A DNA stretch of 64,000 nucleotides from Owenia fusiformis (lineage: Eukaryota > Annelida > Polychaeta > Sabellida > Oweniidae), in the NCBI GenBank assembly GCA_903813345.2, contig CAIIXF020000007.1:37470759-37534758 (forward strand). The letters run 5' to 3'. This document shows, piece after piece, positions 1-64,000 of this stretch. The position numbers and the translations under genes are program-made. The notes under the pieces are model-generated. The model did no database searches, was not told the DNA's origin, and saw only the letters and a program-made list of their open reading frames with translations. Within the stretch, counting starts at the first letter, position 1; each line of letters begins with the position of its first letter.

Positions 1-1813
1 CAAATAGTGACTGCTATTGAGGGAAATAGTTCAAAACATTCAGGATATTCCCGAGGGACATTTTTACACTGTTTCCCGAAAATGTGGCAGTCACAAAATG
101 AATTATGTGTTCCATTATTTTATGAGGAACTTGGTATTGATTTTATTTGACTATTATGAAATAAAACAATTTAGTTTTCATTGTCACTAATTGACGTAAT
201 CGGGCAGTACTATTTTTGGCGAGATTTTTGGAAGCTTTTGTGAAAAATTGTTTTTACTCAAAGTTATGTAGTCAAATAACAAGATCTGATTGACACCTTT
301 CCTAAAGTTTTTGGTAGTGATTGGGAATAGGGGGGCAAAGTTATGATAGTCATAAGCTGCGGCCAATAAATATGTTGTTTGTACTTGTTTTTTTTACTGT
401 AGAAAATGTAAAGTGAGCATTATTGCTATGTTTGGTAGATAATAAATGTCGCATATTGAATTGTCTTTCCAATATGCTTTATTTTATGAAAAACAAGACT
501 CTACTGACTATCTTATGAATTTCTAAAGGTAAATCGCCAAATATTAACGAATCGAGTTCTCTTCACGAAGTTTAGAGAACATTTTTTTCAAAAACAAGCC
601 GACTTAGTTTAACATGTTCCTGAATATTTGTACAAATTGTGGTAACATATTATGATGATGCACTTATCCTAATTTTAGATATAATTCTTTTATTCTCCCC
701 ACCCCCCAGTTTTTCAATTTATTAATATATCTGTAGCTAAGTGGTTGTCAAAGACAAAAACAAGTTGAACTTGAAATTGTTGATTATTCCTACAAGAAAT
801 ATAGCTTTTTTAATTTGTATTTAAATAGAAAATCATTTAGTATCTCACCTTTTACAATGAAATAACTTTCAATCCGCCACTTGGGAAATGGGCAGTAGAT
901 AGCTTCCGTGTGTGTTTAGTACTCTGATTCAATAATTGTTATAAGGAAATGTTAGTTTATTAAAACGAAAGAGAATTTCTGTAAATCTGTAATAATTCTG
1001 GATTTGTCATCCGATCTTTTGTCATATTTAAATAGAGCAATGAATCTCAATGTTCTATTTTCTGTAGGCAATGCAAATTGGTTAAAGATGAAGCTCAACG
1101 TCAACATGTTTGTTTAAATAGATTTTGAGGAAACATTCTGTCTTGATTTTGTGTAACACATACATTTTACTACACAGCAAACATGCCTCAATGTTGATTT
1201 AACATAAAATTCTACTTTGATTTTCTCTATACAACTTTTTTCATACTGAATGATATCTATAGCCTATTTCCTTCTTCCTCATTGACAATGGGATATTTGA
1301 AAGACTAACAATAATTTATTTGGTTTAGATCCCAAAAAGTGAATGGAAATCAGAAACAGCCATAATAATTTAATAACTATTTTATTGTACACTTTTTTAA
1401 AGTGAGTATATGTGATATTGAGTATTTTGAAGTCTTACTTGTTACGATGGTATGTAGAGTATATCGAACATTTTTAGCATTTATTTGTTTTGCATTCTGT
1501 TTATTACATCAGTATATTCATTTTCTAGGAGGTTATTATTTTGTGAACCAATTTATTATATAGATACACACATATATATATATATACCGGATGGGTATAA
1601 ATAGTGGCCGTACTTCGGCACCTGATATTTCCATAACCCTTCACAATTACTTCTAAAAATTTGCACACGTAAAACCAGTTATCTCGCCAAAGTAAAAATG
1701 AAATTTCTAGTAATGGGATCAAAATCAAAAACACGAGTCAAAACGCTTATTCCGGTGTAACGAAATTTCAAAATTTTTGAAATTAGTCTAGTGATAAGTG
1801 GTTCGATGTGGAG
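1..1813. other. gene-free AT-rich stretch
   Basis: No exon with believable splice sites or a recognisable protein family is seen on either strand. Only short AT-rich sequence and a small (ta)n run near 1,570 are present. Confidence 0.5.
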
Positions 1814-2291
1814 CCAGTTCACCCCTTAGTACCAACAAAAAATTCTAAAAAGCAAGCCAAATGTCCCGTTTAAGAACCCCTATTTAACTTTCGAAAATAG
1901 ATTCTTGAGATGCTATCTAACATGAATCTACTTGTTGAGACTCGGTCAACTTGAGTTTTTCCGTGAACATGAGGATTTCAACAAGGCTGCCATAAACTTA
2001 ACATGGGGACATACACCACTGACCATTGACTTAGCGTGGGGATACAATCATGTATGACACAATGTAAAGTCAATGACAGCCTTGCTGGAATCCTCATTTT
2101 CTCAGAAGAACTCAAGTTGATCGAATCTCAACAAGTAGATTCATGTTGGATAGTATATCAAGAATCCATTTTCGAAAGTTTAAATAGGGGTTCTTAAACG
2201 GGACATTGGACTTGCTTTTTAGAATTTTTTTGTTGGATAGTATTGCTAGAATCAATTGTCGTTAGAATAGGGGTTTTTAAGGTGGAACTGG
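1814..2291. mobile_element. hairpin MITE (foldback element, family 1)
   Basis: The left arm from about 1,814 to 2,000 returns as an imperfect reverse complement from about 2,100 to 2,291. The shared core reads ccaacaaaaaattctaaaaa at 1,832 and its complement ends at 2,236. No coding sequence is inside, so this is a non-autonomous element. Related pieces lie at about 7,612-7,745 and 32,548-34,040. The superfamily is not clear, and no target duplication was defined. Confidence 0.75.
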
Positions 2292-4510
2292 AGTTAATAA
2301 ATTAGCAAAAAAGAAATTACTCGAAAAAGTACCATGATATTTCAAGCTGTTTTTCTTGGCGACGGATGTACTCCGCCATGAGTTGAAACATATATCAAAT
2401 TTAAAATGAGCACCACATGTATACGTATATTACACAACCATAAATTTTAAGTGCTATGGTCCCTAGAGACAGCATTTGGACCATAAAGTGAGAGTGATTC
2501 TGGTAAACTTCAAAGAATACTTCTAGCACCGGAACACATTTGAAAGTTTTGAAAATTTCGGTAAATCATCTTACCAGGAAACACCAAACAACTTGAAAAT
2601 GTGCATTAGTTGTGTTGATATTGAGATAGGAGGTTCAAACCACATGTCATCAATTTATTTCTTGTCATCCATCTTTTTTTCTTGCACTACTTGTTTTGAC
2701 AGTCCAGGGAAATATTTCTCAGATTGATATATGAGACAAATAGATATGACAATACAATATACTTGTATTTGTTATCATCCATTATATCTGTTGATTTATT
2801 TTATTGTTAGAAATTGCAAATTTATCATTATTAAAGCTATACTGTGTATCTAATATTCTCAGGAATTCACCTGTGAAATTATTTTGTTTTGACACGTGAT
2901 TTTACATTTTTACTTTAGCTTATTGGCCCGAAATGAAGTTATTCATAAAGATCGAAGAAGGAATAAGTGTTTTGACGAACTAATAAATGCACAAATCATC
3001 GTTTACTCACCGAAAATGGATAAAAACTGCGTACATTTGTTTCAAAGTTTTGTTCCGGAAGTAGCCTATTCACGATCGTAACCTTGAAAACGCTACATCC
3101 GCTAAATGAGATCTTGTATTTTAAACAAAATGAGATCGTAATTACATATTTAGCCATTTTTGGCTTTTATTTTCTTGAATAAGTTATAAAAAATCATCTT
3201 ATTGAAAATTTGTTACGTTTATCTGTTTTACTTATCATCCGAAGTCAGAATCATCACTCTCCGGTGATAATATATTCATCCGCCATTTCCTGTTATAGCC
3301 GTTAGATTATGTGAAAGAATATCATCAAAATGTAACCAAAATACTCAAAATCGGAGACAACTTTGAGATGTTGCATCTTATATAGAGGTTAGTGTTTAAT
3401 AAAATCGCCTGATCTTATGCGACCAGAGGGATTTCACTTTGCAAAAGCAATTGAAAGTTTTCGTTTCAAATCAAAAAAAAAATTGTCGATAAATCGACGA
3501 TAATAAAATCTCAGATATCATGCCACAAAATTAAACTTTCATTTATTCATAAACTACTATTTAAATTATGATTTCTCGAATCGTTTGTCGTTCCTGACAT
3601 ATCTTTAGATCATTATAGTGTATCGGTTATTCATTTCTAATATGTTTGTTCTCGGTAGTATTCCTGGAAAGGGACAGTGACAATTTGATAGCTGTTTCTT
3701 TTATTGCTGATATCACACTCATGTGGTAATCCTTGGGTAAAGTCTTACTCAAAATGTTATCTTCACATGTTGATTCAAATTATCTGTAACATTTTCGCTT
3801 GAAACGTTGTGCTTTATCCTCAGATTCCTATCTCAAAATGAGTCACATTTTATCTTGTTTTTTTATTTCACATCTCCATATTTTTTTCAAATTTCAGTTA
3901 AGGTATGCGTTACCTTTAACGGGACATAACAGCTTATCTAAGGCCTTTTTCAGATTTTGTTTAGTACTACCTATGTTATAGAGAAAGCATGAGTGAGAGT
4001 TGATTCTTTGAAAATAACGGTGAGGCGTTATCGGACACTCAAATCGGAAGCAATTATTCTTTCCTATCATTTTCAAGCAGTACTATACAGGGTGTTATCT
4101 GTATTAAAACAGCCTGATTTGTACAGATCGCATTGCTTTACTGCTTTACTGCTGAACTAAAATATGCCTAGAAATTGGATAAAATGATAAAAAAACATTG
4201 TACGTCTTACAGAAAACGTTATATAAACTATTGATTCACGGGGCATGTATATATGTATATACATGTAAGCAATGCTAAACTGTCTGTCAATACAGTGTGC
4301 TGTCGACAAAAGGATGGATATTGAGTTATAAAAAGAGGAAGTTGAGGATAGATACTCCAAGGAAACTCTTCTAGAATTCCTTAAAAAGGTTTTATGAGGA
4401 TTGCAAAATGCCAAATCCCTATTTGAAGCACGTTTAAGGTCATACATTGAAAACATTGCTGCCGTTAACATGGCTTAGGGAGACACACTGACTATTATTT
4501 TGGTATAAAA
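2292..4510. other. gene-free stretch
   Basis: Only short open frames without recognisable domains or splice context occur here. An isolated tacagggtgt word near 4,086 resembles mariner ends but has no partner. Confidence 0.45.
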
Positions 4511-5509
4511 CTAACTTTGATTTTGGCCGAACACTAAATTTTGAAATGTCTGTAACTTTTTCCCATTTGTGAGTTGAATCGTGATACTTGGCAGATCAAT
4601 GTTACTTTGGATATGCTTTAAAATGATATATGCCACATATTTTGGAGATATTGGTTCCAATTGCATATGCTGGGGACAAATGAAAGAAATTCGCGAGATT
4701 ACCACTATTAATCGAGACTTGTTTTTTTAGGTGGGATTTGCTACTAACAATTTAAGTTTTAGTTCTACTCTTTTCTATATACGGTGTATTTAACAACTAT
4801 GCTGAAAAACACTTGATATAATTTAGAAGTCTCTGCCAAAATAGTACTGGTATACTAAAGTGAAGAAGCGAAGTCGATTTGAGAGCGAGCAAGAAGAGAG
4901 TTTTAATGGTTGAGTCTCCCTGTTTATCCAGTTACCAAAAGTTACAAGTTACACAGGAAACTAACAAGTTACACACGTTACAGGTTACTTAGGCTTTTAA
5001 CAAGCTAAACTAACTTTGATTTTGGCCGAACACTAAATTTTGAAATGTCTGTAACTTTTTCCCATTTGTGAGTTGAATCGTGATACTTGGCAGATCAATG
5101 TAACTTTGGATATGCTTTAAAATGATATATGCCACATACTTTGGAGATATTGGTTCCAATTGCATATGCTGGGGACAAATGAAAGAAATTCGCGAGATTA
5201 CCACTATTAATCGAGACTTGTTTTTTTAGGTGGGGTTTGCTACTAACAATTTAAGTTTTAGTTCTACTCTTTTCTATATACGGTGTATTTAACAACTATG
5301 CTGAAAAACACTTGATATAATTTAGAAGTCTCTGCCAAAATAGTACTGGTATACTAAAGTGAAGAAGCGAAGTCGATTTGAGAGCGAGCAAGAAGAGAGT
5401 TTTAATGGTTGAATCTCCCTATTTATCCAGTTACCAAAAGTTACAAGTTACACAGGAAACTAACAAGTTACACACGTAACAGGTTACTTAGGCTTTTTAC
5501 AAGCTACAC
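4511..5509. repeat. 499-bp tandem duplication (two copies)
   Basis: The block starting at 4,511 (ctaactttgattttggccga) recurs at 5,010 with an offset of 499 bp and only a few substitutions over its whole length. The two copies abut. Each carries the same 64-codon open frame on the minus strand, which is explained by the duplication and not by selection. Copy 2 runs into a decayed gttaca-rich repeat and then a (gtta)n microsatellite. Confidence 0.9.
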
Positions 5510-5604
5510 ACAATACAAGTTACTTAGGCTATTTACAGGTTACAAAGGTTACAAGTTATACAGGCTAAAGTTACACTGGTTACAAGTTATACAGGTTATT
5601 TACA

Positions 5605-5605
<1 letters not shown>

Positions 5606-5655
<50 letters not shown>
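5606..5655. repeat. (GTTA)n microsatellite
   Basis: About 12 uninterrupted GTTA units, preceded by imperfect ttacaagttacacagg-type units from about 5,420. Confidence 0.95.
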
Positions 5656-5660
5656 AGATT

Positions 5661-6298
5661 ACACCTGTAAAATCTGTAAAGGTTGGTCAATCATATACAC
5701 GCACGTAATTTTACGTCTATACGGGCATAAGTAACGCCTTCACACCCGTAAACAACGCCTGCATTCTGTGGACTAGTAGGCCAACTATATATTAGTTCTA
5801 GCGACGTTGTGTATTAATGTTGAACCATCCTTGAGATAACATACTCCGGGCGGTCAAGTTACACTACGACTTCAGACATGGATTCTCTCTCTATTGTATC
5901 AAAACTACAAGGTTATGGTCTTGTAGTGTCACATTTTGGTACCAGTGTCCATATCTGCAAAGCGCCTTTGCACGCCGCTTCAAAGCGCCATCAAAACGCT
6001 GTTGGTGTGAACTTAGCTGAATGCAAATGCTATGACCATGATGACGACCAAGGCTACAACTCCACTTACTGTTGATTCGCAATCGAAAGTGCTCAGTTGA
6101 ACAGAAGTAGACCTTGGTAACGTAGTACTCATGCAGCACCTTCAAAACCTTGTTGGGCAGCTGAAAAAAGTTCTCGTTATTAAATAATATATGTAATATA
6201 TCAGAACATGTTCATTTCGAGCTGAAGCATTTGACTTTAAAAATAAATAATCAGTTTCGTTGGCTTTTCAAATCGAATCAAAAAATAGTTTTTAAGGT
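5661..6298. other. gene-free stretch with repeat fragments
   Basis: Around 5,690-5,790 is a fragment of the terminal repeat of the 2.3-kb element at 27.7-30.0 kb (acacccgtaaacaacgcctg, aggccaac). Around 5,970-6,020 is a fragment of the small palindrome best preserved at 21,389-21,449. No gene is seen. Confidence 0.55.
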
Positions 6299-7005
6299 GC
6301 AGTGTTACTTAACAGGAAATGACAAAACAGGAAGTGACAAAAATGTGGCATTTTTAGACATTTTTTGAACAAAGATAAAAGAGTTCTGTTTTGATCTCCT
6401 GTCAATTTAAATGGTTGCATATATCATTTACAGGACCAGGATCACAATGTCCATGGTCAAAATGACCTTAAACATGATGAAATAACCTTTTTCAGCCAGC
6501 TGAAAATGTGATTGAATAATAGCTAAATGTAGCCCCTCGGGAAAGGTCACTGAACAGAATCTTTTGATTTTTTCAGAAAATGTACCCAATATATTGCTCT
6601 AACTGATACAATCTTCAAAATTTTAGAAAATTGTCTGAAACATAAATGGCGGTCATCAAAAGGAAAATAGATCGTCTTTCAGTTCAGTTTTTTTTTCATT
6701 TTTATTTTTCTATGAATGATATCACATTTTCAAAGATTGTGTTATTTAGAGCGATATATTGAGCACATTTTTAGAAAAAATCAAAAGATTCTGTTCAGTG
6801 ACCTTTCCTAAGCTCCTACTTTTAGCTATTTTCCAGTCACATTTTCAGAGGGCTGAAAAAGTTTTTTCATCAAGTACCATGTACATTGTGATCCTTGTCC
6901 TGTAAATGATATGTGGAACTATTTGAACTGACTGGAGATCAAAAATGCTAAAAATGCCAAATTTTGTCACTTCCTGTTTTGTCATTTCCTGTTAAGGACC
7001 ACTGC
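6299..7005. mobile_element. 0.7-kb long-hairpin element (foldback MITE)
   Basis: Begins gcagtgttacttaacaggaa and ends with the near complement ttcctgttaaggaccactgc. The arms can be followed inward for roughly 300 bp each, including the shared words gaaaggtcactgaacagaat and tgatccttgtcctgtaaatg or their complements, leaving a short centre. There is no open frame of note. It would fold into one large hairpin. Confidence 0.85.
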
Positions 7006-8821
7006 TTCTTATTGTTGTTATATCTCAAATGCCATATAAAAGTCTGACTGGTAATAGAACTGGCCCTATCTGGCCGTGGCTCCGTGGCTATTAATTAAAC
7101 ATAAAAACTAATTATCATACTTTAACCATAACATAACACAGCAACACACGATGTTTGGTGATTTAGGCCGTTTAAAGGCCAAACAATATTATTATTGGTT
7201 TAACATGTTTAGTATATTTGTGATGAACAATTTTTCTGTGCTCTTTCCACCAATCTCTAGACCAGAACGCCTTACTCTAAATGATATATACCATTCATTG
7301 CAGGTATGTGATATTGTGATTTCGACTGTAGACTCATGGGTGATTTCGACTGTAGACTCATGGGGTCTTTTGAATAATTCGGTACAGAAAGTGATGTATC
7401 ACGGTGTAATATTTGATTCCAGAATACAACTTGAATCTTATCATTAGTACATTAATAACAGAAAACTACAAGTGTGGTTAGTGACACACATTTAAGTTTT
7501 GATTAAGTAGAAATTAATAAAAGACGTTTAAAAAAATGAAGACACAGAAGCTACCAAACATAACATACTAACCAAACTAGACTAGAAAAGACTACACTAG
7601 ACTTAGTACTAACCCAAAAATGTCAAAAAGGCCTTAGTTAAGCTTCAATGACCTGTTTAAGAACCCATATTGTTGCTATTGAAAATGCTTTCTAGCAATA
7701 CTATCCCAAATGAATGTACGTGTTGAGATTCGACCAACTTGGTACTTTGCAAGCATAGTCCTTAGTTAAGAATTGAAATCAGCTCATCCAGAAAATGCTA
7801 GCCCTTAAAGATGTGCAAATCCTGGATTTGTCGAACGATTCTTCATTAAGTATGCTAGATGATTTGAAATATGCACTGCATCTTCGGGTAATTCACTGCT
7901 ACAGTTAAGCGATGACTACAGTTCTATCTAAAGCTAAGGCTAAGCTATATCTCCAATTCGGTGCATTCAAGATATCATACTTCACAGTTCAGGTAGTATA
8001 TTAATAAAAATCACTCTCTCTCTTATAAAACTAGAACAAACCTCCAAATCCAAAGTTGAGAATCACACAATAGTAACTGCTAGGTGTGTTCATACACAGA
8101 GAGGTCTCCTCGCACGCCCTGAATTTGGCATTGATTTATGTCTGCAATGGGGTACACATGTGAACACTTATCAGTAAAGGGAGACACTATACATTGCTAC
8201 AAACCCCGCGCTTTTCCCTAAAATCTGCTTGAAGGATGTACTCGATAATGTGATTTAGCAAGAACATTATAAGCGCATTTTTTGGATTGCATCAGAATTT
8301 CCAATCGTCACCCTTGTTAGCATGTTTCACACATGGAACGATACATGCATTATCACCTGAACAAAAACAACCCCTTTGGAATCAAACATATTATTAAGTG
8401 AAGCTACATGTGTCATGCGTGTTTAAACACAATTCTGGATCCTCACAAACATACTCAGTTTGTCATTCAGTTATGTCTGTGTAGAAACAAACATATAACA
8501 TACTAGTTAATAAACACACAATTTCATTATGTGACACTAAATTTGGGATTTTGAGGTGTGTCCTGGTTCCTTAAAATAAAAGCAAACAACGTAATATATT
8601 ATCTAAAACGTTTAAACAATCTCACGACATCGTAAAGACAGATTTTTTTTGGCTTTTGTGTTTTTAAAAAAATCTAAAAGTTAGTGGCATAGTGTCTCAA
8701 ACATCAATTTTGCAACCAGGTGAACGTGTCTAAACGAGAGCATAGAAGGGTGCACAAGGTTGAGGTAAAAAGAAGAGGTGAGCAATAGAGGAGATGAGGT
8801 GGACACAGTAGGGCGGTGATT
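7006..8821. other. gene-free stretch with dispersed repeat pieces
   Basis: 7,612-7,745 is a decayed copy of hairpin family 1. About 65 bp near 8,120-8,190 (tttggcatt...tatgtctg, then cagtaaag.gagac) recurs near 10,330-10,395, so it is a dispersed repeat. No exon is supported. The 98-codon open frame at 7,151-7,447 (plus) has an internal 21-bp duplication and no domain. Confidence 0.45.
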
Positions 8822-11800
8822 TCAAATAGAATGGGTACCATCTTGTTCAATGCTAACAAATGTTTGTGCTATGCATGCATGACTGCCATTTGTGTTGACG
8901 CAGGTTTCATCCGCCCCGCAGTTATCTGGGTTGCGGGCGCATTCATCAATGTCTGAAATAACCAAACAACTTAGAGCAAAAAACAAAAACAGACCATAGT
9001 TTCACAAAAGCCTAGAAACCTTGTTGAAATGCAGTAAAAAGGATATATTGATTGTTGTGTACGTAAAATGTCAATACAGGGTGTTCCATATGTTTCAGGA
9101 ATGATGCTCTATTTTATTGGTTTTCTTTTCAATCTAGCTAATCTTTTGCCAAAATGTGTCCAAATATGTTGTGAATAAGTTGGAAAAGTTTCATATCATG
9201 AAACTTAGTAGACTGAATAATATGGTTGCTATAGTGACCTAGGGGTAGGGTAGGTGGAGCAGGTGTAACAACACGCAAAACATGACATTTTTGTAAAAAT
9301 TGTAGTTTTTGTATAAAGTGTTCAAAGTGTTAATTTGTCATAGTCACATCAAACTTGTTGGAAATTAAAAAAATAGAGATGGATTCCTGGAAATTAAAAA
9401 TATTATCGCACCCTTTATTGGCCATAATCATTATTTCAGCATCTATCCCCTTTGCATTAGTTAGCGCTCTCACTGTTCTCGGATGCCCACATTTTGGATT
9501 ATCAGTCTCAGTTTCCCTTCCAGATTTTAACCGATTGTACCACTCATACACTCTAGATGTTACCCTCATTGAGTCCCCATGTGCAAAGGTTTCCTTTGCT
9601 AATGACTTTTTCACTTTTCAAGATGGCCGCTCGTCCAAAATGACCTGTGTTTATTCTCCTTTGTGACTCATGACATGACAGGTGTTTAAATTGTGATGTG
9701 ATCAAAAGTGATGACATTATTTTACTTTCTTGGAATCTACCTTCATTTTTGCTTAATTACTGACAAGTTTGATCCAACTCTGACAACCTAATACTTAATC
9801 ACGCTTCGTACAAAAAAAACTATTTTTATAAATATTTCATATATTTTGCGCGTTGTTACACCTGTTCCACCTACCCTTCCCCTAGGTTACTATAGCAACC
9901 ATATAATTAAGACTACTGAACTTCACAATATGAAACTTTACCAACTTATTCTTAACATGTTTTAAAAGATTGTGTCAAAAATTCAGTTAGATTGAAAAGA
10001 AAACCAATGGAACACCCTGCACAACGCCCAATTACTTAATTTCTTATTTAATTAATATTTCTTATATGTCTAAACATTTGGTTCAAGGCAACAGTGTATC
10101 GGACACATACATTTAATGTGTCAGTTCCAGTTACACTTATGATACGAGTGAAATACAGAAAATATTTTGCCCGAGAAAGAGGAATTTCACGAGGCACTTC
10201 TAGCATGTCCTGATACTTAAAATACTTATTTATAGCCCGATTTCGTAGCAAAATACAAAGATAAGCACGCGTGTGCGTAAACAAATGACCATTGATTTTT
10301 TCAGTCTCAGTCAGATCCTAGATGGGCGTTGTATTTGGCATTTTATGTCTGTTATTGGGGACACGTGTGAAAAACATCAGTAAAGAGAGACCAATGAGGA
10401 TTGGCTCCCAGGATCGAGCCTCGATATTTTTCAACATTGGAAACGTAAAAATGTCGTTATTTTCTGAAATTATAAGCGACTGCAAATTCAAAAACAGTCC
10501 AAAAGATTCAGAACAATATCTTGATCATTTCTTGCGAGTTTCGGATTTTTTGTTCGGAAATAAGACCAAATTCACGATTCAAATGTTGAATTGAACAAAA
10601 TGACGGATGTTTGAATTCGAATTTTGTAATCAGGACATGCCATATATAGTAAAAATATATGTGTTGCACTCTGGGAGCCAATCTTACGTATATTTTATCA
10701 AACTTTGTCTACCAATTATCTACCGATCATCTACTGAACTAGAATATCACATTTTGTCTAAAATATTTCACTTTAAAATCTGATGTCCATATATGTACAG
10801 CAAACGTAGAGAAAGTAAAATTGTTATGATAATAGTAATCTCATGTGGACGTACCTACACATTCATGTTCATCTTCTGAGAGTTCGAAACCAACCCTGCA
10901 TGAACATACATAACTGCCTACTGTGTCATTACAGAAATGCTGACAGCGGCCATTTTGATACAAGCATTCATCAAAGTCTAAAATAAAGAACACGCATAAA
11001 TACTATTTATGAGGTAAATATCAAGTAAATAAATAAATTGGCAAATAAAATCTCAACTTTCGAGACTGTTAAGATGTCTTAGATTGAGTCAATATGTCAT
11101 TGGCTTCGAATGCACTTATAGTTATTTAAACATAATCTTCCTTTATTTGTAGAATAGCTTCTTTTGCCAATTTAAGTCATTACTAACTAGTGCTTGGTAA
11201 GTGTGAGGTCATAAATGAAGGAGTGATACGAATGTTGATAAAATGTTTTAATTAGTCATTTAAGAAAGGAGCGAAGATGATTACTTGTACAACTGGTTCC
11301 ATTTAATGGTATCACGTCATCCGAAAGTTGTGATTGACAGAAACACTCATCAACAAATCCGCGAGCTCTATACACTTTGCTGCAGAATTGTGTGTCAGCT
11401 AGAAATCAAAACAAACATTTTTCGTAGAAAAATAACATGCATGTTAGCATAACACAGGCTAATTAATGATTCAATATCCAATAATTAATTAAGTATACTC
11501 AGACTATTTTTCAAAATAATCCGAAAAATAAAATACGAATAATATCAAAAAATTCAAGAACGAAGGATCGGTTGTCAACATTAATTTATTTTCTTGTAAA
11601 TGCCTCTTTGGGAGTACTTACCGACACAATTGCCTTCATTTATTGTTTCAATTTGGTATCCTGGTATGCAGTCACAATAGTAAGAGAAGAATGTGTTTAC
11701 ACAAAGTTGTGAACATCCACCATTGTTAACAAGACACTCATCGACATCATCAGGACCAACTGGACCAGTTGAACCTGTTGGACCGGAAGGGCCACTATGT

Positions 11801-14800
11801 CCAGTTGCTCCTGTATGACCAGAAGGTCCAGTAGCACCAGTACCTCCAGTAGGACCAGCAGGTCCAGTTGCTCCTGTAGATCCAGTTGGAGCAGTTGGAC
11901 CAGTTGCTCCCGTTGATCCTTCAGGTCCTGTAGGGCCAGTTGATCCTGTAGGTCCGTAAGGTCCAGTGGGACCAGTGGCCCCAGTTCCTCCTGTAGGACC
12001 GGAAGGGCCATTTTGTCCAGTTGCGCCTGTAGGACCAGAAGGTCCAGTAGCACCAGTACGTCCAGTAAGACCGGTAGGACCAATAGGTCCAGTAGCACCG
12101 GTACTTCCAGGAGAACCAGTAGGTCCAGTTGCTCCAGTTTGTCCTTTATAACCAGATGGTCCAGTTGCTCCAGGTTGTCCTGTAAGACCAGTTTGTCCAG
12201 TCGCTCCAGTTGGTCCTGTAGGACCAGAAGGTCCAGTTGCTCCTGTAGGACCATTGGGAACAGTTGATCCGGTTGATCCTGTCGATCCAGTTGGACCTTT
12301 TGAACCCGTAGCTCCTGTTGATTCTTCAGGTCCATTCTGGTCATTTGATCCTGTAGGAGATAGCACGATATCATTTATATCACTCCGTATTTGTAGCTTT
12401 GTTTACATTAATACGGAATAAAACATACCTTTTTATGAAAAATGGTGATTGAGATTATGTTTCACAGCAAGTTCGCAGGGCAATTCTATATAGCACATAC
12501 TCAGGGGAATTGACTCTACTTTCTATACACACCAAATGCATCTCTGTCGATGGAAGAATAAAAAAAGCCTTATGTATTGTATTGGAAATCCTATGTTTCA
12601 ATACAATACATCCACAGTAACTTGTCACACATCTCACCATGTGTCGTTGTAACTGTTATGTATTTGAATTTCAGATTCTGTTGTCATTGATGATATAGTC
12701 AGACATGAAAAACGGTGTATTGTGGCGATTCAAAAGCTTAATTGATCAACATTTGGATTTCATATAATACACCATCAAAAGAGCTGAATATCTGCACAGG
12801 ATTAGCAACAATTAGGTTCCATGAATTGAGAACCAAGTGATCAAAAACTTGATGCGACGGTTATGTCCGCCATTTGCGAGAACTGTATCTGACTAGTCAC
12901 AGCATTTATCTATTCCACATACATTATGTGTTTGTCATTCAAACCACAAGGGGCCTTGCATTGTGGTCAAGTAAAGGGAAATTTTCATTAATTTTCAGAT
13001 CACATCACAGAGAATTTAGAGTATGTTGCCAATATTGTATCATTTTTTGATTACGCCCGTGGAAAATTCAAAATTGCCGGTATTGTGTTTTTTGTAATAA
13101 TTTCGCGTAATGACAGTTCTATTGAGACCATTTTCACTAAGATTAACAACACACAGGATATCTAAATCTAGAAAGGACTTCCGGGGGACCACAATTATTT
13201 TTACACCGGTCTGACTTTACAGCAGCATTAATAAACTCTCACCTAATATTTTGAGAGTGTCTATGATGTCAGCTTTCCATAAAGTGATGTTTTCTTTCAA
13301 GCTAGATAACTCTGTACCGAGGGTAGAAACTTCCTTTCTGAAGTTAGCAATGTCTTCTTTCGTTTCACCTTCAACAAAAATCTCAATTATTATAGTGTCT
13401 GAAAACTCAATATAAACGATTCGTTCGAAAAGTTTTTTTCTGAGAGCATTTCAAGATAAGCTATTTTATAGTACTAACCCGTTTATATGCACTTATGGAA
13501 TTTTAGAACCGTTCGCAATGTACTTCGGGAGATATTTGTGGTAGATGGTTCATATGGCATCAGTAAGTTGAATAATGTGAATGCCTTGATATGCTAAAAT
13601 TGTTTGGTCAGTCTTTGTTATCTCAACTGTTTGTCTGGTAATGTTATAACGAGTGTATATTCTATTAAAATACAAAGTACAAATTACAGTCTTCCTTTGC
13701 AGCGAAACATAACTTGTGGCATTCTGTCATTGCTTTCATCACTACTACAGCTACACTCAATACATCTGTTCTTCTCTAATTCAATCTTGTAATACTAAGT
13801 AATGTCTAGTGTATTACTGTTTTTCTTTTCTTTATCGTGTATTCTGTCAATATTTTCTGCTTTCACTTTATTATAGCCTCGTTCTGAGCCATGTGTTCCA
13901 CAATTTCTTAAATTCATATATTGAGAAGTTTGATAACGTCATCAAATTAGGTGATTTGTTCAAGGGTCATTTGGAGTCATTATTTGACATTACCAAATAA
14001 GACAATATGGAAAATACGTATACAAGACACACTATTGCCTTGCCATGAAAGCAACACGACATATCATTTAAGTTAAAGTTTCTTAAGAAAATTAAGCCTT
14101 GTTTAGTGATATTATCCTTTATGCGTGTATGTTACTTGTTTTCCTTTTTATAAAATGATATGGATCATAGAGTCATCACCTGAGTTGCCCAACAACCATA
14201 AATTGTTAAGTAATACGAAATCTAAACAAAGTATGAGAATACGGCTGGGTATATACCTAAAAACTATGATAAAGATTGGTTTACTATTTTTATATAGACA
14301 CTTGAGCAACAATTTCTGAACAAAATTAAAATATACCATATTCGAAGTAAATCTTTTTCAAATGCAGAATAATATACGCTAACCTAATTTTTTGAGGGTG
14401 TCCATGACGCCAGCTTTCCATATCATTATGTTTTCTGTCACATTAGATTGCTCTCTGATAATTGCTGAGAGGATGGAAACTTCCATGCTTATAGAAGTAA
14501 TGTCTTCCTTTGTTCCACCTTCAACAAAGATGTCATTTACTAAAGTATCCGGAGTATCAACCGTAAATATTTTGGAAATGGTTCAATATTATGGGCACAC
14601 GACTTAAAACGTGGGGATCGGTTACATTTGCTCGTTAGATCGTTCATATAGCTATTTGAAATACAGCATCACATATTCTATTTTTATTTCTTTATTTCTA
14701 ATTGATTCAATTACATTAAGAGGATTACATGAAAAGGATTCTATTGGACTTACCAATATCACAATTTGCACCCCAATATCCAGGGGCACATGTACAATGG

Positions 14801-16392
14801 TAACCATCAAATCTGTCCACACAGCTTCCGCCATTTTGACATGGATTACTTGAGCACTCGTCTATGTCTGTAAGTACAAAGGTGGTGTTAACACATGGAG
14901 GCCAGACACCGAATTCGCGCTTTATTTGCTAAACAGGTCCTAATATTTGAATAAATTTTAATGCGATGATAAATGACTAAACAGCAGAATGAAACTCTCA
15001 CCTAACACTTTTAGGGTTTCCTTGATGTCGGCTTTCCATAAATTGATATTTTCTGTCAAGTCAGATAGCTCCTTTTCAATGGTAGCAATGTGTTCTTCCG
15101 TTTCACCTTTAACAAAGATTTTTAATTTATTAAAGATGTCAAAAATTTACCTTGACAAATTAGATTTATTAAGATGAAACTGTCAGCCTCAAACATATGT
15201 GTTTTGAAGGTATATGTTACCATGACAGTTCGACGTAGCCTGGTAATTACTTCTGGCGCAAATCTAAAGATTGTTGTCGGAAACTATTTGCAACAATATG
15301 ATATAGTTGATCAGGTGGCTAATCTGACATCACTAGCCTCGATCACCCAGAGACTAGCATAATGACCTACCTGATCAATGTAATGGCTTTTTTAAAACAG
15401 AAAAGTATAACAAAGGCAGCAAAGATAATTACAATGAAAGGAGAGCTGCAGACAGAATTATTCATTACCAATACAAAGAATTGCAGGAACTACATGATTG
15501 TGTTATACCGAATATCGAGAACTCAAAATGTTTAAACAATAATCGAATTGTTTCACTTTACAACATTATAGAGACACTTTAAAATGAAAATGTCTTCAAA
15601 GTCTACATTTAAAGTCAGATTCGTAATTCCATTGAGTACTTTGAATCTAAAAATAAGCAACCAAAGAACCACATTGAAACAGTACATGAAAAAATAGAAG
15701 CATTTCTACATGGCCTAAATTTTATATAATTTGGTTTGTTTTGTAACTTTGCTATCATTCGTGTGGCCTCTTATATTTTGATGCTTCTTTGCCATGTAAT
15801 TTTGGGAAAAAATAACATGGCTGAAACTCCCTAAATTACAAAAGGCCACAACTTAGCTGCACATGATACATAGTCATACATAGCTGAAATATACAATAGT
15901 TGGATCGTGTACATAATGTTTCTATTGTTTAGTAAATGTTGGAATATTTAATTGCTTGTTTTTTTAATTCAAAAAGTACTCAATAGAATTTTGAATCGGA
16001 CTGCACATTTAAATCAACTATGGAATGATGTGTTTGAAATTAAATCTAACCCATTTCACCAATCTAAACGTTTTACCTTGAAAAACGCCACCAACTACAA
16101 GTCCAATGACAACACATAGAGCCATCAGGACAATAACTACACATACTATGATGATTTTCCACTTGAAAAATGATTTCTCATGATCATTTTGTTGTATTGT
16201 TAGCTTTTCGTAGGCAGGATTATAAATTTCTTCTGGTTTGCTCTCTCCCAAAGTTGCATAAACATCCATGTTGATATCGCTAGCTTCAGTCTCAATAGCA
16301 TTTTGATTTGGCCGGACTTCTTCCAAGTTGATTTCAGTGTAGTCATCCGTATTAGGGGTTGATGGAAGAGGTGTGTTCGGATTTATAGACAT
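8822..16392 (-). CDS. type II membrane protein: ITAM-like tail, TM, coiled-coil exons, collagen and EGF
   Basis: Nine exons on the minus strand: 16077-16392, 15002-15106, 14754-14867, 14384-14518, 13243-13368, 11622-12350, 11285-11398, 10855-10977, 8822-8952. Every internal intron is phase 1 and the joined coding length is 1,893 bp (630 residues plus stop), which strongly supports the model. The order is: cytoplasmic tail (1-78) with Y18TEI, Y45ATL and Y61EKL; TM helix (79-102) without a signal peptide; helical exon with TLKVL end; calcium-binding EGF ([14 protein letters not shown]); two more helical exons sharing the theme xENI..WKA...DTLK; about 195 residues of Gly-X-Y; EGF ([12 protein letters not shown]); a Cys-rich 38-residue unit; EGF ([12 protein letters not shown]); and a final truncated EGF ([12 protein letters not shown]). 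I infer a trimeric cell-surface receptor or adhesion protein with its C-terminus outside. No named ortholog is recognised. Confidence 0.85.
9077..10019. mobile_element. decayed mariner/Tc1-superfamily element
   Basis: Starts cagggtgttcc and ends ggaacaccctg. The terminal repeats align imperfectly for about 200 bp (shared words tggttttcttttcaatct, ggttgctatag, aggtgtaacaac). It contains a remnant of the transposase N-terminal helix-turn-helix. It sits in the last intron of the collagen/EGF gene. The left flank is TA but the right flank is CA, so the target duplication is eroded or the ends are off by a base. Confidence 0.8.
9330..9614 (-). pseudogene. mariner-type transposase N-terminal fragment
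   Basis: The 94-codon frame contains the segment [15 protein letters not shown] followed by D.P..GHPRT. This matches the HTH start region of mariner transposases (the SETMAR-like pattern xxVYEWxxRFKxGRE...DDxRxGRPxT, known from the family). The catalytic DDD domain is absent, so the element cannot move by itself. Confidence 0.75.
10397..10684. mobile_element. MITE with aggattggctcccag ends (copy 1)
   Basis: Begins aggattggctcccag and ends ctgggagccaatct, about 288 bp. It lies in an intron of the collagen/EGF gene. A second copy with the same left end is at 44,998-45,182. The 90-codon frame inside has no domain. Confidence 0.7.
11622..12350 (-). CDS. collagen (Gly-X-Thr) plus EGF exon of the preceding gene
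   Basis: A single 729-bp phase 1-1 exon. Its first four fifths are about 65 Gly-X-Y triplets, mostly [12 protein letters not shown] and GQT, with Thr or Ser in most Y positions and few Y-position prolines. One break occurs near the start (GSTVPNGPT). The exon ends in a calcium-binding EGF with the start [16 protein letters not shown]. The acceptor is ctcctacag at 12,351-12,360 and the donor is gtaagt just below 11,622. The other frames are also open because of the repeat and should not be read as genes. Confidence 0.9.
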
Positions 16393-18728
16393 TGTCTGGC
16401 TGCTATGTACCGTCTGGATATCGTTATTATTAATTAACTTTAAAGCACCATCAAAGCGCCGTTTGTGTTAACTTAGCTTAAACAAAAATGATCACGAATC
16501 ATTTCATTTTAGATTAATTTTTGGATGGTCTATACACTCAATTGGTATAGCATTTGGTCTCAAACGATGTGGGACTGAAACACATTCAGGACAGTAAGGG
16601 AGATATATCGTACCGAATTTGTAACAATTAATTTTAGATAGGGTTGAAAATACATGTATATATACCACAGTATCGAAATAAAAAGATGCAAGTAGGACTT
16701 CAATAAAATATAGTTAAAAATCTCACCTGTTACAATCAGAAATAATCTCGAATACGTGCAGTATAAAATAACTTCATGTGTTCAGTTCCTCTGGTATATA
16801 AACAACTTCTCCAAGCTATATAAGTCCAATCCACATGTACAGGGTGACAAAACGATTTCAATTAACCTAAAAACATAGCTTTCGGAAATAAACGTCAAAA
16901 GTACACAAACAGACCAAAACCTAAATCTAAGTACATTTTCCTCAGATAAAGCTAATTTTTATTCCATTGTTTTATTATTGATTATTATCCATTACATATT
17001 AAAGAGTCAAAGACACAGTTTAAAAGATACATTTTTGAGTCAAAATGGAGGAGCAATACTGGTAAAAACTGAACAGCAAAGGCGAAGTAAGATCTATTCA
17101 CTCCTTATATGGTCAACAAAGTCTGGTTCTTCCTCAAAACTAAGAATCAAAAGTCTTCTGAGTTCGGACTTAAATTAGTGTAGCATATCATAGCACTGGT
17201 TTCGATATCTCTCCTCTCAGTGTGAATTTTATTTGTAGAATAAAACTGCGATGGGAAACATATTTCATCTTGGTTGATGTGTAAAATGATTAGAAATGGA
17301 AAAAATCATAAAATACCAGCTTTTCTGCTAATTTAAATACTTGGAATGTTACCGCTTTTCTGTTAGGATCACCCTGTATATGTATTGCTAGAGTTCTTGA
17401 TAAGGGAATAAAAGAATATTCTTTTCAGGTAATTTGAAAGGATAAAATTGAATGTTTTCAATTGGAGATGTTTATTGATGCCTTGCTCCGCTAGTAATAT
17501 TGCATCTTTTTAACTTCCTTGTTTGTTGCTATTTATATATTCCAAAATACACATAGTAGTCAAATAATGTGTTTTGAATTGAGCAATAATGACTATTTCA
17601 AAGCATAAATAATTTCAATAGAGTCAAATCAGCTGATATCAAGTAGCACTTTTGGGCTATTGAAAAATAAGTGATATAAAGAGATATGCTTAGCTCATGC
17701 CATTTAATTTAAATGTTCACATAATAGAAACGTTTAACACATATAAGCTAAGCTTCGTGAATGCAACTTTCTGCTGTCGGCTATCGGATTAACCTACTAT
17801 TTTATAACCAACTATGGAATGAATATTTCATATTTAACTTAATTGCCCATAAACGTGTAGTTTAAACCGAGAGCCCACAGCCGAAATTATAATATTTATC
17901 ATTATAAACGATTACCTAGGTTCACATCAATATACATTTCTTACCAATTGCATATAAAAATTCATATTAAAGTTACGTCTTTTGGTAACTGAATGTAAAA
18001 ACATTTTATTTTTGAATGCAATACATATCCGATGATTCTTTTCGGCGAATAACCTTTGATCCTTTTTTTGGATGTTGTACATCTGTACAGTATGTTATAT
18101 GACGTTGGGGCAACTGAAACCTTACGCTAAGTTCACACCTTCACGGCGCTTTGATGGTCTGAATTTTCTAGAAGTCAAAATGTACTTTCAACACTATTTA
18201 TGGCCGCCGTTTTGGAACAAAACAGGCTTATGATATATAATTTGTACATTAAAACGATTTTAAACCTTTTTTCGAAGAAAAACAATAGCCTTGCATTGTA
18301 AACATACAATTTAGTCAAAGTGAAATCAAAACGTGGTTTGATAATTTGTTTATCAACCTTGACATTGATTTTAAAAATGATTTCTAGGTCAGCTGTAGTT
18401 TCCCTAAGAGCATGTGTTCTAACATTTAAATATCTATATATTATTGTATTGAACAGGTAAAAAATGCTTTACTGAGCATAACAAGGTGCCAATAAGTTTC
18501 ACAAATTCTGTGGCCAATTCGGGTCGGATAACAGTACAGACCATAACAGACAGATAAAAGGGTCCCCTAATGTGTTAAGTAAAAACAAACAAATGGACAA
18601 ACGTGGACAGAGCTTAGATAAAAATTCATCTGGTGACCATATACTGCATCATTAACTGACTTAAAAGGTGTTTCTATCTACGAAACAGATTTTACAGCAA
18701 CAAAATGTAAACTCATATTATAATTCGT
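16393..18728. other. intergenic region
   Basis: No exon was found. It contains a mariner-like MITE (16,840-17,376), a small palindrome fragment near 16,442-16,480 and another near 18,126-18,160. Confidence 0.5.
16840..17376. mobile_element. mariner-like MITE with TA target duplication
   Basis: Starts cagggtgac and ends in caccctg, flanked on both sides by TA (16,838-16,839 and 17,377-17,378). The match beyond the first 10-12 bp is weak. No transposase remnant is visible in 537 bp. Confidence 0.6.
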
Positions 18729-22076
<3,348 letters not shown>

Positions 22077-22151
22077 CTCCCTTTGCGTAAATGAGGATGG
22101 AGAAATACTCTACCTTCTTAAATATGACAGATTGGTTAGGGACACACGTGT

Positions 22152-22174
22152 AGATAAGCGAAGAGATTAGATAA
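22152..22174 (-). promoter_or_regulatory. GATA-type sites upstream of paralog B
   Basis: AGATAAG at 22,152 and AGATAA at 22,169 (plus-strand reading) lie 76-98 bp upstream of the start codon at 22,076. The surrounding 80 bp resemble the flank of paralog A. GATA factors drive gut protease genes in many animals; the role here is inferred. Confidence 0.4.
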
Positions 22175-22176
22175 TG

Positions 22177-24753
22177 AAATAATGCCTTGTATGATCAGGT
22201 ATCAGATATTATCGTTCAAAGATGGCCTCCTATATCTGTTTGTCAACTGCTCTTAGCTCCGCCAATCTCTCAATTACTGATAAGCACCTCTGGATACGTT
22301 ATACATGTAAAGTGGACTTGAAAACTTTAAATGAAAAAATGTTATTATCGAACATACATATAAAAGTCGGTTACACGACGAAATATCTTTTCAAAACGGT
22401 CACTAATAACGATTTATAATTGACCTGATCCTCTTAGTTTCAGATTTAGCTAAATGTATAAATCAGAAATCATAAGAAGGAGTCAAAAGAACAAATAATT
22501 GCACAAGAAGATAAGATACAAGTCACCACTGGAAAAGTAACCACGCTGATCAAACGTACATTAAAGTACCGTGGTTCATAGGAGAGGGGCGTTAAGGCCC
22601 AACTGCACGAAATCCCCGAACAAGTAATTAATTGCAAAATTGTCTAAGCATTTGCTCTAAAACGGGTTGGTTTATTACAATAAATGTATGGATGTTTGAT
22701 TAATCAACAATGCCAAGTTCTTCAATCTTCTGATAATTTATGAAAAAGTGCGTTTGCGTTCAACACACTTTTGAGGTTTGTAGGATTCAATCGGGTTATT
22801 TGCAAGCTGTACATGTATTTTGAATGCCCTTGGCTTTGAATTTGTAAATGGAAATTACATTTTTGAGAGGAGTTCAAAGGTGAATGACAGAGAACATTAC
22901 TACCAGACTTGAACGCTTCCTAGTTGAATACCCATGGTGAATCACATTGTTATACCTGCCTTTGAGATTATACATGATTCAAACATGACCGCTCTCTGAT
23001 TGAGTTTCTCAATCAATCAGAATGCAGTTTAGCTGTGCTCTTTTCTCCATACATGAAATCTCGTTTAAGTCTTGTTTTAATTAGATTTAAGGTGAGCTGC
23101 GTTTTTAAACATTTAATATTTTCTTCTACTTAATGGCATATTTGATTTATGTGTGAAATTTTCTATCAAAAATCGTTCATTTGCACAGTTACTCACATTT
23201 ATTTTTTCCAGGATTTCGGTCGGAAGCTTTCTGAAAAGCTCAGGCTAAATTTTGACATGCATTTATTGTTCATAGTGACGATAGTTCCTCCGTGTTTAAG
23301 TTGAGGGGAATAGAAATTTACAAAAAACAAATAGGTCCGTTCTAATTCACTTCGCCGGTTGATTGTTTCATTTGCAAATTGTTTTGGAGCAATTAAGGTC
23401 AGGGTGCACTTTGATTAAAGATGACCGTGTGCTAGAAACTAGAATATTCATCGGTTTACTTTTCAAAATTGCAAAAAAAATCCAACATGCACCCTGGCCT
23501 TAAAGACCAGACAACAATATATGGCTTTTTGTAGACGAATAATGACAAACTCAAGAAAGCGAATTGGATCTGGATTTGTCAGGATAACTGTTGTTGCAGT
23601 TTTCACAGTTTCCTTGATAAAATGACAGAATTGAATTAAAACGTGCAGATGGGGGTGAGCTCATAATTCGTGTGAATATATAATAAGTAGTCACCTTATA
23701 CCTGGGTCACATTTGCTCTGATCCATCGGCCGGCACCCGGCCGATTGAGTGCTTTGCTCAATATTGTATTCAATTTAGAACAAAATACTCAATCGGCTGG
23801 GCGCCGTAGTGAAAATTGGAGCAAATGTGACCAAGGCATTAGGTATCAAGATAAAGAACAATGACCACATGCGTTACAAATAACTGCTCACATGTTTTCA
23901 ACAAAAGCAGTTCATACAAGCGCACTTAAAGTTGTACTCAAACCATTTTACTCGATTTAGATATATTAATGCTATCTCACCGTATGAAAGACACACTTTA
24001 CGATGGTGAACCACCAACAATTCCAAAAATTCATTTTATTATGATATAGGGGATATTAAGTCAGCGCTAATCTGTTTTCGCGGCAAAACTGATTTCATTT
24101 TCAGAGCAGAAATGTTACGTCACGTGACATGACGTGTGTGGTTGAAACAATTTGCCAAATGTTTGGGGATTAAATCTTTTCAATTAACATTTATACTAAT
24201 TGACATTTCATGTGACATTTTTTTGTCTAGTTTAAAGCCAATTTCAAAGACAATGCTAATATACATATTGAGACACTTTTGATTTAAACAATGTATACCA
24301 ACCAATAAGAAAAATGGCTGTCACATGACCATGAACACATGGCCTGGAATTTTGAGATTATTTGTGCTTATTTGAGCATAATAATATCATATTGACCTAC
24401 GTTGAGTTAGTGAAATACATGGAAGAATTGCGCATCTGTTACAAAAACGTATACGCAGTTTTGTTTGAAAGTTTTTTTTTGAAAGTTGAATATCATGACA
24501 ACAAAGTTTTTGGAGAGATGATCCAACCGTTGTGGAGGAAATCTTTCACGTTTGAATTAATTTTGGAAAAAAACAACATGGACCATCTTGTATATGAAAC
24601 ATGAATTGATATTAGAATAGGAAGTAAGGCTGACGAATTGATGGAAGGACTTTTACAATACAGTACCAAGGGACTTAATTTTAAAGAGGTACTCCTATCT
24701 ACCAAGCAGGTTTTACAGCAACAAAGTGTAGGTTTATAGGCTATATAATTCGT
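22177..24753. other. intergenic region between the protease paralogs
   Basis: No exon is supported. It contains one hairpin MITE at 23,701-23,836. The open frame at 24,362-24,604 shows no domain or splice context. Confidence 0.5.
23701..23836. mobile_element. 136-bp hairpin MITE (cctgggtcac family, copy 1)
   Basis: Starts cctgggtcacatttgctc and ends gagcaaatgtgaccaagg. Internal paired words atcggccggc and actcaatcggc are also inverted. A second copy is at 63,581-63,715. Confidence 0.85.
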
Positions 24754-32035
<7,282 letters not shown>

Positions 32036-32106
32036 CTTCGCGTAAATGGGAACTGAGATATGCTCCACTTTCTTAAGTATGGCAGATTTGCTGGGGACAC
32101 AGGTGT

Positions 32107-32124
32107 AGATAAGAGATAAGATAA
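32107..32124 (-). promoter_or_regulatory. triple GATA-type site upstream of paralog A
   Basis: AGATAAGAGATAAGATAA (plus-strand reading), three overlapping WGATAA words, 72-89 bp upstream of the start codon at 32,035. A looser version occupies the same place in paralog B, which supports a conserved element. Confidence 0.5.
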
Positions 32125-34612
32125 TGAAGTAATACCTAGTTTGATCACGTATCTGATATTATCAGAAGAATATGGCTTACTATCTAAATTTCAGCTGCTG
32201 TTAGCCTCGGCCATCCCTTAATTTCTGATAAGCATCCCTGGGATACTGTTTGAAATAATCAAATAAAATGAACTTATTGACATTAGACACTGAATAGAGA
32301 ATCTCCTGAAAAACAGATTATGAAAAATGTTAATGATAATAATTTTACTTACATACGGTGTAACACCCTTTCAATTCAGAGTCACAGTTATCCAGAATCG
32401 TAGAGCATGGATCGAACACATCATCCATCAATCAGACACGTCTGTTGATGTCATTTAACTTCTGCAAAACTGTTAAATGTTCATCTATAAATGTGAGAAT
32501 ATTAGCCGTTTAATGAGGGTTATATCTGAGATTTAGCTTGTAGTACTAAACAAAAATTTCAAAAAGGCCTTAGTTAAGCTTTTATGTCCTGTTTACAGAA
32601 CCTCTATTCTTACTATTGAAATTCGATTTCAGGAATACCACACTACCCTACCTCGATCGCGCATGCGCGAATCTTTTGGCTTTTAAACATGTCGCTTTTG
32701 AGTATATCGACTGCTTAGTCAAAAGGTTAATACGTTTGGTGCTCGGAGTGGGTCAATATTGCTATTCGCTACACTTCAGTGGTGCAATAGTGAAGTCCAT
32801 GTTCCAAGTTATATGATAGTTGAAGAAATAATGTAAATAATATCGTTTTAAATTTTAAAATATTTGATATGTCATAGTACACGGTACACAGCTGCAAAAG
32901 TTGATCAATACAGGGTACAAGGAATGTAAATTGTTCAATAGTACAGGGAGCGAGAAAGTAAGCTGATTATACAGACATACTATGTCCCGACCTCATGTAC
33001 ATTTACATTGCAAACAGTGAAAGTAATGCTAAAAAGGCCGCCTGTTGATGCTTTGAGGTGTCATCAATTGTTATTTAATCCAAATAAAGTAAACATTATT
33101 TTGTAGATTTAGACACGGGCTTTCAAGTCGTATGCATTTTAGTCATTAAATTAACAAGAACGCTAGATTATACGTGTTACTAGGGTATCAAATTGAAATA
33201 AAATAACGAAATTAAATATCAACACGTTAATGATAAATGACTATCCGCTATCAGTATTAATGACTATTTGCTACTCAGAATAATCAAAATTGCCTGAACT
33301 ACATATGAAGAATCTTTCTATAGAACCCCTTGAATGGTCTAATTCACTACCGTCCTAAAAACCCGACCATTCAAAATGTTTTGTTCAAATTCACAAAAAT
33401 ACAGTTGACTAACATACTAGAAAACGTATCCACCTATAACACGATGACACGCAGTTTAAACAACAGTTAACTGGGTTTTTTGTTACATATCAATGTAACA
33501 TTTTTGAAGGGACACTTACATGCTCCCTGTACGTTGATAGATTTACTGAAATGTATCGTGTATTGCATTTGGTTTTGCTTCACTGCGCCCACTATTATCT
33601 ATCTTTGCCTATAGTGGTTTTTTGCCAACAATATTCTACACACTCCTTGATGAATCAATTCTATGTCTGGTAGAACACTAGAAATATATGTAAAATGTAT
33701 TTTACGTTCAGAAATATGGAATTAAACCCACGTCCTCCATTTGCAACTAAGCTGTACCCTGTTTCCCTTTTAAACGTGGTCACGTGGTAGGGTAGTGTGA
33801 ATACTTTTCGACATAAATCCACTTGTTGAGACTCGATCAACTTGAGTTCTTCTGAGAAAATGAGGATGTCGGCAATTGTGAAATTGACTTAGCATTGGAG
33901 TGCAATTGATTTTATCCTGCATATATACCGTTTTGTTGTCCATTCTCAATAGTAAGATTAGGGGTTCTTAAACATGACATTTGGCTTGCTTTTTAGAACT
34001 TTTTGTTGCAACTATTGTTGTAAGGGTTCACTTTTAGACCACCATGTAGAAGAAGATAAGATACAAGTCACCACAGTTGGTGCTACCACATTGGTCAAAA
34101 GTACATTAAAGAACCAAGGGTGATAGACAATGTATCAAAAAAGATTCTTCAAAATAAATGTATTCTCCGATTCGTAATCAATTCAAAACGTACTTCATTA
34201 AGGAAACATATCTCGATCATACTTTTACACAGGAATAATAGACTATGTTCTAAAATCTGAAAATAGATTTTAAATGAGTATAAAGAACAGAGATAGGTAT
34301 TCCCAGTGTCAAGAATATTGCAAATCTAAATGCGGAACGACGCCTACAGGGTTCAATGATACAAGCTGTTAATCTTCACTGCCCTGGTTTATCATCATTT
34401 CATTTATTTCCTATCGTTTTATTCCCATCATCAATGTTAGTTTTATACCTTTTAACTAATTAATAGTTTTATTGTATTCATATCATTAATGTTATTCTAA
34501 TACCATTTAAAATAATGTTATTTTAATACCACTTAAAGTAGTTAAAATAAGGCTACTATAGTCATCGCACTCGCCATACTAACACCGTTAATCTATACTG
34601 ACGTGTGCCACG
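32125..34612. other. intergenic region with split hairpin element
   Basis: Pieces of hairpin family 1 lie in opposite orientation at about 32,548-32,640 and 33,785-34,040, as if one copy had been split by about 1.1 kb of other DNA. The word taccacactaccctacc next to the first piece is mirrored by ggtagggtagtgtga next to the second. No exon is seen. Confidence 0.5.
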
Positions 34613-37600
34613 ATGGACTACGTAACGCTCACCCTCGCCGTATGTATCTTTGTTGGCTGTCGAGTCGCTGAAGGAACAAGAAAGGGAAATACCACATCTT
34701 GTCCAAAGCGTAATAGCCCAAAGAACCGGACGCCTACAAAGTACACGCTTTATGATAGAACCTTCACAGGGATCGGAGATGGAAAGATTCAAGATTTCCA
34801 AAAGAAGCCGTGGCCGCAAACCTTTCAAGATTTTTGGAAAAACGACGTCGGTATCTCTCGCGAAGAAGAAATAAGACGAGGTATGAGCAAATATCTGAAC
34901 AATACATTTTAGCCGAACAAACTCCTAATAATGGTTTAATCAATATGACTTTGACATACTTTGATAAACAACGATGAAAATAATCTAAAACTATTAAAAG
35001 GCCCCTTATAATTTTAAACCATTTTTCTCTCTTTTGAATACTATATTCGAATTCGGTGAACAGTTTTCTATAACGACAGCTTTAATTTACACAGTTATGT
35101 CATTTTAATCATTTTCCATAATATTTTAAAAAACCTTGGGCCAATCTACATTGATACAATGCTAAAATGTATTTGGATAACGTATTTCACATATTTTTTG
35201 TTGGCACCACCTATATCAATAAACTGTAACGTACACCAATTGATAACATACGTCCTATTATATTTTATGTTGGAGAAATTAAGAAAATTGGTCGAAGAAT
35301 AAGAGAGAAATAAACTCACAAACGCAGAAAGCATTTAAAATGTAAATTCTGATTGAAACCAATGGTGCAGAAATATGTTAAACATGATAAACACTTGTTT
35401 TGAACTAATATAGGCCTTTAACTTGATCTATACGATGGAGTATAGAAAATGGCGGGAAATATTGAAATACAGATTTCTGTTTTTCAAAAGTAAACTTTTC
35501 TATCTTGTCAAGAGTCATGATAAATTATATTTAGATGGTTAAACAACATTTTCAAGCCCTGGCCGGGGCCTTTAAATAAAATCACGGTTAAATTTAAGTT
35601 TTGAAATTTGATTGTTACTTTGCAGGTAGAGCATTCGTAAGTTTTATGAAATACGTGTCGGGTTTAGACGTAAGTGAGCTGACTGATGACCAGATTGCTA
35701 ACGGTGATAAAGTTGATTTCGGGGACTTTGTGTTCGACGCATTTTTCATCGACTCTGAGGTCAGGCTTCTTACTGAAACGTCACAAACTCGTGCTAAATT
35801 CTTCAGGAACTCCCCAATCAAAATCGGAGGCTTTAATATTATTTTCAAGAAAGAAGTCCCTTCTACTGGTAAGAATTACCAAAATTGTAATACCATATGT
35901 ACACACATCCCAGCATGTAACATTTAATCATAAGTCACAGAATGTCTGTGGGTCATTAGAGAAAACAACATTGATTTCCCTATTTTTTCTCTCTCGTGAT
36001 AGTTTTTCGAATTATATTATAAGCAATAACTCCAGATTGACATTTGAAGTCTAATAATCAAAGGTGGAAATTTAAATACTGTATAAACATTTGTTGCCTT
36101 GAAAGGTATCTCATTTAACATTTATCAACTACTGAAATCAATTTGGGTTGATTAAACAAGAGTTGTGGGCGATGGGTGTTAGTAGATAGAAAACTGAGGG
36201 CATCAGGCCGCCACGGGCCGCCACGGGCCCGGGGCTTTCAAAATCTCTGAAGATGAGCAGGAGATATAGATGAGCAGGAGATAAATTAATTGGATGGGGA
36301 TTAGGAGATAACTTAATTGGATGGGGCTTTCATCTTAAATGGGTGAGAGATAAGATACGCATGACATCATTGTTATCTTAAATGGGTGAGAGATAAGATG
36401 CGCATGACATCATTGTTATCTAAATGGGTGAGGACTGAATTTTAAAACGGAAGCATAACAAATCAATAACACAACATTTTTGTTTGATATATACATTATA
36501 TCCAATCTTAAATTTATTTTACAATTTTCTTTACAATTGATGTAATATTAACATTTTTAAGGTAGAAATGATAGATTCTACTACAAAATCCATGTTATTA
36601 GACACACTGAAAGTGTTTACAATTTCATCTAAACTATACCCTAAAGTTCTCAATAATATATACATGATACAATATTGTCCACAATTTGAACTGTTCAAAC
36701 CTTGAACACGAATGGGATTTACAAACATTGCATCTCCATATTCTTTTAATCCATAAAATGTTTCTGTATGACCTAAGGGGTCAAAAAATTCAATTTGTGA
36801 ATCTCTATAATAACATACCCAATGTTGCCCCATTTCATAGTGAGGTCTAGTATTTGCTATAAAACATTTTTTATCCATGATAATAGATGGTAATTGATCA
36901 CTTGCAAATACTCCTAGAAATCTATGCTTAGTATCTGGATGATTTGATAAAATAAAACTTATATCTTGTGAATTCATATTAGTACTGAATAATATTGCGG
37001 GATGCGTCAACCTCAAATTTTCCCGGAAATGTTGCCATTAAAATAATGTTTAATGATTCAGGTGTTGCCTCAGAAAAATGAATGTCAAGTTTTACATTTC
37101 CCTTTTTAAACAATGGAAGAATTTCACCATTTGAATATGTGTCTTTATAGCCTATATCAAACTTAAAGATACAAAAACCAGATTTAAAATCATCTATGCT
37201 TATATTTAACCCATCATTGTGTTCAAGATCTGAAAACAATTGTGTAAACTCATGAACATATTTGTCTTGTGAATCATTTGAGCCAAACTTAGGTTGAAAT
37301 GCTCTAAATGGAGTAGGGACATTATCTACTGAAATTTCAACATATGAAGTGTTTGCATGAATGAAATTGTAAGGATTAAGTTTATAGTTTCCTTGATATG
37401 CTGCATTTTTCACAATGACACAATACAATCGTGTAGGTACACGTCCTTGAAATAAATCATCTTGATTAAAAGAATATATATTACTAGGTAATGAGAGTAC
37501 TTTCATTTCATTTCTATCATAAGTATATACAGCATTTCTCTCCTGTAATTCAGTATTATATGCTTGTAAAATACCATTTGAAACTGTAATCATTGGAACT

Positions 37601-40600
37601 TCTAAATGTACATCTAAAAGTTTGACTTTATATTGTTCATTTGAATCAGTCATAAGTCTAAAACTGTTTTTTGTATGATTTAGTTTTATCTTCACTTCAA
37701 CACCATTAATGAGGTATTTGTTGATGCTGAAGATATCTTCATGGAATTTACATTCCATATCAACTACTTTTCCACCTTGAGTTTTCACAAATCTTTGTGT
37801 TAGTCCCATGTTGTTAGAGCCTTGTCCCAGAGGTTTTGTTGCATCCATTCCATTAGGTGGATATATCCCATTGTCCATATAAAACAGACATGCCGTACCT
37901 TCAGATTCTAATTTTCCTTTACTAGATGTTAACAATGTTTTCAACATACTTTTATAAGGATAGTTTAAGACAGATGATGCCATGTTATTTTGTTGTAATG
38001 ATATCTCAACCTCACTCCATAAAGAATGAATCCAATTATTTATTGGTCCATATGAATCATAATCTGTCAAATCCACATATTTCGGTAATGAATTATCTGC
38101 TTTCAATACCTGCGCTTTGACAGATAGCTTTACATTTTGAAGATCTATAAACTGTGAAGTGTTGTTTGGTAAGATGAACTCTATTGGAGACTCACTGTCT
38201 ATTGGATTGATAGGTCTGTACTCAACATAGTTCCTTCTAACAACACTACTTTCTGTTGGAGGTGTGTTAAATAACTGTAATTTCCCATTCATTACATCAG
38301 CACTGTTCATGAGTTTATATGCCATTTTTAATTATTTGAGTTGAATTTACTTTTTTCTTTTCTGTGATGTCTTTGTTGACCTACGTTTGTATTCCTGTGG
38401 AGATTTCTTATTGACTGAAGACTTACTATTGCGTTTGCTTTTATATACACGTTTTTTCTTTCTAATTGTATCACGTGACTCGTTTGACTCGTGTGACTCG
38501 TTTGAGTGCTGTCTCTTAAGTGTAGCTTTTGCTCTCTCAACGACAGCTTGCATTGGAGATATTATTTGTTTCGGTTCATCTTTAATATCATCTTCACTTA
38601 TCCAACCTCTTCCTGTTTGAGATACTTTCAATCTATTCTGTCTACCAGCTCTAATAAGTTTCAACCAGTGTTCTGGTCTGTCTACATATGGTACTAATTT
38701 CATGATACTTGTTTCAAATGAAGTGTACACGTCAAAGGTTTGTCTTTAAATGACACAAGTGTGTTACCATTTCCTCTTATATAGACATGTATGCGATCAA
38801 ACTCCCAATTCCCGACATCCTTGTATAATACTTGATTAAAACTCAACCAAGAATAATCCTTTGGAATACGCCTTAAGATTGGTTGTACATTTCCATCAAC
38901 AACACTTTCTATGCATAAATCACAAAACACATCTAAATACAATAATGCATCATTTGAATCCAATGGTGGTAACTGTATGTCAACAAGTCCTATTTTCCAT
39001 TTTCCTTTAAGATAAAAGTATCTTGGTAACTTTACAGTAAACTCTGATGCTGTATTATTGGGATAAATATTGGTTGAATCAGTGCTACTTAAATAAAAAT
39101 AGATGTCTTTATCCATTGTTTAAACTGATGTACTAAAGTCTGTGTCACTATTTGATTTTTGTATTATCTCATATAACTTTGCAAACTTTGTTATATTATA
39201 GTTCTCATGCTTTTGTTTTTTCAGATAATAAAACATCAATATCATAAATGAAACACTTGTAGATCCAATTGCTAAATTACTAATTGATATTTCTTCAATT
39301 GCTAATATATTTGAAGGTGTTGAAGCACTTATTCGTGCTAATGATGTTGCATTTTCTTCTGCCAAGAGCACTTTAAAAATATGTACTAATATACAGTAGA
39401 ACCTCACACTTTGATACTTCATTGCTAAATAACAAAAATGAGATGTACTTCAACATTTATATAAATATCAACATAACATAAAATAATGTTTTTCTATTTA
39501 TTTTAAGTATAATATACAATATTAAAAGGTTTTGATATCCGTAGCTTTAACCCAAGAATCAAATTTCTTAGGCCAATATTTCCAATGTACCAAGTATTCT
39601 TTTTGACCTTGTTTTGTGCGTTGTTTTAAAACTTTTTCTATTTTATATAGATTGTCTTCATCAATATGCACACGTTGAAGCTCAGGTTGATAAAATGTTC
39701 CTTTAATCTCTTCACCTTCAAAATCTTTCAAGCGATATAGAGGTAGACCTTGTCTGATGAATCGAGCAGATATTTTGAAAATCTCTCCAGTCCAATGTTG
39801 ATCATATTCTCTGGTAAAAACATGCCTTGCTTGTGTAATTCTAACCTGAGCTCCAATAGGGAATTTGAAAATTTGCTTGGATTTGGTTTGACTTTTTATT
39901 ATTGATTTAGGATAATACATACGCCACCAAATATTAAGCTCATCATCTTTAGAGACATCTTGGGGTGCTTTTTTAATACTTCTATGATGTGTAGCATTAT
40001 AGCTTTTGACAAAGTCCTGTAAATTATCAATATATCTAAGATTTTGTTTATATGTGATGTATCTCATTATTTTCGTCTTCAATGTCTTAATAAAACGTTC
40101 AGAGTAATTTGCCTTGGAAGTATTACGCGTAACAAAATGACGCACTCCCCATCTGCGTAACAATGTCTGTACACGTTTTGCACGGAATTCTTGACCAGCA
40201 TCACTACGTATTACATCTGGTACTCTCCCTTCTTTAAAGATATCATCAAATGCATCTGCTACAGCTTGTCCAGTTTTATTCTTAAGTGGTCTGACAAATG
40301 CAAAACGGGACATGATATCAATGACAACTAAAATAAAACGTATCCCATCATTCTCCGATGACATATTAGAGACATCCATTAAATCAGCATCCCATTGTTG
40401 ATCAATGTAAGACACGTACACTTTGTTACGCCGAAACCGTCTTCTATATGGTCTTTGTAGACTATAAGCTTCCTGACTATCCAACCATTTTTTGACTTGG
40501 TAGTATGATACATCAAATCCAACTTTTTGTAAAGTTCTATGTAATTTTTTAGGTCCACTAAAACTTGCTGGTTTAGAAGTATCATAATAATTCTTTTCTA

Positions 40601-43600
40601 CATATTCTTTCCAAGACATCTTTCCTCATAGACGTATATTTTAATAATGTCCCAGGTATTGAAATTATACATATATATATATATCAACTGCTACTTTCAG
40701 AATTGCTTTCATCATAATCATTAGATTGTTCTTCATCAGTAAATTCTTCATTAGCATTGCTTTCATCATAATTATCAGACTTTTCTTCATCAGTAGATTC
40801 TTCATCTGAATTGTCTTCTTCATCTGTATCTATAAATAGCTCACTAAACTTATGTTCATTTTTCACAAGTATCTTTCTGATTGCAAGATCTCTAGAGACA
40901 CCTCTCATTAACATATCATTTACTTCATCTACAATATTTCTATGTAATACATTGTCTGCTAAACCAAATACTTGTTTTAAGACCTTCTTATAGTGCTTCA
41001 TGAATATTTCCTTATCCATTTGTACAAGTTTCTTCTCAGCCTTTTCTATAGCCTCCTTTTCATTGTTTCCCCTATCTATATACTCCTTTACTTTATGATC
41101 ATAATCCTTTTCATTATCATTTCTAGCCAGGTTCTTTAAATATACAAATGTTTCATTTAATCTGAGATCATCATCTTCTTCTTCTTTATTTGTTTGTGCA
41201 TTGGTTTCAATCTTCATTTTCTTGGTCGGATGACCTTGACACCAATTTTTAACATGATGTTGTAAATCATGAATACTCTCAAAGACTAAACCACAGTCAT
41301 CACATGAGACCATATCGTCACATCCACAATGAGAGGAATAAGGTGACGTTCCAGTTTTTATATCATACATACTTGTACCCTCTGCATTTATTTGAGGTGT
41401 TTCTGGTACCGCATGATTAGGTATATTTCCATTACTTTCAAGTTGTTGTGATTGTATTCCTCTGTTCAGACTTTGTTTTGATAATGGTTTTTGAAGCATT
41501 ATATTTGAAGTTGTGGAAGGATTATACAATCTCATACTTTCAGGAGTTTCTTGCTTGAGGTCTACTAACAAGTAGCTGAAAGGTTGATGTGTAGCCTTTT
41601 CATATGCATCCAATAACTTGTGAGACTTCCCAGGATACATTTGATGAGCCAAAACAGATATTTGTTGCCTATCTCTTGGGTTCTTATACAACACAATGTA
41701 GTGGGAATTTAAACTGAGAGTCCGACTTTCTCTACCACATGGGAACAAATTCTGCATCAAGCAAATGACACTTAGATTTCTATGATGTGATCCACGTGTA
41801 TACAAATCAGCAATCCTTGTATCTTTTGATATATCACTCATTAAATCATCAAAGATCACCAAGTTCCTCTGATTCACATCTAAAAAATCTGGGTTACTCA
41901 ATTCGTCTGGTATTCCCATCATAAACTCAATATTTGAGTTGATTGTCTTGATGTTGTCATAAAGAGGTTGCCATTGACTGTAACACCATATGATTTTTTG
42001 CGGTGTTGGAGATATTGTAGTATCAGCATGGTCAATCAGTTCCTTTATATATGTAGATTTTCCAGAACCTGTCGGTCCAACCACCATCATAGTAAATGGA
42101 TGGTAGAGCACTTTTGATTTTGTTGATGTCATAGCTGGAATTGTTGAATAAATTCCCATGTCACGTTGTCTATTAGGTGAGTTTATGATGCTTTTCTGCA
42201 ATGCATGGTCTATTCTTTTATGACGATACATACTGGTTGCATGACTAAATGTCTTTCCACACTCACAGGAATAAGAAGAAATTTTAGACATGTTGACTCG
42301 TCTAATGATAACAGTTAAATGATAGTATGTTTGAGGTATCCTTGTTAAATAATCAAACCATGATTTAAATTTAGATGAATGTTGATGTAATACATAAGTG
42401 AACATTTGTGAACATCAGTGAACATTTGTGAACAATACTAGTGAACATCAGTGAACATTTGTGAACATCAGTGAACCTTTGTGAACATTATTAGTGAACA
42501 TTTGTGAACATTTATGAACAATACTAGTGAACATTTGTGAACATTTGTGAACTATAATAGTGAACATCAGTGAGCATTTGTGAACATTTGTGAACATCAG
42601 TGAACATTTGTGAACAATACTAGTGAACATTTGTGAACATTACTAGTGAACATTTGTGAACATTACTAGTGAACATTTGTGAACATTTATGAACAATACT
42701 AGTGAACATTTGTGAACAATACTAGTGAACATTTGTGAACATCAGTGAACATTTGTGAACAATACTAGTGAACATTTGTGAACAATACTAGTGAACATTT
42801 GTGAACATCAGTGAACATTTGTGAACAATACTAGTGAACATTTGTGAACATCAGTGAACATTTGTGAACAATACTAGTGAACATTTGTGAATAAAACTAG
42901 TGAACATTTGTGAACATCAGTGAACATTTGTGAACAATACTAGTGAACATCAGTGAACATTTGTGAACATCAGTGAACCTTTGTGAACATTACTAGTGAA
43001 CATTTGTGAACATTTATGAACAATACTAGTGAACATTTGTGAACAATACTAGTGAACATTTGTGAACTATAATAGTGAACATTTGTGAACATCAGTGAGC
43101 ATTTGTGAACATTTGTGAACATCAGTGAACATTTGTGAACAATACTAGTGAACATTTGTGAACATTACTAGTGAACATTTGTGAACATTACTAGTGAACA
43201 TTTGTGAACATTTATGAACAATACTAGTGAACATTTGTGAACAATACTAGTGAACATTTGTGAACATCAGTGAACATTTGTGAACAATACTAGTGAACAT
43301 TTGTGAACATCAGTGAACATTTGTGAACAATACTAGTGAACATTTGTGAACATCAGTGAACATTTGTGAACAATACTAGTGAACATTTGTGAATAAAACT
43401 AGTGAACATTTGTGAACATCAGTGAACATTTGTGAACAATACTAGATAACATTTGTGAACATCAGTGGACATTCGTGAACAATACTAGTGAACATTTGTG
43501 AACAATACTAGTGAACATTTGTGAACAATACTAGTGAACATTTGTGAACATCAGTGAACATTTGTGAACAATACTTGTGAACATCAGTGAATATTTGTAC

Positions 43601-46600
43601 ATGATAATTAAAGTATTCGACCATGTCACAATGCTAAATTCTCTCAATTTCTACTAAATTATTTACCCTCAATTTCAATGAAATTATTTACATAAAATAC
43701 AATTCGCTCAATTTCTACGAAATTATTTACATAAAATACAATTCATATATAACAACTTATCAAAGAAATTGGAACATATATGATCCTACTGCATTTAGAT
43801 GTTGTGTTATTGAATATCATGTACAGAATATTTAGGACTTACCTTAAACAAGCATACAGATATGTCTAAATCACCAGTTGTTTACTACCATGTTCATAAA
43901 TGGTCCACACACTTTTTGGAGATTTTTATATGGTAAAAATGATGTCAAATTCTATTTTAGGGCATGATGTCATGTATTTTTTAAGAAACTTAGGTCATAA
44001 AATGATGATATCATATACTCTAGATCATTCTAGAAAAAAGGATTAACACATTAAACAAAAGATGTTCTAGAATATGAAGGATTAACATTGTGATGACACA
44101 GTTAAATGTCAACATTCAATTATTACATTAAAAGACCATTATTGTTGAAATCAAGTAGAGTAAGATCAAATGGTCAATTCAATATAGAACTTAAATAAAT
44201 AAACCTTTTCAACGGTCAATTCAATATAGGACTTAAATAAATAAACCTTTTCATCTGTACTCATATTTAATCCAAAATCCAGTTCTCTTTCCTTTTATGC
44301 CAACAGTATTTGTTTGACCAGCTCAATAGGATTATTGATTCTTTTCAATGTTGGGTTAATATTGAAAGTAGAATTGTAAACACTGTTAATGGATTATACC
44401 AAATTTAAAATAATATTAAAGGGATTTATTTTGTACTTTACTATTCAGTCCAAGAAATACATTTCTCACCCATTTAAGATAACAATGATGTCATGCGCAT
44501 CTTATCTCTCACCCATTTAAGATAACAATGATGTCATGCGTATCTTATCTCTCACCCATTTAAGATGAAAGCCCCATCCAATTAAGTTATCTCCTAATCC
44601 CCATCCAATTAATTTATCTCCTGCTCATCTATATCTCCTGCTCATCTTCAGAGATTTTGAAAGCCCCGGGCCCGTGGCGGCCCGTGGCGGCCTGATGCCC
44701 TCAGTTTTCTATCTACTGGTGTTATTTGGTCATTGAATTATGAACAACTTAAATAGAGGGTGACATTTTTATTGCACCCTTAGGTGCTATATTGTAATCG
44801 GTTTGCCGGGAGGGCGGGCGGTTTGGCGGGCGGACGTCCCGAATAATCTTGTCTACAGGTTTCCAGCCAAACCATTTGAGGGATTCATTTGAAATTCTCA
44901 GGGATGTTTCTACCTATGAAAGTTTAGAACTGAATAGTTTTTCGGCATTCTGGGTAAATGTTAAGGCGGCCATTTTGGATTTTCTGTCCTAAAATCAAGG
45001 AGGATTGGCTCCCAGAATGCAACACCGATATTCTGCAAAACAATCACCTAGCGATAGCTTTGTTGGAGAGTATCGGGTCATTCTCCATGCAGTCGTACAA
45101 ATTATACAGACACGAATAGCAAATGACGCATGCGTGGAGATTAAAGAATATCGAGTTGGAACCCTGGCTTCCAATCCTCCTTGTCCTAAAATCTTGTATG
45201 TTAAGGCTTGTCTACAGGTTTCCAGCTAAACCGTTTAAATGATTCATTTGAAATTTTCAGGGATGTTTCTACTTATGAAAATTTAGAACTGATCAGTTTT
45301 CGGCATTCTGGGTAAATGTTAAGGCGGTCATTTTGGATTTTACGTCCTAAAATCTTGTCTGTCAAGGCTTGTCTACAAGTTTCCAGCCAAACCGTTTGAG
45401 GGATTCATTTGAAATTTTCAGGGATGTTTTTACCTATGAATGTTTACAACTGATTAGTTTTTCGGCATTCTGGGTAAATGTTAAGGTGGCCATTTTGGAT
45501 TTTCCGTCCTAAAATCTTGTCGAGGCTTGTCTACAGGTTTCCAGCCAAACCGTTTGAGGGATTCATTTGAAATTTCAGGGATGTCTCTACCTATGAAAGT
45601 TTAGAATTGGTTAGTTTTTCGGCATTCTGGGTAAACGTTAAGGTGGCCATTTTGGATTTTACGTCCTAAAATCTTGTCTGTCAAGGCTTGTCTACAGGTT
45701 TCCAGCCAAACCGTTTGACGGATTTATTTGAAATTTTCAGGGATGTTTCTATCTATGAAAACTTAGAACTGATTAGTTTTTCGGCATTCTGGGTGAATGT
45801 TAGGGCGGCCATTTTGGATTTTATGTCCTAAAATCTTGTCTGTCAATGCTTGTCTACAGGTTTCCAGCCAAACCGTTTGAGGGATTCATTTGAAATTTTC
45901 AGGGATGTTTCTACCTATGAAAGCCTAGAACTGATACGTTTTTCGGCATTCTAGGTAAAGTTAAGGCGGCCATCTTGGATCCCGTCCTTAAAGGGTGACG
46001 CATATCGTTTAGCAAATCGAACGCTCGTTTCTGGTGTTGCTCACCGTTTAGTATAAAAGGCCCGATCCCGGAATAATACTCAAGGGTTCACAGGTTCGAG
46101 GTCGTTGTGTCAACACCTCTAACTGTTATATAGCATAAGTATATTATAGATTGTCACACATTTATAAAAGGGTGATTTTTATTTTGACAAATCAATTCCA
46201 CATTTATGGGTGAAGTTTCAAGATCTTCTATTTGTGTATAATAAGGAAAAATTGGCATCTAAATTTCCCCATAACGTAATAGCACACAGCTTGGCATATG
46301 AAATATCCTACAAATGAAACAAAGCAGTTCTAATACAAGGATTTATATTGGCTGTTGTGCATGTATTCTTTGAACGCAATCACTCTATGGATAACGTTTT
46401 CAAAATCATTATAAACGGATTACTTTATCTCAAAGACAATTTCAATAAACTGGATTTTACAGAACTCCCCTTATTTCTAAAAAATGGACTGATCCAGTTG
46501 ACTCGCCTGGAGCCGCCATATTGTTTTTATACGGGAAGCTTATCGGAACCCTTTAAAACATGTCTCTCGAGGCTTGTTTACAGGTTTCATGGATTCATTT

Positions 46601-47111
46601 TAAGATTTTAGAGATGTTTCTATGGATGAAAGTTTAGAACTGATTCGTTTTTAAGCATTCTGGGTAAATGTTAGAGTGGCCATTTTGGATGTTCCATCCT
46701 AAAAACTGTATTCTATTCAAGGGTGCGATTCTGTTCACCCTGTGTCTTGTTATAATTGAATATGCATGTGCTATTTCAGGTAAATGGGCTATGACCTTTC
46801 CTGTAAACGCCTCGATTTTCATCGCGACACTAGTAGTCAACGGGTACGACGAATGTGGACTCAGCGAGGAGCCAGATATACTTACCTATGTTCCCCTCAT
46901 ACCATACGTTGTCGAAGATGGCCTATGTCGACTATACTGCGAGGTGTATTCCAAGAAGTACGGAATTGGAATAATGCATGGCCTTGAATCGTTAATGCCA
47001 AAGTCCTCGCCAACGTCTTACCAAATGGCCGCAACGACCCGTTTTCCAGTTAAAGAACAAATTTATGATTTGAGGAAAATTACGAACATGCCCCTCGATT
47101 TCCTCCCCTAG
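34613..47111 (+). CDS. unrecognised 280-residue secreted protein, Polinton-like element in intron 2
   Basis: Three exons: 34613-34880, 35626-35868, 46780-47111. Both introns are phase 1, with donors gtatga and gtaaga and acceptors tgcag and tttcag, and the joined length is 843 bp ending in TAG. Residues 1-20 form a signal peptide (MDYVTLTLAVCIFVGCRVAEG region). The mature chain begins Thr/Lys/Arg-rich with an NTT sequon, then a mixed acidic/hydrophobic stretch (VSELTDDQIANGDKVDFGDF), then an exon-3 domain with four Cys (NGYDECGL, DGLCRLYCEV). I do not recognise the family. Intron 2 is 10.9 kb and holds the viral-type element in antisense plus a 160-bp satellite. Linkage of exon 3 rests on frame and splice compatibility across that intron and is less certain than exons 1-2. 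Confidence 0.7.
36175..36180. repeat. target site duplication, left (ggtgtt)
   Basis: ggtgtt directly abuts the left terminal inverted repeat and is repeated directly after the right one. Six bp is the duplication length known for Polinton/Maverick integrases. Confidence 0.93.
36181..36432 (+). repeat. left terminal inverted repeat
   Basis: 252 bp; complementary to 44,465-44,717 with one missing T as the only difference. Inside are direct repeats: two 17-bp-scale gatgagcaggagata units and two and a half copies of a 43-44-bp unit containing gggtgagagataagat and catgacatcattgttatc. Confidence 0.97.
36511..36516 (-). terminator. polyadenylation signal AATAAA
   Basis: AATAAA on the minus strand, 15 nt past the protease stop codon. 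It is well placed to end a transcript carrying the whole minus-strand gene block. Confidence 0.55.
36531..36977 (-). CDS. adenovirus-type cysteine protease (PRO)
   Basis: 148 residues from the ATG at 36,977, which lies one base after the capsid stop codon. An in-frame ATG at 37,016 would add 13 residues and overlap the capsid gene. Counting from 36,977, the catalytic set is His52 (GQHWVCYY), Asp66 (EFFDPLG), Gln92 and Cys99 (NCGQYC). This is the order of the adenovirus maturation protease (His, acid, Gln, Cys), known from Polintons to process capsid proteins during assembly. The length is normal for a compact member. All key residues are present, so an active enzyme is expected. Confidence 0.88.
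   Translation of the reverse strand: MNSQDISFILSNHPDTKHRFLGVFASDQLPSIIMDKKCFIANTRPHYEMGQHWVCYYRDSQIEFFDPLGHTETFYGLKEYGDAMFVNPIRVQGLNSSNCGQYCIMYILLRTLGYSLDEIVNTFSVSNNMDFVVESIISTLKMLILHQL
36979..38325 (-). CDS. major capsid protein candidate (F54H12.2-like family)
   Basis: 448 residues. The segment NNWIHSLWSEVEISL (96-110), followed by a conserved run ending in NYPYKSMLKTLL, is the signature I associate with the F54H12.2-like proteins of invertebrate Polinton-type elements. The composition is beta-rich and Asn-rich without membrane segments, and 448 residues can accommodate a double jelly-roll. Position next to the protease and after a basic core-like protein supports a capsid role. The family link is from recognition; the jelly-roll fold is inferred. 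It could instead be another structural protein. Its stop is one base before the preferred protease ATG. Confidence 0.72.
   Translation of the reverse strand: MAYKLMNSADVMNGKLQLFNTPPTESSVVRRNYVEYRPINPIDSESPIEFILPNNTSQFIDLQNVKLSVKAQVLKADNSLPKYVDLTDYDSYGPINNWIHSLWSEVEISLQQNNMASSVLNYPYKSMLKTLLTSSKGKLESEGTACLFYMDNGIYPPNGMDATKPLGQGSNNMGLTQRFVKTQGGKVVDMECKFHEDIFSINKYLINGVEVKIKLNHTKNSFRLMTDSNEQYKVKLLDVHLEVPMITVSNGILQAYNTELQERNAVYTYDRNEMKVLSLPSNIYSFNQDDLFQGRVPTRLYCVIVKNAAYQGNYKLNPYNFIHANTSYVEISVDNVPTPFRAFQPKFGSNDSQDKYVHEFTQLFSDLEHNDGLNISIDDFKSGFCIFKFDIGYKDTYSNGEILPLFKKGNVKLDIHFSEATPESLNIILMATFPGKFEVDASRNIIQY
38347..38703 (-). CDS. small basic protein, possible DNA-condensing core protein
   Basis: 118 residues from the ATG at 38,703; that ATG overlaps the preceding gene's TGA as ATGA. 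An in-frame ATG at 38,730 would add nine residues. The N-terminal half is folded-looking (DRPEHWLKLIRAGRQNRL). The C-terminal half is Lys/Arg/Ser-rich (for example IRKKKRVYKSKRNSKS), as in virion core proteins that coat DNA. No homology is claimed. Confidence 0.65.
   Translation of the reverse strand: MKLVPYVDRPEHWLKLIRAGRQNRLKVSQTGRGWISEDDIKDEPKQIISPMQAVVERAKATLKRQHSNESHESNESRDTIRKKKRVYKSKRNSKSSVNKKSPQEYKRRSTKTSQKRKK
38700..39116 (-). CDS. small capsid-associated protein candidate (penton/minor-capsid-like N-region)
   Basis: 138 residues. The N-terminal pattern YFYLSSTDS..IYPNNTASEFTVKLP followed by LKGKWKIGLVDIQLP recurs in my memory of proteins neighbouring Polinton capsid genes, where it starts a minor capsid or penton protein. 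At 138 residues it is short for a penton, so it may be one jelly-roll or a reduced version. Its ATG follows the previous stop by three bases, and its TGA overlaps the next ATG. Assignment is tentative. Confidence 0.55.
   Translation of the reverse strand: MDKDIYFYLSSTDSTNIYPNNTASEFTVKLPRYFYLKGKWKIGLVDIQLPPLDSNDALLYLDVFCDLCIESVVDGNVQPILRRIPKDYSWLSFNQVLYKDVGNWEFDRIHVYIRGNGNTLVSFKDKPLTCTLHLKQVS
39120..39422 (-). CDS. small membrane protein of the element, unknown function
   Basis: 100 residues with a hydrophobic N-terminal segment (FYCILVHIFKVLLA, about 8-21) and a transmembrane helix (about 47-66, SISNLAIGSTSVSFMILMFY), then a polar Lys/Asn/Ser-rich tail. No family is recognised. It is translated from the same strand directly before the 138-residue gene. 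A membrane role in virion exit or entry is possible but is speculation. Confidence 0.55.
   Translation of the reverse strand: MKYQSVRFYCILVHIFKVLLAEENATSLARISASTPSNILAIEEISISNLAIGSTSVSFMILMFYYLKKQKHENYNITKFAKLYEIIQKSNSDTDFSTSV
39522..40619 (-). CDS. Polinton-type integrase with C-terminal chromodomain (INT)
   Basis: 365 residues. The retroviral-type rve core has Asp79 (WDADLMD), Asp140 (RSDAGQEF) and Glu174 (NYSERFIKT), the DDE catalytic triad. The region just before the core (PYRRRFRRNKVYVS) and SGPKKLHRTL near the N-terminus match the transposon-derived F54H12.3-like family. A beta-rich domain follows (about 245-315), then a chromodomain (YKIEKVLKQR...EYLVHWKYWP, about 325-362), which in related integrases guides insertion to chromatin. 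The frame is complete with no missing catalytic residue. It would make the 6-bp staggered joining that produced the ggtgtt duplication. Confidence 0.93.
   Translation of the reverse strand: MSWKEYVEKNYYDTSKPASFSGPKKLHRTLQKVGFDVSYYQVKKWLDSQEAYSLQRPYRRRFRRNKVYVSYIDQQWDADLMDVSNMSSENDGIRFILVVIDIMSRFAFVRPLKNKTGQAVADAFDDIFKEGRVPDVIRSDAGQEFRAKRVQTLLRRWGVRHFVTRNTSKANYSERFIKTLKTKIMRYITYKQNLRYIDNLQDFVKSYNATHHRSIKKAPQDVSKDDELNIWWRMYYPKSIIKSQTKSKQIFKFPIGAQVRITQARHVFTREYDQHWTGEIFKISARFIRQGLPLYRLKDFEGEEIKGTFYQPELQRVHIDEDNLYKIEKVLKQRTKQGQKEYLVHWKYWPKKFDSWVKATDIKTF
40684..42291 (-). CDS. genome-packaging-type ATPase with zinc fingers
   Basis: 535 residues from the ATG at 42,291, chosen because it directly precedes the first zinc finger; an in-frame ATG at 42,405 lies in the satellite array. 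A C2H2-like finger (CECGKTFSHATSMYRHKRIDH region, residues 9-29) is followed by Walker A GPTGSGKST (72-80) and Walker B LVIFDD (144-149), the layout of the A32/FtsK-HerA packaging ATPases of Polintons and related viruses. A second C2H2-like finger (CDDCGLVF..LQHHVKNWC) follows the ATPase core. The tail is strongly acidic with DEE/SNDYDESN repeats. N- and C-terminal fingers on this ATPase are unusual compared with the minimal Polinton enzyme of about 200-300 residues. It likely pumps element DNA into capsids. Confidence 0.88.
   Translation of the reverse strand: MSKISSYSCECGKTFSHATSMYRHKRIDHALQKSIINSPNRQRDMGIYSTIPAMTSTKSKVLYHPFTMMVVGPTGSGKSTYIKELIDHADTTISPTPQKIIWCYSQWQPLYDNIKTINSNIEFMMGIPDELSNPDFLDVNQRNLVIFDDLMSDISKDTRIADLYTRGSHHRNLSVICLMQNLFPCGRESRTLSLNSHYIVLYKNPRDRQQISVLAHQMYPGKSHKLLDAYEKATHQPFSYLLVDLKQETPESMRLYNPSTTSNIMLQKPLSKQSLNRGIQSQQLESNGNIPNHAVPETPQINAEGTSMYDIKTGTSPYSSHCGCDDMVSCDDCGLVFESIHDLQHHVKNWCQGHPTKKMKIETNAQTNKEEEDDDLRLNETFVYLKNLARNDNEKDYDHKVKEYIDRGNNEKEAIEKAEKKLVQMDKEIFMKHYKKVLKQVFGLADNVLHRNIVDEVNDMLMRGVSRDLAIRKILVKNEHKFSELFIDTDEEDNSDEESTDEEKSDNYDESNANEEFTDEEQSNDYDESNSESSS
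42399..43598. repeat. 1.2-kb iteron-like array of GTGAACA words
   Basis: More than 80 GTGAACA words separated by 10 or 13 bp: GTGAACATTT, GTGAACATCA and GTGAACAATACTA units alternate. A higher-order copy of about 520 bp is visible (the pattern near 42,430-42,900 recurs near 42,950-43,420). Open frames within it are repeat artefacts. It ends just upstream of the ATPase start. Confidence 0.95.
43599..44464. other. non-coding subterminal region of the element
   Basis: No open frame of 60 codons or more on either strand. It contains two near-copies of ctcaatttctacgaaattat-type units (43,650-43,745) and a 41-bp tandem duplication (gtcaattcaatataggactt, 44,172-44,252). It may hold promoter or replication signals. 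No remnant of a polymerase gene could be read. Confidence 0.6.
44465..44717 (-). repeat. right terminal inverted repeat
   Basis: 253 bp, complementary to the left repeat except for one extra base. The near identity means the insertion is recent or the ends have been kept alike. Confidence 0.97.
44718..44723. repeat. target site duplication, right (ggtgtt)
   Basis: Same six bases as at 36,175-36,180, directly after the right repeat. Confidence 0.93.
44848..45990. repeat. about 160-bp tandem satellite, six units
   Basis: Units begin cttgtctacaggtttccagc and contain tttcggcattctgggtaaat and ggccattttggat; starts are near 44,848, 45,208, 45,368, 45,528, 45,687 and 45,849. The first unit is interrupted by a MITE. 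A diverged outlying unit is at 46,571-46,712. It lies in intron 2 of the secreted-protein gene. Confidence 0.92.
44998..45182. mobile_element. MITE with aggattggctcccag ends (copy 2)
   Basis: Starts aaggaggattggctccc and ends ccaatcctcctt, inserted inside the first satellite unit. The unit sequence gtcctaaaatc is present on both sides. It shares its left end with the copy at 10,397-10,684. Confidence 0.75.
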
Positions 47112-47239
47112 TTATACTGTAAAAAAGTTTAGTCACACGTTTTATGAGAACTTATACATGAACACGTAGAATTATGGTATTGGGCATTCGGGCCTCGGTC
47201 CAATATTTCACTATATTGCCCTTCGAAATGACGTTATTG

Positions 47240-47640
47240 TACCAGTAGTTCTCCGTTTGTATTAATTTTCCCGATTGGGTATCAGCGTAATAAAGAAGAA
47301 CGTTGTAACATGGTTAAGACGATTGCAGTTTAATCCAAAGGTTAGGCATTCATATTTAATATTTGGCGTTCACATACAAGTTCTCTTAAAATGTTACTGA
47401 CTTGACTTTCTTTAAATAAAATGAATAATACAAAATATGAACTGAAACCTTTGTTTGCTTTATTTGTTTATGTATCAAACATATTTACATTAATCGCCGT
47501 ACGTTTGTATTGATCTGAATTATGACGTTGGGGGACAGGGACCAATCGGTGTCTCGGTTGCTCTGCCGCAAGGTGGACACACTTGTTCTATGTCAAGACA
47601 CACTTGTCTTGGTTGATCAAACACTGCATCTGTAACACGT
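47240..47640. repeat. segmental duplication, copy 1 (partner 48,537-48,960)
   Basis: Blocks such as gttctccgttt..attaattt, gtaataaag.agaacgttgta, gacgattgcag and ctttatttgtttat occur in the same order at 48,540-48,740, followed in both by a copy of the chitin-binding gene's last exon. Divergence is substantial. Confidence 0.7.
47520..47629 (-). CDS. duplicated last exon of the chitin-binding gene (alternative or relic)
   Basis: 110 bp, the same length and acceptor phase as the last exon at 48,836-48,945, beginning (D)AVFDQPRQVCLDIEQVCPPC and ending TAA. The reading frame is open and the acceptor (gtgttacag) is intact, so it could be spliced to the exon ending at 49,104 as an alternative terminus. 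It could also be a relic kept by chance. Confidence 0.6.
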
Positions 47641-47821
47641 TAAAACTGGCAACATGTATAAAATATCACGCTTTATAATCATTCTACATTCTAGATATAG
47701 ATGATTGCTTGTCAGTAAGTGTTTTTTTATTAGCTAGAACTAGAGGACACTATTACTATTCCTTCTTATTGAATAACATGGGGGAATGTATCGGTATTGA
47801 AAGGAATCATAGTGACCCTCC

Positions 47822-48535
47822 TAAACCCTCTCACAAAAATGGTATATACCTGCCAATCCCTCTTGTGAAAATGGTATTCACTTGCCAATCCTTCTCACAG
47901 AAAATGGTATTCACCTGCAAATCCTTCTAGCAAAAATGGTATTCACCTGCCAATCCTTCTTACAAAGACGACATTCACCTGCCAATACTTTTCGCGAAAA
48001 TGGTAAATATGCGAAAATGGTATTCACCTGCCAATCCCTCTCGCGAAAATGGTATTCACCTGCCAATCCCTCTCGCGAAAATGGTATTCACCTGCCAATC
48101 CCTCTCGCGAAAATGGTATTCACCTGCCAATCCTTCTCGCGATAATAGTATTCACCTGCCAATCCCTCTCGCGAAAATGGTATTCACCTGCCAATCCCTC
48201 TCGCGAAAATGGTATTCACCTGCCAATCCCTCTCGCGAAAATGGTATTCACCTGCCAATCCCTCTCGCGAAAATGGTATTCACCTGCCAATCCTTCTCGC
48301 GAAAATGGTATTCACCTACCAATCCTTCACAAAAATGGTATTCACCTGCCAATCCCTCTCACAAAAATGATACTCACCTGCCAATCCTTCTTACAAAGAC
48401 GACATTCACCTGCCAATCCTTTTCGCGAAAATGGTATTCATTTGCCAATCCCTCTCGCGAAAATGGTATTCACCTGCCAATCCTTCTCGCGAAAATGGTA
48501 TTCACCTGCAAATCCCTCTCGCGAAATTGCAATAT
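47822..48535. repeat. 32-bp minisatellite between the two terminal exons
   Basis: About 20 units of the form gaaaatggtattcacctgcc plus aatccctctcgc, with variants acaaa, ttacaaagacgac in the edge units. Since 32 is not a multiple of three, all plus frames are open through the array, giving false open frames of 162 and 222 codons. Confidence 0.95.
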
Positions 48536-48835
48536 AAATCAGTTCTCCGTTTTATTAATTTGCCTTATTGAGTATCAATGTAATGAGGACGAAAGTTGTA
48601 ATACAACAACAACGATTGCAGACTTATGTTCTCTTAATACTGTTAAGGTTAATCTGTGTAGTGCCTAGTTTAATTGACGCTCATGAAGTGAAATAAAGAA
48701 TACAACATATAAATTGAAACTTGTGATTTATTTGTTTATTTTTTTCCACTTATCATTCGTTAAACTAATAATTGAATTAATCCCTGGATAATAAAACCAA
48801 TGCTTTTATTCGTCATATCCATGCATTTATTTGAA

Positions 48836-49746
48836 TCATGGTGTTGTAGGACAGGGACCAACGGGTGTTTCGGTGGCTGTACCGCAAGGTGGACACACTT
48901 GATCTCTATCTAGACACACTTGCCTTGGTTGATCAAACACGGTGCCTGCAAAACGAAAAATTAACACATACACTGAATAAATAAAAAAGTATTTCTGCCT
49001 TGGTACGATTTTCGTTATAAATGATATACTTTATTTATCAATACATAACTTCAAATATTGATGGTTTCATAAAACTTTGAGCAACATTGAATATTTCACA
49101 TACCAGCGGGGCATAATCCGGTAAGTTGGATGTTCCCTCCCTCACATCGGTAATAAGAGCGGCAAAAGTCGTCTGCTATTGGATAACTGCCGTCTGCCAT
49201 ACCAGTACAGTTTCTATAGTCACCGCAAGGTGGCGGCACTTGAAGTGGTCTTACAAGGAAATTAAATATCTATTTATCTTTTGTATATTTTAACATATTT
49301 TGATTCATCGTGTCTTGATCTTGAATCCTCTAACTACCTAGTACTTACATTAATAAAGACAGTAAATACTTCTTTGATTTCCAAAATAGAAGGGTTATAT
49401 TTTATATAATTTATTTTATATTATCTGTTTCCTAAATTCCAAATTATACAAATACAATCACAACAATGGAAGGCACCAAAAGGGGCATCTGATTATTAGT
49501 AGTATTCTCCTTTCCAGTTAATTCAAGCATCACCACGGTTTAGCAATGCATTGTGGAATTAGGGTTACCAAACTTTTCGATATGAGTGTACTTACGACTG
49601 ACATTCCAAAGTATCTGGGTGGACAATTTGTCCCTCTGGACACTCGACTGTAATGACTCGTCCCGACTCGCATACTCTAAAACTCGTACATCCAAATCCA
49701 ATGTCGCATTCTTTAGATTCATTTTCCTCGCAGCTACACACGTTCG
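48836..49746 (-). CDS. chitin-binding (CBM14/peritrophin-A) protein, 3-prime exons
   Basis: Three exons: 49596-49746, 49104-49249, 48836-48945, with phases 2 and 1 between them and stop TGA. The first has six Cys in a peritrophin-like pattern (ECDIGFGCTSFRVCESGR, then VECPEGQIV). The second and third make another module: CTGMADGSYPIADDFC, YYRCEGG, LCPAGTVFDQ, VCLD, VCPPCG. CBM14 domains bind chitin in cuticle, shell matrix or gut lining. The 5-prime end, with signal peptide, is not seen and may lie in or beyond the assembly gap at 50,001. The acceptor of the middle exon (ccttgtaag at 49,250) is weak but is the one that keeps frame. Confidence 0.78.
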
Positions 49747-49844
49747 CTAGAGTACGAATTGAATAACCTAATTAGCTTTCCTAATATCTTATATTTGGTT
49801 GTCATTGACAAATTTACAATTCAAGGTATTTTGCTATATACGAG

Positions 49845-50000
49845 GGTTGTCCCAGAAGTAATGCACTATATGCCCTAACTTTATCAATAATCGATATTTT
49901 AGGATATAATAGATAAAACTTCAATTGTTATTTACACAAAATTTCAGCTGAATTAAATAATATTAAAGAAAGTTAGAGCATATAGTGCATTACACCTGGG
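49845..50000. mobile_element. MITE-like inverted repeat cut by the gap
   Basis: gtaatgcactatatgccctaac near 49,857 is mirrored by gttagagcatatagtgcattac at 49,972-49,993. The outer word ggttgtcccagaag suggests mariner-type ends. The right end runs into the gap. Confidence 0.55.
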
Positions 50001-50500
50001 NNNNNNNNNNNNNNNNNNNNNNNNNNNNNNNNNNNNNNNNNNNNNNNNNNNNNNNNNNNNNNNNNNNNNNNNNNNNNNNNNNNNNNNNNNNNNNNNNNNN
50101 NNNNNNNNNNNNNNNNNNNNNNNNNNNNNNNNNNNNNNNNNNNNNNNNNNNNNNNNNNNNNNNNNNNNNNNNNNNNNNNNNNNNNNNNNNNNNNNNNNNN
50201 NNNNNNNNNNNNNNNNNNNNNNNNNNNNNNNNNNNNNNNNNNNNNNNNNNNNNNNNNNNNNNNNNNNNNNNNNNNNNNNNNNNNNNNNNNNNNNNNNNNN
50301 NNNNNNNNNNNNNNNNNNNNNNNNNNNNNNNNNNNNNNNNNNNNNNNNNNNNNNNNNNNNNNNNNNNNNNNNNNNNNNNNNNNNNNNNNNNNNNNNNNNN
50401 NNNNNNNNNNNNNNNNNNNNNNNNNNNNNNNNNNNNNNNNNNNNNNNNNNNNNNNNNNNNNNNNNNNNNNNNNNNNNNNNNNNNNNNNNNNNNNNNNNNN
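50001..50500. other. assembly gap (500 N)
   Basis: Exactly 500 undetermined bases, so probably a placeholder of unknown true size. Open frames drawn across it are meaningless. Confidence 1.
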
Positions 50501-52944
50501 CATTAGGGTTGATATTAAGTATCTCAATTCCATATCCTGAACACTGTTAATTTTATTTTTATAAATTATGATTTGCACACAAGAATGTTTGATTTGCAGA
50601 TATGCCATGACTTGACCTTTACAAGGTCACAATGACCTCAATAACACTTAGGATGTACCTGAATATTACGCCATAATTAACTCCTTACTTGATACAATAG
50701 TATATGTCATAATGGATATGAATGCTCTGATTCTGGGGGTACTTTTTATATACTTATAATGACGGATCCTTTCCCATAATGCATCATCATCCATGGCTAA
50801 TGTCATGTGATCAAATAGGTACATCCTATTGGCAAGTTATTGACACTTGACCTATGAATATAACTATATGCATGCGCATTCAAAGTAGGTGGAGTCACAT
50901 AGTTCAGAGTTCAGATTTCTCAATTTAATCACATGTCAATCCCAATCTCGCGTGATCATAATATGCACCTTCCCGGACCGGTGTGTGAGAGGGAGAGTGG
51001 CTCACAAGGGCTTGTAGCTAGACTATAAACCGAGAAAAATTTCACTTGAAATGTGTACATAAATAATACACTGTTAAACCAACGGCAAGTTTGCTCTTGT
51101 ACATCTGGCATTAGATCGGGCACTGACAATGCTTATCAAATTAGACAACCGTCCCGTTTAATTTGCTACTATTTATTTTCTACTCTACCACTATGTATTT
51201 GTCATGGTATCGATTTAAAAAACACTCATGATAATCAGATAATGTTCATGGTATTATGATGTCAACGACCCATGATAATTAGATAATGTTAATGATATTA
51301 TGATGTCAACGACCCATGATAATCAGATAATGATAATAATATTATGATGTCAACGATCTTTATGAACCATATAGATGGCAGTGTATGTACATATAGCCGA
51401 GACGTTATTAAAATTATTGGATGTTCAGCTCCATCTTTAAATACACACTGCCTCCGTGTTCATTTATTGTTGTATTACCAAAACATATACTTACTTATAA
51501 AGGTTTTTGCGATCCACATTTGACATATTGGACACTCTGGGTATATCGGTTTATTTTCTCAAATGTAAACAGATTTTAAATTAATTAAAATGTGATAAGA
51601 TGAACATGACACATGGTGAACAAGAGATCCATCATGCATAAAATTAATCAAATTCGAAATCTTCATCCCCAAAAGATCACTGTATTTTAGATTAAAATGT
51701 CAAGCGGTTTGTCACGATTGTATTATATATTATCGTATGAATTGTAAAATGAAGCCCTCTGATTGGTCAGTTCTTTATTGCTTCTGTTTCTGTATTGCTA
51801 CTGAGATTGTCCCCGTTGATCATCTCCGTAGCAATACAGAAAATGTTGGTACAGAGGGGACAATCTCAGTAGCAATACAGAGAATACAGAATATGTCTTA
51901 GGAATATTTCTTATCTCCTAAGTAAAATGTATTGGCTTAAGACCACACGATATTCGTTATTCTGTATTGGCACCCGACTTCGTCTCGTTTCAATACAGAA
52001 TTTCTCGAGCAGAATATATCCTATATTGCACTTCAAATCATTCAATAACGTATAGAATTGTTTTTTTGTATTGAATTGTATTGTATTGTATTGTATTGTA
52101 TTGTAATGTATTGTATTGTAATGACAATAAAATTTAGGCGAAACCACCTCTAGAGTTGCTTGGCAAGGGACATATATATTTATATCCCGACCAAGTTTTA
52201 AGTAGGGAGATGAAGATACCTATAGTGTACTCCAAGTATTGTGGGAATATTTTACTTTTTGAAATATTGGCCATGGGTAAAATAATCACCAAATTGATCA
52301 ATTTCAGGGGATCGAGTTTGATTTAGGAGGAAGAAAATTGAGTAGCATATTCTTCTTTTCTTCATCCTAGGTTTGAATCATGGCTTCTAATCCTCTTTAG
52401 ATAATTGCAGATTTGACGCCCTATGGGCACAAGTTGTCTTATGAATATGCATAACAATCTCGTTTTCGTATATAATTCAATTCAACATTTCTCACACATG
52501 TTAAAGAGCAAAAGTAAGGTAAGAGTTACTTTTTTGAATTGTTGCAATTTTGTACATGTACATAAAATTCCTTGTTCAGGCCTTGTTCTGGTTTCAAAAA
52601 TATTCCGTCATCACTGACATACTTTTTCCCAGTTTGTTCGGTACATTTGGAACACCTTATATATACATATAGTGTGGTAAAATATTTCGAGCACTCTGCA
52701 GAAAGTCATTTGAACAAGGCCAGGTGTCCATAGTCAGCTCGATATGTACATTGAACCTGTAATTTTACAGCCATGTCTGTTTTTTGGTCGATTAGCAATT
52801 AAATCACATTTTCTACTCATACTCTTCGGTAATATATTAAATAGGTATTATATAAATAATTTGAAAAATTAATGTCCATATGATCATTTATACATTTTAC
52901 TTCTGTACATTATATTGGAGGTTTCAGCTATGAAAATGAAAACT
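50501..52944. other. gene-free stretch with small repeats
   Basis: Three near-copies of a 50-bp unit (ccatgataatcagataatg, then tattatgatgtcaacga) at 51,225-51,356. An inverted pair around cagtagcaatacagagaata and tctgtattgctactgag at 51,784-51,890. A (ttgta)n run at 52,070-52,125. No exon is supported. Confidence 0.6.
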
Positions 52945-55900
52945 TCATTGAAATCGTACAGTATCTGCTTGAGCATTTATAGAAGAGTCACTTTGATTTT
53001 CACTGTCTATATGTTTAGTGCTACTATCGGTTAGGGACGATTCTGTTATTCCTTTTATATCACCTTGATTAGGGGTCACACGCCCGTTTTCTTCACCAGA
53101 CTCCCTCAGTGGAGAATATCGGTATACCATTGGTGATTCCGAATCACGTGACTTCCGGTGGTCGTATCCGTTTTTTAAAATCGGACTGTTCTTCAGTAAT
53201 GGACTGTTTTTAGTGATATCCGACATTTGAAGATTGTTTAAGGAGGCACTTTTGTTTGATAAATTAGGTGAGTTCTTTGCTTTAAGACTATTTCTAAATA
53301 TGTTTAGAGAACTACCGCTTGAATGAACGGCATCTGTGAAGTGCGTTGAAACGCTCTTCAGATTTCTAGAACCGCTATCTGTTCGTCTATGGCGTGGACA
53401 GCATGCTCTTTTGATTTGATTATGCACCTAGAAAAGTACAAATCTTTTCATACATGACACTTTTAAGATTATGCATCATATCTTTTAATGCTGAATTCGA
53501 AAATGTTGATCAGTATTCATATGATTATTTACTTTTGTCACATGGGCGTTAAAGAAATTCTGCCTGGTTTTACCCCAAGATTAACAATACTTTAATACAC
53601 TATATACATCCAAACTAAATTGAAATAAAGTACTATTATATACTCTAACGGTTCTAAACTAAAATAACACAATATTATCTTTATGTTTGTGTCGAATAAA
53701 ATAGAATACGAACTAAATAATCACAATCGTGTGTAACACTATTTATTTTATTATTTCTCGATTTATGTCTAGACTTAAGATACCAAAAATTAAATGTAGA
53801 AAAACTCAAAATTACGTTTATAACCACGTTTCGTACCACAAAGCCTACCTCTCCGTTGAAAAAGCAGAATATCAAAGACACAAATATCCCCTGAAAGTAA
53901 AACAAATATTCCAGTAAACAATTCATTCAAGAAAAAACGTTATAGAAATAAAACATTTTGATTTTTAGTTTATTATGTTGATATAATCAATGTTGCTAAA
54001 AAGTGATAATACTGCACAGGCCCGTAGCCAGGATTTGCCAAGGGGGAGGTCACTTTTTGGAAAATTTCAGGGCTAGGGGGGTTCACTTTTGACAATCTTG
54101 TTCCAAAAATGGCCAAAATCACTTAAAATGTGCTCAGAATGGTGAGAAAATGCATGCTTTTGAAAGAATTATTGGCCAGGGGGAGGGTTCGCTCGAACCC
54201 ATCGAACCGCACTGGCAACGGTCCTGACTGCATCAGAAAAACAGCACGACACAGGCACAGACTGCACTGGACTGCACCAACAACAGTATATTTAAAATCT
54301 ACGCAAATATATGATGAAATAGAGATCAACTTTTAACATGATAGTTTACCTGTGAGTTAGTAATGACTTTTTGAATTTTGTCGTATGTTTTCTCCAGGGC
54401 AGGGTTTCCATGGGGATTGTAAATGGTGAAGAATAATTGCAATCCAAACAGCGGGATGAGAACAAAGGCTGCCTTTAGACCACGTCTGAAATGTGCATTT
54501 ATATTCTTCGAGGCGAGTGAAAATATATATTTGTGACGTTTAACAGTATGAATATGTATTACATACCTAGCGAAGCATTTGTATGGAAGTCAATGGGAAA
54601 GTTAGCGAGCTATATCCACCGATATTGCCCGATTACCCCGATATAGCCCGCTTACCTCGTTTTGATATTAGATTTCTTTAATAACCATGATAATATCATG
54701 ACGTCACGTCATTGATACAAAGTAACCATGGGAACAAAGGCATGTAATACATCAGTTATGTCACTATGACGTGAAATATGCCTTCGTTCTTGCCCAAATA
54801 TAGAGCCTCCCAAGGTCGGCCTATATTGGGAGAACTCAGGCATATTTCACGTCATAGTGACATAACCTCTAAATATAACAAACAGTATATAAAAACTTGG
54901 CAATATAACCAATTACATGTATCAGTTTCAGTGAATACGAGGCTTTATAAAAATCGTCATTAGGGGCAATGATATTAGAAAGGGCCGTTTCCAAGGCAAC
55001 TACATTTTACTGCTCTTAACGAGGATTATTTAATCTAATACTAAGTACAGAGTGGTCAAAAAATGGAAACCCTGCATTTTCCTCATATTTCTTTCATTTT
55101 AAGACATTACTCCCTGATAGTTCACGCATTTGTATATCATACAATTTCCTATCACCCTACCATATGTCATGACCGTCAGACTGATAGTCACAATTTTACA
55201 GCAATTTTAACAGCATACTTCAGGTTTGGCCATCATCGCGCTGTATGCAAACATGCACAGTTAAGTTGTCAATGAACAAAATGCATTCTTCAGCAGGTAT
55301 TGCCTGAATGATACATAATATCTCACTTTTGAGGTATTTTCTGATGTCATTCTTATACACTCTCTACTATATCCCCTGGATCTGTTGACATGTGTAGGTT
55401 TCTCTTCAGCGCAATAATGGCCACCGGGAATGTTGTAACATTGTGACTATCAATATGATGGTCATGAAATAAGGTAGACAGGTAGACAATTAAATGATGT
55501 ACAAATGTGTAAATTTATTTCTTAAAATGACAAAGATATTAGTAAAACGGCGTAGGGGTTTTCCAGTTTTTGACCAACCTGTATTATCTTGTCATTTGAA
55601 TCTGATATGATGATATTTAGTTAGTAAAATGAAACAAAACGAATTTCTGTGATGTGTTGGCAATTGAGAATAAAAGTATGGGGTACAATGTAAAAGGCAA
55701 TATATTTGAACACATAATTATGTACAATATCTACTGTCAAATGCTTGTACCGAATCACTTTTACTATTGAGCTTATTAAGATCCCAATAGACAGTGATAT
55801 GAAAGAAGAGTTATTATAAAAGACAGAAATGCACGAACACATGGTATAACTTAAATCCCAAATTTTCTGATTTTGACGAAAAAAAATTAATTTCAGTTAC

Positions 55901-58595
55901 ACGGAATTGTTTAATCAAGATTGTCATGTCAGATACTACATTTTGGATTTTTCATGGAATTCCAAACAATGTACACTATAAGTTTTTATAAATATTTTCG
56001 GGATCTATACTGCAGTAAGTAGGGGAAATCAAAGTCGGGTTCATAAAGGCCATCTTAGGTTATTATCAAGGGAATACGCCTCTAGGCGTAATACGTATAT
56101 GCTTATGTATGCGTTGCACGAAACTGGGCTGAAATCGAGAATAGAAGGTTACGGCGTCTTTTGAATGTCTAAGCTTATTTAATAAATATGGCGACGTACT
56201 TCTTATATGATAAAATATAGCGACGTAATCTTATTTTAATAAAAATGGCGACGTACTCTTATTATAATAAAAATGGCGACGTAGTCTTATTATTATAAAA
56301 ATGGCGACGTACCTAAAATTACTTGGCTCGTCAGGATGTGCGTGAAGCTGCGTCAGAAGTATTCGCATGATGTTGCATAAAAAGAAAAGGTTCACGAAAA
56401 GACAAAGTAGGTTGGGGCCATACACTATCCATTCAAAACCACCGATACTTATGGACCAGCACCTATAATGAAGTAAAATTAGTTGATGTAGGGTCCACAC
56501 TGGTATAATATAATGTTATAAAGTATAACATTTGCTCTCGGAATCCTACTATCTAAAATGTTTTATAAAGGGTCTGCACTAGTGTATGATGTAATAAAGT
56601 ATAACATTCGCTCCCAGAAATCTGCACTTTCTAAAACAATCTCTGTCCGAATTCTACTATATAAAAGATCTATGTAGGGTCCGCACTAGTTTATGATGTG
56701 AACAATACCCTGCTAGATCGAACATGAAAGGTTGAAATAAACTTTGGCAAATAAACGGGTCTAGCAATAGAGTGATAAACTATTTCTGAATGACGTTCAG
56801 AAGAAAGAGGCCCCGTAGATTATTTGCCATAAATTGTATTCCCAGTCAAACGGTCATCGTGTTTAACAGCTCTATCCAATTTCTTAGTTTCCTGAATATA
56901 ATTAAAATCGCTTTATTCTTGTCTAGTTTGTTTTTTATAATCTTTCATTTGAATGCCATTGTGACAATCCCTACCTGAGGGTAATAACCGAGAATTCAAA
57001 GATCAAGATTTATGTAAAGATGAACTAATACGATCAACTTTACAGACAAACAGATTCATTTTTGAATTCTGTGTTATTTCCTCATCTTCCACGTCACTTA
57101 CTTCTTGTTATCTAGAATCGCCCTAGCAACGGTATACGCGCCAACAGGGAGGACAGGAAACCCTAGGGGAGAGATATATCATTTTAAGCATTAAATAGTA
57201 TGTATAAAGAATCGATTTATTTCTGAAATTTACTTATTTATTTATAATTTATGAAAGTATATACAATATATCCATCACTACCAGAAGTTGCGACATATTG
57301 TTATACTTTTTTGCGGAAGGTGTTCGGCGGCTGGTTGTTGGGTGTTTTGTTTCGTCTATGACAAATGACAGGAGGTGACATTTTGCATGTAAATGCTTTA
57401 TATCATTTTACATTAATTGTCATATTTGTAAGACAAATGTCACCCTTTTTGAACGAGTTTCATATTTGCGTCATTTTTTTTATTCCCGGTCTAATGTTCG
57501 ACTTACCCCAGCCAAGTATATACAATCTGACTAGAGAATTCGGTGGCTCAAAAGCATTTGATATCAATTTATGAAGATAGTAGCCTTCGCAGAACATCCA
57601 AACATATGTCGTACATTTTGTATAAATATGAAGAGCACAAAGAATTCTGCAACCAATCTGGAAAATTAAAATGAAATATAAAGTGACATGATTGTAGGGA
57701 TTGTGAAAAGCTAAAATGACATATAATTTCAAAATACGTTTTCTTATCCCGATTGTTAATTCACAACGACCGTGGAGGTAATTATGCAGTCACTGTACCA
57801 ATAACGACATTGCCAATATGTCGTAAAAGGTAAAATAAGGTTTACATTTTGCGCTTACATTGCCTTGTCAATTGGGAAATGCCAATGGGTATAGGTGATA
57901 TAATTGTGTCATAAATGTTTAATCGTCCCGGGTACTAAAGCTATTATTTTGTTCACGGTACGTATTTGAAACACGAGTGTATTGTTGATGTTGTTTTACA
58001 GCAGTGCAAGAGTTTGCCACACCATTTCTTACACTCCCCTCCATAAGTTTTACAACTGTTGATATACCATACAAAAGCATGCCAATTTTTGAACCTTAAT
58101 TTTGTTTCTTTATTACAATGGCTCTGAAAGGATGGGGAGTTGTTTGTAGAATGAATTGGGGGAGTTTTTTAATGCATTTCGCTTATGTTTTTCATCCTAA
58201 AAACATCAATGCATTTTAAAGCATTTAAGTATTGTTGAATATAAGGTTGCACCACATAAATGCTTGTAAAAACTCCCCTGATTCATTTTACAAACAACTC
58301 CCCCTCCTTTATGACAAAATAGCTTTTTTCACCAAGGATAATACACATGCTTTTATAAGTGATCCGAAAGCCCCTCCCCCCCGATTGTCAAACTGCTGAA
58401 GGGGAATGTTCATGTACAAACTGAAATGAGGAAATACTTACTGAATTTTTATACATTACGGATTGTGAATTAATTTTTACAGTCAGAAGATCGTATTGAA
58501 CTAGCATGTCCCAGAGAATCGTGATGAATCCACAAAAGGCCAGAGATAAGAAAAAATTAATGTGAATCTTGATTCGATCCTGTCGCCTTAGCGCT
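52945..58595 (-). CDS. class B (secretin-family) GPCR, TM2 to C-terminus
   Basis: Seven exons: 58442-58595, 57507-57657, 57102-57162, 56313-56462, 54350-54485, 53849-53890, 52945-53427. All phases join. TM2 (HINFFLSLAFCGFITILWDM), TM3 with the class B mark WMFCEGYYLHKL and the disulphide Cys (IGCRIL), TM4 (GFPVLPVGAYTVARAI), the ECL2 Cys-Trp, TM5 (GPNLLCLFVNLFFLCNIMRI), TM6 (LKAAFVLIPLFGLQLFF) and TM7 (GIFVSLIFCFFNGE) are present. TM7 is encoded by a 42-bp mini-exon, as in vertebrate class B genes. The last exon codes a 160-residue Ser/Asn-rich tail with likely phosphorylation sites. It is a peptide-hormone receptor of the calcitonin/PTH/PDF-type group; the exact subfamily is not assignable. 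TM1 and the hormone-binding domain must lie upstream and were not found. Confidence 0.9.
54017..54226. mobile_element. 210-bp MITE with caggcccgtagcc ends (copy 2)
   Basis: Begins caggcccgtagccaggattt and ends with a degraded complement (ggcaacggtcctg). It is flanked by a perfect 6-bp duplication, actgca. It lies in an intron of the GPCR gene. Confidence 0.88.
55048..55581. mobile_element. 534-bp mariner-like MITE with TA duplication
   Basis: Starts cagagtggtcaaaaaatgga and ends ccagtttttgaccaacctg, with terminal similarity over roughly 90 bp and TA on both sides. It lies in an intron of the GPCR gene. Confidence 0.8.
56184..56318 (-). repeat. tandem repeat carrying the splice donor of the TM5 exon
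   Basis: Five units of about 25-34 bp, each with plus-strand atggcgacgta or a one-base variant. The unit next to the exon supplies the real donor (gtacgtcgccat on the minus strand, directly after 56,313). Two others keep gtacgt. Confidence 0.85.
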
Positions 58596-61500
58596 CTGCA
58601 AGAAAAGTCAATTAATATAATTATATGGCTATCTCAGCAGCAGAACCAGCTCAAGAAATATCTCGAAATAAAGTCACGACAAATAAACTTGACTAATTGT
58701 GAACATTTAAAAGGGTCGTTCAATAATCATTGATAAAATTCCTTAAAACGTATTATGACTCTTCTATTTAGATAAATGCTAACTGTGTGAATCTGAAATA
58801 GAAACGATGAAATTACCATATGGAAATCCCAGAAGTATATCAAATGATGATCTATAAAATATTATAGTCACTCCCATCAATAAAAGTGGAAACCCTGATT
58901 CCAAACTAACTAAATGTGCATAAAGCTCGTGTTACATATATTGTGCGAAGGATTGACCATGTCTACGTATTCATATAATGAATCCCAAAGTGATTACATA
59001 TACATTTGATCACATACAATAAGCAATGACACCATTTAACGGAGCATCTCAAAAGTCTAACGTATGACTTACTGTACTTGAACAGTTAATATGTGACCCC
59101 TTCCCTTTCATAACTGCATGTTGAAATGCGTCTTTGCGTTAAGTAACACTATATCATATCAGTATAACACAGTCATTTTTTATAATCATTCCAATATGTA
59201 TTTGTATACAGTATCGGCATAAGATTATCTCTTGTACTGTATCTCACTGTAGAATACTGAGTTTATATCCAACAAAATTTGCAAAGACAAAATTCCCCGG
59301 AACGATGTCAGAAAACTTTTAAGGCTAATGACCCCCTATCATAACTGTTCATATACACTTAGTTTTCCGACATCGATCTTTTGAAATGCTCCCTAGTATA
59401 CATACACAGTATTTACAGAGACCTAGTTTCAAGTTAATTACAGAACACAGGAGACTAGAAATAAATACATGTGCATTTCTAAACTTGTAACTTAAATGGT
59501 ATATATGAAAACAATTAAATGACAAGTTCATTTTCCAAATCATGTATGGTATAACTTAATAGAATACATCTCGATATTCAACCTCAATATAAACATTGAT
59601 AAATCGTTGATTAATTGTAAGTGATTAGCTATTACATAATATGAAGAAAACCCTCGTGCGAATTATCATATTGATACATGTAGTAAATATCAACCTCCGA
59701 TCACAGGGCTTCAAAATCCAGAATATATTCTTTCTTTTTACCCCCTGCGATAAGCAGTTAGCATTTCCCCGATGAAGAACTCGCAATCTCACATATAAGT
59801 CATTGAGCATAATAAGATCAATTGGTTTAGTTTAATCGGGCGCTTCCACGGATTCTGGACACCTGCTTAGGAGGACGACTAAATATATATATAAAAAATC
59901 AAAACATGCCTTCAAATAAATACACCTAACTCTTCAAGGTGCACGCGGGTTATAATCTCCAGGAAAAATCAGATAAATCTGGGGGAAATATAACGGGACA
60001 AACAATAAGAATCATTCATCACATAACATTAATTACAAACAGATACATCATCCATGAAGTTGTCGATGTTTTGCAACGTTAACGACAAGATTGGAAGACT
60101 GAGGGCTCCTACGATGTATCAGGGTATCGCGATACATTTTTCACCTCGACTTGAGTCTAAAACGATTTTAGCTTTCATATGTGTTCATCTGCATTCAAAG
60201 CAGACCTTTCACATAGTTTCATTCAATTTATTGAAGACCCCCCGTATTGACCCCCCTTTCAATACTAACTTGAACACTCGTAAAAGTCAGATACAGATAT
60301 CCTACAACATATTACCGAACGTCAGTCTTTCAAAATATTTGCTTTGTCAAAATGAACATGGTTTAATAGAGTTGTCCATTTTCCTTCATGCTTAACTTTG
60401 TAAGCAGTGAATTACTTGTATCGTAAGAGCCCTGGTTGTTTAGCACAACATAAACGGTGCACTTCTCAAAAAATCTTTACTTACATATAATTTTCAAAAC
60501 ATCTACCCTGTTTTTTCCTGATGTATTTGAATTGAGGCAAAAGACAAACAAAAAACTTGTTCTTTTACAAAGAATCAAAAATCCATGCTATTAAGTGTTG
60601 TTATAAGACATTTAATAAGACATGTTTAATGACATTTCATAAGTACTAGATCCGGAACGCCGTGACCCAGGGCACTGACAAGAAGGAATTGACATGTGAA
60701 TGGCACAAAGTGAAGGATTTGCGATACAAGTGCTACTTATCGCAGTGAAACAATTTGATGAATAGAACGGTGGTGCCAGACAAGGTGTCGCAAATGCAGA
60801 ATATCGATACGGTTCCCGCAAGTACTTTGTGCATTGCACTTACGGATGAAAGAATTGTATAATGAGCTCTATTGGCTTACTTTTCCATCGTGAATAATTT
60901 TAACAATCATTTACAGAGTGACTGAGTTGGAAATGGTTCATTTTATTTAGTCAATTAGAATGCAATTCCAGCATTACATCGTTAGCGTTTTTGTTGTGTG
61001 TAAATGTACAATCGTATACACCAATCAAATGATACTCGACTATACCCGGATATGACGTCACTAAAAAATTGAGCCTTCCCTCTCACACAAATGTCAACCC
61101 AATCAGATGTACCATAGCATTTTATATGACAAGTTAGCTCATAAAATCGAGTGGTGGAACGCTTGTTCTACTGAGGGTTTCAACATGGAAAGTCAAAAAG
61201 GTAACCCAAGTCTAAATAACTCAGTCATTCAGCATGTGTTCGAAATCAAATTTAGCAAATTCAAATATTATTTAATGTTTTTTTTCAGTTTCCCTTATGG
61301 TCACGATTTCAAAGCCATGTTACAAAACGTGTTATAAAATGCCGTCTTCGGGTCGGCGTCAGTAGGTTGGTAGGCAGGACTATTTAGTCTAAAGGACGGT
61401 CATCTCTAATTTTTTGTTTACTTGTCACTCGTTTTAACCATTTTCACTGCGTCAAATGTGAAATTCCAAGCAATTTCTAGACGTGCAAAGATAGTCTAGG

Positions 61501-63580
61501 AACTCCGCGTATCTAGAGATTCCAAGACGTGTCAAGAGGTGCAAAGACCTCGCGTGTAAAGAGCGTGTCAAGAGTTTTGATATCTCTTTGCACAGCCTTA
61601 TCAAAACAAACAGTATAATTAGACCGGCCACATGTTGTTATGCCCTATAGTCGCGCTTAATTATACTTTACTAGGATGGGAATATAACAATCATTTTAAT
61701 TTCGTGTTAATAATAATTTGTGTTTTTTAAATCATTATCAAAATAAAATTAATTTAAAAGTATGCGTGTGCGTGTAAGTATAGGCAATAGCTTAGTCGAA
61801 ATGAGTAGATGTGTGCAGATGGAGATCGCCTATGTATTTTGCTAAATCTGACATTTTTACAGGATCATGTTAAAGATCAAATGAAAACAAGAAATGTGTT
61901 TTTCTTAGGTTTATCTACCCTGATTACGAGTGATTTTAACTTGGACGCATATTCCTAGATATTAAAACAGTTTGAATAATTAACAAAGTCCACTTTGAAC
62001 CGTGTCAATCAAATTGTCAAATATGTAGATAGCACATGCAGGCCCGAATACAGGGGGGATAGATTGGTTCTAGCGACCCCCCCCCCCCCCCTCCGTGACC
62101 AAAATTGCATTTTTTACCCCATACTGAGCACCTTTTAAATTATTTTGCTCATTTTTGAACTAACATTGCCAAAAGTAAACTCCCCCTGGAATTTCTTAAA
62201 AAAGTAACCCACCCCTTGGCAAATCCTGGCTATGGGTCTGAAACGCCTGAAACATGCTCTGATATAATGAGGCATATTCTGTGATCTGAGCTTATCATAT
62301 GGGAAGAGTTATGAATGTCAATAAGTATGATTGTTATCATGTAATCATCTACCTTAATGTCAATACATTACATAATGTAGTAAGGCATTGTACATGTATT
62401 TAACAACAGGCACATCCTTCTTCAAAGGACTTCATTTATACTTGTAAAATACCCTTCCAGCGAGGATACAACAGGCACAGTTACACAAGTTTTATGACCC
62501 CAATTAGATGAAATATGAGCTGGGATGAAAGATCTCAAAAATCAAGGGCTGGGAAGATTTGAGATGTCATGGTTTACTATCATGACGCTGAAACATGTGT
62601 CGCTTATTGTCACCTGTATTGATCATGATGGGGCGACGGCAGTGCCCCGAGTCTTTTTGATCTGTTTAATCTTATTAGTTACTATCTAAAATTGAATAAT
62701 TTAGGACCCCGGAAGCAAAACAACTCTTTGTTATGAAAGGAATACACCATGGACAGAACCCCTCATGTAAACCATCTATAAATACCTTTGAAATCAATTT
62801 GATTTTCGATCTACATCTGAATCTCAGATGGAGAGTACTCTTTGACAAGATCAACATTTAAAAGTGTAGGAAAGGTTTGATAAAGATGTTTAATAGCTAA
62901 TTATTCAGACATATTGTTCTTTCATGTTGACGATCATCGAACATAATTGCAATCAACTTCCATGATATTTGCAATTTTGAATTTTGAATTATTTTGAATG
63001 CAAATGTACTCAAGTACTATATCCTGAGTTCTGCCCGGATCCCCGAAAACGTTTAAAATCAAACTCGATTATTTAGCTAGACTTCAAAATAAGGGATTCA
63101 ATAGAAACATGAAATCCATATCACTGTATAAATTGTGGAATTTCTAGTAATTTTTAGACGTGCTTAGCCGGTCTAGAAACTCTGCGTATCTAGAGATAGA
63201 GGAGGGGAGAGAGGACTAATTTTATAGCTGAAATTAAAAATAGCTTATGATCTATAAATATAATATATGGTTGTTCTTATAATGAACAACTATTGGTTTA
63301 ATATCTGATATGTGGACGGATATTTCTTGATTTGGTTTAAAAAGAAACTGAATGTAGGGTTGCAAAAATGAGAGAGACAAAGACGTTCGAAGGGTGGGGG
63401 TAAAATTTAATTAAAATCAAGCTGAGACAGAATGAGAATAAACATATCTGTTAGTTGCTCATGTAAACGAAAACAAATTAGAGGGTTTATTAGCACCGCA
63501 GACCAGATTTGCAAAATTGGGGGAGTGCATTTTCCCAGGATTTTAAACAATACTATATCTAAAATGTTGCCCCTCATATG
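58596..63580. other. intron or intergenic DNA upstream of the TM2 exon
   Basis: No TM1 or hormone-receptor-domain exon could be recognised. Present are a MITE (62,039-62,240) and AT-rich unique sequence. A Cys-containing frame at 60,612-60,839 (minus) lacks a known domain. Confidence 0.45.
62039..62240. mobile_element. 202-bp MITE with caggcccg ends (copy 3)
   Basis: Starts caggcccgaatacagg and ends cctggctatgggtctg, with a long C-run near the left end, the same layout as copies 1 and 2 but more diverged. No clear target duplication is left. Confidence 0.8.
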
Positions 63581-63715
63581 CCTGGGTCATATTTGCTCCG
63601 ATTCATCGGCCGGAGGCCGGCCGATTGAGTGTTTTTTCAAACATGAAAACAATTTTAGACAAAATACTCAATCGGCCGGAGGCCGGACGATGAATTTGAG
63701 CAAATGTGAACTAGA
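63581..63715. mobile_element. 135-bp hairpin MITE (cctgggtcat family, copy 2)
   Basis: Starts cctgggtcatatttgctccg, ends gagcaaatgtgaactag, with inner inverted atcggccggaggccgg blocks. Same family as 23,701-23,836. Confidence 0.85.
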
Positions 63716-63771
63716 AGTTTCAAATGAAAGCCATTCAAAGCTCCTTTCTTCTTCCTTCTCTATTGGTTAAG

Positions 63772-63822
63772 CAGGGGGGGGGGGGGGGTGCGATCATTCA
63801 CGAATCGCACCCCCCCCCCCTG
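63772..63822. repeat. poly-G/poly-C hairpin
   Basis: A G-run of about 15 then tgcgat is mirrored by atcgcac and a C-run, around a 9-base loop. The run length may be affected by sequencing error. Confidence 0.8.
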
Positions 63823-64000
63823 GTTACGCCTATGTGTTAAAACTTTACACAATATCAATATTTAAAACTGTATCTTGTAAGTGGCTTATTAAGCATCAGA
63901 TCAATCACTAAGAACCCCTCTTATCTGCCGTTTGCGTTTGGAAGGATAAAGACAAAGGGGACGCGGCTACATGTATATCGCGATAACGTGAAATCTTTAT

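What the first reader, a model, noticed from the sequence alone, without database searches (positions are those of the whole stretch)
36175..44723. Complete Polinton-like element with capsid genes but no DNA polymerase
Seen: exact 252/253-bp inverted repeats, perfect ggtgtt 6-bp duplication, intact integrase triad, packaging ATPase, protease catalytic set and capsid candidates in 8.5 kb. Known: Polintons/Mavericks normally carry a protein-primed polymerase B and are about twice this size. Inferred: a reduced lineage that keeps integration and virion assembly but borrows replication. The intact frames and near-identical ends argue against simple decay of a full element.
Basis: partly seen in the sequence, partly recalled or inferred. 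Interest (0 to 1): 0.92.

Follow-up and report, generated by a model that had tools for sequence, protein, structure and literature searches.

The report
Capsid-bearing mobile element lacking its polymerase
This genome holds seven closely related 8-kb virus-like elements that encode an integrase and a predicted capsid but no DNA polymerase, alongside two longer relatives that still carry one, so the short ones are likely copied by a borrowed enzyme.

Summary
The window carries an 8,537-bp element (36181-44717) with ~262-bp terminal inverted repeats (outer 241 bp identical) and a perfect 6-bp duplication. Its seven ORFs include an rve/chromo integrase, an adenain-like protease, a capsid protein (predicted double jelly roll) and a 573-aa zinc-finger packaging-type ATPase. 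There is no polymerase. The host genome holds nine copies with >=95% identical capsid. Seven lack a polymerase and share one arrangement (7,964-8,537 bp). Two keep a zinc-finger PolB: a 14,521-bp copy, where it lies between array and repeat, and a copy on contig C369 whose ends were not seen. That PolB is 49% identical to an adintovirus PolB. So this is a deletion-born polymerase-less lineage with conserved capsid genes and likely helpers in the same genome. Twelve smaller elements share the ends: five carry only an ATPase and a PW-like gene, seven are large palindromes. One bounded copy of a second lineage (10.2 kb, other ends) also shows no polymerase, with 2.4 kb unseen. Copying in trans is inferred, not shown.

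The parts
36175..36180 (.). target-site duplication, left copy (ggtgtt)
44718..44723 (.). target-site duplication, right copy (ggtgtt)
36181..36442 (+). left terminal inverted repeat, outer 241 bp identical to the right one
44455..44717 (-). right terminal inverted repeat
36531..37016 (-). adenain-like cysteine protease ORF (PRO); overlaps the end of the capsid ORF
   Evidence: Peptidase_C5 5.6e-5; overlap
36979..38325 (-). 448-aa major capsid protein (predicted double jelly roll)
38347..38730 (-). basic protein at the position of Maverick PW (B126)
   Evidence: position between minor and major capsid genes as in PMC8097293 (passage); no Pfam match; pooled pN/pS 0.18
38700..39116 (-). 138-aa likely penton (minor capsid), by position and conservation
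   Evidence: homologues beside the other capsid genes read in this genome; weak single-sequence match to PBCV-1 P1, E 0.026, not repeated with a profile
39120..39422 (-). 100-aa ORF with a hydrophobic stretch (by eye), function unknown
   Evidence: no family above cut-off
39522..40619 (-). rve integrase with C-terminal chromodomain
   Evidence: PF00665 8.4e-12, PF00385 2.4e-8
40684..42405 (-). 573-aa A32-type packaging ATPase with C2H2 fingers and a C-terminal helical region
   Evidence: Pox_A32 1.1e-7, zf-C2H2 1.1e-5; model mean pLDDT 69.5; best Foldseek matches STIV B204 packaging NTPase, E 2.2e-6
42397..43591 (.). array of 95 GTGAACA iterons directly upstream of the ATPase
43592..44454 (.). 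spacer without an ATG-started ORF above 48 aa, at the place where the C3 relative holds its polymerase; part of it is 66% identical to the region just upstream of that polymerase

Best explanation
The window holds an 8,537-bp polymerase-less member of a Polinton/adintovirus family that encodes an integrase, a packaging-type ATPase, a protease and predicted capsid proteins, and it is likely copied by a B-family polymerase supplied in trans by relatives in the same genome. Shown: the gene content, the ends and duplication, seven copies of the same polymerase-less arrangement, and two relatives that carry a polymerase upstream of the ATPase. Inferred: an ancestral copy lost the polymerase and the small left-hand ORFs but kept the ends, the array and the region once upstream of the polymerase. 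The polymerase of a longer relative would recognise these shared ends (and perhaps the iterons) and copy the linear DNA by strand displacement. The element's own integrase would insert the product with a 6-bp duplication, and its own ATPase and capsid proteins could package it, or also package the helper and the smaller derivatives.
For: Nine capsid copies at >=95% identity, none of the nine with a stop. Two carry a polymerase (C3 copy, open frame of 1,287 codons; C369, 95% identical over residues 101-1219) and seven do not. Polymerase identity: 49% over 99% of residues 400-1270 to P0249, named PolB of Parasteatoda house spider adintovirus; five B-family motifs located (motif names recalled). 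The seven share the left part at 96.9-99.8%, so one origin rather than seven deletions. Purifying selection: pooled pN/pS 0.28 (capsid), 0.28 (penton), 0.18 (PW-like), 0.40 (integrase). Sequence exchange with polymerase-bearing copies. Twelve smaller elements with the same ends, and no integrase or capsid match, each have a perfect duplication, so trans-mobilisation happens in this family. Palindromes with near-identical arms (0-1.1 substitutions/kb within, 2.7-69.2/kb between, five elements) fit copying of linear DNA from one end.
Against: No replication, packaging or excision was observed. A cut-and-paste route needs no polymerase. The spacer is only 66% identical to the C3 copy and that copy's repeat 94%, so the C3 copy is not the direct parent. 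That copy's ATPase frame has a stop in its C-terminal part. Most counted capsid changes come from one comparison (C369); pN/pS is 0.58 for the ATPase, 0.75 for the 100-aa ORF and 0.91 for the protease, the last on nine changes. The penton call failed a profile search. Two of seven other capsid-bearing places read in this genome also show no polymerase match within the 20 kb read, so absence of a detectable polymerase is not peculiar to this family and may partly reflect sensitivity. Arms of palindromes can also be evened out by gene conversion.
Confidence: 0.68

Rival explanations
1. A cut-and-paste transposon: the integrase moves the element without element-specific replication, as proposed for Ginger transposons, and copy number rises through host replication and repair; the capsid genes are passengers.
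For: The element encodes its own integrase and has clean ends; Ginger elements use a related integrase and are described as cut and paste (PMC2836005, passages).
Against: Capsid, penton and PW-like genes are conserved at the protein level; ends and duplication are of Polinton type (AGT..., 6 bp), not 4-bp CCGG with TGTNR ends; B-family polymerases of mobile-element type are abundant in this genome.
Confidence: 0.13
2. Dead copies: one polymerase-deleted element spread recently while a helper was active, and what is left is neutral and decaying.
For: Some copies have damage: a stop in one ATPase (L018), a frame break near the integrase end in L015. Close helper copies found are few: four polymerase places at >=94% identity.
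Against: None of nine capsid frames has a stop and the capsid and penton changes are biased to synonymous; left-part divergence of up to about 3% and recombination with a polymerase-bearing copy point to persistence.
Confidence: 0.1
3. Self-sufficient copying by another route: the zinc-finger ATPase together with the iteron array recruits host polymerases, so no helper is needed.
For: The array lies directly upstream of the ATPase and is kept in the seven 8-kb copies and the seven palindromes; the ATPase has extra fingers and a helical C-terminal region beyond the 220-238-aa forms of the other capsid-bearing places read; 33 of 76 ATPase places had neither capsid nor polymerase hit nearby.
Against: The GTGAACA word is all but absent from the five ATPase-only elements (0 or 1 copy), though L014 and L022 hold another tandem array before the ATPase; this ATPase type sits beside a polymerase at 24 of 76 places; its best structural matches are packaging NTPases.
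Confidence: 0.09

Closest known systems
Polintons / Mavericks (PMC4028283, PMC8097293)
   Same: rve integrase with chromodomain, A32-type ATPase, adenain-like protease, double-jelly-roll capsid protein (predicted), terminal inverted repeats, 6-bp duplication; gene order integrase-penton-PW-capsid-protease as in vertebrate Mavericks, with one extra small ORF after the integrase.
   Different: No polymerase; 8.0-8.5 kb against 12.7-24.6 kb for intact vertebrate Mavericks; ATPase 573 aa with zinc fingers; long iteron array.
Adintoviruses (PMC11071296, passages; original description not held)
   Same: The polymerase of the C3 relative resembles an adintovirus PolB (49%); integrase with chromodomain.
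   Different: The window element lacks PolB, a defining gene; its capsid protein was not compared with adintovirus hexons.
Protist endogenous viruses without a detectable polymerase (PMC10120064, passages)
   Same: Capsid-bearing integrated elements where no polymerase gene was found.
   Different: There the authors note that the enzyme may be undetected; here a relative with a polymerase in the corresponding place shows that it was lost.
Virophages and other helper-dependent viruses (PMC11071308, passages)
   Same: Would depend on another element for replication while encoding their own capsid.
   Different: The putative helper is a close relative in the same genome, not a giant virus; dependence is not shown.
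Ginger transposons (PMC2836005, passages)
   Same: Gypsy-type integrase, small size, no polymerase (the last recalled).
   Different: 4-bp specific duplications and TGTNR ends; no capsid genes (recalled).

Membership tests
Polinton/Maverick | protein-primed B-family polymerase | tested here: not met
   none in the window element by Pfam or tblastn with polymerase readings of the same genome; present in 2 of 9 family copies
Polinton/Maverick | rve integrase | tested here: met
   PF00665 8.4e-12 plus chromodomain 2.4e-8
Polinton/Maverick | packaging ATPase and adenain-like protease | tested here: met
   PF04665 1.1e-7, PF00770 5.6e-5; structure match to STIV B204
[quoted passage not shown]
   predicted model and Foldseek/VIA matches
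Polinton/Maverick | penton (single jelly roll) | tested here: inconclusive
   position and conservation; E 0.026 to PBCV-1 P1 alone, no capsid match with a profile; not folded
[quoted passage not shown]
   20 of 20 bounded elements
Polinton/Maverick | size about 15-20 kb | tested here: not met
   7 of 8 bounded capsid copies are 7,964-8,537 bp; the eighth is 14,521 bp
Adintovirus | PolB with N-terminal OTU-like domain | tested here: not met
   no PolB in the window element; in the C3 relative PolB is 49% identical to P0249, the OTU-like domain itself was not tested
Adintovirus | integrase with C-terminal chromodomain | tested here: met
Adintovirus | hexon recognisable by BLASTp with adintovirus hexons | not tested
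   no named adintovirus hexon was at hand; the protein search returned 15 relatives without an informative name
Tlr1 elements / polinton-like viruses | large polymerase-helicase (S1H) protein instead of pPolB | tested here: not met
   no superfamily 1 helicase family above cut-off in the seven ORFs; largest ORF is the ATPase
Ginger | 4-bp CCGG-type duplications and TGTNR ends | tested here: not met
   varied 6-bp duplications, AGTAGATA ends against PMC2836005
Helper-dependent (satellite) element | replication only in the presence of a helper | not testable with these tools
   needs living material

The most novel reading that the evidence does not exclude
This genome hosts a split, integrated DNA virus: one set of elements carries the polymerase and another the capsid, both built around the same zinc-finger packaging ATPase, and they would complete each other's life cycle, with palindromic and ATPase-only elements riding along as packaged satellites. 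Of 76 ATPase places, 19 lie near a capsid gene only, 21 near a polymerase only, 3 near both (one of these a 44-residue capsid fragment) and 33 near neither.
Probability: 0.2. Interest if true: 0.92.

Novelty: new variant of a known kind. Interest (0 to 1): 0.72.

Why it matters
Polintons are named for making their own polymerase. A capsid-bearing lineage without one, sitting beside polymerase-bearing relatives with the same ends, makes it testable whether such elements share replication and packaging in trans and whether helper-dependent viruses can arise inside one genome. The palindromic derivatives are a possible genomic record of how these elements replicate. The zinc-finger ATPase, with 421 database relatives including several bivalve sequences, marks a larger group that deserves a systematic survey.

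Tried and rejected
Rejected: 'no family member has a polymerase'. Rejected: 'the 14.5-kb copy is the 8-kb element with an unrelated insertion', my first assumption; two searches showed a polymerase and small ORFs upstream of the ATPase. Rejected: direct parentage by the C3 copy (66% spacer, mosaic identity). An early guess that the helper would be the pPolB type of L035/L039 was dropped when the C3 polymerase proved different (22-30% identity in tblastn pieces).

Led nowhere: relatives in viral contigs (pattern matches, none confirmed), phage records (none), PDB by sequence for the capsid protein (none), penton profile (one unrelated match at E 0.33), PHROGs (a few matches, none naming a capsid or polymerase). 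PF03175 gives no match at E <= 1 in the C3 polymerase, and the genome search with PF03175 does not list it among its 11 hits; its identity rests on relatives (some listed relatives carry PF03175), on a match to the L039 reading (1.8e-13) and on motifs. The L039 reading itself has no PF03175 match; it is linked to the PF03175-bearing L035 protein by a weak tblastn match (6.7e-5). Structure libraries cannot exclude other folds. The host name was not established; 12 long contigs reminded me of Owenia fusiformis (recall only, untested). The distribution of integrase and penton genes over the polymerase-only places could not be obtained.

Limits of counts: the TIR search scored 40 of 67 candidates, the ATPase search 76 of 323, the polymerase search 36 of 1,284, the capsid search 94 of 96. 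So 'no polymerase nearby' is safe only for the seven 8-kb copies, which were read and searched directly. 'No capsid nearby' means none recognisable with this capsid protein. Dropped rows: two single TIR hits (C9:2788141, C7:13433224) were not followed; one search compared arms of 5 of 7 palindromes; for I kept all 94 capsid rows, 76 of 92 ATPase rows (16 second pieces of the same places dropped) and 32 of 84 polymerase rows (usually one per place).
Full report
OBSERVATION. The element spans 36181-44717 (8,537 bp) between two copies of ggtgtt. Its ends are inverted repeats, 241 bp identical from both tips and 98.5% identical over 263 columns. The seven ORFs of interest lie on the minus strand. 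In transcription order: ATPase, integrase, 100-aa ORF, 138-aa ORF, 126-aa basic ORF, 448-aa ORF, protease. Pfam finds rve and Chromo in the integrase, Peptidase_C5 in the protease, Pox_A32 and C2H2 fingers in the ATPase, and nothing in the 448-, 138- and 126-aa proteins.

THE FAMILY IN THE HOST GENOME. A TIR search gave 49 hits (40 of 67 candidates scored). From these, 20 elements could be bounded, including the window copy, and 20 of 20 have a perfect 6-bp duplication of their own. They fall into three classes: eight with capsid genes; five of 4,049-4,473 bp with a diverged ATPase (about 39% identical) and a PW-like gene only; seven palindromes of 3,822-7,155 bp, of which five carry the PW-like gene once in each arm. 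A capsid search found 94 hits (94 of 96 candidates scored), nine at >=95% identity and none of these nine with a stop.

POLYMERASE. Seven of the nine copies (window, L011, L013, L015, L018, L020, L028) lack a polymerase: tblastn with polymerase readings from L035, L039 and L040 found none at E <= 0.1, and with the C3 polymerase only a 28-residue finger match inside the ATPase. Two copies have one. The C3 copy (14,521 bp, duplication GCTTTG, repeat 94% identical) has an open frame of 1,287 codons between its small ORFs and the array, with C2H2 fingers, an Endonuclease_7-like stretch (just under the cut-off) and motifs of a B-family polymerase (motif names recalled). Its residues 400-1270 match 6,130 database proteins among 7,988 scored; one is named PolB of Parasteatoda house spider adintovirus (49% over 99%), others 'DNA-directed DNA polymerase'.

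HOW THE 8-KB CLASS AROSE. Against the C3 copy, the window element keeps the repeat (94%), a stretch 66% identical to the region just upstream of the polymerase, and the array and ATPase start (87% and 92% in the two longest matches); the polymerase and the four small ORFs to its left are missing. The seven copies share their left part at 96.9-99.8% and differ in length mainly by the array (571-1,186 bp; 7,309-7,521 bp without it). So one founding loss followed by spread is the simplest reading. The C3 copy is not a direct parent: its capsid gene is 99.9% identical to the class, its ATPase only 96.1-96.7% to six of the seven, and the ATPase of L020 is closer to C3 (98.3%) than to its own class (97.0-97.7%), which points to recombination.

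SELECTION. Changes against the window copy, pooled over the other copies (not independent), give pN/pS of 0.28 capsid, 0.28 penton, 0.18 PW-like, 0.40 integrase, 0.58 ATPase, 0.75 for the 100-aa ORF and 0.91 for the protease on nine changes. Most capsid changes come from C369 (pN/pS 0.25). This argues that the capsid genes were kept by selection, though not that each copy is active. Damage exists: a stop in the ATPase of L018 and in the C-terminal part of that of C3, and a frame break near the end of the integrase in L015.

PALINDROMES. Seven elements are palindromes with arms of about 1.6-2.9 kb at 97.5-100% identity and loops of 109-1,389 bp. All seven share a purine-rich central tract (GGGAATGAGGAGGA) not found in the capsid-bearing or ATPase-only elements searched (the L024 half of the C3 copy was not searched), so they likely descend from one palindrome that has moved to new sites. 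In the five compared, arms differ by 0-1.1 substitutions per kb within an element and by 2.7-69.2 per kb between elements. Arms are therefore evened out repeatedly, as expected if a linear, end-primed, strand-displacing replication folds back on itself; gene conversion is the alternative. No integrase or capsid match lies within them, so they were likely inserted in trans.

OTHER LINEAGES. Seven other capsid-bearing places of this genome, with 32-52% identical capsid proteins and a short 220-238-aa ATPase, were read. Five have a polymerase reading: L034/L035 (1,428-aa frame, PF03175 1.8e-40), and L030, L031, L038/L039 and L040/L041, linked by tblastn directly or through L039. Two, L032/L033 and L036/L037, gave no polymerase match in the 20 kb read, so capsid-bearing elements without a detectable polymerase may be more widespread here, or their polymerases too diverged. 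The extended ATPase recurs with 323 first-look candidates (76 scored). A second group pairs a 74-77% identical extended ATPase with a capsid protein only 32-33% identical to ours, 2.4-3.1 kb apart, at 12 places. One copy is bounded at C5:18575512-18585695 (10,184 bp, ends AGTAGTGTATG, duplication GTCCTA). About 5.0 kb of it was read and shows no polymerase; of the 5.2 kb not fetched, about 2.8 kb is covered by the ATPase and capsid matches and 2.4 kb between them is unseen, too little for a polymerase of this kind together with the integrase and protease expected there. Around the 76 ATPase places, 22 have a capsid hit within 12 kb, 24 a polymerase hit of the C3 type, 3 both (one a 44-residue capsid fragment) and 33 neither. 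Because only 36 of 1,284 polymerase candidates were scored, this is a lead for a split system, not a demonstration.

MECHANISM. Most likely (about 0.68): polymerase in trans. Shown: ends, integrase, a polymerase present in relatives and absent here, smaller elements without their own integrase at new sites. Inferred: recognition of the shared ends, strand-displacing replication, packaging. Rivals: cut-and-paste movement, dead copies, host polymerase recruited by ATPase and array.

COMPARISON WITH PRINT. Passages of PMC10120064 say that many protist endogenous viruses lack a detectable polymerase and may use another mode. Passages of PMC11071296 define adintoviruses by PolB, hexon and integrase with chromodomain and mention genomes with adenovirus-class virion genes but no recognisable PolB and integrase. 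PMC11071308 (passages) describes polinton-like viruses that mostly lack pPolB and integrase and use other replication proteins. PMC4028283 (first of four parts and passages) reports concerted loss of capsid, protease and ATPase genes in some Polintons. PMC6431247 (passages) and PMC2836005 (passages) were used for non-autonomous elements and Ginger. In the listings (titles and starts of abstracts) of searches I saw no description of a capsid- and integrase-bearing Polinton lineage that lost its polymerase beside polymerase-bearing relatives; most subscription papers are not in that library. Polymerase-less relatives as such are therefore not new; the lineage with its likely helpers and derivative classes is a new variant.

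Noticed in passing
L009, L010, L012, L017, L019, L021, L027: Seven palindromic elements share the family's ends and one central purine-rich tract; in the five compared, arms are nearly identical within an element and diverged between elements.
   Followed up: partly
L014, L016, L022, L025, L026: Five 4.0-4.5 kb elements with the family's ends carry only a diverged zinc-finger ATPase (516 aa in the three whose ORFs were listed) and a PW-like protein, no capsid or integrase match.
   Followed up: partly
C5:18575512-18585695 (L042 4013 to L043 1396): A second capsid-bearing lineage with a 75% identical ATPase but 33% identical capsid protein, 10,184 bp, no polymerase found, 2.4 kb unseen; 12 capsid-ATPase pairs of this kind in the genome.
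   Followed up: partly
L032/L033 and L036/L037: Two further capsid-bearing places with a short ATPase gave no polymerase match in the 20 kb read; L036/L037 also hold a 391-bp inverted repeat.
   Followed up: no
C91:95499-100707 and C11:3247720-3252968: Polymerase 94% identical to that of the C3 copy beside a partial 82% identical ATPase match, with no capsid hit nearby: possible polymerase-only elements.
   Followed up: no
database proteins P0016-P0135, P0062: The zinc-finger A32 ATPase has 421 relatives, including proteins of Pinctada, Mytilus, Pecten and Mizuhopecten; one Pinctada gene model (P0062) joins an integrase and this ATPase.
   Followed up: partly
window 42397-43591: The ATPase frame opens inside the GTGAACA array, so the array can be read as peptide repeats (MFTSIVHKCSL...); the true start may be a later ATG.
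   Followed up: no
window 45183-45980: Tandem repeat of about 162 bp, five copies, just right of the element.
   Followed up: no
window 11581-12366, 20971-21402, 30912-31295, 48000-48668: Collagen-like GPTGATGP ORF, two similar cysteine-rich ORFs (CWDKST...), and a peptide-repeat ORF in the host flanks.
   Followed up: no
window about 50000-50600: Run of N (assembly gap or withheld stretch).
   Followed up: no
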